Positions 1 to 64,000 of a DNA stretch of 64,000 nt are shown piece by piece. Below the pieces are notes generated by a model. It made no database searches, was not told the origin of the DNA, and saw only the letters and a program-made list of their open reading frames with translations. The stretch's first letter is position 1. The number at the start of each line of letters is the position of its first letter. Both the position numbers and the translations under genes were made by a program. This stretch comes from a candidate division KSB1 bacterium (GTDB lineage Bacteria > Electryoneota > RPQS01): contig JACRMR010000008.1 in NCBI GenBank assembly GCA_016214895.1, positions 248,001 through 312,000 of the forward strand, written 5' to 3'.

Positions 1-501
1 GACCTTGTCGAACGCTTCCCCAACGGCATCGTCGATGGTGGAACCGAGCAGGCGATATTCCCGCAGTCCAAGTACTTCGACCAGCAGCGTGTGACCGCCA
101 CTGGCAACGAGTCCGAGGAACGGCAACGGCAGTTGACCGTGTTCGATTTCAGGCGACCAGAGATGCGCTTCGATATGATGGATTCCGCGAAACGGCTTGT
201 TCGCCGCGAGGGCCAGACCCCGGCAGAAGTTCGTACCGACGAGCAGTGAGCCGACCAACCCGGGCCCGCGTGTAGCGGCGAACAGATCTACGGAAATTGG
301 ATTGACGCCGGCCGCGCATAGTGCTTCGTGAGCGAGCACGGGAAGCAACTCCAGATGGGACCGTCCCGCGAGCTCGGGGACCACTCCGCCATACTGGGCG
401 TGCACGGACTGGGTCTCCGTTCGTGTCGCCAGGACATCGGTATCCGATAGAATGGAGCAGGAGCTCTCGTCGCAGCTCGACTCGATTGCAAGCGTAATCA
501 T
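1..501 (-). CDS. tsaD: tRNA threonylcarbamoyladenosine transferase TsaD (partial, C-terminus beyond window)
   Basis: TsaD transfers the threonylcarbamoyl group produced by TsaC to A37 of ANN-decoding tRNAs (t6A), acting in the cytoplasm with TsaB and TsaE. The 167 visible residues are the N-terminal half. They open with AIESSCDESS (ASKHA phosphate motif), then YGGVVPELAGRSH, GPGLVGSLLVG, the metal-binding HIEAH pair (residues 109-113), VASGGHT, and DDAVGEAFDK at the window edge. The frame stays open to base 1, so the gene continues outside. The ATG at 501 overlaps the TGA of the aldolase-like gene (ATGA, 498-501), suggesting translational coupling. The partner gene tsaC lies 12 kb away on the other strand; tsaB and tsaE are not seen here. 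Confidence 0.96.
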   Translation of the reverse strand, partial: MITLAIESSCDESSCSILSDTDVLATRTETQSVHAQYGGVVPELAGRSHLELLPVLAHEALCAAGVNPISVDLFAATRGPGLVGSLLVGTNFCRGLALAANKPFRGIHHIEAHLWSPEIEHGQLPLPFLGLVASGGHTLLVEVLGLREYRLLGSTIDDAVGEAFDKV

Positions 502-1169
502 GAAGGCGGCGAGGCCTTCGCGCTACCCGGCCCCGGGGAAGCAGTCCGCAGCTCGGCAAGCTGGGTCTCTGTGAGCGGCATGGTCCGGCCAAGGATTGTC
601 GCCTGAATCTCGGCGACGGCGAGGAATTCGGCGCGTTCCATCCGGTGCAGCGCTTCCGTGATCGTGCCGCCGACCGTGACCGAACCGTGATTAGCGAGGA
701 TGTAAACGCCGGCATCACGGTCCGTGGCGATCAGTGTCTCGCCGAGCGCTGCGGTGCCCGGGCTGACAAATGGCACCAGCGCCACACGACCGAGCAGTAA
801 CGCGGATTCCGCGAGCAGGCTTGCGTCCGGTACGCGACGCGCCACCGCGAACGCGGTCAGGCCGGGCGCATGCGCATGCAGTACACAGGCGATTTCGGGA
901 CGAGCGCGATACAGGGTCTGGTGCAACCGCCATTCGCTCGATCCGCCCTCAGGCGCGGGATCGTCGACTCCACTGACCACAAAGTCGTCCTGCCGCAGCT
1001 CCCGTTTTTCGATCGCTTTGCGGGTCAAGACGACTCGGGTCGCATCGAGGCGGGCGGAGAAATTGCCGTCCGTGGCGGGGAGACAGTGGGCGGCGGCGAG
1101 CACCCTCGCGACATGCTGCAATTCGCGGATGACGGCTGCGAGGTGCCCCTCCACCCTATTGCACCCCAC
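498..1169 (-). CDS. class II aldolase/adducin family protein
   Basis: A 223-residue protein of the class II aldolase/adducin fold, which includes L-fuculose-1-phosphate aldolase, ribulose-5-phosphate 4-epimerase and methylthioribulose-1-phosphate dehydratase (MtnB). Visible family marks are ATDGNFSAR (residues 32-40, substrate phosphate loop), SSEW with the likely catalytic acid near residue 79, the zinc ligands HAH at 98-100, and ANHG with the third His at 161. Length matches the single-domain members. The GTG start at 1169 lies inside the end of serS (14-nt overlap), and its stop overlaps the tsaD start. The substrate cannot be told from sequence; the neighbours serS and tsaD give no pathway clue. 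MtnB or a sugar-phosphate aldolase are both possible. Confidence 0.85.
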   Translation of the reverse strand: MGCNRVEGHLAAVIRELQHVARVLAAAHCLPATDGNFSARLDATRVVLTRKAIEKRELRQDDFVVSGVDDPAPEGGSSEWRLHQTLYRARPEIACVLHAHAPGLTAFAVARRVPDASLLAESALLLGRVALVPFVSPGTAALGETLIATDRDAGVYILANHGSVTVGGTITEALHRMERAEFLAVAEIQATILGRTMPLTETQLAELRTASPGPGSAKASPPS

Positions 1170-2439
1170 CAGGCGTAATCAATCCGAATCCGGTATATTT
1201 CTTCAATGCGGCCGGAACGGTGAAGGTTCCGTCGTCATTTTGACAGGATTCAAGCATGGCGACGATGACGCGGGATGTGGCGAGGCCGGAGCCGTTTAGC
1301 GTATGCACGTATTCCGGTTTGCCGGACTCCTTGCGACGGAAGCGGATGTTAGCGCGCCGTGCCTGAAAGGACTCGAAATTGGAGCAGGAGGAGACCTCGA
1401 GCCAGCGTTTTTCGGCGGGAGCCCAGACCTCGAGATCGTAACACTTCGCGGCGCCGAACGAAAGGTCGCCGGTGCACAGCAGCAGGACGCGATAGCGTAG
1501 GTTCAGCGCTTCGAGCAACGCCGTTGCGTCGGTTACCATGGATTCCAGTTCATCGTAGGACGTCTCCGGAACGACGAACTTTACCATCTCGACTTTGTTG
1601 AATTGATGGACGCGGAGGAATCCGCGCGTGTCCTTGCCGTAGGATCCCGCTTCACGCCGGAAGCAGGGTGAATATCCGCAATAACGAATCGGGAGTTGCG
1701 CTTCGGGCAGCAACTCATCGCGATGGAAGTTCGTAATCGGGACTTCAGCCGTGGGAATCAGGAACAAGTCGTCGATTTCGCAGTGGTAGAGCTGGTCCTC
1801 AAATTTCGGCAGTTGCGCGGTGCCTTCGAGGCTGGTGCGATTGACGACAAACGGAGTTGAGATTTCGGTGTACTTGCCGGCCGTGCGGTGCGAATCGAGG
1901 AAGAAGTTGATCAGCGCGCGTTCGAGAATAGCGCCGGGACCGACGTAAACCGGGAAGCCCGGTTCGGTAATCTTGGTGCCGCGGGGGAAGTCGAGCATCT
2001 TCAGCGACTCGGCGAGCGCAAGGTGATCCTTGGGCGCGAAATCAAACTTGACCTCGCTTCCCCAGTCGCGGACCACGACGTTCTGTTCGGCGGACTCGCC
2101 GGCAGGGACCGATTCGTGCGGCAGGTTGGGGATGCGCATCGCGAGAGCCTGGAGCTCGGATTCTATGGCACGCAGACCATCGTCGCCGTTGGCGATCCGC
2201 TCGCCGATTTCGCGGCTTTCGGACTTCAAGGCGTCAATGAGCTCGCCGGCCTTGGCTTTCAGAGCAATGTCACGGGTGACCGCGTTGCGGCGCTCTTTCA
2301 GGGCGTCGGTTTCGGCCACGAGGGCGCGACGACGGCTGTCTGCTTCGAGGAGCTTTGGGACGATTTCGCGCTCGCCTTTGAGCGCAAGGCGGGCGGCGAC
2401 GAAATCGGGGTTTTCACGCACAAGGCGAATGTCAAGCAT
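1156..2439 (-). CDS. serS: serine--tRNA ligase
   Basis: Charges tRNA-Ser (and tRNA-Sec where present) with serine in the cytoplasm. The 427 residues match the family length. The N-terminal roughly 110 residues are the antiparallel coiled-coil tRNA-binding arm (rich in K, E, R, A). The class II catalytic core follows, with motif 2 FRREAGSYGKDTRGF and motif 3 NGSGLATSRVIVAMLE near the C-terminus, plus TAEVP for serine and AMP binding. The ATG start at 2439 lies 18 nt after the stop of the sugar transferase; the end overlaps the aldolase-like gene by 14 nt. Nothing unusual is seen. Confidence 0.97.
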   Translation of the reverse strand: MLDIRLVRENPDFVAARLALKGEREIVPKLLEADSRRRALVAETDALKERRNAVTRDIALKAKAGELIDALKSESREIGERIANGDDGLRAIESELQALAMRIPNLPHESVPAGESAEQNVVVRDWGSEVKFDFAPKDHLALAESLKMLDFPRGTKITEPGFPVYVGPGAILERALINFFLDSHRTAGKYTEISTPFVVNRTSLEGTAQLPKFEDQLYHCEIDDLFLIPTAEVPITNFHRDELLPEAQLPIRYCGYSPCFRREAGSYGKDTRGFLRVHQFNKVEMVKFVVPETSYDELESMVTDATALLEALNLRYRVLLLCTGDLSFGAAKCYDLEVWAPAEKRWLEVSSCSNFESFQARRANIRFRRKESGKPEYVHTLNGSGLATSRVIVAMLESCQNDDGTFTVPAALKKYTGFGLITPGGVQ

Positions 2440-2457
2440 GGATAGCGAGTCTCTTGC

Positions 2458-3846
2458 TCAGACGCCCTCACCGCGCAGCATGACGAATAGCGTCATGAAG
2501 AGGATCTTTGCGTCCAGCGGCAGGGACATGTTTTCGATGTAGTAAAAGTCGTACGTCAGCTTCAGCGGGATTTGCTCCGTCCCCGAGTCATACTTGAGAT
2601 GCACCTGTGACCAACCGGTCAGTCCGGGTTTCACATTGAGGCGTCGTTCGTAAAGCGGGATCTCGCGGAGGAACCGGCGCACGAATTCAATTCGCTCGGG
2701 CCGCGGTCCAACGAGACTCATCTGTCCGACCAGTACATTCAGGAGTTGCGGCAGTTCGTCGAGCCGCGTGGCGCGAATAAACCGGCCTACCGCGGTGATG
2801 CGGGGATCGCGCTCGACGGCGAGCACTGCGCCGGTCCGGGCTTCGGCATTCTGGAACATGGAGCGGAACTTGAGCAGCGGGAAGACTCGTCCGTTGAGTC
2901 CGACGCGTTGCTGCACAAAGAAGACGGGGCCCCGCGAATTGAGCGGGATCGCCACGAGCAGCAGCAGCCACACGGGCAGGCTGAGGATCAAGAGGCAAGC
3001 GGAGGCGGCGATATCGAAGAGCCGCTTGAATCGCTGCTCGGTCCACGAGAGCAGTTCCGGCCGCAACTCGATCAGGGGATGGCCGTGCAACGCGGCGGGC
3101 CGCACTTCACCGATGAGCAGCGGATACAGATTCGGGGAGATGAAAGAGCGGACCCGGGCACCGCGGAGGATTCGCATGAGGCGGAAGAGCGCCTGCGCTT
3201 CCGTCGGTTCCGTGGCGAACAGCACAGTCTGAATTCGATCGGCGGCAACTCGTCGTCTGAAGTCCGCGAAGTTGCCGATGATGGGCACCGGCGCGGCGCC
3301 GGAGTCGGCAGCGCCGAGACAGCCCGCAATCCGGAAACCGAGTTCCGGATGCGCCCGGACATAGCGTGCCACGGCGATTGCTTCGTTCCGCGATCCGACG
3401 AGCAAGGTACGCCACGTGCCGATGCCGCGGATGCGGAGATCGCGCAGGATCGTGGACAGGGCGACCCGGTTTCCCGTGACAATCAGGATCAGACCGGCGG
3501 CATACGTGGCGAGGATAACGCGGCTGGACGGGAGCGGATCCTGCGGATTAAACGTCAGGATGAACAGAATAAGCGCACCGAATCCTGCGGCGCGCAGCGC
3601 ATCGTGGAGAATTCGCCGCCGCTGTCGGAGCGGATCATAGCGATAGAGTCCGAAGACGGAAAAGATCAGCAACCAATAGCACAGCACAATCGCGCTGGGC
3701 AGGACGAGTTCGGCGGCGCTAAATGGAACCGGATTCGTGAACAGGCCTGACTTGAATCTGGCCGCATAGGTCGCGTAGAACAGGCCTTCGATCAGGGCGA
3801 CATCGGCCACCAGGAGTAGTGAGCGCAACACCCAGAGTCGCGTCAT
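2458..3846 (-). CDS. exopolysaccharide polyprenyl glycosylphosphotransferase (WbaP/WcaJ-like)
   Basis: An inner-membrane enzyme that transfers a sugar-1-phosphate from a nucleotide sugar to undecaprenyl phosphate, the first step of a repeat-unit polysaccharide. The 462 residues show the usual plan: four to five N-terminal membrane segments (about residues 1-130), a CoA-binding-like Rossmann middle (about 140-255), and the C-terminal bacterial sugar transferase domain. That domain begins KRLFDIAAS with its membrane hairpin and carries KFRSM, RLDELPQLLNV, MSLVGPRPE and KPGLTGWSQV. It sits just downstream of the wzz-like gene and a membrane-protein remnant, a typical capsule/O-antigen setting. 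The transferred sugar cannot be predicted. Confidence 0.93.
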   Translation of the reverse strand: MTRLWVLRSLLLVADVALIEGLFYATYAARFKSGLFTNPVPFSAAELVLPSAIVLCYWLLIFSVFGLYRYDPLRQRRRILHDALRAAGFGALILFILTFNPQDPLPSSRVILATYAAGLILIVTGNRVALSTILRDLRIRGIGTWRTLLVGSRNEAIAVARYVRAHPELGFRIAGCLGAADSGAAPVPIIGNFADFRRRVAADRIQTVLFATEPTEAQALFRLMRILRGARVRSFISPNLYPLLIGEVRPAALHGHPLIELRPELLSWTEQRFKRLFDIAASACLLILSLPVWLLLLVAIPLNSRGPVFFVQQRVGLNGRVFPLLKFRSMFQNAEARTGAVLAVERDPRITAVGRFIRATRLDELPQLLNVLVGQMSLVGPRPERIEFVRRFLREIPLYERRLNVKPGLTGWSQVHLKYDSGTEQIPLKLTYDFYYIENMSLPLDAKILFMTLFVMLRGEGV

Positions 3847-3873
3847 GGCAGGGGCCCCGGCGCAAGCATCGGC

Positions 3874-4011
3874 TCACGCAGTGGCAGGCTCCGGATCGGC
3901 GAAAACCATGGGGAAGATGCTGATCATCGTAAAGACGATCCAGTAGGACGCCCACGGGATAACGTACTCGGCGGTGAAGCAGATGAGCATGCCGACCCGA
4001 AGTTCGTATTG
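3874..4011 (-). pseudogene. C-terminal remnant of a membrane protein fused out of frame to wzz
   Basis: In the +1 frame relative to the end of the wzz-like gene, 45 codons read as a hydrophobic C-terminus beginning QYELRVGMLICF, with WASYWIVFTMISIFPMVF as a likely membrane helix, ending in TGA at 3874-3876. There is no plausible start for a complete gene. The stretch ends 27 nt before the sugar transferase start, where an O-antigen ligase/polymerase gene is often found. I read it as the tail of such a membrane protein joined to the wzz front by a deletion or an assembly misjoin. The O-antigen ligase identity is a guess; that the stretch is protein-like and out of frame with wzz is seen directly. 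Confidence 0.5.
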
Positions 4012-4403
4012 GCAGCAAGGGCTTTGATCACGTCTTCAATCGGCCCGCTTTCAATCTTGTACACATGCTGCAGATCAAACTTCTCAATCACTCGTTCACT
4101 CATCCAGCGGCTGCGGAGAATCGAGAGCGCGACCTCGCCGTAACTATCCCCAAAGCCTGCCACGTTTCCTGCCAGGCCGGCGAGCGCGCCGAGCTTAGAC
4201 GCGACCAGCGACCCGATCCCCTGTTCTTCGCTTTCCTGAGAACGGACAACAGCGATGACGCGATAGCGCTGCGGGACGATGAATGTGATCACGGCAACCA
4301 CCAGCGCGACACCGAAGGAGGCGGTCAAGATGAGTTTGCGCCAGCGGAGCAGGAACGCAAGGAAATCCAGGAGGTTAACCTGGTATTTGATCTGGTCGGG
4401 CAT
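3924..4403 (-). CDS. chain-length determinant (Wzz/GumC-like) protein, truncated
   Basis: The N-terminal part of a polysaccharide co-polymerase (Wzz family), which sets polymer length from the inner membrane. Residues 1-20 form an amphipathic start (YQVNLLDFLAFLLRWRKL), followed by the first membrane helix (about 21-45) and a periplasmic segment (VIAVVRSQESEEQGIGSL onward). Family members are usually about 300 residues or more and end with a Pro-rich motif plus a second membrane helix. Here coherent protein stops near residue 130 and the last 25 residues (Ser/Pro/Arg-rich) are out-of-frame translation. No C-terminal helix exists, so the product is probably non-functional. A promoter at 4436-4464 precedes it. 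Confidence 0.75.
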   Translation of the reverse strand: MPDQIKYQVNLLDFLAFLLRWRKLILTASFGVALVVAVITFIVPQRYRVIAVVRSQESEEQGIGSLVASKLGALAGLAGNVAGFGDSYGEVALSILRSRWMSERVIEKFDLQHVYKIESGPIEDVIKALAANTNFGSACSSASPPSTLSRGRPTGSSLR

Positions 4404-4435
4404 ATTGGGGTCCGAAGGGCGGGATTATCTGAGCT

Positions 4436-4464
4436 AAAGTAGGTATTTTCAGCCAATAAGTCAA
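4436..4464 (-). promoter_or_regulatory. predicted sigma70-type promoter for the wzz-serS-tsaD run
   Basis: On the minus strand TTGACT (4464-4459) is followed after 17 nt by TACTTT (4441-4436). It lies between the ppiD terminator and the wzz-like start at 4403, giving a 5' leader of about 27 nt. The -35 is good (5 of 6) and the -10 weak (3 of 6). Position between terminator and gene supports it. Confidence 0.5.
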
Positions 4465-4476
4465 CAAGTTGCCGTG

Positions 4477-4510
4477 AGAAAAGACGACCGAACCCTGCGG
4501 ATTCGGTCGT
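4477..4510 (-). terminator. rho-independent terminator of the parvulin gene
   Basis: A perfect 9-bp stem (4484-4492 with 4502-4510, ACGACCGAA against TTCGGTCGT) with a 9-nt loop is followed on the minus strand by CTTTTCT. It starts 34 nt after the stop of the parvulin gene. Confidence 0.85.
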
Positions 4511-4543
4511 GAAGTCATCGGACGTACTTGCCGAAAGGCCGCC

Positions 4544-6370
4544 TTAGTAGTCCGTGTAGTACAGATGCCGGTTATCGACCACTCCGATCTCCTTTTCAGC
4601 CGTGGCGAGCCAGTCGGAGTACACACTATTCTGCTTGGTCTGCCTCAGGCGGTCGCTGATTTCCTTCTGTTTAGCGGCAAAGGCGGCGGAGTCGGCCTCG
4701 GCCTTCGCGAGGAGCACGGCGACGTAGCCACCTCGCGTGTTGCTAAGCGCATCGCTGAGCTGACCTGGCCGCAAGTTAAGCAGGGACTTGGCGATCGCCT
4801 CGTCGGAACCAAAGCCCTTGAAGAAATCGCGCTGGAGGTGATCGCCGGTGGTATCGACTTTGAGGCTTTCGCGTGCGGCGGCATTCAAGAACGCTTCGGG
4901 CGTATTCACGCGCGCCCGGAACTTCTTGGCGGCTTCCAGGGCGAGCGCTTCCTGTTTGTCACGCAGGAGTTGGCCGCGGATCAGGTGTTCCACTTCGGTG
5001 AGCGGAGTCACGCCCTCCGGTGAAACATCTTTGACCGCGCAGACAATGTAGGCGTCGTCAGACTTGATTTTGGTGCGATAGACATAGCTGATCGTGCTGA
5101 TCTTTGACGAGAAGGCGAAATCCATGGCGGGTTGCAGTGCGCCGAGGCCGGGGATTGAGCCCTGCGGGCTTTTCAGGAACCAGTCCGTTTCCTTGATTTC
5201 GAGATTAGCCTTGGCGGCCGAAGCATCGAAGCCGTCGGTTTTGGCGGCATCGGTGAAGTCCTTGGCCTTCTGGGCGGCGCGTTCATCGGTATCCTGGCCG
5301 ACTTTCCACTTGACGAGAATGTGCTGGGCTTTCGCGGAGTCCGTGGGAGATTCTCCGGCGCGGGCTTCGACCTTGATGACGTGGACACCGAAGCGCGTCG
5401 GGATCGGGCCGACCACCTTGCCGATTTCGGCGGCAAAACAGGTGGAATCGAACTCCTTGACCATCCGCCCGCGACCGAACCAGCCGAGCTCTCCGCCCTG
5501 CTTGGCGCTACCCGGATCTTCCGAGAATTCCTTGGCGAGCTCGGCGAAGCTCTCACCCGCCGTCGCGCGCTGGACCATTTCCTGGGCGAGTTCGATGACT
5601 TGCAGGCTGTCTTCGCGCGTCGCCACCACGGGCACGGCGATATAGGACAGCTTGCGGCGTTCTTTCCGCTGATAATCGACTTTGTGTCCGACGTAGTACC
5701 GTTCGACTTCCGCCGCCGTAATCGACGTGGAATCGACCGGATAATTTCGCGCGGGGAACGAGACGATCGCGGCATTGAGCTTGCGCGACGTGATGACGTA
5801 CTCATCCCAGACTTCCGTCGGCGTCACAAAGATCGGCGCGATGATACGGTCGATCACCTTCTGGTTGCCCATCGATTCCCGATAGTCGGCTTCGAGCGAG
5901 ACCAGAATATCGGCGGATTGCGGGTTGCGCAGAAACTCGTCGTATTTCGAGCGATCGAACTGGCCGTCAGTCAAGAAGGCTTGATTGGTGCGCAGCCAGC
6001 TTGGCGGGTTATTCTTGACCGCGAACGCGACCTCCGCATCGGACGTCACGAGGCCGAGCTTATCACGGTACGCAGCCATGAGTTCGCTACGAACGAGATC
6101 ATCCCAGACCTGTTTGCGGAGTTGCTTGACTTTGGCGTCGTCCATGGTCGCGGTGGTGTCCCGCTGGCGCTCGGACTGCACACGGTCCTGGACGAGGCGG
6201 TTGTAGCGGTCATAGAGGATTTCGCGGTCGCCGACTTTTCCGACGACACCGTCTAACTGTTGCCCGCTATTGAAGCCACCCATGCCCCACGAAAAGACAA
6301 TCGTTCCGAGAAAAGCTGCCACCAAGATCCACATGATCAGGGGCATGTTTTCCCGCATCTGCGTCATCAT
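4544..6370 (-). CDS. PpiD/SurA-like peptidyl-prolyl cis-trans isomerase, membrane anchored
   Basis: A periplasmic folding chaperone anchored in the inner membrane, expected to assist folding of exported proteins. From the ATG at 6370 it has 608 residues: a short cytoplasmic start, one membrane helix (about 10-30), and a SurA-N-like chaperone region beginning VGKVGDREI. A parvulin domain follows (about 220-325: FAELAKEFSEDPGSAKQGG, GELGWFG, GVHVIKVE), then a second degenerate parvulin segment opening with AQHILVKW. The start at 6370 is preferred over one 51 nt upstream because GGGAGA lies 8 nt before it and the upstream option has no ribosome site. It is monocistronic, with a promoter at 6413-6441 and a terminator at 4477-4510. 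Confidence 0.9.
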   Translation of the reverse strand: MMTQMRENMPLIMWILVAAFLGTIVFSWGMGGFNSGQQLDGVVGKVGDREILYDRYNRLVQDRVQSERQRDTTATMDDAKVKQLRKQVWDDLVRSELMAAYRDKLGLVTSDAEVAFAVKNNPPSWLRTNQAFLTDGQFDRSKYDEFLRNPQSADILVSLEADYRESMGNQKVIDRIIAPIFVTPTEVWDEYVITSRKLNAAIVSFPARNYPVDSTSITAAEVERYYVGHKVDYQRKERRKLSYIAVPVVATREDSLQVIELAQEMVQRATAGESFAELAKEFSEDPGSAKQGGELGWFGRGRMVKEFDSTCFAAEIGKVVGPIPTRFGVHVIKVEARAGESPTDSAKAQHILVKWKVGQDTDERAAQKAKDFTDAAKTDGFDASAAKANLEIKETDWFLKSPQGSIPGLGALQPAMDFAFSSKISTISYVYRTKIKSDDAYIVCAVKDVSPEGVTPLTEVEHLIRGQLLRDKQEALALEAAKKFRARVNTPEAFLNAAARESLKVDTTGDHLQRDFFKGFGSDEAIAKSLLNLRPGQLSDALSNTRGGYVAVLLAKAEADSAAFAAKQKEISDRLRQTKQNSVYSDWLATAEKEIGVVDNRHLYYTDY

Positions 6371-6412
6371 CAGCCGTGTCTCCCGATATCCATATGATTT
6401 TGTTAAACGTGT

Positions 6413-6441
6413 AATATACAAACTCCATTTGGGAAATGCAA
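6413..6441 (-). promoter_or_regulatory. predicted sigma70-type promoter for the parvulin gene
   Basis: Minus strand: TTGCAT (6441-6436), exactly 17 nt, TATATT (6418-6413). Predicted start of transcription is near 6407, giving a leader of about 37 nt that contains the GGGAGA ribosome site. It is divergent from the uvrB promoter in the same 200-bp region. Confidence 0.7.
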
Positions 6442-6539
6442 TAGCCCGGCACCTCTGAGTTTAGACCGTCAAATTGGTAGTCGGAATCGGAAGTCCTTAT
6501 GATTATAGCTTTAGGGAGTTCCTCAGTCTGCCACCGGAC

Positions 6540-6568
6540 TTGCAGTTTTGGCAGTCAAACGCTAAATT
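6540..6568 (+). promoter_or_regulatory. predicted sigma70-type promoter for the uvrB operon
   Basis: Plus strand: TTGCAG (6540-6545), 17 nt, TAAATT (6563-6568). The expected transcription start falls at about 6575, the A of the uvrB ATG, so the mRNA may be leaderless or nearly so. No Shine-Dalgarno sequence is seen before the ATG, which fits. Confidence 0.6.
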
Positions 6569-6574
6569 ACGGAC

Positions 6575-8557
6575 ATGAAGAAGTTCGAGCTCATCTCGGA
6601 GTTAAGACCTCAGGGGGATCAGGCGCAGGCGATCGGGGAGCTTGTGACGGGGATTCGCCGGGGGGACAAGTTTCAGACTCTGCTGGGGATCACGGGGTCC
6701 GGGAAGACGTTTACGGTGGCCAATGTGATTCAGCAGGTTCAACGTCCGACGCTGATCATGTCGCATAATAAGACCTTGGCAGCGCAGTTGTACGGTGAGT
6801 TTCACAGTTTTTTTCCCAATAACGCGGTCGAGTTCTTCATTTCCTACTACGACTACTATCAGCCGGAGGCGTACTTGCCGACGACCGATACGTATATCGA
6901 GAAGGAGACGGATATCAACGAGGAGATCGATCGACTCCGGTTACGGGCGACGTCGTCGCTGATGCAGCGGGAAGACGTGATCATCGTGGCCTCGGTCAGC
7001 TCGATCTACGGTCTGGGATCGCCCAAGGACTACAAGGAGCTCCTGCTGTTTGTATCGATGGGCGAAGAGGTCGATCGTCGAGAGCTGCTGCGACGCCTGG
7101 TGGATATGCACTACACGCGGAATGACATTGAGTTCCCGCGCGGTACGTTCAGGGTCCGGGGGGACGTGGTGGAGATTCACCCGGCGTACGAAGAGACCGC
7201 GTACAGAATCGAGTTCTTCGGCGACACCGTCGAGGCGATCAAGCAAATCAAGATATTGACCGGGGACGTCCTGGAGGCCCCGGAGTCGGTGGCGATCTAT
7301 CCGGCCAAGCACTTTGTGACGTCGGTACCGAATCTCAAGCGGGCGATGACTTCGATCGCGGCCGAACTCGACGAGCGCGTGACCGAGCTGCGCGGCCAGA
7401 ACAAGCTGTTGGAAGCTCAGCGGATCGAGCAGCGAACGCGGTTCGATCTGGAAATGATGCGGGAGGTCGGTTATTGCAGCGGAATCGAGAATTATTCGCG
7501 CCACCTCTCCGGTCGGCCGACCGGCGAACGGCCGGATACCCTGTTTGACTATTTCCCCAGGGATTTCCTGTTGATCGTCGATGAGTCGCATGTGAGCGTG
7601 CCGCAGATTCGCGGGATGTACCGCGGCGACCGCCAGCGCAAGGAGACACTGGTCGAGTACGGCTTCCGGCTGCCGTCGGCGTTGGACAATCGGCCGATGC
7701 TGTTTGAGGAATGGGAGCGGATGGTTCAACAGTGCATCTTCGTCAGCGCGACGCCGAGCGAGTATGAGCTGGAGCAGAGCAAAGGCGTGTTAGTCGAGCA
7801 GATCATCCGGCCCACGGGGTTGATTGACCCGGAGATCAGTGTCCGTCCCGTGAAGGGACAGATCGATGACCTGTTAGGCGAACTGCGCGCAATTGTGGAG
7901 TGCAAGGAGCGGGCCCTGGTCATTACGCTGACCAAGCGGATGTCCGAGGACTTAACCGAATACCTGAAGAACCTGAACATCAAGGTGCGTTGGCTGCACA
8001 GCGAAGTTGACGCACTGGAGCGCGTGGAGATTTTGCGCGATTTGCGGCTTGCGCAATTTGACGTGCTGGTCGGCATCAATCTATTGCGGGAGGGCCTGGA
8101 CCTTCCGGAGGTCTCCTTAGTGGCGATTTTGGATGCGGACAAGGAAGGGTTTCTGCGCAGTGAGCGCAGTCTGATGCAGATCTCGGGACGGGCGGCGCGG
8201 AACGTGAATGGCCGGGTAATTTTTTATGCCGACAAAGTCACGGATTCCATGCGGAAGGTGATCGACGAGACGGAGCGCCGGCGGCGCATTCAGCGTGACT
8301 ACAATGAGGCACATGGCGTCACGCCGCGATCCGTGGTCAAGTCCATCGAGGACGTACTCATTTCGACGACGGTCGCGGATGCGCGGATCAAGGAGATCGT
8401 TCAGGAGGCGCAGCACGATTTCCTGACCGTGGCCGGGTTCGAGGAGTTGATCGCGCGGCTGGAGAAGGAGATGAAGGCGTCGGCGAAACGTCAAGAGTAC
8501 GAGCAAGCAGCTCAGCTGCGGGACGAGATCGAGCGATTGAAAGCGAAACTGAAATGA
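6575..8557 (+). CDS. uvrB: excinuclease ABC subunit B
   Basis: The damage-verifying helicase-like subunit of nucleotide excision repair; it binds UvrA at the lesion and then recruits UvrC. The 660 residues match the family. Visible are Walker [10 protein letters not shown] (about 40-48), the beta-hairpin region with [22 protein letters not shown] (Walker B region), the helicase motifs [14 protein letters not shown] and [23 protein letters not shown], and the C-terminal UVR motif near [16 protein letters not shown]. It is the first gene of a seven-gene overlapping run. The ATG at 6575 gives the standard KKFELISEL start. uvrA and uvrC are not in the window. Confidence 0.98.
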
Positions 8558-9288
8558 AGCAACGGTTGGCGGTGGTCGCTGTGCTCATTGCCTTCAGTGT
8601 GTGGGTCGGGCTGTCGTGCAAGAAGTACCCGACGGATCCTGAGCATCCGATCGAAGCGACGGTAGCGGGGGGGTACGTGGGTGTGGCGGCATTGGGCGAG
8701 CCGGTTGCCAATGTGCGGATCGAAGTCACTCAAGCGGACTCGGCCGATTTCAGCGGGGCGATAGCCTATCGCGGAGCAACGCTTGCACTCAGTAATATCT
8801 ACACGGACTCGGCTGAAGACACGCTGTGGTTCAATTTTCACCGGGACGGAACGCTTTATCGCGCGCAGGCGGAGATCCAGGATATCGGCCTGGTCGTGCA
8901 TGTGCAGGAGCCCTCCGGGGTCAGCGATTTCCGCGTAAATCGAGAGTTTAGCGGGTACAATCTCACGGGTTACTGGAGCGGCCAATTGTCCAGCACGCAG
9001 TGGAGCACGGTGAACGACGCGCAGTTTTCGATGGATCAGCGGGGCGCCCTGTTCGCGGGAATCGTGACGACCTCCTTCGTGCAGGCCTATCAATTCCAAT
9101 TGACCAGTGGCGGCGTCAACGCCGGATCATTTCAGTTACAGGGCGTGCTGGTACTCGGGGGGACGTCCTATCCGACATTGTGGTCCGGCACTTACACCGG
9201 ACGAGATACGGTGAGCGGAGTGTGGGACGGCGGGGATCAAGGCAGCGTTGACAGCGGCCAGTTCATCTTCTATCGGAGCTACCGGTGA
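8554..9288 (+). CDS. hypothetical exported, probably lipid-anchored protein
   Basis: Unrecognised 244-residue protein. The first 22 residues form a signal sequence ([19 protein letters not shown]) ending in LSC, a weak lipobox, followed by [10 protein letters not shown], a spacer seen in lipoproteins of this type of organism. The rest is rich in Gly, Ser, Thr and aromatic residues with alternating hydrophobic pattern (for example [12 protein letters not shown] and [14 protein letters not shown]), which suggests a beta-sandwich. The start overlaps the uvrB stop (ATGA) and its end overlaps purD (GTGA), so it is cotranscribed and translationally coupled. No function is proposed. Confidence 0.75.
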
Positions 9289-10537
9289 GAATCGCGGTTG
9301 TCGGATCGGGCGGACGGGAACATGCCATTCTGCGCAAACTGGCACAGAGTCCAGGGCAGCATGTCCTGTTCGCACTTCCGGGAAACGGCGGAACACCGCC
9401 GCTGGCCAGCAACATTTCCGTCGATGTCTCAGATGTTAGGGGACTGTATTCAGCGCTGGTCGGTGTGCAGCCTGATCTGGTCATCGTTGGTCCGGAGCAG
9501 CCGCTGGCGGCAGGCCTCGCCGATCTTCTTCAGGCCGGTCGCATTCCTTGCTTCGGTCCGAGTGCGGCCGCGGCCCGAATCGAGTCGTCCAAGGTATTTG
9601 CCAAGGAACTGATGCGAGCGCTGGGCGTACCCACCGCACGGTTCGAAGTGTTTTCTGAGTTTGAGCAGCTCGCGGCCTACTTGATTTCCGCCGGGCCGGG
9701 AAATTGGGTAGTGAAGGCCGACGGCCTGGCGGCGGGCAAGGGCGCATTTGTTTGTGACGACAATGCGCAGACGCTGACCGCGGCACGCGCCCTGCTGGTC
9801 GATGGCGTGCTCGGAGTCGCCGGGAGTCGCGTCGTACTTGAAGAGCGGCTTCACGGTCCTGAAGTGTCGTGCATGTTCTGGAGTGACGGCACGGACTTTC
9901 GCGCGCTGCCGGCGGCGCGGGACTACAAACGGGCGTTGGACGGTGACGCCGGACCGAATACGGGAGGGATGGGTTCGGTTTGCCCGGCGCCGGGGTGGAA
10001 CGATTTGCTGCTATCCGCGGTTGAACAAGACATCGTGAGGCCGGTATTGCGCGGGCTTGCGGATCAGGGAACTCCGTTTGTGGGAGTCTTGTATGCCGGT
10101 CTGATCCTGACCGACGCCGGGGCACAGGTGATCGAGTTCAATTGTCGCTTGGGCGATCCCGAAACACAGTCGGTTCTCGCGGTTTGGGATGGGGATTTCG
10201 CGGAGCATGCCCGGGCGTGCGCTCACGGGAAGCTCGCCGCGCTTCCGCCTGTTGCTCAGGTGAACACGGCGGCGGTGAGCATTGTGTTAGCGGCATCCGG
10301 CTATCCGGCGAGTCATGCGAAGAACATCAGCCTGCGGCAGATTCCGGATGGCCCGGCAGCTTACACGCTTCATTCAGGAACGTCGCTGCAGGGCGCGGAG
10401 CCAGTGAGCAGCGGCGGCCGGGTGCTGAACGCCGTGGGTATTGGAACGGGGGTTTCCGCGGCATCGCGCCACGCATACGAACTGGCTGCCAAGCTTGCGG
10501 TTCCCGGGTTGCGCTATCGAACGGACATCGGTCAGGG

Positions 10538-10541
<4 letters not shown>
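9285..10541 (+). CDS. purD: phosphoribosylamine--glycine ligase (GAR synthetase)
   Basis: Catalyses ATP-dependent joining of glycine to 5-phosphoribosylamine, the second step of purine synthesis, in the cytoplasm. The 418 residues have the N-domain opening [24 protein letters not shown], the ATP-grasp with [23 protein letters not shown], and the metal-binding [13 protein letters not shown] near residue 285-297. The GTG start at 9285 overlaps the preceding stop. Other pur genes are absent here, so it is detached from the pathway cluster and embedded with uvrB and lptE. Its TGA overlaps the ATG of the regulator gene. Confidence 0.97.
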
Positions 10542-11615
<1,074 letters not shown>

Positions 11616-11629
<14 letters not shown>

Positions 11630-12101
11630 CGCGTTGCTCGCGGTGGCCCTGCTTGTCGCGGGCTGCAGCTACTCGTTTCGGGGCCAGAGTGCTGGTGCGA
11701 TCAAGTCCATTTCGATTCCGACCTTTGAGAATCTTTCGACGGAATTCGGCATCGCGGACTTGGTCACGCAGACGCTGACGCGTGGTTTTCAGCGCGACGG
11801 CACGTTGCGCGTGACGTCGGAGTCCCAGGCGGACGCCATTTTGCGCGGCCGGATCGTGCGCGTCGAGGATCAACCCTATACGGCCCGGGCGAATCAAGTG
11901 GTTGAAGAATATCGGTTCGCGATGAGCTGCGAGATTGAGCTGATCGACAATGCGACGCAGAATCCGCTGTGGACGCAGGTTTACCCCGCCTGGGCCATCT
12001 ATCCGTACACGGGATCGCTGGAGAATCGCAATGCCGCGATTGAAGAAGCGGTCGGTAAGCTGCAACTGGATATACTGAATAAGATCGTCGGTAGCTGGTA
12101 A
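11616..12101 (+). CDS. lptE: LPS assembly lipoprotein LptE (LptE-like, DUF-type)
   Basis: Outer-membrane lipoprotein expected to plug and support LptD during lipopolysaccharide insertion. The 161 residues start with a signal peptide ending in the lipobox VAGC (Cys17), followed by SYSFRG, the YSF-type motif typical of this family, then SISIPTFENLSTEFGIADLV, a sequence pattern found in LptE of FCB-group bacteria. The ATG at 11616 overlaps the end of the regulator gene by 14 nt. The stop overlaps the tsaC start (TAATG). It supports an LPS-bearing outer membrane. lptD is not in the window. Confidence 0.85.
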
Positions 12102-12736
12102 TGATCCTGCGTGACCTATCCGGTGCGAATTTCGTCGCGGTGGTCGCCGACACCGTGGAAGCGATTCGCCGCGGCGACCTGGTGCTCTTTCCGACGGATA
12201 CGGTGTACGGGATCGGCGGTTTGGCGTTCAGCCAGACCGTTTTCGAGAAACTGCAGCGCGTCAAGCCGGAACGCGGCGCGAAACCGACCGCGGTTTTGAT
12301 CGACAGCATCATCCGCATGAGCCAGTGCGCGGGGGACGTGCCGTCGCCGCGAATTGTCGCGCTCGCCGAGCGCTTCTGGCCGGGTCCGCTCACGCTGGTC
12401 TGGAAGACGTCGGGCGCGATCCCCGAGGAGTTTCAGACCCCGGATCGCTCGTTGGGTTATCGTGTGCCGAAATCTGATTTTCTGCTACAGGTGTTGAGCG
12501 CAATTGAGGCTCCGTTGTGGGCAACCAGTGCAAACTTGCCGGGGCATAAGCCTCCCGGTTTCTTCGGGGAAGTCAGCCCGGCCGTGACGGGAGCCTGTGA
12601 CTTTGTGGTGAAAACCGGAGAATTACTGCAAGGTCGGGCGTCCACGGTGGTGGACGTTCGAGGCAAGGAGCCGGTCGTCGTTCGCGAACTATCGGTGAAG
12701 GAGTCGGAGATTATGTCGGTGTGGAAGCATGCCTGA
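12101..12736 (+). CDS. tsaC: L-threonylcarbamoyladenylate synthase (TsaC/Sua5/YrdC family)
   Basis: Makes threonylcarbamoyl-AMP from threonine, bicarbonate and ATP for t6A formation. The 211 residues are a single YrdC domain: RRGDLVLFPTDTVYGIGG (about 22-40) with the basic KPERGAKP stretch, RFWPGPLTLVW, LGYRVP, and ATSANLPGHKPP (about 143-154). It lacks the Sua5 C-terminal extension, hence TsaC type. The ATG shares one base with the lptE stop and the end overlaps the DUF3108 gene by 8 nt. Its product feeds TsaD, whose gene begins at 501 on the other strand. Confidence 0.95.
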   Translation: MILRDLSGANFVAVVADTVEAIRRGDLVLFPTDTVYGIGGLAFSQTVFEKLQRVKPERGAKPTAVLIDSIIRMSQCAGDVPSPRIVALAERFWPGPLTLVWKTSGAIPEEFQTPDRSLGYRVPKSDFLLQVLSAIEAPLWATSANLPGHKPPGFFGEVSPAVTGACDFVVKTGELLQGRASTVVDVRGKEPVVVRELSVKESEIMSVWKHA

Positions 12737-13655
12737 CCGGGGAACGAAATTTGCACAGCTTGGAGAAATGCTGACTTTGCACGTGAGACCGCCGACCCAT
12801 CTGCTGACGTTGATTGCGCTGGCCTTGCTGCTTCGCGGGTTCGCGCCTGCTCCGGGCGTGGCCGAGGAACGACCGGACCTGGTGAGTGTGGATCCGTTGG
12901 GCCGCGCCGATTCCGCCATGCGCGACTTGCCAACCATCATCACGCCGGAATACTGGCTGGGCGAGGAGATGGAGTACAAGGTCGTGTTCGGCTTTGTACC
13001 GGCGGGCAAGGCAAAACTCGCCGTGCTTGACACGACCCGCCTGAACGGTGAGCTGGTAATGCGCGCGATGTCCAGTGCGCGCAGCGCGAAAGCCTATGAC
13101 TTGATTTTCAAGGTACGTGATACGATCGAAACGTGGATCGACGCCGATTCGGTGTACACGCATCAATTCCGCAAGCGACTTCACGAGGGCACATACAACG
13201 ACGACAAGTTAGTGAAGTTCGACCTGGCGGAGTGGTTGGTGCATTGGTGGGACGACGGCAAGGCCAAGCCGGTGATCGCGGTGCCGCCGCGAGTGCAGGA
13301 CGTGCTCTCCGCGGGCTTCAAGGCGCGCCTGTTGCCGTTGGCCGTCGGTGACACGATGTATATCACGACTCATGACGTGAACAAGACGTATGACTTGATG
13401 GTCATTACGCACGCGCGCGAGACCGTGGAGTGTGAGCTTGGATCATTTGATTGTTTGAAGGTCGAGCCCGTGTTCCGCAGCGGAGGACTGTTCAAGAAGG
13501 AGCGCGGGGCGCGCGTTTATGTCTGGGTAACCAACGATCAATACCGGATCCCGATCCGAATGCAGTCGCGGGTCTCGTTTGGCTCCTTCATGGCCGTGCT
13601 CGACAACTATCGTCCTCCCTACTCCCGCTCCGGAATCCAAACGATTGGACCATAG
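12729..13655 (+). CDS. DUF3108 family exported protein
   Basis: A 308-residue protein with an N-terminal signal sequence (LLTLIALALLLRGFAPAPGVA) and a DUF3108-type beta-rich body beginning EYWLGEEMEYKVVFGFVPAGKA (residues about 75-96; only the first 20 residues are the hallmark). Members are periplasmic and sometimes linked to envelope or lipoprotein genes; no activity is established. A later ATG at 12768 would give a more compact signal peptide, but its ribosome site is very close, so the 12729 start is kept. It is the last gene of the uvrB operon, followed by a terminator at 13688-13713. Confidence 0.85.
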   Translation: MPDRGTKFAQLGEMLTLHVRPPTHLLTLIALALLLRGFAPAPGVAEERPDLVSVDPLGRADSAMRDLPTIITPEYWLGEEMEYKVVFGFVPAGKAKLAVLDTTRLNGELVMRAMSSARSAKAYDLIFKVRDTIETWIDADSVYTHQFRKRLHEGTYNDDKLVKFDLAEWLVHWWDDGKAKPVIAVPPRVQDVLSAGFKARLLPLAVGDTMYITTHDVNKTYDLMVITHARETVECELGSFDCLKVEPVFRSGGLFKKERGARVYVWVTNDQYRIPIRMQSRVSFGSFMAVLDNYRPPYSRSGIQTIGP

Positions 13656-13687
13656 CGAGACCGTTGAACATGCATTCAGGTGCGTGG

Positions 13688-13713
13688 CGGCGCGGCGATA
13701 CCGCGCCGTTTCT
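13688..13713 (+). terminator. rho-independent terminator of the uvrB operon
   Basis: An 8-bp GC stem (13688-13695 with 13701-13708, CGGCGCGG against CCGCGCCG) with loop CGATA is followed by TTTCT. It lies 33 nt after the DUF3108 stop and before the next promoter. The T-tract is short. Confidence 0.7.
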
Positions 13714-13756
13714 GCATCGCCGGATGACGGAGATTTCTGCGAACCGCCGAAATCGC

Positions 13757-13786
13757 TTGACATCATGCACAAATCTGCTTTATTAG
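13757..13786 (+). promoter_or_regulatory. predicted promoter for the four-gene membrane cassette
   Basis: A perfect TTGACA (13757-13762) is followed after 18 nt by TATTAG (13781-13786, 4 of 6). It lies in the 263-nt gap between the DUF3108 terminator and the FN3-like gene at 13919. The leader would be about 125 nt, in which no further feature is seen. Confidence 0.6.
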
Positions 13787-13918
13787 GCGTAGTCCCTGTC
13801 AGTCGCGTGACCTCATTCGCTGCCATCGCGCGCGTCTTGAGCAGCAGCTGCGCTGCAGGGCCGCCAGCGACCGTTCCACTCCCTTAACTCTCAACTGACA
13901 ATTTCTCACGACCGGCTC

Positions 13919-15151
13919 ATGCCCAGACTGTTGCGCCTCTTTGCATGGTGGATGGCCGTTACGGCGTCCATCGCGCTGGCCCAGGACATCCTCGTAACAG
14001 CGCAGGGTCCGGCGCCTCGTGACGTTGCAATTGCCGACGTGCCCAATGATGACGGCACGTCGATGGTTGTCACGTGGCAGCCGAGCCCCTTGCCGGGATT
14101 CCAGATCTTCGGGTACGAAGTGCGATTGTCGGAGAATGACCGGGACGGATTCGTGGTCGTCGGAGCGGCGCCCGCGCTGGCGCGCGATCTGACGGTGAGT
14201 TCCGGGGAGAATTTCCGGATCAGCCACCGCGGGCAATATTTCGCGCAAGTCGTCGCGCTCGATTCAACCTTGGTCGCGGTGCCGGACTCGTTTCGCGCGG
14301 ATTCGGTGGTGTATCGCACGGCCAAGCGGTTGCGCCGGAGCGAGTCGCCGGTGAGCGCGATGTTTCGCCCACAAGTCTCGTGGTTCAATACGAACCGGGT
14401 GAACATCTTGTTGATGATCCTGGTCTTTTTTGCGCTGGTGCTCTACTGGGTTAAGCGGGCGAAGCGCGGCGAAACGCTGAAGTTTCGCCGTTTGGCGGGA
14501 ATCGACGCGATCGACGAAGCGATCGGACGGGCGACGGAATTAGGGAAACCCGTGCTTTATGTACCGGGCACTCAGAACATCGAGAATATTCAGACGATCG
14601 CGTCGATTCAGTTATTGACATCGGTAGCATCGAAGTGCGCAAACTACGACACCCCGATCATCGTACCGCTGAACCGCGCGTTTATGGTGGGAGTCGCCGA
14701 AGAGGCGGTGAAGCAGGGCTATCTCAACGCGGCACGACCGGACAGCTACAACCGGGACAATATTCGCTATCTCTCGGATGAGCAGTTCGCGTTTACGAGC
14801 GGAGTCGCGGGGATCATGATGCGCGAAAAGACCGCGGCTCACCTGTATCTCGGAGCCTTCTTCGCGGAGTCCTTGATCCTCTCGGAGACCGGATTCGCCA
14901 GCGGGTCGATCCAGATCGCAGGGACGGCGAACGTGCATCAGCTGCCGTTTTTCGTAGTCGCCTGTGACTACACATTGATCGGCGAGGAGTATTTTGCGGC
15001 GAGCGCGCTCGTGACACAAAACGCGGACATGCTGGGGACGGTCAAGGCCACGGACTGGTTCAAGCTCGGGTTGATCGTGCTGCTGGTGGCCGCCATGATT
15101 CTCGAACTGTTTGGCGTTCACGTTATCGCCAGCTGGTTCTCCGTAAGCTAA
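13919..15151 (+). CDS. exported FN3-like/transmembrane protein with Rossmann-like cytoplasmic domain (possibly DUF6754)
   Basis: Function unknown. The 410 residues show a signal peptide (1-22, cut near ALAQ), an FN3-like beta domain outside the membrane (about 30-120, including MVVTWQPSP and FGYEVRLSEN), one membrane helix (about 137-157, NILLMILVFFALVLYWV), a cytoplasmic alpha/beta domain (about 165-375: GKPVLYVPGTQNIENIQTIA, PIIVPLNRAFMVGVAEEAVK, AGTANVHQLPFFVVACDY), and a C-terminal helix (about 380-403). It may belong to the family catalogued as DUF6754, which I could not verify. First gene of a cassette of four membrane proteins. Confidence 0.75.
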   Translation: MPRLLRLFAWWMAVTASIALAQDILVTAQGPAPRDVAIADVPNDDGTSMVVTWQPSPLPGFQIFGYEVRLSENDRDGFVVVGAAPALARDLTVSSGENFRISHRGQYFAQVVALDSTLVAVPDSFRADSVVYRTAKRLRRSESPVSAMFRPQVSWFNTNRVNILLMILVFFALVLYWVKRAKRGETLKFRRLAGIDAIDEAIGRATELGKPVLYVPGTQNIENIQTIASIQLLTSVASKCANYDTPIIVPLNRAFMVGVAEEAVKQGYLNAARPDSYNRDNIRYLSDEQFAFTSGVAGIMMREKTAAHLYLGAFFAESLILSETGFASGSIQIAGTANVHQLPFFVVACDYTLIGEEYFAASALVTQNADMLGTVKATDWFKLGLIVLLVAAMILELFGVHVIASWFSVS

Positions 15152-15170
15152 CCCGGACCCGAATTCAGGC

Positions 15171-15794
15171 ATGAGAAGAGAGATTCCGCTGCTGATTACG
15201 TTGGTATTTGGGCTGTTTATGATTGTCCAATACTTCATTCCGCACCCGACGGTGAACTTGCTTGCCGGTCAGTTGCAGGGTTGGGCGATCATCGTGATCG
15301 CATTTTCTTATGTGCTGGGGTCGGCGAATATCCTGCGGATCAATGGCGAGTTGGTCTATCGCAAGGCGCCGCATTGGCCGTACAAACTGGTATTGGTGCT
15401 GGGCTTCTTTCTGATGGTGATCCCGGGTCTGGTGGGCGGCATCAAGGAAGGAGACTTTGCCAACGATCGGTTGTTCAACAATATCTACACGCCGATGTCG
15501 GCGACGATGTATGCTTCGCTCGCGTTCTTCATCGCCTCCGCGGCCTTTCGCGCATTTCGAATTCGGACGTGGCAGGCCGCGGTGCTGGCGATCACCGCGG
15601 TACTCGTGATGCTCGGGCGGATTCCGCTCAGCGCGTCGATTTGGAAAGACCTGCCGCCGGTCGTGGACTGGATCATGAATGTGCCGAATACCGCCGCGCA
15701 GCGCGGAATTCTGATCGGGGCGGCGCTGGGCGCGATTGCCACCGGGCTCAAGGTTATCCTGGGCATTGAACGCAGTTATCTGGGTCGGGAATGA
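15171..15794 (+). CDS. polytopic membrane protein of unknown function (cassette gene 2)
   Basis: A 207-residue protein with about six membrane helices: LLITLVFGLFMIVQYFI, AIIVIAFSYVLGSANIL, LVLVLGFFLMVIPGLVGG, TMYASLAFFIASAAFRAF, AAVLAITAVLVMLG and a C-terminal GILIGAALGAIATGLKVIL. No catalytic or transporter signature is recognised. A charged stretch KEGDFANDRLFNN lies between helices 3 and 4. It starts 19 nt after the first cassette gene and ends 16 nt before the third, so the four genes are cotranscribed. A membrane scaffold partner for the two bitopic neighbours is a reasonable guess and no more. Confidence 0.75.
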   Translation: MRREIPLLITLVFGLFMIVQYFIPHPTVNLLAGQLQGWAIIVIAFSYVLGSANILRINGELVYRKAPHWPYKLVLVLGFFLMVIPGLVGGIKEGDFANDRLFNNIYTPMSATMYASLAFFIASAAFRAFRIRTWQAAVLAITAVLVMLGRIPLSASIWKDLPPVVDWIMNVPNTAAQRGILIGAALGAIATGLKVILGIERSYLGRE

Positions 15795-15810
15795 GCGAAC
15801 AAGGAAATAC

Positions 15811-16647
15811 ATGAGCCATCTCTTTCTGTCGAAACTTGAGAAGCTCGACCGGCGTTGGATCTACCTGTTCATTGCGCTCAGTGTCGCGCTGCCATTGTTT
15901 CTGAAATTCGGCATCGCGCCCGCGGTGACGCCGCCGGTTCGCGCATTTTACAACGCGATCGAGGAGCTGCCGGCCGGTTCGTTAGTGCTGCTATCCGCGG
16001 ATTACGATCCGGGCGGCAAAGCCGAATTGAATCCGATGATGCAGGCCACCCTGCGCCACCTATGTGAAAGGCGCCTGCGCTTTGTGGTGATCACGCTGTG
16101 GTCCACCGGGCCGGCGCTGGTCGAGCAGCAGGTGAATTTGATCTGTCGCGATGAGTACGGGCTGAAGTACGGCGAAGATTACTGCTACCTCGGCCAGAAA
16201 GAGGGGCGGGAGGCGGTGATTGTGGAAATGGGCCGCTCGCTGCGCAGCGCATTTCCGTTGGACTACTATCACACGCCGATTGAGCGGATTCCGCTCATGC
16301 GGACCGTGGAAAATTATGCGAGTTTCGCTTTGCTCGTCAACATCTCGGCCGGCTATCCCGGCACCAAGGAGTACGTGCAGTATGTTCAGGCGCGCTTCGG
16401 GATCCCGATTGTCAGCGGCGCGTCAGCGGTTTCGGTTCCTGAATACTCCGCTTACCTGCAGAGCGGGCAATTGCGCGGATTGTTGACCGGGATCAGCGGG
16501 GCGGCAGAGTATGAATCACTCCTGAAGAAACCGGGGTTGGCGCTGATTACGATGGGCGGTCAGACGACCGGGCATTTGATTATCATCTTTTTCATCGTCG
16601 TCGGCAACGTGATCTTCTTCATCAACCGTCGGTCAAGGAGCGCTTGA
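15811..16647 (+). CDS. bitopic membrane protein with extracytoplasmic alpha/beta domain (cassette gene 3)
   Basis: Unrecognised 278-residue protein: an N-terminal anchor (about 17-36, WIYLFIALSVALPLFLKFGI), a large soluble domain, and a C-terminal helix (about 250-270, LIIIFFIVVGNVIFF). The soluble part has alternating beta-alpha segments (LPAGSLVLLSADYDPGG, RFVVITLWSTGPALVEQQ, RFGIPIVSGASAVSVPEY, PGLALITMGGQT), resembling a Rossmann or periplasmic-binding-like fold. The ATG at 15811 has AAGGAA 5 nt before it; a longer upstream frame overlaps gene 2 and is rejected. Its stop TGA overlaps the start of gene 4 (TGATG). Confidence 0.78.
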   Translation: MSHLFLSKLEKLDRRWIYLFIALSVALPLFLKFGIAPAVTPPVRAFYNAIEELPAGSLVLLSADYDPGGKAELNPMMQATLRHLCERRLRFVVITLWSTGPALVEQQVNLICRDEYGLKYGEDYCYLGQKEGREAVIVEMGRSLRSAFPLDYYHTPIERIPLMRTVENYASFALLVNISAGYPGTKEYVQYVQARFGIPIVSGASAVSVPEYSAYLQSGQLRGLLTGISGAAEYESLLKKPGLALITMGGQTTGHLIIIFFIVVGNVIFFINRRSRSA

Positions 16648-17306
16648 TGGATTTTCTGTGGAGCAGCGTTGCGGCCTTCTGTACGGTAGCGGTGCTGAGT
16701 TTCCTGTATAAGGACAATCCGTTCTACAAGTTTGCCGAGCACCTCTTTGTCGGAGTCGCGGCAGGCTATGTGGTTTGCACCGAGTTCTACAATGTGATTC
16801 TGCCGAACTTGTGGCGTCCGCTTTCCACCGGACAGAACTACTTTCTGCTCATTCCGCTCTTGATGGGGGCGGCCTTGTTTACGCGCTTCTCGTCCGGGCT
16901 GTCCTGGATCTCGCGGTACCCGATGTCGTTGATTATCGGCGTCTATGCGGGGCTGGCGGTCATTGGCTTTGCCTCCGGCGATCTGGTGCTGCAGGTGCAG
17001 GCGAGCTTGATCCCGGTGATTTCGGTGCCATCGATTGAGCATTTCGCCGGCAATCCCGGGGCGTTGACCTTCCTCGGCATGCTGGACAATCCGACATTTA
17101 CCATCGGTCTGGTGTGCGTGCTGTTTTACTTCTTCTTTTCGATCGAGCAGCGGGGTCCGTTGCGATACGCGGCGATTGGCGGGACCGCGCTGCTCATGGT
17201 GGGCTTTGGGGCCGGCTACGGCTACACCGTGATGAACCGGATCGCATTGCTGTTCGATCGACTGTATTTTCTGATGGTCGAGTATCTCAAAGTCGCGACG
17301 GTGTAA
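16647..17306 (+). CDS. polytopic membrane protein of unknown function (cassette gene 4)
   Basis: A 219-residue protein with about seven membrane helices (for example FLWSSVAAFCTVAVLSFLY, FLLIPLLMGAALFTRF, LIIGVYAGLAVIGFASG, FTIGLVCVLFYFFFSIEQ, AAIGGTALLMVGFGAGYGY). A polar stretch VISVPSIEHFAGNPGA lies in a loop. No family is recognised. The ATG at 16647 has AAGGAG at 16635-16640 and shares one base with the preceding stop; the TTG three bases earlier is less likely. It is the last cassette gene, followed by a strong terminator. Confidence 0.75.
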   Translation: MDFLWSSVAAFCTVAVLSFLYKDNPFYKFAEHLFVGVAAGYVVCTEFYNVILPNLWRPLSTGQNYFLLIPLLMGAALFTRFSSGLSWISRYPMSLIIGVYAGLAVIGFASGDLVLQVQASLIPVISVPSIEHFAGNPGALTFLGMLDNPTFTIGLVCVLFYFFFSIEQRGPLRYAAIGGTALLMVGFGAGYGYTVMNRIALLFDRLYFLMVEYLKVATV

Positions 17307-17343
17307 GACTGCTGGCCGAACAGGTGCCGATTCACAAGATGCG

Positions 17344-17372
17344 AAACGCCGCGGTTGATTCCGCGGCGTTTT
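17344..17372. terminator. bidirectional terminator between the membrane cassette and lepB
   Basis: A perfect 11-bp stem (17344-17354 with 17361-17371, AAACGCCGCGG against CCGCGGCGTTT) with loop TTGATT. It has a T-run on the plus strand and A-run before it giving T on the minus strand. It sits between convergent genes, so it can end both. Confidence 0.85.
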
Positions 17373-17403
17373 CCGTTGGCAAAACCTGACGACGAGCCCG
17401 GGA

Positions 17404-18159
17404 TCAGTGGATCATGGTGCCGATCCGCCCCCAGCGAATGATGTCATACCAGTGGCTGAGATCGACGTACTTGTTGTAGCTGAAGTATATAACGAGCGCC
17501 TGACCGACGATATTGTCCTGCGGCACGAATCCCCAGAATCGCGAGTCCTCAGAGTTATCGCGGTTATCACCCATCATGAAGTAGTGTCCGGCAGGGACGG
17601 TGATCGGTCCGTAGTTATCACGATTCCAGGGGATCCCGGGCGGCTGGCCGAACATCCCGCGTTCGGCGATACCCAGCGGGGCCATTTCGCGCGTATGCTT
17701 GGAGAACGCCGGGTTTTCGAAGAGCTGACCATCGACAAACACTTGTCGCAGTCGAATCTCGACCGTCTGCCCCGGTCCGGCAACACAACGCTTGATGTAA
17801 TTCAATTCAGGATTTCGCGGATAGCGGAAGACGACGATGTCACCGGACTGCACGCTGCGCGGACCGTCGAACTTGTAACTCGGAATGCTGAAGCCGAACT
17901 TGGTGAACGGAACGCCCAGCCAGTCGGGGGTGCGCACTCCGTACACGAATTTGTTCACCAGCAGGAAATCCCCGACCAGCAGCGTGTCTTCCATCGAACC
18001 CGTGGGAATTCGGAATGCTTCGACGGTAGTGACGCGGATAAAGAACACCATGACGATGAGCGTCACGATGAAGTCCGTCCACTCGCGAACGGTGCTGCGC
18101 GGGCGATCGCCGCTGTGGCCGGCTGCCGTCTTCAGCGTGTTTTCAGCGGGCATCTGCAA
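17404..18159 (-). CDS. lepB: signal peptidase I
   Basis: Inner-membrane protease that removes signal peptides from Sec and Tat exported proteins. The 251 residues have one N-terminal membrane helix (about 28-45), the catalytic serine in IPTGSMEDTL (Ser55), the general-base lysine in YIKRCVAGPG (Lys123), and the box E motif GDNRDNS-DSR-WG (197-210). It matches the length of single-helix type enzymes. It is the last gene of the long minus-strand run and starts 44 nt after the lepA stop, the same lepA-lepB order as in E. coli. The Met at residue 3 could be the true start. Confidence 0.96.
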   Translation of the reverse strand: MQMPAENTLKTAAGHSGDRPRSTVREWTDFIVTLIVMVFFIRVTTVEAFRIPTGSMEDTLLVGDFLLVNKFVYGVRTPDWLGVPFTKFGFSIPSYKFDGPRSVQSGDIVVFRYPRNPELNYIKRCVAGPGQTVEIRLRQVFVDGQLFENPAFSKHTREMAPLGIAERGMFGQPPGIPWNRDNYGPITVPAGHYFMMGDNRDNSEDSRFWGFVPQDNIVGQALVIYFSYNKYVDLSHWYDIIRWGRIGTMIH

Positions 18160-18203
18160 TCAACTGATCTCCATGAATAGTATCGGGGTAAATCACGGAA
18201 ACG

Positions 18204-19997
18204 TCACTCCGCTTTCAGGATTGCGAGAAACGCCTCCTGCGGAATCTCGACGTTACCGATGGATTTCATACGCTTCTTCCCCGCCTTCTGTTTCTCCAGT
18301 AGCTTCTTCTTGCGCGTGATATCGCCGCCGTAGCATTTCGCCAGCACGTTCTTGCGCAGCGCCTTGACCGTGGAACGCGCGATGATTCGCGAGCCGAGAC
18401 TCGCCTGGATCGCGACATCGAACATCTGTCGCGGGATCAAGTTGGCCAACCGGTCGCACACCCGCCGACCCCAGCTATAGGCTTTCTCGGTGTGCACGAT
18501 CACCGACAGGGCATCGACAACTTCGCCGTTGACCAGGATGTCCAGTTTGGTCAACTCGCTGCGTCGATAGTCGAGCAGTTCATAGTCGAAGGACGCGTAA
18601 CCGCGGCTGATGCTCTTGAGCTTATCGTAAAAGTCGAAGATGATCTCCGCGAGGGGAAATTGGTAGTGCAGGTTGGCGCGCGTAGCATCAAGGTACACGG
18701 TATCTTGATGAATCCCGCGGTGTTCGATCGCGAGTTGCATGATCGCGCCGATATACTCCTCGGGCGTGATGATCGACGCCTGAATATACGGTTCCTCGAG
18801 GTGATCGGTGGCGGTGGCCGCCGGCAGCATCACGGGATTGTCCACGAGCTTGGTTTCGCCGTCAGTCATGATCGCCCGGTACTCGACGGACGGCACGGTG
18901 CAGACGAGATTCAGGTTGTACTCGCGCTCGAGTCGCTCCTGAATGATCTCAAGATGCAGCAGGCCCAGGAAGCCCACGCGGAAACCGAAGCCCAGTGCGA
19001 TGGACGTTTCCGGTTCATAAATCAGCGCGGAGTCATTCAGGCGCAATTTGCCCATCGAGTCGCGCAACAGCTCATAATCGTTTGTGTCCGCGGGATAGAT
19101 CCCGGCGAATACCATGGGTTTGACTTCGCGATAACCGGGCAGCGGTTCCGCATACGGATTGGCGACATCCAGCACCGTATCGCCGACCTTGAGATCGCGC
19201 ACGTCACGGCAGCCGGAAACGACGTAGCCGACGCTTCCCGCCTGCAACTCGTCCTGTCTAATCTGCGCCAGGCGAAGAATGCCGACCTCGCTGACCTCGT
19301 ACTCCTTCAGTGTAGCCGCGAACCGCAGCTTCATTCCGGGTCGCACGGCGCCGTCAACCACGCGGACATGGGCAATGGCGCCGCGATAGCTTTCGTACAT
19401 GGAGTCGAAGATCAGCGCGCGCAGCGGCGCGCCCGGGTTTCCCTTGGGCGGGGGCACACGTGCGACCACCGCCGCGAGGACCGCTTCGCAGCCGGCGCCG
19501 GTCTTGGCGCTGACTCTCAGGATATCGTCTTCGTCGCAGCCGAGCAGATCGACGATGGAATGCGATACTTCATCGACCCGGGCGATCGGCAGGTCGATCT
19601 TATTCAGAACCGGGATGATCTCCAGTCCGGCATCGAGCGCAAGATAGAGGTTGGAGAGCGTCTGCGCCTCCAGCCCCTGACTCGCATCCACGACCAGCAA
19701 GGCTCCTTCGCACGCCTTCAAGCTGCGGGAGACTTCATAAGTAAAATCGACATGCCCGGGGGTGTCGATCAGATTCAGCGTGTATTCACGGCCGTCGCTG
19801 TGGACGAGGTTCATGGTGATCGGGTGCATCTTGATGGTGATGCCCCGCTCCTGTTCCAGGTCCATGGAGTCCAGCACCTGCTTGCGCATTTGGCGCGGGT
19901 CCAGCGTGTGGGTCAGCTCAAGCAGGCGATCGGCGAGCGTTGACTTGCCGTGGTCAATGTGGGCGACAATACAAAAATTTCGGGTACGATCCTGCAT
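18204..19997 (-). CDS. lepA: elongation factor 4 (LepA), back-translocating GTPase
   Basis: Ribosome-associated GTPase that acts under stress and in 30S subunit biogenesis. The 597 residues match the family exactly. G1 is [14 protein letters not shown] (about 12-25), G2 lies in the ERGITIK switch, G3 is DTPGHVDF (about 79-86), G4 NKID, and the unique C-terminal domain ends with [16 protein letters not shown], rich in Lys. The ATG at 19997 shares one base with the PspC stop (TGATG). Nothing is unusual. Confidence 0.98.
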
Positions 19998-20746
19998 CAG
20001 GTAGAGCTTGGGGTCGTCGAAGATGGGGGAGGCGGTCCGGCGCCGTGCACGTTAAGCGGGTTTTCCGCCTCGAGCGGCATGGCGATCCAGCAGATAATAT
20101 ACAGAAGCAGGCCCGTACCTGCAATCAGGAGCAGGGCCAGCCAGACCAGTCGGATGATGGTCGGATCGACATTGAAATAAGCGCCGAAGCCCGTACAGAC
20201 GCCGGCGATTTTTCGACCCTCACGAACGCGCACGAGCCGGCGGACCCGCGATCCGCCCTGAGTAGTGGAACCCTGCATGGCCGTAGCTCCGGTAGATAGT
20301 TCGTCGCCGACGAGTGCTTGTTGTTGGTCGTCACCCGCGGCTTGGTTTCGTTGCCAGATAATCATGGCGAGACCGGCGATAACGAGGACCGCCGGGCCAG
20401 CCCAGCGCACATCGGAGATCTCCCAGAAGCTGGGAAACCAAGAGGTCGAGAGTGCGATCAGGCCGGACAGGATCAGAAAGGCGCCCACCAGGACCAGGGC
20501 GGCCTTGGGACGGTTGGCAGCCGACGGAATATACGGTTCGGCGGCGGCTTCGCGTTCGAGGGGAACAATGAACCAGGCCAGCAGATAGACAACGACGCCG
20601 ATGCCATTCGAAAGCATCGTCAGCGCGACAAACAGCACACGGACGAGCACAGGATCAAGGCCGAGATAGACTGCCATCCCGCCGCAGATACCGGCGAAGA
20701 CGCGTTCCTTTCGTGACCGGGTAAGTTGTCTGACTGCTCGTTCCAT
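19997..20746 (-). CDS. PspC-domain membrane protein with two PspC domains
   Basis: Phage-shock-protein C family protein of 249 residues with a duplicated domain. The first PspC domain is at about 5-62 ([20 protein letters not shown]), a two-helix membrane segment follows (about 78-130), and a second PspC domain is at about 170-230 ([19 protein letters not shown]). PspC proteins sense inner-membrane stress; no PspA, PspB or PspF is adjacent. A charged Gln/Thr-rich linker separates the halves. It sits between greA and lepA with one-base overlap to lepA, so it is probably cotranscribed. The duplication may replace a PspB or PspC partner; that is inference. Confidence 0.88.
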
Positions 20747-20755
20747 GAAGCACCT

Positions 20756-21235
20756 CTATTGCTGGTACGGCATGATCGCGACGATTTTCCAGGAGACGGT
20801 GCCCGACGGCACCTGGATATCCACGGACTCACCGACCTTGGCTCCGATCAACCCCTTGCCAACGGGAGATTGGTGGTTGATTTTGCCTTCGGCGGGGTTC
20901 GCTTCCGTGGGGGAAACCAACGAGTACTCCCGCTCCTGATTCTTCGACAGGTCGAGCACACGGACGCGGGTGTACAGCCGGACCTGATCGGTGTTGACGT
21001 TGGTCTCGTCGATCAAAACCGCGGTATGCAGCGCGCTCTCGAGTTGAAAGATCTTGTGATCGATGCGAGCCAGGTCTTCCTTGGCGGCATGATACTCGGC
21101 GTTTTCCGAGAGGTCGCCATGCGAGCGAGCGGTCGCCAGCTGATTGACCATCGCGGGTCGCTTGACATTTTTCCACTCGGCAAGCTCGATCACGATCTTC
21201 TCGTAGCCTGATTTCGTAATGTAGTGTTTTTCCAA
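20756..21235 (-). CDS. greA: transcription elongation factor GreA
   Basis: Stimulates RNA cleavage by stalled RNA polymerase so elongation can resume. The 159 residues have the N-terminal coiled coil with the acidic tip (SHGDLSENAEYHAAKED, about 38-54) and the C-terminal FKBP-like domain (SPVGKGLIGAKVGESVDIQVP). The start is TTG at 21235, supported by GGAG 8 nt upstream and by the normal N-terminus EKHYITKSGYEKI. It lies 14 nt after the amidase stop in the same orientation. Confidence 0.96.
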   Translation of the reverse strand: MEKHYITKSGYEKIVIELAEWKNVKRPAMVNQLATARSHGDLSENAEYHAAKEDLARIDHKIFQLESALHTAVLIDETNVNTDQVRLYTRVRVLDLSKNQEREYSLVSPTEANPAEGKINHQSPVGKGLIGAKVGESVDIQVPSGTVSWKIVAIMPYQQ

Positions 21236-21249
21236 CCGTCGGTCTCCGC

Positions 21250-22725
21250 CTATTTCTCCGCTTTCTCCGCCTGAAAATAGGCCGCCAGACCGCGCACAAC
21301 TCCGCGGGACAGGCGGCGTAAGTAGTCATCCGATAGCAATAGCTGTTCCTCGGCCGGGTGAATCAGATAGGCTGATTCGATCAAGACAGCCGGGAATTCA
21401 GTCGGCCTTACGACCGCCAGATTCGCATCATACACTCCGTCGTCACGGAGTCCGCCGGTATCAAGAATCTCGCGTTGGATAGTCTCGGCCAGTCGGCGCG
21501 ATTCCGACTGGTAGTAATACGTGCCGCTACCGTGTTTCCGCCACGGGTTTTGCCCGTCGGGCAGCGCGTTGACATGCAGGCTGACAAAACAATCCGCGTT
21601 CAGCGCGCGAGCGGCGTCGATCCGATCGTACAGGCTCAGGTCAACATCCGCCGCGCGGGTTTGCACGACTCGCGCTCCGGTTCGCGCGAGTTCCTCACCG
21701 ATCAACGCCGACCACCGCAGCGCGACGTCTTTCTCGTTCGTGCCCAGGGGTCCGATCGCGCCGGCGGCTGCTCCGCCATGCCCGGCGTCGATCACGATGG
21801 TCTTCCCGCGCAGCTTGCCCCGCTCTCCGGCGAACTGCAGATCCAACATCACCTCAAGCTTGCCGGGCGTCAATGAGACCCGATAGCCGCGTCGGATCGG
21901 TTCGCGGGCGCTGAGTCTGAGCTCGACTTCGCCGTCCTGCTGGATGCAGGCAACGTTGAGCAGTCCGGAATCCCAATTCCGGTATTCGATTCGGTCAACG
22001 AAGGAGACTGTATTGTCGAGCGTAATCACCACGTCGTGGCGATCCGACGAAAGCTCACTGCGATAGAGCGTCGGACCTGATAGATCGAACGATGCGCTTG
22101 CGCTCCGGTCTGAGCCAATGCAAACACCGTTACCGAGCACGACCGGAGCGAGCGTGCTGTCACTGGTGACCGTGACAAACCGCCGATCAACATAGCCAGT
22201 CCTCCTGCCGACGGAAAATTCAAAGAACCCATCAATGGACCGAATTGCCAGGAGGTGGGTTTGCAGTGTTGGAAAGAACTCGTATGCTCCGCCGATCGCC
22301 GTTCTGGTTTGAGCATTCGGGGTTACCACGACCACTACCCGTGGATAGCTAAGAGTATCGACTACCGCTGTGGTTGGAGTGGTCTCCGAGCGGTATCGAT
22401 AGGGTAACACCAGCGAGTCCAACACCCTACCCCCCTGCTCTATTAGAGCCAGCCTCCACGCTTTTGTTCCGGCTTCCTCGTGAATCAGAGGCAAGAACGC
22501 CAGGAATGCCCCCTGTGGGGTCAGCGCCACGATCGTCCCATTCACTTGAAGCTGGCCTCCGGCGGGCTGCACGTTGCCCAGCACGAAAGTGGAATCGAGG
22601 CCGTCCTCATAGACAAACGATTCACCCGGCGCATAGACGCGCGGATAGACCAGCGTAATCCGCTGGGCCGAGGCTGAAACCGTACAGACAAGGAACGCGA
22701 CAATCAGCGCAATTTGGAGAATCAT
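21250..22725 (-). CDS. N-acetylmuramoyl-L-alanine amidase (Amidase_3)
   Basis: Periplasmic zinc enzyme that cleaves the amide bond between MurNAc and L-Ala in peptidoglycan. The 491 residues have a signal peptide (1-20, cut after SASA), a long beta-rich N-terminal region (about 25-290) of unclear fold, and the catalytic domain from about 305. Zinc ligands are the His of DAGHGG and of SLHVNA and the Glu of NEKD; the catalytic Glu lies in LIESAYL. LysM and AMIN domains are not evident, though the N-terminal part could be a divergent AMIN domain. The ATG overlaps the coaX stop (ATGA). Confidence 0.93.
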   Translation of the reverse strand: MILQIALIVAFLVCTVSASAQRITLVYPRVYAPGESFVYEDGLDSTFVLGNVQPAGGQLQVNGTIVALTPQGAFLAFLPLIHEEAGTKAWRLALIEQGGRVLDSLVLPYRYRSETTPTTAVVDTLSYPRVVVVVTPNAQTRTAIGGAYEFFPTLQTHLLAIRSIDGFFEFSVGRRTGYVDRRFVTVTSDSTLAPVVLGNGVCIGSDRSASASFDLSGPTLYRSELSSDRHDVVITLDNTVSFVDRIEYRNWDSGLLNVACIQQDGEVELRLSAREPIRRGYRVSLTPGKLEVMLDLQFAGERGKLRGKTIVIDAGHGGAAAGAIGPLGTNEKDVALRWSALIGEELARTGARVVQTRAADVDLSLYDRIDAARALNADCFVSLHVNALPDGQNPWRKHGSGTYYYQSESRRLAETIQREILDTGGLRDDGVYDANLAVVRPTEFPAVLIESAYLIHPAEEQLLLSDDYLRRLSRGVVRGLAAYFQAEKAEK

Positions 22726-23492
22726 TGCTGATCGGTGACGATTCGGATGCCATGCAACACGAGGTCGGGTTCGACATGCTGAATCGTTCGGCTCTGCGGC
22801 TGCAGTAGGGCGGCGAAACCGCCGGTCCCCACCACGGCGGCGGGCGCTTTCAGGGCATCCCGGATCCGCGAGACCATGCCGTCGATCAGGTCAATCCCGC
22901 CGAACAAAACGCCTGAACGAATCGCAGACTCTGTGCTCGTTCCGATCACGCTGGGCGGGAACGACAGTTCAACAGTCGGCAAGAGCGCGGCGGCCGCGTG
23001 CAGACTGGAGGCGGCGGTGGAGACCCCCGGCGCGATGGCGCCGCCCAAATAGGTTCCGCCCTCATCGATCACGTCGAATACGGTCGCGGTGCCCAAGTCC
23101 ACGACGATGAGCGGCGTTCCGTACTTGTCCGCGCCCGCCACGGCTCCGCACAGTCGATCGGATCCAACGGCGCTCGGTGGCTGGTAGGAAATTCGGAGCG
23201 ACTTGACGCTCTCCGCGCTGATGAAAAATGGCTCGATCGCGAAGCGGCGTCGCACCATTCGCGCATAGTTCTGACTAAGCTCCGGCACGACCGATGAGAT
23301 GGAAATCCGGACCACGCGGTCTTGCCGGATTTCCGCGACTTGCAGGCATTGATTCACGAAGAACCAGAGTTCATCTCCGGTTCGCGGAACTCGCGTGGCA
23401 TGACGCCATGAGTCCACGAGCTGAGTTCCCCGAAACAGCCCTACCGTTGTGTGTGTATTTCCGACATCGACGGCGAGCAGGTGGTCACTCAT
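22722..23492 (-). CDS. coaX: type III pantothenate kinase
   Basis: Phosphorylates pantothenate, the first step of coenzyme A synthesis; insensitive to CoA feedback. The 256 residues match CoaX: AVDVGNTHTTVGLF (N-terminal ASKHA motif, about 8-21), GSDRLCGAVAGADKYG, VVDLGTATVFDVID with the catalytic Asp region, and GGAIAPGVSTAASSLH. It overlaps birA upstream (ATGA) and the amidase downstream. The birA-coaX pair is a common arrangement in bacteria. Confidence 0.96.
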   Translation of the reverse strand: MSDHLLAVDVGNTHTTVGLFRGTQLVDSWRHATRVPRTGDELWFFVNQCLQVAEIRQDRVVRISISSVVPELSQNYARMVRRRFAIEPFFISAESVKSLRISYQPPSAVGSDRLCGAVAGADKYGTPLIVVDLGTATVFDVIDEGGTYLGGAIAPGVSTAASSLHAAAALLPTVELSFPPSVIGTSTESAIRSGVLFGGIDLIDGMVSRIRDALKAPAAVVGTGGFAALLQPQSRTIQHVEPDLVLHGIRIVTDQQ

Positions 23493-24298
23493 GCCTGAAC
23501 GTCTCCGCTGAACAGTTCCTGGATTCGGCCTTGGCCGTCACGCAGCCGCAATTGACCGCGCGGCCCCAGTCCGGCATATTGGCCGACAACGGTCGCGCCT
23601 CCTTCCGTTCGCGTGAGTGCAGTGCCTCGCGGGGGGCCAAATGACTCCCATTCGGCGCAGAGGGCGTCAAATTGACATTCGGTCCACCGATCGAACTCTG
23701 CCTCGAGATGTTGAAGGAACTCGGCCAGCAGGACTTCGCGCGGGATTTCGGTACCCGTCTCATCAAGAATCGATGTCGCATGCTCGCGGAACTCGGCGGG
23801 CAATTCGCCGCGCAGCAAACTCACATTGCATCCCACACCGAGGATCGCGAGACGCTGTCCGGCTTGAATGGATGATTGACCGAGGATCCCGGCAACTTTG
23901 CGGCCATTGAGCAGCACGTCGTTGGGCCATTTCAGCGAGACCTTGGCCTGCTGGCTGACACGATCCCTCAGGGTCCGGGCCAGCGCGATGGCCGGCAGCA
24001 GACTCAGCAGTTCGGCGCCGTCTGAAATTGCGGGGCTTCGGAGCAGCACACTGAACAGCAACGAGCGCTCCGGGAGATCGAGCCAGGAGCGCTCCTGCCG
24101 ACCCCGGCCTTTGGTCTGGTGATCCGCGACGACCACCGCGCCGGTCACGATGAAGTCATCGTGGTTTTCGGCCAGCCAGGCATTCGTCGAGTCGATTTCC
24201 TCGAAATGGCGCAGTTCGCGACCGAATCTTCGCGTTAACAGATGCCGGGCGAACAGCTTGCCGTCCCAGGTCAAGGCGTATCCTCGAACTCGCCCCAC
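23489..24298 (-). CDS. birA: biotin--[acetyl-CoA-carboxylase] ligase (no DNA-binding domain)
   Basis: Attaches biotin to the lysine of BCCP. The 269 residues contain only the catalytic and C-terminal domains, without the helix-turn-helix of E. coli BirA. Key motifs are IDSTNAWL (biotin-binding), [10 protein letters not shown] (adenylate loop, about 63-72), [18 protein letters not shown] (about 122-139) and GVGCNV. The GTG start at 24298 overlaps the mutase by 28 nt; a TTG at 24274 giving a 4-nt TTGA overlap is an equally plausible start. It lies two genes from BCCP, its likely substrate. Confidence 0.95.
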
Positions 24299-25947
24299 GT
24301 TTCGCGCAGCGTATTGGAGATTTCACCTAGCGTGACATGGGCTTCGACGGCACCGATCAATTCCGGCATCAGATTCTGATTTGAGTTTGCCCGACGTCGC
24401 AAGGAACTCAGTGCATTGCCCACTCGGGCGGCGTCACGTTTCTTCCGCAGCTCGGCCAGTCGGACCTTTTGCTTGTCTTCCAGCGCCGGATCAACTTTGG
24501 TCACCGCGGGCGCGATCTCCCTGGTCTCCTGGAACCGATTGACGCCGACAATCACGCGTTCATTCGTCTCGATCTCGCGCTGATAGCGGTAGGCTTCCGC
24601 CGCGATTTCACGCTGGAAGAAGTGGTTTTCGATGGCCGGAATCGCGCCGCCCATGGCGTCGATGCGGTCGAGATAGTTCCACACGCGGGCTTCGAGCTGG
24701 TCGGTCAGGGCTTCAACATAATAACTGCCGCCTAAGGGATCCACGGTATCCGCGACGCCGGACTCATACGCGATAATCTGCTGGGTGCGCAGAGCGAGGC
24801 GCGCGGCAGCGGCGGACGGCAGAGCGAGCGCTTCATCCATGGCGTTGGTATGCAAACTCTGAGTCCCGCCAAGCACGGCTGCCAGTGCCTGCAACCCCAC
24901 GCGCACCGAATTATTCTCCGGCTGTTGCGCGGTTAACGTGCAGCCCGCGGTTTGCGTGTGAAACCGGAGCATCATGGACTGCGGGTGCTTCGCACCGAAT
25001 CGCTCGTTCATGATTCGCGCCCAGATTCTGCGCGAAGCACGGAATTTCGCCACCTCCTCGAGCACGTTATTGTGACAGCCCCAGAAAAAGGCCAGTCGTG
25101 GCGCGAACTGGTCAACGTGCTGCCCGGCCCGGAGCGCGGCTTCCACATAGGCAATCGCGTTCGCAAACGTAAACGCCAGCTCCTGCACGGCGTTGGCGCC
25201 GGCTTCACGAATGTGATAGCCGGAAATCGACATCGTATTCCACTGCGGAATGTGGTCGTGGCAATACGAGATGATATCGGTGACGAGCCGCATGGACGGT
25301 CGTGGCGGATAGATATAGGTGCCGCGCGCCACGTACTCCTTCAAGATGTCATTTTGCACGGTGCCCGCGAGCCGGTTCAGCTCAATGCCGCGCGCCCTGG
25401 CCACGGCGATGTACAGCGCCAGGAGCGTCGCGGCCGTCGCATTGATCGTCATCGATGTGCTGATTCGCTCCAGCGGGATGCCGTCGAACAACGCCTGCAT
25501 GTCGTCGAGGCTGCACACGGCAACCCCGACGCGGCCGACTTCACCGCCGGCGTGCGGATCATCGCTGTCATAGCCGATCTGTGTCGGTAAGTCAAACGCA
25601 ACCGAGAGCCCGGTCGTGCCCTGACTCAACAGGTACTTGTAGCGGGCGTTTGATTCTTCGGCGGTCCCGAACCCGGCATACTGGCGCATCGTCCAGAGTT
25701 TGCCGCGATAGAGATTCGGATGTACTCCGCGCGTGAACGGATAAAGTCCGGGATAGCCGAGTTTCTGTTCGACCTCGAAGGTACGGTCCGGCTCATAAAG
25801 CCGCTCGATGTCGATGTGGCTGTCGGTCTCGAAGCGCGGCTTCCGTTCGGGATGCGCGGCCGTTAGCTGCTCGACGGCTCTGAGCCATTCACTCCGCGCG
25901 CCAGCGCGAACCGGAGCGTCGCGTTCAGGCAATCCTGCATCATCCAT
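24271..25947 (-). CDS. methylmalonyl-CoA mutase large subunit (N-terminal/alpha chain type)
   Basis: The substrate-binding chain of adenosylcobalamin-dependent methylmalonyl-CoA mutase (succinyl-CoA/methylmalonyl-CoA). The 558 residues form only the TIM-barrel part: [20 protein letters not shown] (about 86-105), [27 protein letters not shown], and [18 protein letters not shown]. The B12-binding domain (DxHxxG) that follows in full-length mutases is absent, so a separate roughly 135-residue subunit is needed; none is in the window. It lies between BCCP and birA, so propionate or methylmalonyl metabolism is the likely context. Confidence 0.9.
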
Positions 25948-25952
25948 GATCG

Positions 25953-26453
25953 CTACTCGAGCACCAGCAGGAGATCGCCCTTTTCCACCGCCTGCCCCTG
26001 GGCGACCTTGATCTGGCTGATCACTCCGTCGCCGGGTGCGCGAATCTCGTTTTCCATCTTCATCGCTTCGAGGATCAGTACGGGTTCGCCTTTCTTGACC
26101 GGCTGACCAATGCTTCCGAGTACGCGGATCACCAGACCGGGCATCGACGCTTTGATCTCGGCACGTCCGCCCGCGGCTTCCGCAGACTTGGACAGGCTGC
26201 GCAGCAGTCGTTCGCGCTCGGTGACCACACTAAGGGCGAATTCGCGGCCCCGGAACCGCACGAACGACTCGTTTTTTCCGCGGTCGATTACCGCCGACAT
26301 CCTGCGGCCGAGCAACTCGAATTTCAGCCCACCGCGGCTGTCCAGCGCTGCCTCGCTGAGCTGGACTCGCTGGCCGTTGACCGTGGTCTCACCGTTCCGG
26401 ATTTCGACTTCGTATTCCCGTTCGCCGACGGTCACTTTGACGGCATTGGACAT
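25953..26453 (-). CDS. biotin carboxyl carrier protein
   Basis: Carries the biotin group between the biotin carboxylase and a carboxyltransferase. The 166 residues have an N-terminal beta-rich part (about 1-90) and a C-terminal biotinyl domain with EAMKMENEI, in which the biotinylated Lys is the K of AMKME (about residue 132), and the usual [13 protein letters not shown] before it. It lies between the biotin carboxylase and the mutase with gaps of 5 to 14 nt. The closer link to propionyl- or acyl-CoA carboxylases than to fatty-acid AccB is inferred from the neighbours. Confidence 0.93.
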
Positions 26454-26467
26454 CGTTTGTCTTTTTG

Positions 26468-27991
26468 CTATTTGCGGAGGGCGGCAAGGCGACCGCTTCG
26501 CGTCCAGTTTGAACCGTTGTTGCCGGATGCAGCGCCCGGCGCGGCCAGTTGAACGTGGGGCGCGCGTTCGGCATTGAGCGCGACGTGCGCGATGGCCGCC
26601 GCCAGCACGGCCTCGTCGTCAAGGGCTTCATTCAATTCGGCGCGATAGCTGTCGAGGAACTCATGGTCGGCCGAATGCGTCGAGAAGTCGGCCTTCGCAA
26701 AGCGCTCCGTGGCCAGGATGTGGCGACAGAAGGAGATATTGGTTCGCACACCAACCACTTCGTAGGCTTCCAGGGCTCGCAGCATCCGCTCAATGGCCGC
26801 GGGCCGCGACTCGGCGCGCGCGATCAACTTGGAGATCATCGGATCGTAGAAACGCGAGACTTCGTCGCCTTCGCGCATCCCCGAGTCTTCGCGAATTCCG
26901 GGGCCGTTCGGACCGCGCAGGCGCGTGAGCTTTCCGGTTGAGGGCAGAAATCCGTTGGCCACATCTTCGGCATAGATTCGGACCTCAATGGCGTGGCCGC
27001 GACGAGTGATCTGTTCTTGGGTGAAGGGCAGTTTCTCCCCGGCGGCCACCATGAGTTGCAGCCGGACCAGATCGTAACCGGTGACCTCCTCCGTAACCGG
27101 GTGCTCCACTTGCAGGCGCGTATTCATCTCGAGGAAGTAGAACCTGCCGTCCGCATCGAGCAAGGTCTCGATGGTCCCCGCGTTCACATATCCGCACGCT
27201 TTGGCCGCCGCCACCGCGGTCGCGCCCATTTTCGCGCGCAGTTCCGGCGTGACGACCGCCGACGGAGATTCTTCGATGATCTTCTGATGACGACGCTGCA
27301 ACGTACACTCGCGTTCGCCGAGATAGACCACGTTGCCGTGCTGATCGGCAAACACTTGAATCTCGATGTGACGCGGATTCTTCAGGTACTTCTCAACGTA
27401 AACCGAGCCGTCGGCAAACGCCGCGAGCGCTTCGCGCTGCGCCGCCTCGTAGGCGCTCTTCATGTCGTCGGCCCGCTCCACGACGCGCATGCCCTTGCCA
27501 CCGCCGCCGGAGACCGCTTTCAACAACACGGGATAGCCGACGCGATTGGCAAACGCTTTCGCGTCATCGGCGGAGGCCACGGGACCGTCGCTTCCGGGCA
27601 CGACCGGCACACCGGCCTTGGTCATCAGCTCCCGCGCTCCGGTTTTGGATCCCATGGAATCGATCGCACGGGGCGGCGGCCCGACCCAAATCAGCCCGGC
27701 ATCCGTGACCCGCTGCGCGAAGTCGGCTTTTTCGGAGTGGAATCCGTAGCCCGGATGAATCGCGTCTGCTCCGGATTTCCCGGCGGCTTCGAGAATCTTC
27801 TCCTGACGCAGATAGCTCTCGGCTGCCGGCGAGGCGCCGATGTCGTGGGCTTCGTCAACGGACTGCACGTGCAAGGCGCTGCGATCCGCATCGGAGTAAA
27901 TGCCGACGGTCGCGATTCCCATCTCGCGCGCCGTGCGAGCGATTCGAACGGCGATTTCGCCGCGATTTGCAATCAGCAGTTTCTTAATCAT
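26468..27991 (-). CDS. biotin carboxylase subunit (acetyl/propionyl-CoA carboxylase alpha)
   Basis: ATP-dependent carboxylation of the biotin on BCCP. The 507 residues start LIANRGEIAVRIARTAREMG and include the ATP-grasp loop SGGGGKGMRVVE (about 165-176), ESPSAV, and EMNTRLQVEHPVTEEVTG (about 289-306). It is longer than E. coli AccC (449) by a C-terminal extension (about 450-507) that ends in a low-complexity Ala/Gly/Asn stretch. The ATG shares one base with the helicase stop (TGATG). A carboxyltransferase (propionyl-CoA carboxylase beta) is not in the window. Confidence 0.95.
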   Translation of the reverse strand: MIKKLLIANRGEIAVRIARTAREMGIATVGIYSDADRSALHVQSVDEAHDIGASPAAESYLRQEKILEAAGKSGADAIHPGYGFHSEKADFAQRVTDAGLIWVGPPPRAIDSMGSKTGARELMTKAGVPVVPGSDGPVASADDAKAFANRVGYPVLLKAVSGGGGKGMRVVERADDMKSAYEAAQREALAAFADGSVYVEKYLKNPRHIEIQVFADQHGNVVYLGERECTLQRRHQKIIEESPSAVVTPELRAKMGATAVAAAKACGYVNAGTIETLLDADGRFYFLEMNTRLQVEHPVTEEVTGYDLVRLQLMVAAGEKLPFTQEQITRRGHAIEVRIYAEDVANGFLPSTGKLTRLRGPNGPGIREDSGMREGDEVSRFYDPMISKLIARAESRPAAIERMLRALEAYEVVGVRTNISFCRHILATERFAKADFSTHSADHEFLDSYRAELNEALDDEAVLAAAIAHVALNAERAPHVQLAAPGAASGNNGSNWTRSGRLAALRK

Positions 27992-30909
27992 CAGGAGACG
28001 GACTCCACGGAATCCATGAAGTTCCGCGGATCAAGCCGCAGCGGAATTCTCACCGTTCCAAAGTCCTTTCTCTCATAGAGCACATAGCCGTGTCCGAGCG
28101 CGAACAACAGCAGGTCGCGGGTCAATTCGACATCGTGGATGCAGTATTCCGTGACGAGATCGAGGCGCCCTTCCTTGAACCATTCGAGCGATTGCAGACC
28201 GTCGGCGGTCTTTTGCGCGCCCAATGTGGCACGCGTGAGCGTATCAAGTTTGAGGCGGTTCCCCAGCGAATCCTGCACTTCCAGCAGCAGGTCGAGCGTC
28301 GGCAAGGCCTGCAAGTCCGCGAAGGTGTAACCCCGCAGCACTTCGTAATCGAACCGTTTGAGGTTATATCCCACCACCAGATCGGCGGACTGCAAGTGCG
28401 CGATCAGCGCCTCCACCTCCGACTCGCCGTAAGCGGACATCCGGTTGGTTTTGCTATCCCACACCACACCGATGGCCAACCGCATGAACCGGATGGCATT
28501 CCAACCGCCGACGTCGTCGGCGGACAACTGAGTTTCGAGATCGAACACCAGCACACGCTTGTCGGCGGGCAGGTTGACAGCCTGCCACGGAACTTCTGCG
28601 GTTTCGCTCACGGGTTGGGCCACGCGGACGGCCGCGGCTTCCGGCAGCACGGTTCGCTCCCGGTCCAACAACACGTCAAGCACCCGCACCGCTGCGCGCT
28701 TGTCGAGTGGCTTGTTTCCGGAACCGCACTTCGGGGACTGAATGCACGTCGGGCACCCGGCTTCACAGGAGCAGTTCAGGATCAGCTCCCGCGTGCGAAC
28801 CAGCAAGTCCGCAAGGATCGAAAAGGTAAAGTTCGCGATGCCCGCGCCGCCCGGATAGCCATCGTAGAAGAACACGGCACCTTCCGGCAACTGCGGGTGC
28901 TTCATGAAACTGATGCCGCCGACATCGTTGCGGTCACAGAGTGCGAACAACGGAATCAGCGAGATCGCCGCGTGCTCGCAAGCATGAATCCCACCCATGA
29001 AATGCAGTTCTTCGGCAGCGAGTATGCTCTCCAGATCGGCCGGCAGCTGCAGCCAGAGGCTGTCGGTGACATAACTCTGCGGCGGCAGGTCGAGCGGCTC
29101 GACGGAAAGCAATTCCTGTGTGTAGATACGGCGGCGCTCGAAGCTGTGGTAGGTTTCAGTGACCTTGACCTTGCCGCGATGGGCGACGAAACCGTGCACG
29201 ACCTTCTGTTCGCGGTCGTCGAGGATTTCCGTCTGCTTGTCGGAGCGCGCCATCGTGTAGATCGTGCTCGTCGTGGGTCTCACGACCACCCGTCTGCGCT
29301 CGATGTCTAGTTCCTCGACCAAATACGGCTCGCCGCGATGCAGATAGACGGCGCCGGTATGGCATTCCCGAAAGACCGCGCCGCCGCTGATATCTCCAAC
29401 GGGTCGCTTCAATCCGTTTTGCATGATGTCAAACGTGCCGCCGATGTTGCGCAGATTGACCGCGGCGTGCGGCCGGGGACCGCCCGGAAACCACTGCTTT
29501 CCGGAGGCGCTTCGCACCAGGGCGCCTTCGCGTTCGAGATCGGCAAGCACGTCTTGGTAGCGCGTGACATCAATGAACGGGTCGTCGGCCATCAGCGGAA
29601 TCTCCGCGGCCGCCGCGGGCAGATGCGCCCGCAGGATTTCTTCATTGGCATCGTTGACCAGCGCGGCTTCAAACGGTCGATGGAGGAATTGCTCCGGCCG
29701 CGAAACCAGATACTGATCGAGTGCATCATACCCGGCGATCATGATCACCGCGCTGTGCTCATCCCGCCTCCCAACTCGACCCGCGCGCTGCCAGAAGGAC
29801 ATCATGCTGCCGGGATAACCGGCGAGAATACAAAGGTCGAGTCCGCCGATGTCGATGCCCAGTTCGAGCGCGCTGGTGGAGATGACGCCCGTGAGCTCGC
29901 CCGAGGCGAGTCTGCGCTCGATGTCGCGGCGTTCCTCGCTCAGAAAACCGGCTCGATAAGAGCTAATCCGCGGCGCCAGGTCCGGCCGGGTGTCCAGCAC
30001 GATCCGGTGCACCACTTCCGTTTGCACGCGGGCTTTCGAGAAGACGAGCGTTTTCAACCCGGCGTCAATGGCTTTGACGAAGAGCTTCGCGACCAGACTC
30101 GTTGTGGAGCTTTGCGTGCTCAGCATCACGAAATCCTTCGCGGCCAGCGGCGCGCCGGATTCCGACACCACGGTGAAGTCGCGATGCATTAGCGATTCGG
30201 CGAGTGCACGCGGATTCGCGATCGTCGCCGAGAGGCAGATGAACTGCGGCTTTACTCGATGATAGCTAAGCAGCCGTTGCAGCCGCGCCAGCACTTGCAG
30301 GATATGCGAGCCGAACACGCCGCGGTAGGTGTGCAGTTCATCGATGACCACGTACCGCAGGCGCTTGAGCAGTTGCTCCCAGCCGGTGTGATAGGCGAGC
30401 AACCCCTGATGGAGCATGTCCGGATTCGTGATCAGGAAGTTCGGCGGACTCCGCTTGATCTTCGCGCGCTTTGCCGCGGGCGTGTCGCCATCGTAGATCT
30501 CAACCGAGAATGGCAGCGTACCGGCCAACGCCGCTTGCCAATGCACGAGTTTGCCACGCTGGTCCTGCTCGAGCGCTTTGAGCGGATAGATCAAGAGCGC
30601 GCTCGTCGCGGGCTCGGCCAGCATCGCTTCCAGAATCGGCAGCGAAAAGGTCAGCGTCTTGCCGCTCGCCGTCGGCGTCACCACGACCACGGATTCTCCG
30701 CGCCGGACCGCTTCCACCGCCGCCACCTGATGCGTGAAGAGCCGGCGGATGCCGTCGCGCTGTAGCGCGTTCAGAATCGCCTGCGGAAGCGGCGGATCGA
30801 GTTCGGCAAAGGCGGCGTCGCGCTCCGGCAGCGCTTCGCGATAGCGAAACGACCGCGCGATTTCCGCATCGTCCTCGATGGCGGCGAGAAAGTTGTCAAT
30901 CCGCGACAT
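27991..30909 (-). CDS. fused DEAD/DEAH helicase (MrfA-like, DUF1998) and DEDD exonuclease-like domain (MrfB-like)
   Basis: A 972-residue two-part protein. Residues 1 to about 760 form a superfamily 2 helicase: motif I TPTASGKT (78-85), DELH (190-193), QRAGRVGRRD, then the DUF1998 region with a four-cysteine cluster (NCSCEAGCPTCIQSPKCG). This is the layout of MrfA (YprA), which with the nuclease MrfB repairs mitomycin C lesions in Bacillus. Residues about 785-930 form an RNase H-like domain with VFDLETQ (D790, E792), GYNLKRFDY (D854) and YCIHD (Y922, D926), the acidic set of DEDD exonucleases and of MrfB. The start abuts the epimerase stop with no gap. Confidence 0.9.
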   Translation of the reverse strand: MSRIDNFLAAIEDDAEIARSFRYREALPERDAAFAELDPPLPQAILNALQRDGIRRLFTHQVAAVEAVRRGESVVVVTPTASGKTLTFSLPILEAMLAEPATSALLIYPLKALEQDQRGKLVHWQAALAGTLPFSVEIYDGDTPAAKRAKIKRSPPNFLITNPDMLHQGLLAYHTGWEQLLKRLRYVVIDELHTYRGVFGSHILQVLARLQRLLSYHRVKPQFICLSATIANPRALAESLMHRDFTVVSESGAPLAAKDFVMLSTQSSTTSLVAKLFVKAIDAGLKTLVFSKARVQTEVVHRIVLDTRPDLAPRISSYRAGFLSEERRDIERRLASGELTGVISTSALELGIDIGGLDLCILAGYPGSMMSFWQRAGRVGRRDEHSAVIMIAGYDALDQYLVSRPEQFLHRPFEAALVNDANEEILRAHLPAAAAEIPLMADDPFIDVTRYQDVLADLEREGALVRSASGKQWFPGGPRPHAAVNLRNIGGTFDIMQNGLKRPVGDISGGAVFRECHTGAVYLHRGEPYLVEELDIERRRVVVRPTTSTIYTMARSDKQTEILDDREQKVVHGFVAHRGKVKVTETYHSFERRRIYTQELLSVEPLDLPPQSYVTDSLWLQLPADLESILAAEELHFMGGIHACEHAAISLIPLFALCDRNDVGGISFMKHPQLPEGAVFFYDGYPGGAGIANFTFSILADLLVRTRELILNCSCEAGCPTCIQSPKCGSGNKPLDKRAAVRVLDVLLDRERTVLPEAAAVRVAQPVSETAEVPWQAVNLPADKRVLVFDLETQLSADDVGGWNAIRFMRLAIGVVWDSKTNRMSAYGESEVEALIAHLQSADLVVGYNLKRFDYEVLRGYTFADLQALPTLDLLLEVQDSLGNRLKLDTLTRATLGAQKTADGLQSLEWFKEGRLDLVTEYCIHDVELTRDLLLFALGHGYVLYERKDFGTVRIPLRLDPRNFMDSVESVS

Positions 30910-31893
30910 TCAGATGAGATCGTCAGCGACGTAACTCTCGTACGTCTCGCGCAACAGCGCATCCAATTCGTATTCGCAGCGAAATCCCCAGGCGCGCTCA
31001 ATCGCGGAGGCATCGCAGACCCAGCCATCCGCCAGTATCTCGCGCAGTTTGTCCCGACTCAATAGTGCCGGTTTTCCGGTGAGTCTGCATACAAGCTCGG
31101 AGATTGGCGCCGCGGCATGAATCACAGGACGCGGAATCGGCAACGCCCGAACCCGGCGACCAGCGATCCGGGCCAGCCGGAAACTCACGTCGCTCCACGT
31201 CACAGAATCGCGCGCGGCGGCAAAGTACACGGCCTTCAACCCGCGATCGGATTCTCCCGCGAGCAGTAGCGCTCGCGCCAGATCTTTCACATAGATCAAG
31301 CTGTAACGTTGCGAGCCGGAGCCCCACCGCGGATAAAGCCCGAAGGCCTTGATCGCGCGAAACAGCGGAACAAATTGCAGGTCACGCGGTCCGATCACCG
31401 CGGACGGGCGGAGGATCACCCACTCCATTTCACCTGCATTCGCCACTATCTCGCGCTCGCCTTCCAGCTTGCTTCGGCCATAGGCCGAGATCGGGGTCGG
31501 CGGCTCGTCTTCTCGCTTCGCACCCGCGCCGGTCGAAGGCCCGGCCGCAGCTTGCGAAGAGCAGAGCACGAAGCGTTTACACCCGGCGTCCCGCGCGACT
31601 TTCGTGAATTCGGCCACACCCCGCACGTTCACGCGGAACAAATCAACTTCATGAACGGCTTTCGTCAAGCCCGCGCAGTGAACGACGGTCTCGCATTCCG
31701 CGACCGCGGCGCGCAGTGATTCCACATTGGCGACGTCCCCTGTGGCGAACTCAACCGGCAAAGCTCGCAACCAACTCAGCCGATTCGGGTCGCGCACCAG
31801 TGCGCGCACGATCCACCCCGCCCGCAAGTAGGACTCAATCGTGTGACTGCCGACGAAACCCGTGCCGCCGGTAATCAGCGCGCGCCGCCTCAC
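30910..31893 (-). CDS. NAD-dependent epimerase/dehydratase family protein (extended SDR)
   Basis: A 327-residue extended short-chain dehydrogenase. The Rossmann signature is TGGTGFVG (about 8-15), the catalytic Ser lies in LCSSQAAAGPS and the Tyr-Lys pair in AYGRSKLEGE. The C-terminal part resembles dihydroflavonol-reductase or 3-beta-hydroxysteroid-dehydrogenase-like members more than sugar-nucleotide epimerases (no typical sugar-nucleotide binding loop seen). The GTG start overlaps the thioesterase stop (GTGA) and the stop abuts the helicase start. Substrate unknown. Confidence 0.88.
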   Translation of the reverse strand: MRRRALITGGTGFVGSHTIESYLRAGWIVRALVRDPNRLSWLRALPVEFATGDVANVESLRAAVAECETVVHCAGLTKAVHEVDLFRVNVRGVAEFTKVARDAGCKRFVLCSSQAAAGPSTGAGAKREDEPPTPISAYGRSKLEGEREIVANAGEMEWVILRPSAVIGPRDLQFVPLFRAIKAFGLYPRWGSGSQRYSLIYVKDLARALLLAGESDRGLKAVYFAAARDSVTWSDVSFRLARIAGRRVRALPIPRPVIHAAAPISELVCRLTGKPALLSRDKLREILADGWVCDASAIERAWGFRCEYELDALLRETYESYVADDLI

Positions 31894-32327
31894 GCGTGGA
31901 CTCGATCCAGCAATTCCTGCGGAATCCGGATGGGCTTGCCGATCGCCGACACGAAACAGTGGTCGGTGTGGCCAGTGGCAATCGTCGCGTTGTCGGTCGC
32001 TCTCGTCAACCGATACTGGAAGCGGATTCGGAATGCCGAAGGCAGAATCAGGGCGGTCTCGACGCGCACGATATCATCGTACCGCGCCCCCTCGTGGTAT
32101 CGACAGCGGGCCTCCACCACCGGCAGCCGCATGCCCCGTTCCTCGAGCGCGCGATACGATGTCCAGATCGCGCGAATCAATTCCGTTCGCCCGACTTCAA
32201 AATACGTGAGGTAGGTGCCATAGTACACCCACCCCATTGCATCCGTGTCCCCATAGCGTACGCGCAACTCCGTTGTCGCGCTGCACACCGGTCGGTCAGC
32301 CTTCGAGGAAGAAGCCGATCTTCTCAT
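31890..32327 (-). CDS. acyl-CoA thioesterase (YbgC/FadM-type hotdog fold)
   Basis: A 145-residue 4-hydroxybenzoyl-CoA thioesterase-like protein that hydrolyses acyl-CoA in the cytoplasm. The motif RYGDTDAMGWVYYGTYLTYFE (residues about 24-44) holds the catalytic Asp of the DTDAMG box; EARCRYHEGARYDD follows in the hotdog core. The 32-nt overlap with accA includes about 13 N-terminal residues; a GTG at 32288 just after the accA stop would remove the overlap and keeps the full domain. accA, thioesterase and epimerase lie together, hinting at lipid metabolism. Confidence 0.88.
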   Translation of the reverse strand: MRRSASSSKADRPVCSATTELRVRYGDTDAMGWVYYGTYLTYFEVGRTELIRAIWTSYRALEERGMRLPVVEARCRYHEGARYDDIVRVETALILPSAFRIRFQYRLTRATDNATIATGHTDHCFVSAIGKPIRIPQELLDRVHA

Positions 32328-33303
32328 ACTTCGCGTGGCGCGCCGCGATCAGCTCGGTCTGCGACAAGTGAGCGAGCTGGTCGAGCGCTTCAAGAATCTG
32401 GCGCTTGAGCGCGTCCGCGCTGAAATCGTAGTCGGTATGCGCGCCGCCCATCGGTTCGTCAATGATACCGTCAATGATCTTGAGCTTGAGCAGGTCGGTC
32501 GAAGTCAGCTTCAAGGCCTCGGCGGCTTGCGGCGCCTGTGCGGCATCGCGGTAGAGGATGGACGCGCAGCCTTCCGGCGAGATGACGGAGTAAATCGAAT
32601 ACTCCATCATGTAAATGCGGTCAGCGACGGAGATCGCGAGCGCTCCGCCGGAGCCCCCCTCGCCGATGACGACCGTCACGATGGGAACGGCGATTTGCGC
32701 CATTTCATACAGGCTGCGCGCGATCGCCTCGGCCTGCCCGCGCTCCTCGGCGCCCAAGCCGGGGTACGCTCCCGGCGTATCGACGAGCGTGATAATCGGC
32801 CGACGAAATTTTGCGGCCAGTTTCATCAGGCGCATCGCTTTCCGGTAGCCTTCGGGATTGGCCATCGCGAAATTGCGATAAAGATTGTCCTTTGTGCCGC
32901 GCCCTTTTTGATGGCCGATCAACAGGGCCTGGCGACCGGCGATTTCGGCGAAGCCGCCGACAATCGCGTGATCATCGCTGAACCCGCGGTCGCCGTGCAA
33001 CTCCAGAAACGAATCGAAGATGCGGCCGACATAATCCAGCGTGTAGGGTCGCCGCGGATGGCGCGCGATCTGCACTTTCTGCCACGCCGAGAGGTTCTGA
33101 TAGACCTCGGTCCGCAACCGCTCGGCTTTCTTCTCCATGCGGTCGATTTCGACGGCGAGCGACCGCATCGCCGGGCCGGTCGCCAGCGCGCGCATCTCGG
33201 CGATTTTGCGCTCCAACTCGACCACCGGCTTTTCAAAGTCCATGACGAAGCTATCGGCGAAACTCGTCTTCACGGCGGCGGACGCTCGTTCGCTACTGCT
33301 CAT
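32296..33303 (-). CDS. accA: acetyl-CoA carboxylase carboxyltransferase subunit alpha
   Basis: With AccD it transfers carboxyl from biotin to acetyl-CoA, the first step of fatty acid synthesis. The 335 residues show the N-terminal helical region (FEKPVVELERKIAEMRALA), HPRRPYTLDYV, GDRGFSDDHAIVGG, the core HQKGRGTKDNLYRNF, and DTPGAYPG, GEGGSGGALA and SPEGCASILYRD. The ATG at 33303 is supported by GAGGT 5 nt before it. accD is not in the window; the BCCP and biotin carboxylase here could be its partners, but the separate location leaves this open. Confidence 0.97.
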   Translation of the reverse strand: MSSSERASAAVKTSFADSFVMDFEKPVVELERKIAEMRALATGPAMRSLAVEIDRMEKKAERLRTEVYQNLSAWQKVQIARHPRRPYTLDYVGRIFDSFLELHGDRGFSDDHAIVGGFAEIAGRQALLIGHQKGRGTKDNLYRNFAMANPEGYRKAMRLMKLAAKFRRPIITLVDTPGAYPGLGAEERGQAEAIARSLYEMAQIAVPIVTVVIGEGGSGGALAISVADRIYMMEYSIYSVISPEGCASILYRDAAQAPQAAEALKLTSTDLLKLKIIDGIIDEPMGGAHTDYDFSADALKRQILEALDQLAHLSQTELIAARHAKYEKIGFFLEG

Positions 33304-33359
33304 CGTTTACCTCACATCTCTTGAAATGTTCAAGACCGCCATCGCCCTTCGCTGACGGC

Positions 33360-34214
33360 TCAGCGGCGGGACAGAAGTTTCCAAATTGCGATACCGGCAT
33401 GCATGCACCGCACCGCTGTCACCGAGTACTCTGCGGACAACCGCTTATCGACAAAGATATTCATCGCCCGGAAGAACTCCCGTCGCGCGCGATCGGTCGC
33501 GAACTTCATGCTGGCGCCCTTCACGTGCAGCACGCGAGCGGTCGGCACATACCAGCGTTCGAGACCTACCGCCGCCAGTTTCCAGCAGAGGTCAATGTCC
33601 TCGCCGTACAGAAAATAGTCTTCGTCAAATCCGCCGATCTGCTCGAACGCCGCACGTCTCACGAGCATGCAGCAGCCGGAGAGTGAATCAGTCATCACTT
33701 CGCGCTCGGGCGATACGCCCGGCATCTGGTAGGCGGCGAGCGTGGGCGATCTGGGGAACACGCGGTCGAGGCGGGCGGCGTAGGCCAGCGCGGCCAGCGG
33801 TCTCGGGAACCCGCGGCGCGCGGAGTAGTCGAACTTGCCGCTGCCGTTCACGATTCGCGGCCCGACCGCTCCGGCGAGCGGACGACTGTCGAGCAGGGCA
33901 ACCAGTTCGCCGATCGTCATGGCGTCGATTTCCGTATCCGGATTCAGGATCAGCAGAAACTCTGATTCCGCGCGCATCGCCCCGCGGTTCACTCCGGTGC
34001 CGAACCCGACATTTTCCGGATTGGCGATCACAACAACGTCGGGGTAATTCTGGCGGCACCAGTCCGCGGTGCCGTCCTGCGACGCGTTGTCCACCACGAC
34101 GATTCCTGACAACCATGGTCCGCCGAACTCGCGCAGGGATTTCAGGCACGCGCCGACGTGGTCTTTGGAATGATAAGTAACCAGGATCACCGTCACGCAG
34201 GGCCGCGCGGACAT
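33360..34214 (-). CDS. glycosyltransferase family 2 (rhamnosyltransferase-like)
   Basis: A 284-residue GT-A fold enzyme. The nucleotide-sugar pocket begins VTVILVTYHSKDHVGACL, then VVDNASQDGTADW, ENVGFGTGVNRG and the DxD-like LILNPDTEI; a second part carries GCCMLVRRAAFEQIGGFDE and YGEDIDLCWKL, the pattern of rhamnosyl- or galactofuranosyl-transferases of lipopolysaccharide. The ATG at 34214 directly follows the preceding stop (2-nt gap); an upstream start overlapping that gene was rejected. Acceptor and donor are unknown. Confidence 0.92.
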   Translation of the reverse strand: MSARPCVTVILVTYHSKDHVGACLKSLREFGGPWLSGIVVVDNASQDGTADWCRQNYPDVVVIANPENVGFGTGVNRGAMRAESEFLLILNPDTEIDAMTIGELVALLDSRPLAGAVGPRIVNGSGKFDYSARRGFPRPLAALAYAARLDRVFPRSPTLAAYQMPGVSPEREVMTDSLSGCCMLVRRAAFEQIGGFDEDYFLYGEDIDLCWKLAAVGLERWYVPTARVLHVKGASMKFATDRARREFFRAMNIFVDKRLSAEYSVTAVRCMHAGIAIWKLLSRR

Positions 34215-34216
34215 GC

Positions 34217-34936
34217 TCAGAGGGTTCCGAACATCGAGCGCAGCCGCAGCTTCCACACCATCATCACCGCCTCGCGAATGATCGCTTTGGACATCTTGGA
34301 CTGGCCGACGCGGCGATCGACGAAGATGATCGGGATCTCCTTCCAGCGAAAACCTTTGCGCCAGGCCTTGAAGTTCATTTCAATCTGGAAGCTGTAGCCG
34401 CCTGATTTCACGCGGTCGAGATCAATCGCCTGCAGCACGGTGGTGCGAAAACACTTGAAGCCTCCGGTCGGATCCTTGATCGGCATTCCCGTGATCGCGC
34501 GCGTATAATAGGAGGCGAAATAGCTGAGCATCAACCTGCTCAGCGGCCAGTTCACGACCGAGATTCCGTTGACATAGCGCGAGCCGAGCACGAAGTCGTG
34601 CGTTTCGATCGCCTTCAGGAAGTTCGGCAGTTCGAGCGGATCGTGGGAGAAATCCGCATCCATCTCAAACACAATCTCATAGCGGTTTTCGATGGCGTAT
34701 TTGAAACCCGCGACGTAAGCGGTGCCGAGGCCGAGCTTTCCGGTGCGAACAATCAGCTTCAAATGCGGATCAGCCTGCGCGCGCTCACGGACGCGTGCGG
34801 CCGTCCCGTCCGGCGAATTGTCATCGACCACGAGCACGTCGAGCTCGAGGTGCTGGCCGAGCACGGCGTCAAGAATGTGGTCGATCGTATCCCGCTCGTT
34901 GTAGGTCGGGATCACCACAAGTCCTTTCATGCCCAT
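34217..34936 (-). CDS. polyprenol monophosphomannose synthase-like glycosyltransferase family 2
   Basis: A 239-residue enzyme of the DPM1 type, which makes polyprenyl-phosphate-mannose (or glucose) on the cytoplasmic face of the membrane as a donor for later glycosylation. Motifs: VVIPTYNERDTI, VVDDNSPDGTA, GTAYVAGFKYAIE, EMDADFSHDP (metal-binding), GSRYVNG, DPTGGFKCFR. It has no membrane helices, as in the soluble type. The ATG at 34936 or the Met two codons later (34930) can be the start. A DUF2723 protein of the kind that uses polyprenyl-linked sugars lies 1 kb away. Confidence 0.93.
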   Translation of the reverse strand: MGMKGLVVIPTYNERDTIDHILDAVLGQHLELDVLVVDDNSPDGTAARVRERAQADPHLKLIVRTGKLGLGTAYVAGFKYAIENRYEIVFEMDADFSHDPLELPNFLKAIETHDFVLGSRYVNGISVVNWPLSRLMLSYFASYYTRAITGMPIKDPTGGFKCFRTTVLQAIDLDRVKSGGYSFQIEMNFKAWRKGFRWKEIPIIFVDRRVGQSKMSKAIIREAVMMVWKLRLRSMFGTL

Positions 34937-35056
34937 GTCCGCTCCGCGGTAGCGAACCGGATCGCGCCAGTGAATTCGTACGTCCGGAACGGACTAAGGG
35001 TGTCGGGAAACAAGTGCGATGGACACTCCGGCGGTTGGGAGTTTTGGCGGGTCAGG

Positions 35057-35090
35057 AAAAGAGCATCACCCGACGTTCCGGCGGGTGATG
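35057..35090 (-). terminator. rho-independent terminator after the outer-membrane protein gene
   Basis: A 9-bp perfect stem (35064-35072 with 35082-35090, CATCACCCG against CGGGTGATG) with a 9-nt loop, then CTCTTTTCC on the minus strand. It lies 48 nt after the stop of the outer-membrane protein gene. The rest of the 202-nt gap (34937-35138) shows only a small hairpin around 34980. Confidence 0.85.
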
Positions 35091-35138
35091 GTCCGAGCAT
35101 ATTCGAAGTTGACGCTGCTCACGCAGACCGATCGGCCA

Positions 35139-35885
35139 TTAACGGCCGAAGTCCACGGGCTGTGTGGTCTTGCTGAAGTAGAAACGGAGGCCCAGACTGG
35201 CGTAGCCGCCGCTTAGATTGACCTCCATCGGACGGGTCCCCCCCAGAACATTGAGCCCCGTACGGACTCCCGGGGAGCTTTCCTGCGAAAAGTCCGATGC
35301 ATTCGCGAGGCGTCCTCCGCCGGCCAAGTTCAGAGCGACGTGTTGGCTGAGCAGGAACTCAAGGTTCAGCCCACCGATCACGCCGAACCCGCGGCCATCG
35401 GCGTCATAGTTGTATCGCTTGTTGAAGTCGTCCTGAATTTGAAGTTCGGTATTGTAGTAAGCGATCCCGGCGCCCAGACCGAGTTGGATCGAGTTCGTGA
35501 GATAGGTGATGACGCTGCCCTTCAGGAAGAACTCATTGGAATGGGTCAGAATCTGACCTTGCGAATCGGGAATCGTGCTTTCGACCAGATTCTCGACATC
35601 CATCAAGGCATTGTACCCGACTTCCCATGCGACCTGCTTTGAGGGGCGGAAGATGCCGGACAGGCCGGCCACGCCGCCACCGCTGCCTTCGGTGAGCGAG
35701 TTCCCGACTCGCTGTCGCTTCAGATAGTCGGCGCCGGCGGTGACATCTCCCATGTCATAGACGCCAAAACCGCCGCGGAGTTCAACGCCGTACTTCTGCG
35801 GAGAGTCATAGGCCAGGGCCGGCCCGGATTGAAGGCTCAAGCAGAGCAGTGCCACAACAACGCCCGTACCAAGAAAGCGGAACAT
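35139..35885 (-). CDS. outer-membrane beta-barrel protein
   Basis: A 248-residue protein with a signal peptide (1-25, cut near ALAYD) and an alternating hydrophobic pattern of beta strands with Gly and aromatic residues, ending with ASLGLRFYFSKT, consistent with an 8-strand OmpA/OmpW-like barrel. No enzyme motif. The start is set at the ATG 35885 because GGAGG lies 7 nt before it; the TTG two codons upstream is less likely. It lies 50 nt after the DUF2723 gene and its own terminator follows. The function could be a surface or adhesion role, which is not shown. Confidence 0.82.
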   Translation of the reverse strand: MFRFLGTGVVVALLCLSLQSGPALAYDSPQKYGVELRGGFGVYDMGDVTAGADYLKRQRVGNSLTEGSGGGVAGLSGIFRPSKQVAWEVGYNALMDVENLVESTIPDSQGQILTHSNEFFLKGSVITYLTNSIQLGLGAGIAYYNTELQIQDDFNKRYNYDADGRGFGVIGGLNLEFLLSQHVALNLAGGGRLANASDFSQESSPGVRTGLNVLGGTRPMEVNLSGGYASLGLRFYFSKTTQPVDFGR

Positions 35886-35935
35886 GATCAAACCTCCGTA
35901 GAAGAAGTGCTCGGCAGAATCAAGTTAGTGGTTGA

Positions 35936-38863
35936 CTATTTGGTCGGCGCAGCGGCGATCGAATCCACCGCTCCGCGATTGTCCAGTTGGTCGAGCCGGC
36001 GTTTGGCCCCGGCGTCGGTTGGATGCTTGGCGATCCAGTCGTTGAGCACCCGTTTGGCGCGTGGCGTGTCTCCGAGCGCCTCGAGCGCTTGCATCAACGC
36101 CCCGACGGCCTGACCATCGTTGGCATCGAGCTTGAGGGCCTGCTCGAACATATCCGCCGCGATCGAAAAGGCCTGGGATTGGTAGAGTTGACCGCCCGCC
36201 TGATAGTACATCTCGCCGGTCGGATTCGCGCCCAGCGCACTGCGCAGGATCTTGTGCGCCTGCGCGGTGTCGCCGAAACTGGAGATCCACATGGCCGCCA
36301 GCCGGCATTGTGAGTCAAAGCGCAAGTCCTCGCGGGAGGTTGCCATCTCGAGCCGGCGTCGCAACTCCTCCGGTTTCCCAAGATCCGCGTACATCCGGCC
36401 CAGCTGAACCGAGAGATCGGGATTGCCAATCGGTCGGATCGCCTCCGGAATCGCGCTGTCCATCTGTTCGAGCAGCGTCAAAGCCTTCTGTCGATTCGGC
36501 AGACGATTGAAATTCTCGAGTCGATCCGCCAGCGCGGCCGGAGCGGCGGCCGTAGCCCCGGTGTCCGGCAAGTTCGAATAATAGTAGGCCAGTTGCAGAA
36601 AGGCGGAGCGATAGTTCTGCAGGAGCTTCGAGACGTTGTCATCGAAATGCACGCCCGGATCGTCGATCCCGCGGAAATGTCCCTGAAACGTCTTGAACAG
36701 ATGCTCCTGAATCCGGACCGGATCGATCTGCTGGTCTTTCTTGGGATTCACTTTGAAGACGAGACCTTCCATGGTCAGCCAGTCACGCAATCCGATCATG
36801 TTGCTGTTGGCGACCGTCACGGCGAAATAGATCGGTCGTGGCACGGGCGTCTTGCTCGGATCATAGTTCGTCTTCAGCATGTCGAGGATCATCATGTCCT
36901 GAACGCGCAGGAAGTTCGGCGTGCGGCTGGTCTCGCCTTCCTTGAACGGGATGTACATGGCGGCCGGCATGGTCCAGGCCATCTTACCGACGGAAGTGTT
37001 GAGCTCGATCTTCTGCTTGTCCGGCGGCCAGTAACGCGCCATAATTGCCTGCGCGTCGTTCTCCTCGAGGTAGCGATCGATGTACTGATCCGTGTAGGAA
37101 ATCGGCACCATCGGCTCGCGATGCTTGAGCTGTTTGATGTACCAGCCGGTATTGAGCAGACTCAGGTTGACCAGGCGCACGTCCTTGCGAACGCCGGCCA
37201 CTTCTTGCAGGTACCAGACGGGGAAAGTGTCGTTATCGCCGTTCGTGAACAACAGTCCGTTCGGCTCGCAGGACATCAGCATGTTGTAGCTGTAATCCCA
37301 GGCCACGTAGTTGTTGTCCCGGTCGTTCATCTCGTAGTTGTTCGCCAACAGCATCACGGGTGACAACAGCAGCAGCAACACGGTCGTCGCAATCGCCGCC
37401 GCCGGCCGCGAGGACTCCTGTTGGATCCGTTTCGCCACCCATTCGATGACCGCGGCCGCACCGATCCCGATCCAGAGTGCATAAGCGAAGAAAGCACCCA
37501 CATAGGAGTAGTCACGTTCGCGCGGCTGCGGGTCATCCTGATTCAGGTACAGGATGACCGCGTATCCGGTCATAAAGAAGAGCGCGGCGACGAACAGCCA
37601 GCCGGTCTTGTCCTTGGCGAACTGGTGGAAGATACCGATCAGGCCGAGCGTGAACGGAACGCAAGTCAGGATCGCCAGCCAGCGGAGAATGCCCTGCGGA
37701 TTCTGGGTGATCGCACTCAGGATCGAGTAGTTCGGTGACACGCCGGCGTCCTGGAATTCTTCCTGCGGCGCGCCTTCGCGTCCGATGAATTGCCAGAACA
37801 AATAGCGGTTGAACATCTTGTTAACCTGATAGCGCCAGAAGAAATCGGATTCGCTGCGATACTCCGGGTTCTTGTTCCACATTCTGGGGAACATCTTACG
37901 ATCGCCGTACTGCTCGCGATTCAGGTATGAGAGATAACGCGCCGGCGTGTCCGGGTCGTTTTCGTCGATCGACGGATTCAGACCCGAACGGATGTAAATC
38001 ATGGAATACGACGAATAGCCGATGGTGATCAGCAACAGGCTGCCCATGGCGACGCCGATAATCCCGTGTTGATTCTTGACCGCCCACCAGAAGATCAGGC
38101 CGATCACCGCCACGACGGCAGCCACCGCCCAGAACGAGCCGAATCTTGTCGCCAAACCGGGCAGCCATTTGACCACGCCGGGATAGATCATGACAAAAGC
38201 CACCGCGGTCCCGGCCGCCATCGCCGCAAATGAAGCCAATTGGAACGACCGGCGGCGGAAGTACATCACCAGCGCCAGCGCAGGCAGCGCGAGCACCATG
38301 AGCAAATGCACGCCGGTGGATAGCCCGATCGTGTAACCGATCATCATCAGCCAGCGTTCGTTGCCCGCTTCATCCGCCTTCTCATGCCAGACCAGAATAA
38401 GCCACACCACGAGGTGTGTGAACAGTTGGCTCATGGCATAAACTTCCGATTCCACGGCATTGAACCACATGGAATAGGACCACGACAGGCTGAGCGCGCC
38501 GACCACGCCGCCGCCGTAAGTAATCCACTGATCGAGCCCGCTTTCTTCGCGACCGCGAATGTGACGGATCAACCGCACGATGATCAGGTAGGCCAACAGG
38601 ATCGAAAAGGCGCTCGCCAGCACCGACATCCACGTCGCCCGGACCCCGATATCGGCGGAAATGGGCAGGATGGTAAACACTCGACCGATCAGCAGGAATA
38701 ACGGCGAGCCCGGCGGATGGGGAACGCCCATGGTATAGGAACACGCGGCGAACTCACCGCAATCCCAGAACGAGCACGTATCCGCCATTGTCAACGCATA
38801 CACCACCAGCGAAGCCAGGAAGACGCCGGTCGCCACCCAGCGGTGCGTATCGAATTTCACCAT
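35936..38863 (-). CDS. DUF2723 membrane protein with C-terminal TPRs
   Basis: A 975-residue protein found mainly in FCB-group bacteria. The N-terminal DUF2723 region has the hallmark TMADTCSFWDCGEFAACSY (about 25-43), then GVPHPPGSPLF, followed by about twelve membrane helices to about residue 500. A large extracytoplasmic part includes NGDNDTFPVWYLQEVAGVRKD, and the C-terminus (about 820-960) carries TPR-like repeats. Some family members have been linked to protein O-glycosylation using polyprenyl-linked sugars; that is not shown here. The ATG overlaps the GT2 stop by 7 nt. The neighbouring DPM-type gene fits this idea. Confidence 0.88.
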   Translation of the reverse strand: MVKFDTHRWVATGVFLASLVVYALTMADTCSFWDCGEFAACSYTMGVPHPPGSPLFLLIGRVFTILPISADIGVRATWMSVLASAFSILLAYLIIVRLIRHIRGREESGLDQWITYGGGVVGALSLSWSYSMWFNAVESEVYAMSQLFTHLVVWLILVWHEKADEAGNERWLMMIGYTIGLSTGVHLLMVLALPALALVMYFRRRSFQLASFAAMAAGTAVAFVMIYPGVVKWLPGLATRFGSFWAVAAVVAVIGLIFWWAVKNQHGIIGVAMGSLLLITIGYSSYSMIYIRSGLNPSIDENDPDTPARYLSYLNREQYGDRKMFPRMWNKNPEYRSESDFFWRYQVNKMFNRYLFWQFIGREGAPQEEFQDAGVSPNYSILSAITQNPQGILRWLAILTCVPFTLGLIGIFHQFAKDKTGWLFVAALFFMTGYAVILYLNQDDPQPRERDYSYVGAFFAYALWIGIGAAAVIEWVAKRIQQESSRPAAAIATTVLLLLLSPVMLLANNYEMNDRDNNYVAWDYSYNMLMSCEPNGLLFTNGDNDTFPVWYLQEVAGVRKDVRLVNLSLLNTGWYIKQLKHREPMVPISYTDQYIDRYLEENDAQAIMARYWPPDKQKIELNTSVGKMAWTMPAAMYIPFKEGETSRTPNFLRVQDMMILDMLKTNYDPSKTPVPRPIYFAVTVANSNMIGLRDWLTMEGLVFKVNPKKDQQIDPVRIQEHLFKTFQGHFRGIDDPGVHFDDNVSKLLQNYRSAFLQLAYYYSNLPDTGATAAAPAALADRLENFNRLPNRQKALTLLEQMDSAIPEAIRPIGNPDLSVQLGRMYADLGKPEELRRRLEMATSREDLRFDSQCRLAAMWISSFGDTAQAHKILRSALGANPTGEMYYQAGGQLYQSQAFSIAADMFEQALKLDANDGQAVGALMQALEALGDTPRAKRVLNDWIAKHPTDAGAKRRLDQLDNRGAVDSIAAAPTK

Positions 38864-39927
38864 CTATTCAGGAGTTGAGAGCAGAGTTTCTGGTTATGAA
38901 AATAATACCGCCAAATCACGGAATGGGGGAAGATCACGTGCTGCAGGTCGTGATCGGCAACCTTCCTCAACCGCTGCACCGCCCTGCGCTTGCGGAACAC
39001 ATTGCGCAAATTCCGCAAGACGTAGAAATGCGCGGCCAGCACAGCGAGCGAGCGCTTGGGTTCCCGCTTCACGGGCGACGCCACGACGGTCACCCAGTCC
39101 AACATCCAGCGCACAGTCAGATTCCGCCAGAGGCCCGGCGCGCCAAGATTCTTCAACATCATCACCAGACTATTCCGGTGGTTGTAATACATCTTGTGGT
39201 AGCGTTCCGCGGATAGCGCCGCTCCGGCCCAATGGTAAACGACTCCCCGTGGAGCAACTTTCACGGTCCAACCCGCCAGCCACAAGCGCCAGCACAGATC
39301 AAGTTCTTCCATATGCAGGAAGAAATCGCTGTCCAGTCCGCCCACGTCATAGTAGGCGTCGCGACGAATAATCAGCGCGGCACCGGTCGCCCAGTGAATC
39401 GGAATGACGTCGTCATACTGATGTTCGTCGCGCTCGACCGTGTCAAAGACCCGCCCGCGCACAAACGGATACCCGTATCGATCGATGAACCCACCGCTTC
39501 CGCCGGAATACTCCAGCATTTCGCGATTCTGAAATGACTTCAGTTTCGGCTGTACCGCGGCGAGCGTGGGCTCAGCTTCGAGCAGTGCAATAGCCTGATC
39601 AAGCCACGCTGGCTCAACTTCGACATCGAAATTGAGCAGGACCGCGTACTTCCCCGTGGTCCGGTCCAGCACTGCATTATATGCGCCGCTGTAGCCTAAG
39701 TTATGATCGAGGGGGAAGAGCTGGACGGAGGGATGATGTCGGCGCAGGTATTCGAGACTGCCGTCATTGGAGCAGTTGTCAACAACAGCAACTTCAATGG
39801 GCTGATAGTTCGACCGGGCGAGGCTCTCGAGGCAACCCGGAAGGAACTTTAAACCATTGTAATTCAGTATGATAACAGAAACGAGTGGCTGCTGTGACAG
39901 TCCGCACTCCTTAGGTACGCAAGTCAA
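38857..39927 (-). CDS. glycosyltransferase family 2
   Basis: A GT-A enzyme of about 350 residues. Motifs: VSVIILNYNGLKFL, VVDNCSNDGSLEYL, LGYSGAYNAVL, VLLNFDVEVEP, a middle WATGAALIIRRDAYYDVGGL and HMEELDLCWRLWLAGW, typical of rhamnosyl-type transferases. The annotated TTG at 39927 lies at or before the predicted transcription start and has no ribosome site. A CTG at 39900, 6 nt after AAGGAG (39912-39907), fits better and would remove nine residues before the conserved part. Its end overlaps the DUF2723 start. Confidence 0.88.
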   Translation of the reverse strand: MTCVPKECGLSQQPLVSVIILNYNGLKFLPGCLESLARSNYQPIEVAVVDNCSNDGSLEYLRRHHPSVQLFPLDHNLGYSGAYNAVLDRTTGKYAVLLNFDVEVEPAWLDQAIALLEAEPTLAAVQPKLKSFQNREMLEYSGGSGGFIDRYGYPFVRGRVFDTVERDEHQYDDVIPIHWATGAALIIRRDAYYDVGGLDSDFFLHMEELDLCWRLWLAGWTVKVAPRGVVYHWAGAALSAERYHKMYYNHRNSLVMMLKNLGAPGLWRNLTVRWMLDWVTVVASPVKREPKRSLAVLAAHFYVLRNLRNVFRKRRAVQRLRKVADHDLQHVIFPHSVIWRYYFHNQKLCSQLLNRW

Positions 39928-39929
39928 AG

Positions 39930-39958
39930 AAGGTAATGAATCTACCCCGGATTGTCAA
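39930..39958 (-). promoter_or_regulatory. predicted promoter for the GT2-DUF2723-OMP unit
   Basis: Minus strand: perfect TTGACA (39958-39953), 17 nt, TACCTT (39935-39930, 3 of 6). The expected transcription start is near 39923. It lies between the batE stop (40015) and the glycosyltransferase. Confidence 0.55.
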
Positions 39959-40014
39959 GGGTATTTGCACATTCCCCGTGCCGATCCAGAGTGGGATACG
40001 CAGTTTTTGCACGT

Positions 40015-40764
40015 TCATATCTTCTCCAAGTCGGCTGCGCTGATCCACCCCTGCCGGCCATCGACGAGCGCGATGCGAGTCCAGCCTGTCAGGGTTTCGC
40101 CGATTTTGACTGAAGTACCGTTGTGCAGGGCAAACAACTGTTTGCTGCCGTCATCGGGGGCGGAGTAGACGTCGGTCTTTTCGGCCATAATGACACCGCG
40201 CGGCTGCAGCTCAACCACCGCCCGCCAGCCGTACCAGGCACCCGCCAGTATGAACAGTCCCAAGGATGCGACCATCACTCGCTGGACGATCCGCCGGGCC
40301 CACCACGGCTGCAGCAGACGAAGCGCGGCAACCAGGGCTGCAATCACGCCCAGCGCCTGCAGCGCCGCGGCCAACTCCCGCAGCGTGAGCGTGTCCCGCA
40401 GCGCATCGACCCAATTCCAGATCGCCAGCCGGATCGGGGGGTCGATCCGATCCACAATCCGTCGTCTTGCTTCCTCGAGATTCGCCTGCAGATCCCGCTC
40501 TCGCGGCAGGTCGGCTCGCGCCCGTTCGTAGTAGAGAATTGACCGGCCATAGTCGCCCTTGCGGAAATAGGCGTTCCCGAGATTGAAATACGTCGGACCG
40601 CTGGCCTCCCCGGATTGGAGGATGCTTTCCCACGCGCTGACCGCACCGTCGATCTTGTTTTCGCGATACAGGCGCAGCCCTTCGTCGAATCTCGCGAGCG
40701 GATCGGACTGCGCAACAAGGGATAGTCCCAACACCAGGAATGCGATCGAGCACGGTAGCCTCAT
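40015..40764 (-). CDS. batE: BatE-like protein (TPR and SH3 domains)
   Basis: Last gene of the Bat operon. The 249 residues have a signal peptide (1-20), TPR repeats (about 25-100: YFNLGNAYFRKGDYGRSILY), two membrane helices (about 130-175), and a C-terminal bacterial SH3-like domain (about 190-249: VYSAPDDGSKQLF, RQGWISAADL). BatE proteins have been tied to aerotolerance in Bacteroides with unclear activity. It overlaps batD by 4 nt. The SH3 part may bind peptidoglycan or another Bat protein. Confidence 0.88.
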   Translation of the reverse strand: MRLPCSIAFLVLGLSLVAQSDPLARFDEGLRLYRENKIDGAVSAWESILQSGEASGPTYFNLGNAYFRKGDYGRSILYYERARADLPRERDLQANLEEARRRIVDRIDPPIRLAIWNWVDALRDTLTLRELAAALQALGVIAALVAALRLLQPWWARRIVQRVMVASLGLFILAGAWYGWRAVVELQPRGVIMAEKTDVYSAPDDGSKQLFALHNGTSVKIGETLTGWTRIALVDGRQGWISAADLEKI

Positions 40765-42569
40765 GCCGCGGACTCCTTCGCCTTTGCGCCGCGACTGAAC
40801 TCCGCGATCACCTGCTTCGCGCGTTCCGTTAACTGCCCGGCGGTCGTTAAGTCCGCCGAGCCCACGGCAAACCGGACGAGATTGCAGTCGCGCTGCAAAT
40901 CGAGAATCTGACTCAGGAGTTCAGGAGACTCGCCTTTGTCGAGCCAGGCATCGCGCAACAAGATCGGACTGCCCGATTCCGTGATGTCGGCTCCCGAATG
41001 CGCGAGAATGGCATCCAGACACGCGGACACATCGCGGCAGGCGTCCAGCGGCTGCTTGGCGGAGATCGCTTTCAGGGCGAGATTGAGTTGCTTCTGGGCG
41101 GCCTGTATCTGGCGGACTCGCGACGGCCTGGCTTGCAGAGCGGCGGCGCGCCGGGTCAAGACCAGATGCAATGCGGCCAACCCCATCCATGGTGCTCCGG
41201 TCAACAGCCAGAAATTGTATTCCCGATGCGGCCGGGAACCGCGCGCATGAAAGGAACCGGGTTTGGTCTTCGCGAACGCGATATCCGTATCGACGGAGGT
41301 GACGTCACGCCGCTGGACTTGCGCGGGCGTTCCGCTCCCGGGAGCATCCCCGCGATCCACAGTCAACACAATCGCGGCGGTCGCGATCGTCGCGTACTTC
41401 TCCGTCGCGGGGTCGAAATACGAATATGCAATTTCCGGGATCCGCTGCACTCCCGGCGCGCGCGGAATCAGCACATACTCGAAGATCTTGGCCCCGCCGA
41501 TTCTGCCGCCGCTGCGATTGATCTGTTCACTCTGTTTCGGATCGTACCGGTCGAAATCCGGCGGAAAACTAATCAGCGGTTCCGGCAGCATCTTAATGTT
41601 ACCCGTACCTTCCAGCCGGACCGTCAATGTCACCGCGTCGTTCGTGCGGGTCGCCGGACGGTCCACCGTGGCGCTGATTCGGAGCGAGCCGACGGCGCCA
41701 TTGAAGCCGGGCGGCGCGCCGTCCGGCAGCGGTGCGACTTTCAGTTTCACGGGCGGAGATTGCACCTTGACTTCCTCGCGCGGCGACCCCAGCCGGAAGA
41801 ACGGATCATTAAAGATATCGAACGGATCCCGGCCACGACTGCGCGAGCGTTCGACCTGCGTGGTGACGATCATCGGCTCGATTTCAAGCTCGCCCGACCC
41901 CGTCGCGAACATGGCGAATTTCCGAATCACCGCGGCCTTGTAGGACTTGCCCCCGATCATCTCGTCGGTCAACGTGAGTTGATTCGGCATCGGAATCTCT
42001 TCCACCCAGAACCCCGCCGCCCGCGGCAACTGCGTGATCTCCGGACTCGTCATCTGCACGTTGAAGAAGATCTTGTAGGAGACGGTCACCTGTTCACCCT
42101 GCACCAACGACGTCTTATCCGGAATCGCCCGAATGAATACGTTATCGGCGGCGCCCGGCGCGTCCGCGCCACCTCCGCCGGCCGGCGGCGTGGCCGCGCC
42201 CGCCGCCAGAATCTTTACCGAAATCGGGTTGGTCGTAAACGTCTTTCCCTGATACACCAGCGAAACCGGACCGATTTCACCGTGTCCTTCCGCCGTCGCA
42301 CGCAACCGGTAGGTATAGATGATCGAAGAACTCGTCCGGCCGTTGACCATCGAGAAGTTCGTGCTCGAGAACGGCCCCCCCGTCACCTGCAGTTTGCCGA
42401 GCGTGGGAAGCGCGGGTGACGGTACGCCCGACGAGGCACCTTCAAAGGTGACCGTGAGCGACAGCGCGTCGCCGACGCGCACGGGATTTCGGTCCACGCT
42501 CGCGGCCAACCTGTATTGTGCAAAAGCGCCGGCAGCGGTCAGCAGCAGCGCGAAGACGATCGCTCTCAC
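40761..42569 (-). CDS. batD: BatD (oxygen tolerance protein)
   Basis: A 602-residue periplasmic/membrane protein. It has a signal peptide (1-17), then repeated immunoglobulin-like beta domains (ASVDRNPVRVGDALSLTVTF at about 23-42 is the typical BatD opening; similar openings VSYKIFF and TLTVRLEG occur later), a membrane helix near 455-475 and a cytoplasmic tail. BatD is thought to bind partner proteins outside the membrane in the complex with BatA/B. It overlaps batC (4 nt) and batE (4 nt). A Gly/Pro-rich spacer APGAADNVFIRAIPDK occurs near residue 140-156. Confidence 0.92.
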   Translation of the reverse strand: MRAIVFALLLTAAGAFAQYRLAASVDRNPVRVGDALSLTVTFEGASSGVPSPALPTLGKLQVTGGPFSSTNFSMVNGRTSSSIIYTYRLRATAEGHGEIGPVSLVYQGKTFTTNPISVKILAAGAATPPAGGGGADAPGAADNVFIRAIPDKTSLVQGEQVTVSYKIFFNVQMTSPEITQLPRAAGFWVEEIPMPNQLTLTDEMIGGKSYKAAVIRKFAMFATGSGELEIEPMIVTTQVERSRSRGRDPFDIFNDPFFRLGSPREEVKVQSPPVKLKVAPLPDGAPPGFNGAVGSLRISATVDRPATRTNDAVTLTVRLEGTGNIKMLPEPLISFPPDFDRYDPKQSEQINRSGGRIGGAKIFEYVLIPRAPGVQRIPEIAYSYFDPATEKYATIATAAIVLTVDRGDAPGSGTPAQVQRRDVTSVDTDIAFAKTKPGSFHARGSRPHREYNFWLLTGAPWMGLAALHLVLTRRAAALQARPSRVRQIQAAQKQLNLALKAISAKQPLDACRDVSACLDAILAHSGADITESGSPILLRDAWLDKGESPELLSQILDLQRDCNLVRFAVGSADLTTAGQLTERAKQVIAEFSRGAKAKESAA

Positions 42570-43297
42570 CAGTCCTTCTCGCGTTTCTTCCGCGCCGCCA
42601 CCTTAATCTTCTTTACGTCTTTCAGCGCCTGTTGTTCGTTAGACAGCAACGCGTTCAGCAGCCGCTCGGCTTCTTGCTTGGACATCTGCTTGCCGGCTTG
42701 TGGTTGGGCCTGTTCCGCTGGTTCCTGCTCCTGCTGCTGATCTTGCTGCTGCTGCTGATCCTGCTGCTGCTGTTGATCTTGATCCTGCTTCTGATCTTGA
42801 TTCTGCTGCTGCTGGGTCGAGTCCTGCTTTTGCTGCGGTTTATCCTGCTGCTTGTCTTGCTGCTTCTGCTGTTGCTGTTGTTGCAGCATGCGCCGCGCCA
42901 ATTCAAGGTTGTAGCGCGCCTCGTCATCGGCCGGGTTGCGCTTGAGCGACTCGACATAAGCCGCGATGGCTTTATCGTATTTCTGACTCTCGAAATAGGA
43001 GTTCCCCAGATTGTAAAGCGTGTGGCTTTGCTCGTCCGGCAGTTGGTCGGGACCGAGCGATCCGATGTAGGCCTGCTCCGCTTTGTCGAACTGCTGCTGC
43101 TGGTACATGACGTTGCCGAGGTCGTACATCACGACGGACGTGTCGGCTCCCTGTTCGAGCGCGGTCTTGTAATGCAGCAAGGCGGCGTCATTCAGGCTGT
43201 CTTGCGCGGCTCGATTGCCGCGCTTGACCTCCTGCCGCGGGTTAGCACAGACCGTCACCGCGCAACAGATCAAAGCGATCAGCACCGCTCGACTCAT
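42566..43297 (-). CDS. batC: BatC-like TPR protein with Gln-rich segment
   Basis: A 243-residue TPR protein of the Bat operon. It has a signal-like N-terminus (1-18), TPR repeats (about 35-130: YNLGNSYFESQKYDKAIAAY), and then a long Gln/Asp/Lys low-complexity stretch (residues 139-204), followed by a basic C-terminus (KKIKVAARKKREKDW). BatC is thought to be a scaffolding partner in the complex. The ATG at 43297 overlaps the batB stop (ATGA); a longer upstream frame that runs into batB is rejected. The Gln-rich region is the most repetitive coding stretch in the window. Confidence 0.88.
   Translation of the reverse strand: MSRAVLIALICCAVTVCANPRQEVKRGNRAAQDSLNDAALLHYKTALEQGADTSVVMYDLGNVMYQQQQFDKAEQAYIGSLGPDQLPDEQSHTLYNLGNSYFESQKYDKAIAAYVESLKRNPADDEARYNLELARRMLQQQQQQKQQDKQQDKPQQKQDSTQQQQNQDQKQDQDQQQQQDQQQQQDQQQEQEPAEQAQPQAGKQMSKQEAERLLNALLSNEQQALKDVKKIKVAARKKREKDW
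42686..42883 (-). repeat. CAG/CAA-rich low-complexity coding repeat in batC
   Basis: About 66 codons (batC residues 139-204) are dominated by Gln, with Asp, Lys and Glu, encoded mostly by CAG with some CAA. In frame, coding and unlikely to be a CRISPR or transposon repeat. Such tracts can vary in length between strains by slippage. Confidence 0.9.
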
Positions 43298-44358
43298 GCG
43301 TCCCCCGCCAGCTTCCGGCCGCGGCGGAATTTCGGCAGCACGACCCGCCATCGTTCCTCTCGCTTCCGCTCGGACACGAAAAATTCTCCCAGCAGCAGCA
43401 ACAGTGCCGGGAGTACGAGGTAGGCGAAACGATCCTCGAACGACGTGAATTGCTTCTTCCCGAATTCGGTCTTTTCCATCTGGGCAATATCATCCCAAAT
43501 CGTTTGCAGCTCCTGCGCGCTCTGACTGCCGCGCAAATAGCGGCCGTCGCCCGCGTCGGCAACGCGTTCGAGCAGCGGCTCGTTCAGGCGCGTCACGATG
43601 ACTTCGCCCTGGGGATTGCGCTTGAAACCCGCGGGCAGTCCGCGCTCGTCGCGCAGTGGAATGGGCGCGCCCTGCGGAGTGCCCAGCCCGATCGCATACA
43701 CGCGAATTCCCGCTTCCGCGGCTTTCCGCGCCGCCTCGACGGCTTCTTCCTCCTGGTCCTCGCCGTCCGTGATGACCACGACAACGCGACTCTTGGCTTC
43801 CTCCTCATCAAACGCGCGCGTCGCCTGTTCCAGCGCTTCGGTGATGACCGTTCCCTGTTCCGGAATGATCTCCGTGTTCATGATTCGCACGAGCATCTTG
43901 ACCGCGCCATAGTCCATCGTGAGCGGGCAATGCGTGATGGCGCTTCCGGCAAACGCCACGAGCCCGACCCGGTCCCCCTTCAGCCCGCTGACGAACTTCA
44001 GAATCTCGTTACGCGCGCTCTCGAGTCGCGAGGGCCGGATATCCTCGCAGAGCATGCTGGTCGAGATATCCAGCGCGATCACGATATCGATGCCCTGCCG
44101 CTTGACCTCTTCCAACTTCGTGCCGACCTGCGGATTCGCCAGCCCGATCACGCTCAGGGCCCACGCGGCGGCCCACATCCCCGCCTTGATTCGGAGCCGT
44201 GCCGGACTGAAGGCATAGGCGATCTTCGCCAACAAGCCATCCGCGACAAACAACTCCGAGGCCTTGCGCCGTTGTCGCAGTCCGTACCAGATCAGGCCGA
44301 GCCAGAGCGGTAAGAGCAGGAGCATCCATAACAGCCACGGGTACTCGAACTTGATCAT
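43294..44358 (-). CDS. batB: BatB: VWA-domain membrane protein
   Basis: A 354-residue protein with N-terminal membrane segments (about 5-25 and 57-77), a VWA domain (about 87-290) with a complete MIDAS motif DISTSM (the DxSxS metal site), and a C-terminal membrane helix (about 315-330). It forms a membrane complex with BatA. The domain is oriented between the helices as in other BatB proteins. It overlaps batA (4 nt) and batC (ATGA). Confidence 0.93.
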   Translation of the reverse strand: MIKFEYPWLLWMLLLLPLWLGLIWYGLRQRRKASELFVADGLLAKIAYAFSPARLRIKAGMWAAAWALSVIGLANPQVGTKLEEVKRQGIDIVIALDISTSMLCEDIRPSRLESARNEILKFVSGLKGDRVGLVAFAGSAITHCPLTMDYGAVKMLVRIMNTEIIPEQGTVITEALEQATRAFDEEEAKSRVVVVITDGEDQEEEAVEAARKAAEAGIRVYAIGLGTPQGAPIPLRDERGLPAGFKRNPQGEVIVTRLNEPLLERVADAGDGRYLRGSQSAQELQTIWDDIAQMEKTEFGKKQFTSFEDRFAYLVLPALLLLLGEFFVSERKREERWRVVLPKFRRGRKLAGDA

Positions 44359-45338
44359 GGCAGCTTACGCAATCCCCAGATCGAGAGCAAGAACTCAAGC
44401 GTGACCGCGGCCAGCGCGGCCCACAGCCACGGGTGGAAGACTTCGGCGACGCGCCGGTATTCCTCGACATTCACCTTGGTCCGTTCGAGCCGGTCGATTT
44501 CCTCGTAGATCTTTGCGAGCTTCTTCTCGTCGGTCGCGCGGAAATACTTGGCTCCGGTCATCGCCGCAATCTCCTTCATCATTTCTTCGTCGATGGTGAC
44601 CGGCACCTGCTGATAGCGTTTGCCGAATACGGTCTCGACCGGATACGGCGCCATGCCCTGCGTTCCGACGGCCACCGTGTACACCCGGATTCCCAGCGCG
44701 GCGGCCGCCTGTGCCGCCGTGACCGGGTCGATCTCCCCGCGATTATTCTGGCCGTCGGTGAGCAAAATCACGACCTTGCTCTTGGCTTCGGACTCGCGCA
44801 GCCGGTTCAGCGACGTGGCCATCGCCATTCCGATCGCCGTCCCGTCCTCCACCATGCCGGTTTTCAGGTCTTTCAATAGACTGACCACGACCTCGTAGTC
44901 CGTCGTGAGCGGACACTGAGTAAAGCTGACGGCGGCGAACGGGACCACACCGATTCGGTCCGACTCGCGTCCGGTCACGAAGTCCTCGGCGACCTTTTTC
45001 GCGGCCTCGACACGGTTGGGTTTCAGGTCCTCGGCCAGCATGGACGTCGAGGTATCGATGCAAAGCATGATATCGATACCCTCCACGCTCTTCTTGACTT
45101 CTTTGTCAAATACCTGCGGTCGTGCGAGGACGACGATCATGAATCCGATTGCCAGTTGCCGGAGCACGAACGGCAAGTGCCGCAGTCGCACGCGCCACGT
45201 CTTGTTCGCGCCCGTCAACGCCGCGAGGGAGGGGAAGCGGAAGTCGGTCCACCTCCTCCCTTCCCGCCAGAAATGGAAATAAGCCAAAACCGGCAGGACC
45301 AACAGCGCCCACAGCAGTTCGGGATGGGCGAATTTCAC
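44355..45338 (-). CDS. batA: BatA: VWA-domain membrane protein
   Basis: A 327-residue protein with N-terminal membrane helices (about 8-22 and 55-75), a VWA domain (about 85-285) with MIDAS motif DTSTSM (DxSxS), and a C-terminal helix (about 308-322). With BatB it probably forms a metal-dependent ligand-binding complex regulated by MoxR. The operon position and the paired MIDAS motifs support the assignment over other VWA proteins. It overlaps the preceding gene by 4 nt. Confidence 0.93.
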   Translation of the reverse strand: MKFAHPELLWALLVLPVLAYFHFWREGRRWTDFRFPSLAALTGANKTWRVRLRHLPFVLRQLAIGFMIVVLARPQVFDKEVKKSVEGIDIMLCIDTSTSMLAEDLKPNRVEAAKKVAEDFVTGRESDRIGVVPFAAVSFTQCPLTTDYEVVVSLLKDLKTGMVEDGTAIGMAMATSLNRLRESEAKSKVVILLTDGQNNRGEIDPVTAAQAAAALGIRVYTVAVGTQGMAPYPVETVFGKRYQQVPVTIDEEMMKEIAAMTGAKYFRATDEKKLAKIYEEIDRLERTKVNVEEYRRVAEVFHPWLWAALAAVTLEFLLSIWGLRKLP

Positions 45339-46255
45339 GCGGCGGCGGCCTCTTCCGGTCTCACGGCTTCGCTTTCGACCTTTGTCAGTACCAGCATCTC
45401 ATAACCCAATTCGATGCACTGCCCGGCCCGGTTGGGCGACGGAATCAACTTGGCGAACTTCACCAGATCAGACTCTTGCAAGACCGGCAACAGCCGTTGC
45501 CGGAGCTGCGGATGGAATCGCGCGTCGTCGAGTTCGTATTCGAGTTCAAACGTCGTCATCTCCAGGGCCGGAAAGCCGAACCGTCGCTCGAGATAATTGC
45601 GCATGATATGGCTGTAGTCAACATAGAACTCTTTCATCATGCCGCGTTCGGGATACTTGCGATCTTTCAGCAGCAACAAATCCCGGACGGCCTGCTCATA
45701 GGGGGGTAATTCGGGTTCCAGCGCCGCGATCTCGGCCGCGGTCTGCTTGCGAAAGTAGCGCCGCCAAATCCACCACGCACCGAGGGCCAGCGCAATCGCC
45801 GTTGGGATCCACCAGTAGGCATACAACTCTCGCCAGCGGAACTTCTGCTCACGATATGGCTTCAAACCGCGAATTGCCGCCGCGGTATCCGGCAATGACG
45901 AGACGATGACGACGTGCTGCGGCTGCGTGTAAAGCGTGTCCGCCCCGCCCGCTTTGCCCACGACTACCGGCAACGGCGGCAGCTCGAAGCGGCCCGTATC
46001 ATAGACGGCGAGCACATAGGCCAGCGCGCCCGTCTTCGCGTAAGCGGCGGTATCGATGTGCAGCAACTCGAACGGCGTGTCTTCAGGCAGCTGCACGGAT
46101 ACCGGCCTGCCATCGGCGCCGCTCACCGTCACGGAGAGCACCAACTCCTCGCCGATTCTGGCTTGCCGGGGACTGAGCTCGGTAACGACGGTCGCGGCGC
46201 CGGCGACGGAGCACAGTACGGCGATAACTTGAACGGCGAATACCAGCAGTTTCAC
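45335..46255 (-). CDS. BatD-like N-terminal/DUF4381-like membrane protein of the Bat operon
   Basis: A 306-residue protein with a signal peptide (1-20), an extracytoplasmic Ig-like domain (about 25-120, RIGEELVLSVTVSGADG), one membrane helix (about 148-168, WWIPTAIALALGAWWIW), and a cytoplasmic helical domain (about 175-290). It has the layout of the small BatD/DUF4381-type proteins often placed between DUF58 and BatA. No enzyme motif. It overlaps the DUF58 gene (4 nt) and batA (4 nt). Confidence 0.8.
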   Translation of the reverse strand: MKLLVFAVQVIAVLCSVAGAATVVTELSPRQARIGEELVLSVTVSGADGRPVSVQLPEDTPFELLHIDTAAYAKTGALAYVLAVYDTGRFELPPLPVVVGKAGGADTLYTQPQHVVIVSSLPDTAAAIRGLKPYREQKFRWRELYAYWWIPTAIALALGAWWIWRRYFRKQTAAEIAALEPELPPYEQAVRDLLLLKDRKYPERGMMKEFYVDYSHIMRNYLERRFGFPALEMTTFELEYELDDARFHPQLRQRLLPVLQESDLVKFAKLIPSPNRAGQCIELGYEMLVLTKVESEAVRPEEAAAA

Positions 46256-47130
46256 CGCCGCCGTTCCCTCCGCTGGAAGAACTGAATCAGCGGTCGCACA
46301 TAGTCCTTATCGGTCGTGAGCGGCAGGTAATCAACGCCGGAGCGTTGCGTTTCCGATTTGACCGCCGCCTGCCTGCGCCGGAAATTGGCATCAAGCAATT
46401 GCCGGACCTTTCGTGACGATGTGTCCACCCACATCGGCTCGCCGGATTCGGCGTCATGCAGTCGGATCAGACCGACATTGGGCAGCGTCTGCTCGCGCGG
46501 ATCGGTCAGGTGTACGGCCACGAGGTCGTGCTTCTTGCCGACGATCCGCAGCGCGCGTTCATAACCTTCGTTCATGAAATCCGAAATCAGAAACACAATC
46601 GCTTTCTTCTTGACTACGTGATTGAGATGTTCGAGCGCGGCCTTGATATCCGTCCCGCTGCGTTCCGGCTCAAAGGTGAGCAATTCGCGCAGGATGCGCA
46701 GGATGTGCGTCTTGCCCTTGCGCGGGGGAACGAACTTCTCAATCTTATCCGTGAATAGAATCAGTCCGACCTTGTCGTTGTTCTTGATCGCGGAGAATGC
46801 GAGTACCGCGGCGAGTTCGGCCGCGACTTCGCTTTTCAGGCTCTGTTGCGACCCGAACATGGCCGAGCTGGACATGTCGCAGAGCAACATCACCAGCAGT
46901 TCCCGTTCTTCTTCGAACAGCTTGATGAACGGGTGTCCCATGCGCGCGGACACGTTCCAATCGATCGCGCGCACGTCATCGCCGATCTGATATTCTCTGA
47001 CTTCGGCGAAGTTCATGCCCCGCCCCTTGAACACGGCATGATACTCGCCCGAGAGAATCTCGTTCACGACGCCGCGCGTCTTGAGTTCGATCTGGCGCAC
47101 CTTACGCAGAATTTCGCGGGTGTCCATCAT
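46252..47130 (-). CDS. DUF58 domain-containing protein
   Basis: A 292-residue protein of the DUF58 family, a VWA-like fold that usually follows moxR. The conserved block GRGMNFAEVREYQIGDD (about 37-53) and RAIDWNVSARM are hallmark motifs, followed by LLVMLLCDMSSSAM, a degenerate MIDAS (DMSSS). Members are cytoplasmic or membrane-associated and are thought to work with MoxR. Overlaps the next gene by 4 nt and is separated from the CPBP gene by about 40 nt. Confidence 0.92.
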   Translation of the reverse strand: MMDTREILRKVRQIELKTRGVVNEILSGEYHAVFKGRGMNFAEVREYQIGDDVRAIDWNVSARMGHPFIKLFEEERELLVMLLCDMSSSAMFGSQQSLKSEVAAELAAVLAFSAIKNNDKVGLILFTDKIEKFVPPRKGKTHILRILRELLTFEPERSGTDIKAALEHLNHVVKKKAIVFLISDFMNEGYERALRIVGKKHDLVAVHLTDPREQTLPNVGLIRLHDAESGEPMWVDTSSRKVRQLLDANFRRRQAAVKSETQRSGVDYLPLTTDKDYVRPLIQFFQRRERRR

Positions 47131-47169
47131 AAGATCGGCCGTGAAACCAAAGGAAACAGCCTCATGCTT

Positions 47170-47850
47170 TCATGCTAACCAGAATCCAATCACTGTGCCA
47201 CCAGCATTCGCGGACGTGTGGGCGACCATCGCCGCGATTACACTGCCGCTGCGTTCCCGCAGCGTGCCCGCCAGTCCGCCGAGGATCGCCGCGAACAGCG
47301 CGACCACCGCGACAGCCGCGCCGCTCATTCCCAGGCTCAAGAGTCCAAGGTGCATCAGACCAAAGAAGACGGCGCCAAACAAGACCGGCAGCGTGATCCG
47401 GTACGTGCCAACGCGGAATCCGACCTGACCGAGGCTGCCGAGCAAGCCCTGCAACAACCCGCGCACCAGCAGTTCCTCACAGGCGCTTGCCCAGATCCAA
47501 ACAAAGAGCACGATTTGCCAGAAAGTGAACCGCTCGGTACCCGAAACCTCTTCGTCCGTGAACAGACTGAGCACAAGCGTGGACACAACACCTATACCCA
47601 AGCCACCCCACATTGCCGGTCCCCATACGCGTCCCACCGGCACGGTAAATCCGAACTGTGACCACTGCCCCCTGCCGATCAAGGCCATCAAAGCCAGAGC
47701 CACAGCCGCCATGGCACTATGTGTCACGGCGGGAATCAACCACGGCCGTGCTTCGAAATCGACTCCGCCCCCACCGATGGCCAAGCCGACCGCGGAACTT
47801 GCTGCGAGCACACCCACGCCCATTAGAAACACCAGCACCAGTCGCTGCAT
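47170..47850 (-). CDS. CPBP-family intramembrane glutamic protease
   Basis: A 226-residue polytopic membrane protein (about seven or eight helices) with the CPBP/Rce1-type motifs EELLVRG (EExxxR, about 147-153) and FFGLMHLG with its His (about 181-188). It may cleave membrane proteins, or act as a bacteriocin-immunity type or envelope protein. The ATG at 47850 has GGAGG 5 nt before it and is preferred to a start 30 nt upstream. It is inserted between moxR and DUF58 in the Bat operon, an uncommon order that suggests a shared role. Confidence 0.88.
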   Translation of the reverse strand: MQRLVLVFLMGVGVLAASSAVGLAIGGGGVDFEARPWLIPAVTHSAMAAVALALMALIGRGQWSQFGFTVPVGRVWGPAMWGGLGIGVVSTLVLSLFTDEEVSGTERFTFWQIVLFVWIWASACEELLVRGLLQGLLGSLGQVGFRVGTYRITLPVLFGAVFFGLMHLGLLSLGMSGAAVAVVALFAAILGGLAGTLRERSGSVIAAMVAHTSANAGGTVIGFWLA

Positions 47851-47889
47851 GATCTCCTCCGGTGAAGTGCGGGGCACCACGCTTACGCC

Positions 47890-48879
47890 TTACGGCACCT
47901 CGACGGTGTTGAAAATCTTGTTGATGATATCCTCGCTCGTCATTTCTTCGGCTTCGGCCTCATAGGTAACCGTGACGCGATGCCGCAGCACATCGAGCCC
48001 GACCGCGCGGATATCTTCGGGAATGACGTAGCCGCGCCTCCGCAGAAATGCGTGGGCCCGCGCGGCTTTCATCAGGTAGATCGACGCCCGCGGGGACGCA
48101 CCGTACTGAATCAACGGCTTCAGGTCGGGCAACTTGTGTTCTTCCGGCTTGCGGCTGGCAAACACAATATCCAACACGTATTGCTCAATCTTGGGGTCAA
48201 CGTAGATCGACTCGATCAACGCTCGCGAGTCCAGGATTTCCTGCGGCGACACGACCGCCATCACCGGTGTGGACTCGGACTTCGCATAGGTGCGCATGAT
48301 CCTGACCTCTTCGTCGCGCTTGGGGTAGTCGATCTTCACCTTGAGCATGAAGCGATCCACCTGCGCTTCGGGCAACGGATAGGTCCCTTCCTGCTCAATC
48401 GGGTTTTGCGTCGCCAGCACGAGAAACGGCTCCGGCAGCGGATAGGTTGCATCGCTGATCGTGACCTGCCGCTCCTGCATCGCTTCCAGCAGCGCGGACT
48501 GCACTTTCGCCGGAGCGCGGTTGATTTCGTCCGCCAACACAAAGTTGGCGAATACCGGCCCCTTGCGGGTGGTGAATTGCCCATCCTTCTGGTTATAGAT
48601 CAGGGTGCCGATCAGGTCCGCCGGCAGCAGATCCGGTGTGAACTGAATGCGCTGGAACTTCGCCTGCATGGTTTGAGCAAGTGTCTTGATCGCCAGCGTC
48701 TTCGCCAGACCGGGCACGCCTTCGAGCAGGATGTGCCCGCCCGCGAACAATCCAATCAGCAAGCGGTCAAGCATATATCTCTGGCCATAGACGACCTTAC
48801 CGGCTTCAAGGGTAATCCGGTCGGCGATTTCCGAGGCCAATTTGATCCGTTCGGTGAGTTCCTGAATGTTCTGATCCAT
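47890..48879 (-). CDS. MoxR-type AAA+ ATPase
   Basis: A 329-residue AAA+ ATPase with Walker A GVPGLAKT (about 59-66), Walker B VLADEINRAP, sensor 1 ATQNPIEQEG (about 155-164), and a C-terminal helical domain. MoxR proteins act as chaperone-like regulators of VWA proteins; DUF58 and BatA/B are downstream and are likely targets. First gene of the operon. A dyad at 48938-48955 lies 59 nt upstream. Confidence 0.95.
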   Translation of the reverse strand: MDQNIQELTERIKLASEIADRITLEAGKVVYGQRYMLDRLLIGLFAGGHILLEGVPGLAKTLAIKTLAQTMQAKFQRIQFTPDLLPADLIGTLIYNQKDGQFTTRKGPVFANFVLADEINRAPAKVQSALLEAMQERQVTISDATYPLPEPFLVLATQNPIEQEGTYPLPEAQVDRFMLKVKIDYPKRDEEVRIMRTYAKSESTPVMAVVSPQEILDSRALIESIYVDPKIEQYVLDIVFASRKPEEHKLPDLKPLIQYGASPRASIYLMKAARAHAFLRRRGYVIPEDIRAVGLDVLRHRVTVTYEAEAEEMTSEDIINKIFNTVEVP

Positions 48880-48937
48880 GATCCCTTATGATTTATTTCA
48901 CCACAAAGCCGCAGTCATGCCGCGGCTCGTAGGTTTA

Positions 48938-48955
48938 GACACGGCGGGCCGTGTC
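48938..48955. promoter_or_regulatory. 18-bp palindrome upstream of moxR, overlapping a TTGACA
   Basis: Arms GACACGGC (48938-48945) and GCCGTGTC (48948-48955) form a perfect 8-bp inverted repeat with a 2-nt spacer. The right arm overlaps TTGACA on the minus strand (48957-48952). No -10 element lies 16-18 nt away, so it is a candidate operator site or part of a hairpin, not a demonstrated promoter. Confidence 0.4.
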
Positions 48956-48967
48956 AAAGTTCCTGTG

Positions 48968-48995
48968 AAAAAAAGAATCCCCAACCACGTGGGGA
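48968..48995 (-). terminator. rho-independent terminator after the TPR lipoprotein gene
   Basis: On the minus strand a 6-bp stem (48990-48995 with 48978-48983, TCCCCA against TGGGGA) with a 6-nt loop is followed by TTC and seven T (48974-48968). It lies 36 nt after the TPR lipoprotein stop. Confidence 0.85.
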
Positions 48996-49031
48996 CCTTT
49001 CCAAATACTCTGGAGACACCACCCCACCGGC

Positions 49032-49460
49032 CTATTTCGCCTTAGCCGCCGTGTCCACCTTGGCCCCTGCACCGCCGTCCTTGGCGAGGATCTTGTTCAG
49101 TTCCTCGATCTCGTTGACGTCTTGTCCGAGATGGTCCAGCTCCCACTGAGCATCTTTGACCAGCTGGTGCTCGGGATACAGCTTGATAAAGTCTCGGTAG
49201 GCGCCCTTAGCCATATCCATATTTTTCAAATGGTTGGCGTAGAGATACCCGATCATGAATTGGCACTGCGGAGCCTGCGGCGACTTCGGATGATCCTTGA
49301 CGATCTGCTGGTATGCCGCGATCGCGCCCTGGAAGTCATTGGACTCTTGAAGCTGCTTGGCTTTCTCGAAGAGTTCGGATTCGGATGGTCCTTTCTTGCA
49401 ACCGACGACAGCGACCATCACGATCAACAACAAAACGGCCCATTTATTACCGTTCAGCAT
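49032..49460 (-). CDS. TPR-containing lipoprotein
   Basis: A 142-residue lipoprotein: a signal sequence ending with AVVGC (Cys21), two or three TPR units (about 32-100: FQGAIAAYQQIVKDHPKSPQ and YRDFIKLYPEH), a Lys/Ala C-terminus (GAKVDTAAKAK). It resembles small YbgF/BamD-like TPR lipoproteins of the envelope, but no defined function is proposed. The ATG at 49460 has AGGT 8 nt before it and is preferred to one 36 nt earlier. It has its own promoter (49503-49531) and terminator. Confidence 0.85.
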   Translation of the reverse strand: MLNGNKWAVLLLIVMVAVVGCKKGPSESELFEKAKQLQESNDFQGAIAAYQQIVKDHPKSPQAPQCQFMIGYLYANHLKNMDMAKGAYRDFIKLYPEHQLVKDAQWELDHLGQDVNEIEELNKILAKDGGAGAKVDTAAKAK

Positions 49461-49502
49461 GCTTGCCAACCTCTGTTCATGGGATAGATTATTCAAGGCA
49501 AG

Positions 49503-49531
49503 AATATACGTTAGAAGCAGTTAATAATCAA
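49503..49531 (-). promoter_or_regulatory. predicted sigma70-type promoter for the TPR lipoprotein gene
   Basis: Minus strand: TTGATT (49531-49526), 17 nt, TATATT (49508-49503). The -35 overlaps the stop codon of the histidine kinase gene. Leader length about 37 nt. Confidence 0.65.
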
Positions 49532-52500
49532 GAGCCGGTACCGGCGGCGGGCAGGGTCATGATGAAAGTAGCCCCTTCTCCGGGGTTCGAGAATGCCTCC
49601 AATCGGCCATTATGATTCCTTACGATCTGCGAACAAATTGACAAACCCAGTCCGGATCCGCTCGGTTTGGTGGTAAAGAATGCGTCAAATATCTTCTCCA
49701 GCCGTTCAGGCGGAATCCCCGGGCCGGAGTCGGACACGGCCAGTTTCAGCATCGTTCCCACAAACTCGGATCGGATTCTGAGCTCACCCCCTCCGGGCAT
49801 TTCCTGCACCGAGTTTCGCATGATATTGAGCAGCACCTGGCGGATCTGGCTGGCATCGGCCCAGGCCGGCGGCAGCGCGGGATCCAGTTCATAGTGGATT
49901 TGGATCAGCTGATCATCGATCTCTGCGTCCATGAAATGCACCGTCTGCAGCACGAGGCCGTTCAGGTCTATCTCGGCGAATTTCGGGACGCTTGGGCGAG
50001 AGAATTCAAGTATAGAACGAAGAATTTCGTCAAGCCGTGCAGTCTCCTCGATGATGATCCCGACCTTCTGTTTGTTTCGATCCCGTTCGCCGAGCGAGGA
50101 GTAAACGCTTCGTGCAAAGCCGCCGATTGCCGCAAGCGGGTTACGAATCTCGTGGGCAACGGACGCGGCGACCTCGCCGATCGCGGACAATCGCTCGGTC
50201 TTAATCAGGCGATCGCGGCTCTCTTTCAAGTGCTGGTTCGCCAGAGTCAGCTCATGCAAGCGCTTCTCCAGGCTAACGAGCAATCGGCCGCGTTCAAAGG
50301 CCGAGGCCGCGCTATTTGCGAACAGTTTAAGCCTGTGCAAGTCCTCCTCTTCAATCGGCCGCAAGCTGAACAAATTATCAACAAGCAGCACCCCCAGCAC
50401 TTCGTCACGCGTGCAGAGCGGAACGATGGCAAACTCGCTTGCCTGATACTGCGTCAGGAACTCGCCGGGCAGGTCCGCCAGATCGCTGGCGCGGGTGACC
50501 AACACCGCGTCCCGTTCGCGCATTGCGCACGAAAACGGATTGGCCTCGTCGCTCACATCAACGCGCAGCGCGCGCGCGTACTGCGACTGCGCTTCGAAAT
50601 CGTAGGCCGCACCGCTGACTCGCTGCGCGAACATCTCGCTCAGCGTCATCGCCTTTTGGTTCAGCTCGGACCAGATTCGCCACGCGTCCTCGGCGCTGGC
50701 CGGACCGACTCCGGCTTCTCCGTGCAGCATCGCATGGGACTCATCGAAACTCAGAATGTAGGCGCGGTTGAAGCCGAGCCCGGACCCCGCGGTCACACCG
50801 GCGAGCACGATGCCCATCACGCTCCGTAGATCGACCGATGATTGGAGCGCGTCGCTGACTTCTGTCAGGACCTGCAACTCGATCACCCGCTTGTTGAGCG
50901 CATCGTTCATGGCTCGCTGCGCGGTCACGTCCCGCAGAATCGCCTGGTAGAAACGCTGTCCTTCCAGTTCGAGCGCGCTGGCCGACGTATCGACGTAAAC
51001 GTATTCGCCGTCATTGCGCAAGATCGGCACGTCTTCAAACCGGCCCTGCCCGCTGCTCATCACGGACTCGATGCGCGCCTGGACTTCCGCTTGTCGCGAG
51101 GGCGGCCGGATGTCGAAGGCGGTCATGCGCATCAACTCCTCGCGGGAATAGCCGACGAGCTGCAACATCTGGGGATTCGCGTCCACGATGCGGTGGGATA
51201 CCGGGTCGATCAAGACGATGGCGTCATTGGCGTTCTCGAGCAGCGCCCGATAGCGGTGCTCGGAGTCCTCGATCTGCCGTTCCAGTCGGCGCTTCTCCGT
51301 AACGTCGCGAGCCACCGCCATGATACCGGTGATCGCCCCGTGCTCGGTAACGGGTGTTAGCGAGACAAAGGCGACCATTTCGCGGCCGTCCTGCCGCAGA
51401 AACCCGATATCGCGCACATGACTGTGCCCTTCCAGCAAGTACGGCAGCACGACCTGCACATCCGACCGGTCAGACTCGCGCACGTGATCGAAGAAGTTCG
51501 TCCCCAACACTTGACGCCAGTGTTGACCCAGCATCCCGATCACCTGCCGGCTGACAAAATTGATCTTGCCGTCGCGTTCAGTGCGGAAGATGACGTCGCC
51601 GACATTGTCGATCAGGGAACGGTAGGATGCTTCGCTCTCCTCGAGCTCGCGTTCCAATCGGAATTGTTCAATGGATTGCGACGTCAACGTGAGAAACAAC
51701 TCGATCAGCGCCAGCGTTTCCGGATGCGGAATACTGACTTCGTCGCCATCTCCCAGCTCGGCCAGGCCGACCAAGTGGCCTTCGTGATCGCGCACGGGGG
51801 CGATCAGGACCGGCTGCCCGCCGGAACCGCTGGCCGTATCGGCCGCAATCGTCGTGGAAGGTTGGTCACCGAGCAACACGCGTAGATCCCGATAGCGCTC
51901 GATTGACGCGAGCGTGACCAGCGGCACACCTCCCTCGCCGGTCACCATGCCCTTCTGCACATCATCGAGGTATAGCCGCGCCGACCGGAAGAAGTTGGGC
52001 CCGCAAAGTGCCGCGGCGGCCTGCGCGAGCTTGTGTTCGATCGTCACGGCCGCCATCACGGCGGGCACACATTGAAACAGGCAGGTCAGCCGCTCTTTGG
52101 CAAACAAGACCTCCCGTGTCTTGTCATCAACGAGGTGTTGCGAGGAAGTGCTCAGCCGTTCGATCTCAGAGCGGATCAGCGAGTTTTCCAGCAGCAGGTC
52201 GCGCCGCTCTATCGTCAGCCGAATCAAGCCTCGCGCCTGGTCGATCGAGACGATCGGTAAGTGCAGCCACGCGTCCACAAGTTCCGCGCATGCCACTTCT
52301 TCGCTGGCCGTACGGTGCGAAGCGGCGACGCCCACCAAGGTTACCGTGGGCAGTTCGCGCCGCGCGGCTTCAATCGCCTCGTGCGTGGCCGTCCCGCAAC
52401 TGAACAGCAAGAGATCCGCGTGCTGCTGCTCAGCCGCTGCCACCGCCTCAGCAAGCGACCCGAGAATCTGCAGCCGGAACTCGGCGGCAGGGAGCAGTTG

Positions 52501-52575
52501 ACGAATAGAATCCGCAGCCTCGCCGCTGACTCCGCCCGTCACGCACAGTCGCACTAACGGCTTTCTGGCTTGCAT
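49528..52575 (-). CDS. soluble hybrid-type sensor histidine kinase (pseudo-receiver, GAF-PAS-PAS-GAF-HisKA-HATPase)
   Basis: A 1015-residue cytoplasmic kinase without membrane helices. An N-terminal receiver-like domain (about 5-120) lacks the phospho-acceptor Asp at the expected beta-3 site (DLLLFSCGT). It is followed by a GAF-like domain (about 170-320), two PAS domains (about 325-445 and 450-570; SYRSLIDNVGDVIFRTERDG, YRALLENANDAIVLIDP), a second GAF (about 590-760), HisKA with HEIRNPLAA (His808), and HATPase with the N-box NSVQE (about 921), GPGIPP and GSGLGLSI. The ATG at 52575 with GGGAG 8 nt before it is preferred to the GTG at 52620. No response regulator is adjacent. Confidence 0.9.
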   Translation of the reverse strand: MQARKPLVRLCVTGGVSGEAADSIRQLLPAAEFRLQILGSLAEAVAAAEQQHADLLLFSCGTATHEAIEAARRELPTVTLVGVAASHRTASEEVACAELVDAWLHLPIVSIDQARGLIRLTIERRDLLLENSLIRSEIERLSTSSQHLVDDKTREVLFAKERLTCLFQCVPAVMAAVTIEHKLAQAAAALCGPNFFRSARLYLDDVQKGMVTGEGGVPLVTLASIERYRDLRVLLGDQPSTTIAADTASGSGGQPVLIAPVRDHEGHLVGLAELGDGDEVSIPHPETLALIELFLTLTSQSIEQFRLERELEESEASYRSLIDNVGDVIFRTERDGKINFVSRQVIGMLGQHWRQVLGTNFFDHVRESDRSDVQVVLPYLLEGHSHVRDIGFLRQDGREMVAFVSLTPVTEHGAITGIMAVARDVTEKRRLERQIEDSEHRYRALLENANDAIVLIDPVSHRIVDANPQMLQLVGYSREELMRMTAFDIRPPSRQAEVQARIESVMSSGQGRFEDVPILRNDGEYVYVDTSASALELEGQRFYQAILRDVTAQRAMNDALNKRVIELQVLTEVSDALQSSVDLRSVMGIVLAGVTAGSGLGFNRAYILSFDESHAMLHGEAGVGPASAEDAWRIWSELNQKAMTLSEMFAQRVSGAAYDFEAQSQYARALRVDVSDEANPFSCAMRERDAVLVTRASDLADLPGEFLTQYQASEFAIVPLCTRDEVLGVLLVDNLFSLRPIEEEDLHRLKLFANSAASAFERGRLLVSLEKRLHELTLANQHLKESRDRLIKTERLSAIGEVAASVAHEIRNPLAAIGGFARSVYSSLGERDRNKQKVGIIIEETARLDEILRSILEFSRPSVPKFAEIDLNGLVLQTVHFMDAEIDDQLIQIHYELDPALPPAWADASQIRQVLLNIMRNSVQEMPGGGELRIRSEFVGTMLKLAVSDSGPGIPPERLEKIFDAFFTTKPSGSGLGLSICSQIVRNHNGRLEAFSNPGEGATFIMTLPAAGTGS

Positions 52576-52604
52576 CGCCGCGGCTCCCGTTGACGTGTTG
52601 CCAT

Positions 52605-52949
52605 CTATCCCGGCGGCCACTGGAAGTCCCGTCCCGAGAGTAGATGAAGGTGGAGATGAAACACACTTTGCCCGGCGCGCTCACCGCTATTGATCACAAG
52701 TCTGTAACCGTCGGCCTCCATCCCGGCGAGACGAGCCGCTTCGCCGGCGGCGACAACCAGTCGTCCCACCAGCGGAATGTCCGTCGGATTCAGGTCCGCC
52801 AGTTTTTCGATGTGCCGTCGGGGGATGACCAGCAGATGCTTGGGGGCCTGTGGATTGACATCGTGAAATGCGACAATGTCATCAGTTTCCAAGACCTTTT
52901 TGGATGGGATCTCGCCCGATGCGATTTTGCAGAAGATACAGGAACTCAT
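52605..52949 (-). CDS. HIT-family nucleotide-binding hydrolase
   Basis: A 114-residue histidine triad protein that hydrolyses nucleoside phosphoramidates or dinucleotides. The N-terminal CIFCKIASGEIPSKKV and FHDVNPQAPKHLLVIPRRHI are typical Hint-like motifs; the triad is HLHLHLL (about 97-103). It has a promoter at 52985-53013 and GAGG 3 nt before the ATG. The kinase gene start lies 29 nt after its stop. Confidence 0.95.
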   Translation of the reverse strand: MSSCIFCKIASGEIPSKKVLETDDIVAFHDVNPQAPKHLLVIPRRHIEKLADLNPTDIPLVGRLVVAAGEAARLAGMEADGYRLVINSGERAGQSVFHLHLHLLSGRDFQWPPG

Positions 52950-52984
52950 CGTCCTCTCTGTTTCTATTCACAGGAATACGGACA

Positions 52985-53013
52985 AATATAGGGTCGTGTA
53001 CGCTGGGAAGCAA
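52985..53013 (-). promoter_or_regulatory. predicted sigma70-type promoter for the HIT gene
   Basis: Minus strand: TTGCTT (53013-53008), 17 nt, TATATT (52990-52985). Expected transcription start near 52979, 30 nt before the ATG. The 367-nt gap 52950-53316 also holds the tRNA promoter and a 45-bp AT-rich stretch (53171-53215) with no other recognised feature. Confidence 0.65.
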
Positions 53014-53275
53014 CTCCTCATCCCGGCACGACGTTGTGGCTGGGCGACGACCTCCAAGCGCGATTCCTCACATGAGCCGAAATGCGCTGCCATCGACCCG
53101 CGCTCGCTGCCATCACAAGCGCTCAATGCCGTTGGCGACGAGGCTCATGCCACTTGATCACTTCACGAGGTGGATAATGCATATATTAAATATTAACAAT
53201 CTGTTGGTTAGAATTATGGCTGTCCAAGGTATTGCAATGCCTCCCGCGAACCGGCTGCGTCCGCACGGTGCGCCC

Positions 53276-53304
53276 TTGACTTTATTTAAGTAGATTTGTA
53301 CATT
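53276..53304 (+). promoter_or_regulatory. predicted promoter for tRNA-Asn
   Basis: Plus strand: TTGACT (53276-53281), 17 nt, TACATT (53299-53304). Expected transcription start near 53311, six nt before the tRNA 5' end. Confidence 0.65.
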
Positions 53305-53316
53305 TGGAGTCTGCAT

Positions 53317-53388
53317 TCCGGAGTAGCTCAGCGGTAGAGCGGGTGGCTGTTAACCACTAGGCCGGGGGTTCGAATCCCTCCTCCGGAG
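53317..53388 (+). tRNA. tRNA-Asn (anticodon GTT)
   Basis: A full cloverleaf of 72 nt: acceptor TCCGGAG (53317-53323) pairs with CTCCGGA (53381-53387), D-stem GCTC with GAGC, anticodon stem GGTGG with CCACT around loop CTGTTAA, so anticodon GTT at 53349-53351 (Asn), and T-arm GGGGG-TTCGAAT-CCCTC. The discriminator is G and the 3' CCA is not encoded (next bases are CA). A single tRNA, with its own promoter and terminator; no integrase or att repeat is nearby. Confidence 0.96.
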
Positions 53389-53407
53389 CAATCACTTAAT
53401 TGACAAG

Positions 53408-53444
53408 ACACCAGCTCGTGGTCCCCTCCGGGCTGGTGTTTTTT
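53408..53444 (+). terminator. rho-independent terminator after tRNA-Asn
   Basis: An 8-bp stem (53408-53415 with 53432-53439, ACACCAGC against GCTGGTGT) with a long loop is followed by six T (53439-53444). Lies 20 nt after the tRNA and before the SIMPL gene. Confidence 0.85.
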
Positions 53445-53477
53445 CATTACCGGGTGTCTTGCAGAAACGGAGTACCC

Positions 53478-54206
53478 ATGGAACGATCGACCAACACGAT
53501 TGGGCTCGTCGCGATCGCGGTTGCCATCGCCTTGTTCGGCTTGCTTGCGCAACGCGGATTTGTCGCCTCTAAGCGCACGGCTGACGTGGTCACGGTCACC
53601 GGTTCGGCCAAAAAGGCTATCGTCTCCGATTATGTTACGTGGCGCGCCTCGGTTCGGTCGCAGCGCGCGACGCTCAAAGAGGCGTACGAGGACGTGGAGA
53701 AGTATCAGGCGCGCATCCGTGACTACCTGAAGGCCAACAAAGTCCCTGATGAGTCCGTCCGGTTCAGTACGATTAACACGGGCACAATTGACGAACGGAA
53801 CGACAATTATCAGGAGACCGGCCGCATCCTCGCTTACACCTGCCATCTATCCTTCGAGATTCAAAGCGACAAGGTGAAGGAAGTCACCGACCTCTCCAGC
53901 CGAGCGTCTGAGCTGATCAAAGAAGACATACCGCTCGACTCGAACTCCCCCGAGTACATTTATACCAAGCTGTCGGATCTCCGCATCGAAATGCTGGGCG
54001 AGGCGTCCAGGGACGCTCGCGCGCGGGCCGAGAAGATCGCCGAGAGCGCGGGGGTCAAGATCGGCGCGTTACGCACGGCTCGGATGGGTGTATTTCAGGT
54101 GACCCCGCGCAATTCCACGGATGTCAGCGATTACGGCACTTACGACACATCGTCTCTGGAGAAGGATATCACTTCTGTCGTCTCGCTAAGCTTCGCCGTC
54201 GAGTAG
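53478..54206 (+). CDS. SIMPL domain (DUF541) protein
   Basis: A 242-residue protein with an N-terminal membrane helix (about 8-27, signal-anchor or signal peptide) and a SIMPL/DUF541 domain (about 35-242): VVTVTGSAKKAI, SRASELIKEDI, ARARAEKIAESAGVKIG and the C-terminal VVSLSFAVE. The family includes BP26 and periplasmic proteins of unclear function. The ATG at 53478 has GGAG 5 nt upstream. It lies 57 nt before the transporter gene and may be cotranscribed with it. Confidence 0.9.
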   Translation: MERSTNTIGLVAIAVAIALFGLLAQRGFVASKRTADVVTVTGSAKKAIVSDYVTWRASVRSQRATLKEAYEDVEKYQARIRDYLKANKVPDESVRFSTINTGTIDERNDNYQETGRILAYTCHLSFEIQSDKVKEVTDLSSRASELIKEDIPLDSNSPEYIYTKLSDLRIEMLGEASRDARARAEKIAESAGVKIGALRTARMGVFQVTPRNSTDVSDYGTYDTSSLEKDITSVVSLSFAVE

Positions 54207-54212
54207 TCTTCC

Positions 54213-54240
54213 TTGTTCCCTGTTCCCTGCTCCTTGTTCC
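54213..54240 (+). repeat. four 7-nt direct repeats
   Basis: TTGTTCC, CTGTTCC, CTGCTCC and TTGTTCC are consecutive (54213-54240), just after the SIMPL stop. Low-complexity tandem repeat of unknown meaning; similar GGAACA-type repeats occur in various genomes. It may form no strong structure. Confidence 0.8.
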
Positions 54241-54263
54241 GATAGCCCCTCACCCCCGCCTCC

Positions 54264-55910
54264 ATGAGTAGCCTTGTCACGCAATTGAAGGCCTTCCCGC
54301 GAGCATTCTGGATGCTCAACACGATCGAGATGATCGAGCGGCTTGCCTACTACGGCATGCGAACGGTAATTCCGATCTACATTGCCCAGGCAGACAATGT
54401 CGGCGGCTTGCACTTCACGCAGTTGCAGAAGGGGCTCATCTTCTTCTATTGGGCGCTCGTGCAATCGCTGGTGCCGATGTTTTCGGGCGGCTTTGCGGAC
54501 CGCTACGGCTATAAGAAGACGATCGCGCTCAGCGTCGGCTTGACGGCCGGCGGATATTTGCTGATGGCAACCCAGCGCGAGTACTGGCCGTTTCTGTTTT
54601 CCTGCTGCGTGCTCGCCCTCGGGACGGCCATCTTCAAGCCCGGGATTCAGGGCACACTGGTCCGCTCGATCAGCAAGGAAAACTCGTCGGTCGGCTGGGG
54701 CACATTCTACATGGTGGTGAATGTCGGCGGCTTTCTCGGGCCGCCGCTCGCGCATTTTCTCTACGGTATTTCCTGGCCGGCAGTCTTCATCGGTTGCGCG
54801 TGCATTGTCAGCCTGAATTTGCTGATGCTGCTCACCTACCAAGAGGTTCCGGCCGGTGGCGATCCGCGCGGCACGCCGCTGACGATCTTCAAAACGACTT
54901 GCGTCAACATGGCGCGTCCGTGGTGGTTGATTCCTGCCGCCGCTGGCCTGATTCTGTTGGCCTTCGTGTTCCCCCTGGCGCAGAATATTCGACTCGGAGT
55001 CGTGTTCGTTTCGCTCGGGGCCCTCGTCGTTCGTACGACCCGCGTCGGCGCCTTCATCTGGCTGATGTCCGGCTTCTGGCTGATGTTCATGCAGCTATTT
55101 GACATGCTGCCCAACTTTATCGTAGATTGGGTGGACAGTTCGAGCATCGTCAGCGCATTGGGCCTCCCGAGTTGGATGACCAACGCGACGCCCCGCGGCA
55201 CGATGATCTCGCAGGAGTGGATGATCAACGCCAACTCCGGCCTCATCGTGGTTTGCGTGATCTTTGTCTCCTGGCTCGTCTCGCGGATGCGCCGGCTGAC
55301 GTCGATCCTGATCGGCATGTCCATCTCCGCTTTCGGCCTCGTATTCGCGGGCTTCACGATGTCCGGCTATCTGTGCATCCTCGGCATCTTCTGCTTCAGT
55401 GTCGGCGAAATGCTGGCGAGTCCGAAGATGAACGAGTATCTCGGCATTATCGCGCCGGAGGGGCAGAAGGCGCTCTACATGGGCTACGCCAATATTCCGC
55501 TGGCCATCGGCTGGAGCTATGGCTCGCTGATGGGCGGCGAGGTCTATGACCGCATGGGTGACAAGGCCAACCTCTCGCTCAACTATTTGGCGAGCAAGTT
55601 CGGTATCACGAGCGACCTCTCGCAGAATGCCATCGTGGCAAAGGTGCAGGCGGCCGGTGCCGATTCGGCCCAGGCTGTGCAGGCGGTCTCCGACGCCTTT
55701 GTGCAGGGCGAAGGCATTGCGCGCGCCAAGGCGACCGCATTTCTCGGCACCATTTCCGGCATGGACGCGGTGCAGGTCACGAACACGCTATGGCACACTT
55801 ATCATCCGTACAAACTCTGGTACCAGTTCGCGGCCATCGGCATCGCGTCCGCCGTCGGCATTGCGATCTACTCGCACTTCGCCCATAAGTGGCAATCGCA
55901 GGACGTTTGA
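54264..55910 (+). CDS. POT/PTR2-type or other MFS transporter
   Basis: A 548-residue membrane protein with about 12-14 helices. It starts with RAFWMLNTIEMIERLAYYGM, typical of proton-dependent oligopeptide transporters, and has the loop motif GGFADRYGYKKT (about 76-87, MFS motif A) and FKPGIQGTLV (about 125-134). Between helices near 430-500 there is a long hydrophilic/helical insertion (ISGMDAVQ, GADSAQAVQAVSD). Substrate (peptide or other) is not certain. It ends 46 nt before the aminotransferase. Confidence 0.85.
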   Translation: MSSLVTQLKAFPRAFWMLNTIEMIERLAYYGMRTVIPIYIAQADNVGGLHFTQLQKGLIFFYWALVQSLVPMFSGGFADRYGYKKTIALSVGLTAGGYLLMATQREYWPFLFSCCVLALGTAIFKPGIQGTLVRSISKENSSVGWGTFYMVVNVGGFLGPPLAHFLYGISWPAVFIGCACIVSLNLLMLLTYQEVPAGGDPRGTPLTIFKTTCVNMARPWWLIPAAAGLILLAFVFPLAQNIRLGVVFVSLGALVVRTTRVGAFIWLMSGFWLMFMQLFDMLPNFIVDWVDSSSIVSALGLPSWMTNATPRGTMISQEWMINANSGLIVVCVIFVSWLVSRMRRLTSILIGMSISAFGLVFAGFTMSGYLCILGIFCFSVGEMLASPKMNEYLGIIAPEGQKALYMGYANIPLAIGWSYGSLMGGEVYDRMGDKANLSLNYLASKFGITSDLSQNAIVAKVQAAGADSAQAVQAVSDAFVQGEGIARAKATAFLGTISGMDAVQVTNTLWHTYHPYKLWYQFAAIGIASAVGIAIYSHFAHKWQSQDV

Positions 55911-55956
55911 CCTCGGCCTCCCTCAGACTGCTGAGCGGCCCCACCCTCATCCGGCT

Positions 55957-57177
55957 ATGACGGCTCCCTCCCCAATTGTTCCCGCCCAACGCACCGATCA
56001 CATCACGTATGCGGTACGTGATGTCGTCGTGCTTGCCAATCAAGTCGCAAAGTCCGGCAAAGAGATGCTCTATCTCAATATCGGCGATCCGAATCAATTT
56101 GACTTCGTAACTCCGCGGCACATCGTTGAGGCCACGTATCAGGCGATGCTGGCCAATCAGAATGGGTATTCGCCCTCCTCCGGCATTGCCTCGGCGGTGG
56201 CGGCGGTCGAGCGCGAAGCCGCCCGCAAGGGCATTCGCGAAATCCGGGACGTGTTCATGACGACCGGCGCCAGTGAGGCCATCGATCTCTGCCTGACCGC
56301 GCTGGTCAACCCCGGTGAGAACGTCCTCCTCCCCACTCCGGGCTATCCGTTGTACAGTGCGATTCTTTGCAAGCTCGGCGCCGTGGAGAATCCGTACTAC
56401 CTTGATGAGTCGAACGGCTGGCAGCCGAACATCGAAGACATTCGCGGAAGAATCAATGACAAGACGCGCGCAATTGTCATGATCAACCCGAACAATCCGA
56501 CCGGCTCAGTTTGCAGTCGCGCGACGTTGCAGGGGCTGGTCCAGCTGGCGCTTGAGCATGGCCTGGTGATCTTTGCCGACGAGATTTATGACAAGCTGAT
56601 CCTTGATGACAACCCGCACGTCTCGATTGCTTCCTTGAGCGCCGATGCGCCCGTGATTACCTTCAACGGGCTTTCCAAGTCCTATGTCGTGCCCGGTTTT
56701 CGCATTGGCTGGGGCATCGTGAGCGGGCCAACCAAGAAGCTCGCGCAATACGTCGAAGCCATCAACAAGCTCCTGCGCGCGCGGCTCTGCGCGAATCACC
56801 CCGAGCAGCACGCGATTCAGCCCGCGCTCGAGGGAGATCAGTCGCACATCGCGGAAGTCAACGCCCGGTTGCGCCGTCGTCGCGATCTCACCGTCCGGGA
56901 GTTGAATGCGATCCCGGGGATCTCCTGCCTGAAGCCTGAGGGCGCGTTCTATGCCTTTCCGCGTCTGCACATTAAGGGCTCCGATCACGATTTCTGCGCG
57001 GAACTCTTGCGCGAGACGGGCGTGGTCGTCGTGCCCGGCAGCGGCTTCGGACAGGTTCCCGGCACGCAGCACTTTCGCGTCGTGATCTTGCCGCCAGACG
57101 ATATTCTGCAAAAGGCGTTCACCGCACTTCGAGAGTTCATGCAGCGGCACGGCAAGAAGTACGGCATCACCGAGTAG
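55957..57177 (+). CDS. class I/II PLP aminotransferase (alanine aminotransferase AlaA-like)
   Basis: A 406-residue PLP-dependent enzyme. The motifs are GASEAIDLCLTALVNPGENV, TPGYPLYSA, NPNNPTGSVCS (Asn-binding) and the Schiff-base lysine in LSKSYVVPGFRIGW (about residue 238). The N-terminus KEMLYLNIGDPNQFDF fits AlaA/aspartate-type aminotransferases that make alanine from pyruvate. The ATG at 55957 is the only start that avoids a long overlap with the transporter frame. Genes before it in the same direction: transporter and SIMPL. Confidence 0.92.
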   Translation: MTAPSPIVPAQRTDHITYAVRDVVVLANQVAKSGKEMLYLNIGDPNQFDFVTPRHIVEATYQAMLANQNGYSPSSGIASAVAAVEREAARKGIREIRDVFMTTGASEAIDLCLTALVNPGENVLLPTPGYPLYSAILCKLGAVENPYYLDESNGWQPNIEDIRGRINDKTRAIVMINPNNPTGSVCSRATLQGLVQLALEHGLVIFADEIYDKLILDDNPHVSIASLSADAPVITFNGLSKSYVVPGFRIGWGIVSGPTKKLAQYVEAINKLLRARLCANHPEQHAIQPALEGDQSHIAEVNARLRRRRDLTVRELNAIPGISCLKPEGAFYAFPRLHIKGSDHDFCAELLRETGVVVVPGSGFGQVPGTQHFRVVILPPDDILQKAFTALREFMQRHGKKYGITE

Positions 57178-57184
57178 CGCCGCA

Positions 57185-57345
57185 CGGGCTTGTTGCCGAA
57201 ATCGGAATCCGCCGAGCGGGGACTGCGTCCCCGCCGGAATTGACGGCAGCCAAACTCCGTCGTGCTTCAATCGGTATCAAATAGCCTCAGATTCCGGCCG
57301 CGCGGAAACGCGCGGCTCGGCCATCGCCTTTCGGCAACAAGCCCG
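57185..57345. repeat. 17-bp inverted repeat enclosing a structured region
   Basis: The first 168 nt of the 436-nt gene-free gap 57178-57613. Perfect 17-bp arms (57185-57201 and 57329-57345, the left arm beginning CGGGCTTGTTGCC) flank 127 nt with two further hairpins: GCGGGGAC with loop TGC and GTCCCCGC (57216-57234), and CCGCGCG with loop GAAA and CGCGCGG (57298-57315). No ORF, no transposase. Could be a structured RNA, a REP-like element or a MITE-like remnant. Confidence 0.7.
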
Positions 57346-57414
57346 CCCGGCGGTTTTCGCGGATCTCCCGCCACTCCTCACGATCGCGGGCCCCGGCGCT
57401 AACCGGATGCCGTT

Positions 57415-57441
57415 CTGAATTTCTGTCTTGCTGAATTTCTG
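57415..57441 (+). repeat. 11-bp direct repeat CTGAATTTCTG
   Basis: Two copies of CTGAATTTCTG, 57415-57425 and 57431-57441, five nt apart. Just before the hairpin at 57460. Meaning unknown. Confidence 0.75.
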
Positions 57442-57459
57442 AGTTTTTGCAACTCACAG

Positions 57460-57489
57460 GAAAGCCCTCGATCCGCTCGAGGGCTTTCT
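57460..57489. terminator. strong hairpin, likely bidirectional terminator
   Basis: A 12-bp perfect stem (57460-57471 with 57477-57488, GAAAGCCCTCGA against TCGAGGGCTTTC) with loop TCCGC. There is only a short T-run in the stem end (CTTTCTG), so termination efficiency is uncertain. It lies between the convergent aminotransferase and nuoN genes. Between 57490 and 57613 there is only a small hairpin at 57546-57566 (GCGTCAC against GTGACGC). Confidence 0.65.
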
Positions 57490-57613
57490 GCATTATCAAC
57501 CTGTTGAAAGTGAACAGGGTCTCCTGACTTCACATCCCCCAAGCGGCGTCACCCGTGACGTGACGCGCCGCGCGCGGAGTCTCTCCAATCCCCCGCCGAA
57601 ATCCGGCAAGCGT

Positions 57614-59050
57614 TCACGGCACCGCCGCCGTCAGCACATTCAGCAATGGCTCAGGAAAGAGCCCGATGACCAGGATGACAAGCGCCGAAACCGCCAGCGC
57701 CGCGCGATAAGGCAGCGGATCGGCTACTGTCAGTTCGCCTTCGGCCTTCGTCATGTAGAGCAAGACGATGATCCGCAGGTAATAGTACGCCGCCACCGCG
57801 CTGTTCAGCAAGCCGACGATTGCCAGCATCACGTGTCCCTGCTGAATCGCCGCGGAAAACACATAGAGTTTGCCGAAGAATCCCGCCATCGGCGGAATAC
57901 CCGTCAGCGACAGCATGAAGACCGTCATGGTGATGCCCAGCAGCGGATGTGCGAATCCCATCCCGCGCAAGTCCTCATATCCGTACTTGCCGTCCGTTTT
58001 TCGGTTCAAGAGGATAAGCACGGCGAACGCGCCGAGATTCATGAACGAATAGGCCACGAGGTAATAGGCGGTCGCCGCGAACGCGGCTTTCGTGCCCGCG
58101 ACGATCCCGACCAGCAGATAACCCGCGTGCGCAATCGACGAATAGGCCAACATCCGTTTGAGACTCGTCTGCTTTAGCGCAACCACGTTACCGACGGTCA
58201 TCGTAATCATCGCCAGCCACGTCAGGGCATCCACCCAAAGTACCGACGATCCGGCCATCGTGATCCCGAATACGCGGATCAGCGCGACGAATGCCGCCGC
58301 CTTGGGCCCCGTGGACATGAACCCGGTGATGGTGGTCGGCGCGCCCTCGTAAACGTCGGGTGACCAGAAGTGGAACGGCACCGCCGCGACCTTGAACGCG
58401 AATCCGACCAGCAACAAGGCGATGCCCGCGATGAGCATGGACTCAGGTTGGAATCCCTGCGCAAAGAACGCCTGCATTTCGACATAGTCAACGCTGCCGA
58501 TCGCGCCGTACAGGAGCGCAATCCCATAGAGCAGGAAGCCGCTCGAGAACGCGCCAAGAATCAGATACTTCATGCTGGCTTCGGTCGAACGCAAGTCACC
58601 GCGCTGCAAACCGGCCAGTACATAAAGACCAATCGACATGACCTCGAGACCGAGGAAGAACAGCAGCAGATTGGCCGCGCTGACCATCACCATCATCCCG
58701 AACACCGACATCAGCACGAGCGAATAGTACTCGCCGAGCCGGATGCCTCGTTGTTGGATGTAGTGCGGAGAGTACAGTACCGTCAGCACTCCGATGATCG
58801 AAAACACGACCTTGAACACGGAACTCATGCCGTCCGAGTAAACCGTTCCGGCAAACGCGAGCGTTCCGTCGCCCCAGGTCGCCAACGCGGCGATTCCGGC
58901 CGCAACGAAACCCAGCCCCGCGAGCACCGGCAGCGAGCCCGAGCGCCATCCGCCCTTTACCACATCCGCGACGATCACAACCAGCGTGGTGATCACGAGC
59001 ACAGTCTCGGGCAGGACGGCCTGCAGGTCTATGATGGAGAGCGAATTCAT
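57614..59050 (-). CDS. nuoN: NADH-quinone oxidoreductase subunit N
   Basis: Antiporter-like membrane subunit of complex I (NuoN/ND2). The 478 residues contain about 14 helices with the NuoN pattern LAYSSIAHAGYLLVGI (about 290-305) and charged residues for proton pumping (Lys in VALKQTSLKRM, Glu in LGLEVMSIGLYVL). It starts 2 nt after the nuoM stop. Last gene of the nuo unit; a hairpin follows at 57460-57489. Confidence 0.95.
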   Translation of the reverse strand: MNSLSIIDLQAVLPETVLVITTLVVIVADVVKGGWRSGSLPVLAGLGFVAAGIAALATWGDGTLAFAGTVYSDGMSSVFKVVFSIIGVLTVLYSPHYIQQRGIRLGEYYSLVLMSVFGMMVMVSAANLLLFFLGLEVMSIGLYVLAGLQRGDLRSTEASMKYLILGAFSSGFLLYGIALLYGAIGSVDYVEMQAFFAQGFQPESMLIAGIALLLVGFAFKVAAVPFHFWSPDVYEGAPTTITGFMSTGPKAAAFVALIRVFGITMAGSSVLWVDALTWLAMITMTVGNVVALKQTSLKRMLAYSSIAHAGYLLVGIVAGTKAAFAATAYYLVAYSFMNLGAFAVLILLNRKTDGKYGYEDLRGMGFAHPLLGITMTVFMLSLTGIPPMAGFFGKLYVFSAAIQQGHVMLAIVGLLNSAVAAYYYLRIIVLLYMTKAEGELTVADPLPYRAALAVSALVILVIGLFPEPLLNVLTAAVP

Positions 59051-59052
59051 GA

Positions 59053-60558
<1,506 letters not shown>

Positions 60559-60561
60559 AAT

Positions 60562-62481
60562 TTAGATCAATACCCACATGAAGACGGTGAGCAACACCAG
60601 CACGCCCAGCCCCATGAACAGCGCGTAGTTTTGCACGACACCGGTTTGCACCTGTCTCACCACACCGCCGACGCCCGTGAAGAACGATCCGATTCCGTTC
60701 ACCAATCCGTCGATGGTCCCCTGATCGAAGTACTTCGCCAGCAGTTCTGAGCCCGCTACGATCGGCTTGGAAATCACCGTATCGTAGATCTGGTCCACCC
60801 AGTACTTGTTGAGCAGCAAGTGGTGGCCGCCGCTCTTGCCGAGACTCTCGACCAGCGCGGACTTCTTCATGTACCACGAATAAGCGAGGTAGATCCCGGT
60901 CAATGCCACCGCCACGGACAGGATCATCAGCACATATTCCGCCGTCGGCGTATGCATCACGACCAGCTCTTCGATACCCTCACCTTCCGGCTGCATGACC
61001 GGCTTCAGCCATTCCTCAAACCGGTTGTGGCCACCGAGGGCATGCGGCAAACCGATGTAGCCGCCGATAATCGACAATCCGGCCAGCACCATCAGCGGCA
61101 CGGTCATCACCTTGGACGACTCGTGAACATGGTGCTCCGCTGCCTTCGACCCGCGGAACTTGCCGAAAAACGTCAGATAGAGCAGCCGGAACATATAGAA
61201 AGCCGTGCAAAATGCGGCGCACAGGGCAACGATCCACAGGACATAGTGCTCGTGCTCAAACGTCTTCCAGAGGATTTCGTCTTTGGAAAAGAACCCTGCC
61301 AGCCCCGGCACCCCGGCAATTGCCAGAGTTCCGATGGCAAACGTGAGATAAGTGGCCGGCATCTTCGACTTCAGCCCGCCCATTTGCCGAATATCCTGCT
61401 CCCCGGACATCCCGTGAATTACCGAGCCGGAGCCCAGAAACAGCAGACCTTTGAAGAATGCGTGCGTCATCAAGTGAAAAATCGCCGCGACATAAGCCCC
61501 CACACCTGCCGCCAGAAACATGAAGCCAAGTTGACTGACCGTCGAATAGGCCAGCACCTTCTTGATATCATTCTGCACCAGACCGATCGTCGCCGCGAAG
61601 ATCGCCGTCCCCGCGCCCACGATCGCCACGGTTTCGCTGGCCACCGGGGACAGTGAGAAGAAGAAGTTAGAGCGCACCACCATATAGACGCCCGCCGTCA
61701 CCATCGTCGCGGCGTGGATCAGCGCCGACACCGGCGTCGGACCGGCCATCGCATCGGGCAGCCACACATACAACGGAAATTGCGCCGACTTGCCGACCGC
61801 GCCCGTAAACAGCAGCAGACAGATCGTCGTGATCACGCCCGCGCCGACCGGATAAACCTGTGCCATCGGCATCACCTTGGTAAACTGCAAGGTGCCGAAC
61901 GTGCTCCAAATCAGGAAGATCGCGAGCAGAAACCCGAAGTCGCCGATGCGATTGACAATGAACGCCTTCTTGCCCGCGCTCGCCTTGGCTTCATCCGTGT
62001 ACCAGAATCCGATCAGCAGATAAGAGCACAACCCCACCCCTTCCCAGCCGACGAACATCAACAGGTAGTTGTTGCCCATCACGAGCAAGAGCATGAAGAA
62101 GACGAACAGATTCAGGTAGATAAAGAACTTCCTGAACCCCTCGTCGCCGTGCATGTAGCCGATCGAGTAGATATGGATCAGGAACGACACGCCCGTCACG
62201 ACCAGCATCATCACGAGCGAGAGCGGATCGATCAGGAAAGCGGCCGCGGCCTCGAATCGTCCGGCGGCGATCCACGTGAACAGCTCCTGTTCAAACCTCC
62301 GGTCCGCGGCGGACATTCCCAGCATCTGGAAGAAAGTGCCGACCGTCACCACGAAGCTCGCGCCGATCATCCCGGCCGCCACGACTCCCGGCACCGGCTC
62401 CTTGACGTGGCGCAGCACCAGGGTGTTCAGGACCACACCGATCAGCGGAAACAGGGGAACGAGATAGACAAGCTCAAGCAT
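60562..62481 (-). CDS. nuoL: NADH-quinone oxidoreductase subunit L
   Basis: Largest antiporter-like subunit of complex I (NuoL/ND5). The 639 residues match the family, with a long lateral helix at the C-terminus. Motifs: FVGWEGVGLCSYLLIGFWY (key Glu), PLYVWLPDAMAGPTPVSALI (HxWLPDAM type, here Y instead of H before VWLPDAM), and KKVLAYSTVSQLGFMFLA. It starts 3 nt after the nuoK stop. Confidence 0.97.
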   Translation of the reverse strand: MLELVYLVPLFPLIGVVLNTLVLRHVKEPVPGVVAAGMIGASFVVTVGTFFQMLGMSAADRRFEQELFTWIAAGRFEAAAAFLIDPLSLVMMLVVTGVSFLIHIYSIGYMHGDEGFRKFFIYLNLFVFFMLLLVMGNNYLLMFVGWEGVGLCSYLLIGFWYTDEAKASAGKKAFIVNRIGDFGFLLAIFLIWSTFGTLQFTKVMPMAQVYPVGAGVITTICLLLFTGAVGKSAQFPLYVWLPDAMAGPTPVSALIHAATMVTAGVYMVVRSNFFFSLSPVASETVAIVGAGTAIFAATIGLVQNDIKKVLAYSTVSQLGFMFLAAGVGAYVAAIFHLMTHAFFKGLLFLGSGSVIHGMSGEQDIRQMGGLKSKMPATYLTFAIGTLAIAGVPGLAGFFSKDEILWKTFEHEHYVLWIVALCAAFCTAFYMFRLLYLTFFGKFRGSKAAEHHVHESSKVMTVPLMVLAGLSIIGGYIGLPHALGGHNRFEEWLKPVMQPEGEGIEELVVMHTPTAEYVLMILSVAVALTGIYLAYSWYMKKSALVESLGKSGGHHLLLNKYWVDQIYDTVISKPIVAGSELLAKYFDQGTIDGLVNGIGSFFTGVGGVVRQVQTGVVQNYALFMGLGVLVLLTVFMWVLI

Positions 62482-62484
62482 CGT

Positions 62485-62790
62485 TCACCACTTCATCAGG
62501 TTTGCGGAATCGATATCCATCGTTCCGCGCTGCCGCCACAGCGAAATCAGAATCGCGAGACCCACGGCCACTTCCGCCGCGGCCACGCACAGCACAAAGA
62601 ACACCATTAACTGCCCGTTCAAATCGCCCGTGAATTTGGCAATCGCGATGAACGTCAGGTTGACCGCGTTCAGCATGAGTTCCACCGACATCAGAATCAC
62701 GATCAGGTTCTTGCGGGTTAGCACGCCCAGCACGCCGATCGCGAACAACACCGCCGAGAGCAGCAGGTAGTGCGAAAGTTCAATCTGCAC
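62485..62790 (-). CDS. nuoK: NADH-quinone oxidoreductase subunit K
   Basis: A 101-residue three-helix membrane subunit (NuoK/ND4L). The two conserved glutamates lie in [15 protein letters not shown] and [15 protein letters not shown]. The start is GTG at 62790 because GGAGG lies 6 nt upstream, giving an 11-nt overlap with nuoJ; a start at 62808 is possible but lacks this. Confidence 0.95.
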
Positions 62791-63298
62791 GGCCAGCCTC
62801 CGCGTCATCCGGCTTGCGAATCAGGGCCACCGCGCCGATCACCGCCAGCAGCAATAGCACCGACACGACCTCGAACGCATAGACATACTTGCTGAACAGC
62901 AGCACGCCGATCTCGCTCACCGTCCCGTATCCCCCCGGCAGCTCGGCATGGGCGGGGATCCCCACGGCCATGCTCATGATGCTCAGGAAGATCGTCAGCA
63001 GTAGCAGGCCGGCCACCGCGATCCCCGCGAATTTCCAGACAGCGGGGATCTGCTCTTGAATCGGCTTCAGATTCAGGAGCATGATTACAAACAACATGAG
63101 TACGATTACCGCGCCCGCATAGACGATGATTTGCGTCACCGCCACGAACGGCGCGGACAAGAGCACATAAAACCCGGCCAGCGAGAACATCGTCACGACC
63201 AGGTACAGCGCGCTTGCGATGGGAGAGGGAGACGTGATTACCAGCAGCGCGGAAAGAATGGCTGCCAGGCTCAGAACCGTGAAAAGTACGGTTTCCAT
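62780..63298 (-). CDS. nuoJ: NADH-quinone oxidoreductase subunit J
   Basis: A 172-residue five-helix subunit (NuoJ/ND6). The conserved [22 protein letters not shown] (residues about 52-73; typical NuoJ motif [20 protein letters not shown]) is present. First gene of the complex I unit here: it begins 81 nt after the nrdR stop with its own promoter and a 5' hairpin; nuoA-I are not in the window. Confidence 0.95.
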
Positions 63299-63326
63299 GA
63301 AGTGAAGGTGAGAATCGGCCCCGCGG

Positions 63327-63345
63327 TCCGTCGCAATCCGACGGA
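63327..63345 (-). promoter_or_regulatory. 5' UTR hairpin in the nuoJ leader
   Basis: A 7-bp stem (63327-63333 with 63339-63345, TCCGTCG against CGACGGA) with a 5-nt loop. It begins about 4 nt after the predicted transcription start (63349). It might protect the mRNA 5' end or regulate translation; no function is known. Confidence 0.45.
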
Positions 63346-63354
63346 GCCGGAGGC

Positions 63355-63383
63355 AATATAACGGTTCGCCTGTAGATTGTCAA
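63355..63383 (-). promoter_or_regulatory. strong sigma70-type promoter for nuoJKLMN
   Basis: Minus strand: perfect TTGACA (63383-63378), exactly 17 nt, TATATT (63360-63355). The -35 overlaps the stop codon of nrdR. The best match to a consensus promoter in the window, so complex I membrane-arm genes are likely transcribed separately. Confidence 0.8.
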
Positions 63384-63856
63384 CCGCTTTGTGAAGAATT
63401 GCGCGAACCGCTGTTGAGTTTCGCCAGCTCCTCGACAAATTCGTTCACGTTGCCGTAGCGGTTAAACACTGACGCGAAACGGACATAGGCCACTTCGTCG
63501 GTCCCCGCCAGCTGACCCAGAATCCACTCGCCAATCTGGCGGCTGCTGACTTCGTTGCCTTCCGCGGCCAGTGCCGCGGCCTCCACGGCGCGCGTCATCT
63601 GATCGATCCGCTCGAGGGCGACCGGGCGCTTGTTGCACGCGATGGAAATCCCGCGATAGACTTTGTTGCGATCAAACGGCTCGCGATTGCCGTCGCTCTT
63701 GGCCACAAACACAACCTGTTCTTCCGGCGCTTCGTATGTCGTATAGCGGCTGCTGCATGCGGAACACTCGCGTCGTCGCCGCGTCGCCCGCCCTTCCCGG
63801 GCCGGCCGCGAATCAATCACACGGTCTTCATCGACTCCGCAATACGGACATTTCAT
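63380..63856 (-). CDS. nrdR: transcriptional repressor NrdR
   Basis: Represses ribonucleotide reductase genes, sensing dATP/ATP with its ATP-cone. The 158 residues have the N-terminal zinc ribbon (MKCPYCG with Cys3, Cys6; RRRRECSACSSRYTTYE with the second Cys pair) and the ATP-cone domain (about 45-135, VAKSDGNREPFDRNKV). The ATG at 63856 gives the standard start; an upstream Met adds six residues. GGAG precedes it in a hairpin region. No nrd genes or NrdR-box pairs are seen here. Confidence 0.96.
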   Translation of the reverse strand: MKCPYCGVDEDRVIDSRPAREGRATRRRRECSACSSRYTTYEAPEEQVVFVAKSDGNREPFDRNKVYRGISIACNKRPVALERIDQMTRAVEAAALAAEGNEVSSRQIGEWILGQLAGTDEVAYVRFASVFNRYGNVNEFVEELAKLNSGSRNSSQSG

Positions 63857-63866
63857 GTTCTTCTCT

Positions 63867-63885
63867 CCCCCCACCCAGTGGGGGG
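63867..63885. repeat. GC hairpin overlapping the nrdR ribosome site
   Basis: Arms CCCCCCAC (63867-63874) and GTGGGGGG (63878-63885) with loop CCA form an 8-bp stem, starting 11 nt upstream of the nrdR ATG, just outside or overlapping its Shine-Dalgarno region. The remaining stretch 63886-64000 shows no gene or clear signal. Confidence 0.65.
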
Positions 63886-64000
63886 ACCAAGGGGGTCGTA
63901 TTGACTCGCGGCGGCACGTCTCTGCATCGCCGAGCTGGATTAAGGCTTCGCAACCCGGCCGGAGTCACGCCTTTCTTTCGCCGAGGCACGCGTCCTCGCG

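Follow-up and report, generated by a model that had tools for sequence, protein, structure and literature searches.

The four genes g1 to g4, found within the window (the whole 64,000-nucleotide stretch analysed here, from a candidate division KSB1 bacterium), very probably encode a single obligate heteromeric complex of the inner membrane. This conclusion is drawn from the co-occurrence of the four genes, their conserved order, their co-duplication and the fact that dispersed genes are still kept as sets. Of the subunits, three belong to no family and the fourth is classified only as a DUF, while the set itself is conserved in two phylum-level groups with several versions per genome. The conservation and multiplication of the set point to a membrane function that is important in uncultured bacteria and has been reused repeatedly, and the grouping of the four genes makes DUF6754 directly testable.

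We confirmed that the four adjacent genes are real and rightly placed, with the lengths given in the original prediction (Table 1), and that their frames are conserved at full length in relatives. Between two relatives in one genus, synonymous sites of g1 to g4 were near saturation (pS 0.70-0.87) while pN was low (0.07-0.18), indicating that all four are genes under purifying selection. Of the spacing first given as -3 to +19 nt, the +19 proved right, and the other two junctions are a 16-nt gap and a 1-nt overlap rather than -3. The strong terminator anticipated after g4 corresponds to a good hairpin (dG -23 kcal/mol, z -3.4), which was absent from the output of a mechanical terminator scan. 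The cassette had also been credited with a promoter of its own, whose letters are present, at one of the two places in the whole genome where this exact string occurs. Its status as a promoter is weak, however, because TATTAG agrees with the -10 consensus at four of six positions, a consensus promoter scan did not report the site, similar sites with up to two mismatches are expected about once per window by chance, and the position is not conserved in the two closest relatives. It was therefore rejected as evidence.

Table 1 Positions of the cassette genes, the upstream neighbour and the flanking signals within the window.
Feature	Position	Strand	Description
DUF3108 protein, neighbour upstream of g1	12729..13655	+	PF11306 E 4.5e-36; synteny
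Promoter-like TTGACA-N18-TATTAG	13757..13786	+	Letters only; weak
g1	13919..15151	+	410 aa; N-terminal hydrophobic segment, FN3-like external segment, TM, cytoplasmic DUF6754 core (~residues 185-380), C-terminal TM (predicted)
g2	15171..15794	+	207 aa; polytopic (~6 TM, predicted); without known family
g3	15811..16647	+	278 aa; TM - external alpha/beta domain - TM (predicted); without known family
g4	16647..17306	+	219 aa; polytopic (~5-6 TM, predicted); without known family
Terminator-like hairpin	~17343..17372	.	12 bp stem, 6-nt loop, short T tail; between convergent g4 and lepB (- strand)

What had been offered as a possible relation of g1 to DUF6754 turned out to be certain membership, as residues 152-406 matched Pfam PF20539 with 348.2 bits (cut-off 27; E 2.9e-104) over model positions 2-256 of 257. 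The likeness thus extends over practically the whole model, but the label covers one domain, whose four-gene set and paralogous versions were not found described in the open-access literature, where we also found no mention of DUF6754 or PF20539. For g2, g3 and g4 of the window, searches of Pfam, NCBIfam, PADLOC and PDB sequences yielded no family, the best matches being marginal and far below the curated cut-offs. The Pfam and PDB searches were repeated with alignments of 18 members for each of these genes, and again no Pfam model scored above its cut-off and no PDB sequence family was matched. Clear matches to unrelated known families, which the original prediction had named as an argument against itself, were therefore not found for g2-g4, and across Pfam, NCBIfam, PADLOC, PHROGs and PDB sequences DUF6754 for g1 was the sole family matched by any of the products. 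A phage-defence reading was rejected, since no PADLOC model matched any of the four products at E values up to 1. Relatives were found neither in viral contigs (searched with g1 and g3) nor in plasmids (searched with g1). Neither the pair g1 and g3 nor the pair g2 and g4 gave support for a common origin (hhalign probability 2.9% and 0.4%, respectively).

Topology was evaluated by alignment-averaged hydropathy and the positive-inside rule. Both g1 and g3 appear bitopic, as had been proposed. The transmembrane helices of g1 are centred at ~164-175 and, for the C-terminal one, at ~386-398, its core is predicted to be cytoplasmic, and we infer by the positive-inside rule that the alpha/beta domain of g3, enclosed between one N-terminal and one C-terminal transmembrane helix, lies outside. 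For the polytopic pair, predicted to have about six and seven helices, hydropathy gave about six in g2 and five to six in g4, so that the seven helices proposed for one of them were not clearly supported. The outside FN3-like domain ascribed to g1 is plausible, yet sub-threshold: FN3 (PF00041) scored 13.5 bits in g1 and 19.6 bits in the best relative (cut-off 25), and the g1 profile matched FN3-containing PDB chains at E 0.05-0.9 only. The AlphaFold models were of low confidence (pLDDT 58 and 51, from alignments of two rows, the window and one related locus) and their Foldseek matches were not significant, so that no fold was drawn from them and they neither help nor hurt any mechanism.

Loss of co-occurrence in relatives had been named as the observation that would speak against the system; instead, co-occurrence was nearly perfect. 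Among 39 genomes of the window's phylum, g1, g2 and g3 were found in an identical set of 16 and g4 in 15 of these, the contig of the remaining genome (G004) stopping right after g3. Within the window's family, all four genes are present in G000 (the window's genome), G028, G029 and G032 and none in G027 and G033-G036, while the sister family includes one genome with all four (G025) and one with none (G026). The presence/absence pattern cuts across relatives and is not simply one tree branch. A respiratory lifestyle behind this pattern was rejected, as neither COX1 nor POR follows the distribution of the cassette. A second phylum-level group, entered via a locus of MAG Meg22_46_Bin_89, carries the system in 8/8 genomes, each with one to six copies of g1 and one to six of g3, and most with about five complete cassettes. 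DUF6754 was found in 0/14 well-known control genomes. Overall, the order g1-g2-g3-g4, on one strand and near contiguous, was kept across both groups in 28 of 32 loci, the other four having inserted genes or a displaced g1; the window cassette is one of many, not a one-off. In G039 and G042, the surplus of g1 over g3 at the examined loci consists of one orphan g1 without g2-g4. At least two second-group genomes have such an orphan DUF6754 gene next to genes for FAD-dependent oxidoreductases (L088:1879-3072, L093:9095-10243).

The pairwise distance matrices of the four genes correlated with each other at 0.79-0.95, compared to a maximum of 0.22 with shuffled labels, and for each gene in the second group the nearest neighbour came from the same cassette type or gene context in 17/17 cases. 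In a concatenated tree the cassettes were resolved into clades A to F, with the window in clade B. These trees and distances separate the cassettes into at least five deep paralogous clades, with duplication and divergence of entire sets. Clades A and B each span both groups (support >=0.989), so the duplications look older than the group split, unless cassettes were transferred horizontally. In family f3 of the window's phylum, the A set adjoins DUF3108 and then a B-type g1, and the B-type g2, g3 and g4 lie on other contigs. The gene trees place all four of these B genes in clade B, with moderate support (0.44-0.75) for some A/B placements. For most genes, the majority of f3 genomes have a single A and a single B copy, with gaps in fragmented assemblies. 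The arrangement suggests that an ancestor carried A and B in tandem and that, in the same LptE - Sua5 - DUF3108 - LepB setting, B would have been kept by the window's family and A by G025. An alternative explanation, that the four genes are hitch-hiking neighbours without a common function, would be consistent with their operon-like packing and with possible movement as a block. It is highly improbable, because the B genes of f3 are scattered but usually all four are still kept, which operon hitch-hiking does not explain, and because the genes are jointly present or absent in the 39 genomes.

Conservation was uneven within the proteins. Between clades, identity was 56% in the DUF6754 core, 43% in g4, 41% in g2, 35% in the external domain of g3 and 22% in the signal/FN3 region, and a conserved core combined with divergent external domains is the pattern that would be expected of a shared engine with diverging recognition parts. 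Invariant polar residues of the g1 core are R190, E200, R204, E207, R302, E317, S318, E323, Q332, T336, Q341 and C349, with D350, E356 and E357 nearly invariant; g3 has invariant D64, E72, H83, D151 and Q220, g4 contains the motif SFLYxDNPxYxxAE, and both g2 and g4 have invariant charged residues within or near membrane helices.

Given a complex, its architecture and the conserved-inside, variable-outside pattern point tentatively to a substrate-specific transporter or receptor. The best explanation overall, in which our confidence remains short of even, is that the obligate complex acts as such a transporter or receptor and has at least five or six paralogous versions of ancient origin. The polytopic g2 and g4 would provide a membrane-embedded path, the external domain of g3, aided by the variable FN3-like segment of g1, would recognise an outside ligand, and the cytoplasmic DUF6754 core would perform a step common to all versions, which may be gating, energy coupling or catalysis. 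The versions would then be different substrate-specific transporters or receptors, each located beside the metabolic genes it serves. Against this reading, no subunit matched a transporter, receptor or binding-protein family, family searches revealed neither a nucleotide-binding domain nor any other known energy module, and the neighbouring enzymes follow no obvious common substrate logic.

Other functions were weighed against the same features. The g1 core is the best conserved part, with many invariant polar residues, and paralogs adjoin different metabolic enzymes, which would also suit a membrane-bound enzyme. Here the DUF6754 core would be catalytic in the cytoplasm and act on a membrane or cytoplasmic substrate, g2-g4 would serve as anchor, substrate channel and external cap, and the paralogs would perform related steps in different pathways. 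We consider this somewhat unlikely, because g1 gave no enzyme-family match in the family searches and because two more polytopic subunits and a divergent external domain exceed the needs of an anchor. A signal-transduction receptor complex, with the external domain as sensor and the DUF6754 core as relay, would likewise account for the divergent outside and conserved inside, and for bitopic g1 and g3 spanning the membrane. This is quite improbable, as an output domain (kinase, cyclase, regulator) is neither fused to the subunits nor a consistent neighbour and two polytopic subunits would be unusual for a receptor.

Returning to the transporter or receptor reading, the cassette was compared to TRAP, TTT, ECF and ABC importers, to which it is similar only in how it might work, with an external alpha/beta domain, two polytopic subunits and paralogs beside different metabolic genes. 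Unlike these systems, it shows no sequence match to them and has no ATPase, its external domain would be tethered by two transmembrane helices, and it has an extra conserved cytoplasmic domain. Subunit models of TRAP, TTT, ABC and ECF systems gave nothing above cut-off for g2-g4, and the lone TctC match (E 0.17) is noise. One weak local match of g2 to subunit G of the Mrp Na+/H+ antiporter (NCBIfam NF009313, E 0.003) reached 17.5 bits compared to a cut-off of 151 and the cassette has no other Mrp subunit, so membership in this antiporter was rejected. The system cannot be filed under a known kind, though its structure, once solved, may still prove to have a known fold; apart from the DUF6754 label on one subunit, no description of it was found in the open-access literature. 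It is possible rather than probable that it represents a new class of multi-subunit membrane machine, distinct from all transporter, receptor and enzyme complexes described so far, in which a conserved cytoplasmic DUF6754 core drives or gates two small polytopic subunits together with an external recognition subunit and whole sets diversified before the group split.

The window shares its conserved LptE, Sua5, DUF3108, cassette, LepB neighbourhood with G025, G028 and G029, and in G032 g4 adjoins the same downstream gene. DUF3108 also precedes g1 in f3 genomes, in one of them beside sugar transferase genes, and this linkage recurs across families of the window's phylum. The DUF3108 protein is a linked neighbour of the cassette, for which we do not claim membership in the complex. 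In some genomes, a Rossmann-like protein with weak deoxyhypusine-synthase/ArgZ similarity is encoded between DUF3108 and g1 (L036:3715-4686, L037:5981-6934), and a true member of the deoxyhypusine-synthase family (PF01916) precedes the sole cassette of G046 (L105:122-1243). The conserved locus with its signal peptidase LepB, as well as the DUF3108 gene before g1 in f3 with sugar transferase genes once nearby, would be consistent with an envelope-biogenesis or scaffold complex, e.g. for lipid or polysaccharide handling or as a membrane-organising assembly. We regard such a role as unlikely, however, since LepA, LepB and Sua5 are generic neighbours, other paralogous cassettes, both in the second group and at other sites in the window's phylum, have unrelated surroundings, and the system is missing from 23/39 genomes of the phylum, so that the envelope can generally do without it.

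The neighbours in the second group are stable within a clade and differ between clades, and no single pathway unites the clades. Clade A is found beside an M28 peptidase, clade B beside MutL, a 378-aa protein and a lipoate ligase, near glycine-decarboxylase genes, clade C beside a transketolase and mostly a zincin, clade D beside HpaB and a SAM-hydroxide adenosyltransferase, and clade E beside a glycogen debranching enzyme. The conserved protein between MutL and the clade-B cassette (378-380 aa; L090:6683-7822, L100:6879-8012) has no Pfam match. In the window's phylum it occurs in 16/39 genomes, nearly the same set as the cassette, but is located elsewhere than at the cassette, in f3 beside dapA/dapB-like genes. 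Although both track the cassette roughly in this phylum, MutL and the 378-aa protein were not counted as cassette parts, because of the location of the 378-aa protein and because the window's genome lacks both. That genome is also alone among the 39 genomes of its phylum in giving no POR-family (PF01558) match, and in its metabolism it looks different from its relatives. A conserved membrane protein of ~511 aa, without a Pfam match, is encoded divergently to the clade-E cassette (L097:9920-11452, L087:6815-8353).

Follow-up and report, generated by a model that had tools for sequence, protein, structure and literature searches.

One 972-residue protein encoded in the window, i.e. the whole 64,000-nucleotide stretch of DNA analysed here, joins a MrfA/YprA-type helicase to a predicted DEDDy exonuclease whose family differs from that of MrfB. 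The motifs of both parts are intact, the fusion is widely distributed, and it is absent from the MrfB-carrying genomes of two sampled phyla. We judge it probable, with some reserve, that the protein is a single-chain DNA repair enzyme in which 3'-5' unwinding is coupled to DEDDy-type 3'-5' digestion and which does the job of MrfA plus MrfB with an independently recruited nuclease.

The open reading frame starts with ATG and is read without an internal stop from 30909 to 27991 (Table 1). The first-pass annotation had given positions 27991-30909 correctly and without a strand; the frame lies on the minus strand, and the plus-strand frame over the same positions is interrupted by stops. Its description of a single helicase-exonuclease fusion is confirmed by the uninterrupted frame, the Pfam domains and the structural model, and the domain boundary that it placed near residue 770 agrees with a linker of low model confidence. 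The TGA of the epimerase gene directly abuts the ATG of the fusion gene, whose own stop is overlapped by one base by the ATG of the biotin carboxylase gene (TGATG). Genes for an accA-type carboxyltransferase, a 4HBT thioesterase and the NAD epimerase precede the fusion gene in this minus-strand run, and genes for biotin carboxylase, biotin carrier, methylmalonyl-CoA mutase, biotin ligase and pantothenate kinase follow it. Between 22722 and 33303 on the minus strand a repair-type gene is apparently translationally coupled inside an acyl-CoA carboxylase/methylmalonyl-CoA mutase operon, an arrangement kept in relatives.

Table 1. Features of the fusion gene and its immediate neighbours (positions in the window)
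Feature	Position	Strand	Basis or remark
ORF of the helicase-exonuclease protein	27991..30909	minus	972 aa, stop codon included
NAD-dependent epimerase, upstream operon neighbour	30910..31893	minus	
Biotin carboxylase, downstream operon neighbour	26468..27991	minus	
MrfA/YprA-type SF2 helicase, residues 1-750	28660..30909	minus	PDB 6znp, Pfam, motifs, Foldseek
MZB / DUF1998 (MrfA Zn-binding, PF09369), residues 645-723	28741..28977	minus	E 6.9e-20
Four-Cys cluster C713, C715, C719, C722 (CxCx3Cx2C)	28744..28773	minus	invariant in 43/43 aligned fused proteins
Flexible linker, residues about 753-774	28588..28653	minus	pLDDT < 50
Predicted DEDDy 3'-5' exonuclease-type domain, residues about 784-962	28024..28560	minus	model, fold match, PF13482
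Catalytic motif I, D790-x-E792	28534..28542	minus	kept in 84/84 fused relatives
Catalytic D854	28348..28350	minus	kept in 84/84 fused relatives
Motif III, Y922-x3-D926 (general base Tyr, last Asp)	28132..28146	minus	Y 83/84, D 84/84

The N-terminal part belongs to the MrfA/YprA helicase family, so that its earlier description as an MrfA-like DEAD/DEAH-DUF1998 helicase with a four-Cys cluster is borne out. Pfam finds DEAD (residues 60-232, E 3.7e-29) and Helicase_C (residues 281-382, E 1.2e-13) in addition to PF09369. The helicase motifs TPTASGKT (78), DELH (190), SATI (227) and QRAGRVGRR (374) are intact, their core residues being invariant across a 43-sequence alignment of fused proteins. Residues 30-725 are matched to residues 30-732 of Bacillus subtilis MrfA/YprA (6znp) at E 1.3e-143, and 6znp is also the top Foldseek match (E 2.8e-69, 34% identity to MrfA over the helicase) of the AlphaFold2 model of the whole protein, which has a mean pLDDT of 88.6. 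The curated cut-off of TIGR03817 (DECH_helic) is not reached (675.7 vs 874.1 bits). According to the available text of PMC12458937, the polarity is 3'-5' both for MrfA as a helicase and for MrfB as an exonuclease, and complementation as published seems to be specific to the species; by its likeness to MrfA, 3'-5' DNA helicase activity is predicted for the window protein.

By its catalytic acids and Tyr and by its modelled fold, the C-terminal domain is classed as a DEDDy exonuclease of the type found in family B DNA polymerase (PolB) proofreading domains. A Pfam search with PF09369 and PF13482, suggested at the outset, returns the former clearly; PF13482 (RNase_H_2) matches residues 812-927 of the whole protein just below its cut-off of 22 bits (21.3 bits, E 2.8e-4) and rises above it (25.9 bits) when the exonuclease part is searched by itself. 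All 65 relatives' domains match PF13482 at E<=0.01, and 47 of the 65 match DNA_pol_A_exo1. Modelled alone from 65 sequences, the domain reaches a pLDDT of 93.0, and its best solved fold matches are family B DNA polymerase exonuclease domains together with T7 polymerase. The VIA-align alignment to PolB exonuclease domains, P. abyssi Pol B in editing mode among them, gives a Z of 15.3 and an rmsd of 2.8-4.6 over 155-165 residues at about 16% identity; Foldseek returns 5mdn at E 1e-6.

The residues D790, E792, D854 and D926, pointed out by the first-pass annotation, are all present. In a joint domain alignment the four acids are conserved in every one of a non-redundant set of 84 fused relatives, and likewise in 20/20 standalone domains, 20/20 MrfB sequences and 6/6 members of a third PF13482 group. 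Since they are invariant among the 84 fused relatives, their presence in the window is not due to chance, and the loss of catalytic acids that had been named as a possible refutation is not seen. H925, adjoining the last Asp, is variable among fused relatives. An alignment of the catalytic residues with MrfB had been proposed as a check; besides the four shared acids, it reveals a position previously overlooked, Y922, which is Tyr in 83/84 fused, 20/20 standalone and 6/6 third-group sequences and His in 20/20 MrfB sequences. Due to this Tyr, the window domain is assigned to the DEDDy type. A single fused relative of the 84 (L083) has His at the general-base position (EHCRRDVE). The window domain itself stands in the joint alignment as L001_AMBIG, its duplicate L002 having been removed; 24 AMBIG rows, mostly truncated loci, were counted apart and kept out of the tree, and five partial domains were dropped. 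The domain is predicted to have 3'-5' exonuclease activity.

In the mechanism that we propose, the MrfA-type helicase would translocate 3'-5' along one strand, and the proofreading-type DEDDy exonuclease, tethered by the linker, would digest the freed 3' end trailing the motor. Such coupled digestion would make unwinding irreversible and leave a gap for resynthesis. We infer the activity of the fusion protein, its polarity, its action on DNA rather than RNA and its role in repair. An RNA-processing enzyme, in which helicase and DEDDy exonuclease act on RNA or short oligonucleotides, would be in keeping with weak matches of the domain profile to the NrnC/diDNase group of oligonucleotide exonucleases (E 0.036-1) and with the DNA_pol_A_exo1 matches; we hold it to be unlikely, as a DNA helicase solved bound to DNA (6znp) is matched along the length of the helicase part and DNA polymerase proofreading domains lead the fold matches.

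The label "MrfB-like", given to the nuclease on first inspection, stands for the superfamily and not for the family. We conclude that the fused nuclease shares with MrfB the DEDD/DnaQ superfamily and the broad Pfam family PF13482, which also includes non-MrfB proteins, and that it belongs to a different family, because it has Tyr for His, lacks TPR, is split from MrfB in the domain tree and has a profile that misses the MrfB structure 8un9. Likewise, the unrelated nuclease family once named as grounds for refutation is found only in so far as the family differs; the superfamily is the same. MrfB is described in the available text of PMC11194089 as a DEDDh enzyme (H258/D262, the His lying four residues before the last Asp) with a TPR domain. 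As MrfB reference we used a 419-aa homologue from a genome of the window's phylum (L117; 8un9 at E 6e-33) and its relatives. A profile from 14 MrfB homologues recovers 8un9 at E 2.7e-53, and 8un9 is absent among the 19 PDB matches (E<=1) of the fused-domain profile; among these 19, the DEDD exonucleases are weak matches throughout, namely a diDNase ancestor, T7 polymerase, NrnC and polymerase delta. Nor does 8un9 appear among the 50 fold matches listed for the domain, an absence that does not speak for a different fold. Up to 9/14 MrfB homologues are matched by TPR families, and Pfam finds no TPR in the window protein. In a tree of 88 domains, which took every second fused row (42/84) and represents the window domain by close relatives, fused and standalone exonucleases (62 rows) are split from MrfB plus the third PF13482 group (26 rows) with support 100/99, long branches being flagged.

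The third PF13482 family (L112-L116, L118) comprises DEDDy proteins of about 285 aa with the motif YNxxD, encoded by six genomes of the phylum and not by the window's genome. An apparent 1214-aa MrfA-MrfB fusion in another genome (G077) was rejected: its helicase comes to an end in a different frame (L180:1366), MrfB being read afterwards in frame 1, so that the arrangement is an operon with overlapping frames.

Could the window protein nevertheless be a literal MrfA-MrfB fusion, its MrfB shortened by loss of TPR and its His changed to Tyr? The shared PF13482 would suit this, as would a profile-profile comparison (hhalign) of the fused domain with MrfB, which aligns the four acids at a probability of 45.9% (73.2% against the third PF13482 group), and the 2025 preprint PMC12458937, in its available text, labels nucleases fused to this helicase family MrfB/YprB homologs. 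We give this origin little chance, considering the well-supported, if long-branched, tree split, the nearly uniform Tyr against the uniform His, the absence of 8un9 from the profile's PDB matches and the position of mrfAB-operon helicases outside the fused-helicase clade (99).

A sample of 198 genomes from the phylum to which Desulfatitalea alkaliphila (G049), a named isolate with a fused ORF (L069), belongs includes 57 with the exonuclease family and 21 with MrfB, at cut-offs chosen after seeing the score gap (E<=4e-45 for the exonuclease, with 10 more genomes at 1.6e-6 or weaker; E<=7.5e-17 for MrfB, with 24 more at 1e-8 or weaker). No genome has both, where 6.0 would be expected (hypergeometric 5e-4, ignoring the shared ancestry of the genomes). 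Several weak MrfB matches in fusion genomes (e.g. G067, G109, G141, G191, G252; frames of 250-374 aa) were left uncounted as presumably other PF13482 proteins. All 57 exonuclease genomes also have the helicase. In 18 of the 21 MrfB genomes the helicase is encoded separately, its frame being 761-844 aa long; the other three (G115, G179, G207) have none at the cut-off, and six genomes of the sample have the helicase only. Helicase and MrfB adjoin in 10 of the 11 MrfB genomes whose region was extracted and lie apart in G187. Among 188 genomes of a second phylum (that of G052, Myxococcota by title), the fusion family occurs in 15 (with a frame of 1008-1354 aa in 14 genomes and of 324 aa in the other) and MrfB in 70, again without a shared genome (5.6 expected; probability 6e-4, likewise ignoring shared ancestry). 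This mutual exclusion in the two sampled phyla fits the fusion as a substitute for MrfAB; it could also reflect common descent of the sampled genomes instead of function. Both the fusion and a MrfB homologue are present in one 56% complete genome of the window's phylum (G031), where the latter (L117:1201-2457) lies between unrelated genes with no helicase adjoining. The window's own genome has no match to this L117-type MrfB, and its one PF13482 match is the fused protein itself.

The helicase-exonuclease fusion is not rare. Of 39 genomes from the window's phylum, 30 encode it as a single frame, which in two of them (G022, G031) is cut by a contig end within the exonuclease; helicase and exonuclease pieces lie on different contigs in G030 and G035, and G013 has a helicase alone (754 aa). 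A scan of genome contigs elsewhere confirmed 133 stretches, 80 of which were kept: in 68 the frame already contains helicase sequence upstream of the exonuclease, 10 consist of a short standalone ORF and two run off the contig. The fused records, most of them MAGs, carry depositor-assigned titles that name Calditrichaeota, KSB1, Desulfobacterales, Myxococcota, Methylomirabilota, Nitrospinia, Scalindua, Acidobacteria, Glassbacteria and CSSED10-310. In the phylum of G045, titled Verrucomicrobiota, 31 genomes out of 194 sampled give a strong match to the exonuclease, always as a standalone frame of 187-304 aa. The standalone exonucleases L184-L193 and the Verrucomicrobiota-titled set measure about 187-227 aa in most cases. 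The MrfA-type helicase is absent from 8/10 genomes carrying the standalone form.

The helicase family also branches, according to the available text of PMC12458937, into defence systems with C-terminal nucleases, and the window protein might accordingly be an anti-phage effector akin to such YprA-family helicases (Druantia, ARMADA). PADLOC helicase models do match it, with E down to 9.5e-61, but they match mainly the generic helicase core, and none of the 25 listed has its best stretch reaching the exonuclease. Moreover, the fusion gene is near-universal in the phylum, unlike a mobile defence gene, and it lies within a carboxylase/mutase operon conserved in relatives. Its genomic setting is housekeeping: no defence gene is found among the ten neighbours tested, and the operon neighbours recur across related genomes, their conservation outside the window's phylum amounting to two stray matches (L045, L064). 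We therefore regard a defence function as quite improbable. A plasmid search of 72,556 records yielded no match to the exonuclease domain and distant helicase matches only. One of the latter (L245, Haloarcula litorea plasmid NZ_CP119781.1) has for neighbours a protein annotated as ribonuclease H-like, a gene of the ThiF family and another helicase, a grouping that looks like a defence-type cluster.

An inactive nuclease domain, binding or regulatory only as stated for TALON RNase H folds, is very improbable given the four acids kept in all 84 fused and all 20 standalone domains, even though MrfB was crystallised in an apparently inactive state (PMC11194089, available text).

Concerning the history of the single-chain repair enzyme that we favour, a helicase tree (SH-aLRT only) of the window and every third fused helicase (33/99) places the fused helicases in one clade (99), with five unfused ones nested within (L229-L232, L238). 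Ten of 11 helicases from MrfB genomes group together outside this clade (95), and the placement of L228 is unsure. The tree topology is thus compatible with one old fusion. Standalone exonucleases fall within the fused set of the domain tree, with five label changes, two of them doubtful: L059, labelled SOLO, has an ORF that runs off the contig, and L101 comes from a genome (G044) in which the helicase sits on a different contig and ends where that contig starts. In one genome of the window's own taxonomic order (G026; L246, C14:192000-196500), all that is left between epimerase and biotin carboxylase is residues 1-61 of the helicase together with the exonuclease part, a remnant which indicates that the helicase core was deleted in place; the exonuclease frame there has an early stop. 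A standalone exonuclease adjoins a similar epimerase gene in G001. These cases and the Verrucomicrobiota-titled set imply that the nuclease is retained without the helicase, which argues against a function solely in coupled form; as it exists alone without a MrfA-type helicase, the exonuclease should have a function of its own. Taken together, we lean slightly towards a history in which MrfA-type helicases gained an exonuclease on two or more occasions, drawing on different DEDD lineages, once as the separate DEDDh enzyme MrfB and once as the fused, proofreading-like DEDDy domain, the two solutions standing in for one another from genome to genome and the fusion having been repeatedly split with the nuclease kept.

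If our reading is true, bacteria that lack MrfB possess, in a single chain and with a different nuclease, an equivalent of the mitomycin C repair pair, and the cooperation of MrfA and MrfB becomes testable in one polypeptide of fixed stoichiometry. It would also caution against moving the MrfB label and DEDDh chemistry onto fused proteins. Whether the fusion had been catalogued was left as a question by the first-pass annotation; in outline it has, since the preprint PMC12458937 mentions YprA helicases "fused to MrfB/YprB homologs", the same architecture class in the DNA-repair branch of the family. The available text describes that fused nuclease without residue-level or family analysis and so does not decide its identity with the window domain; neither this text nor the open-licence literature searched deals with Tyr versus His at the general-base position, with a nuclease family apart from MrfB or with the exclusion between fusion and MrfB.

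Among known systems, MrfA (YprA) of Bacillus subtilis (6znp/6znq/6zns) shares the DEAD core and the MZB with its four Cys. MrfA is a stand-alone protein, whereas the window protein continues with linker and nuclease, and the mrfAB-operon helicases fall outside the fused clade. MrfB (YprB, 8un9) has in common with the window domain the DEDD superfamily, PF13482 and a MrfA-type helicase partner; it is a DEDDh enzyme with a C-terminal TPR, encoded by a separate gene, whereas the window domain is of predicted DEDDy type, without TPR, fused and in a separate clade. The best structural matches are the PolB proofreading exonuclease domains (4flt/4flu, 5mdn), which are of DEDDy type (PMC11194089, available text). 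In contrast to these, the window domain is attached to a helicase and has no polymerase domain. Staphylococcus aureus DinG with its N-terminal exonuclease (SaDinG) likewise combines a helicase and a 3'-5' exonuclease in one chain, but its helicase is of the DinG-type 5'-3' kind and its N-terminal nuclease of DEDDh type, unlike the window protein. In TALON YprA the RNase H fold is inactivated, whereas the window domain keeps its acids.
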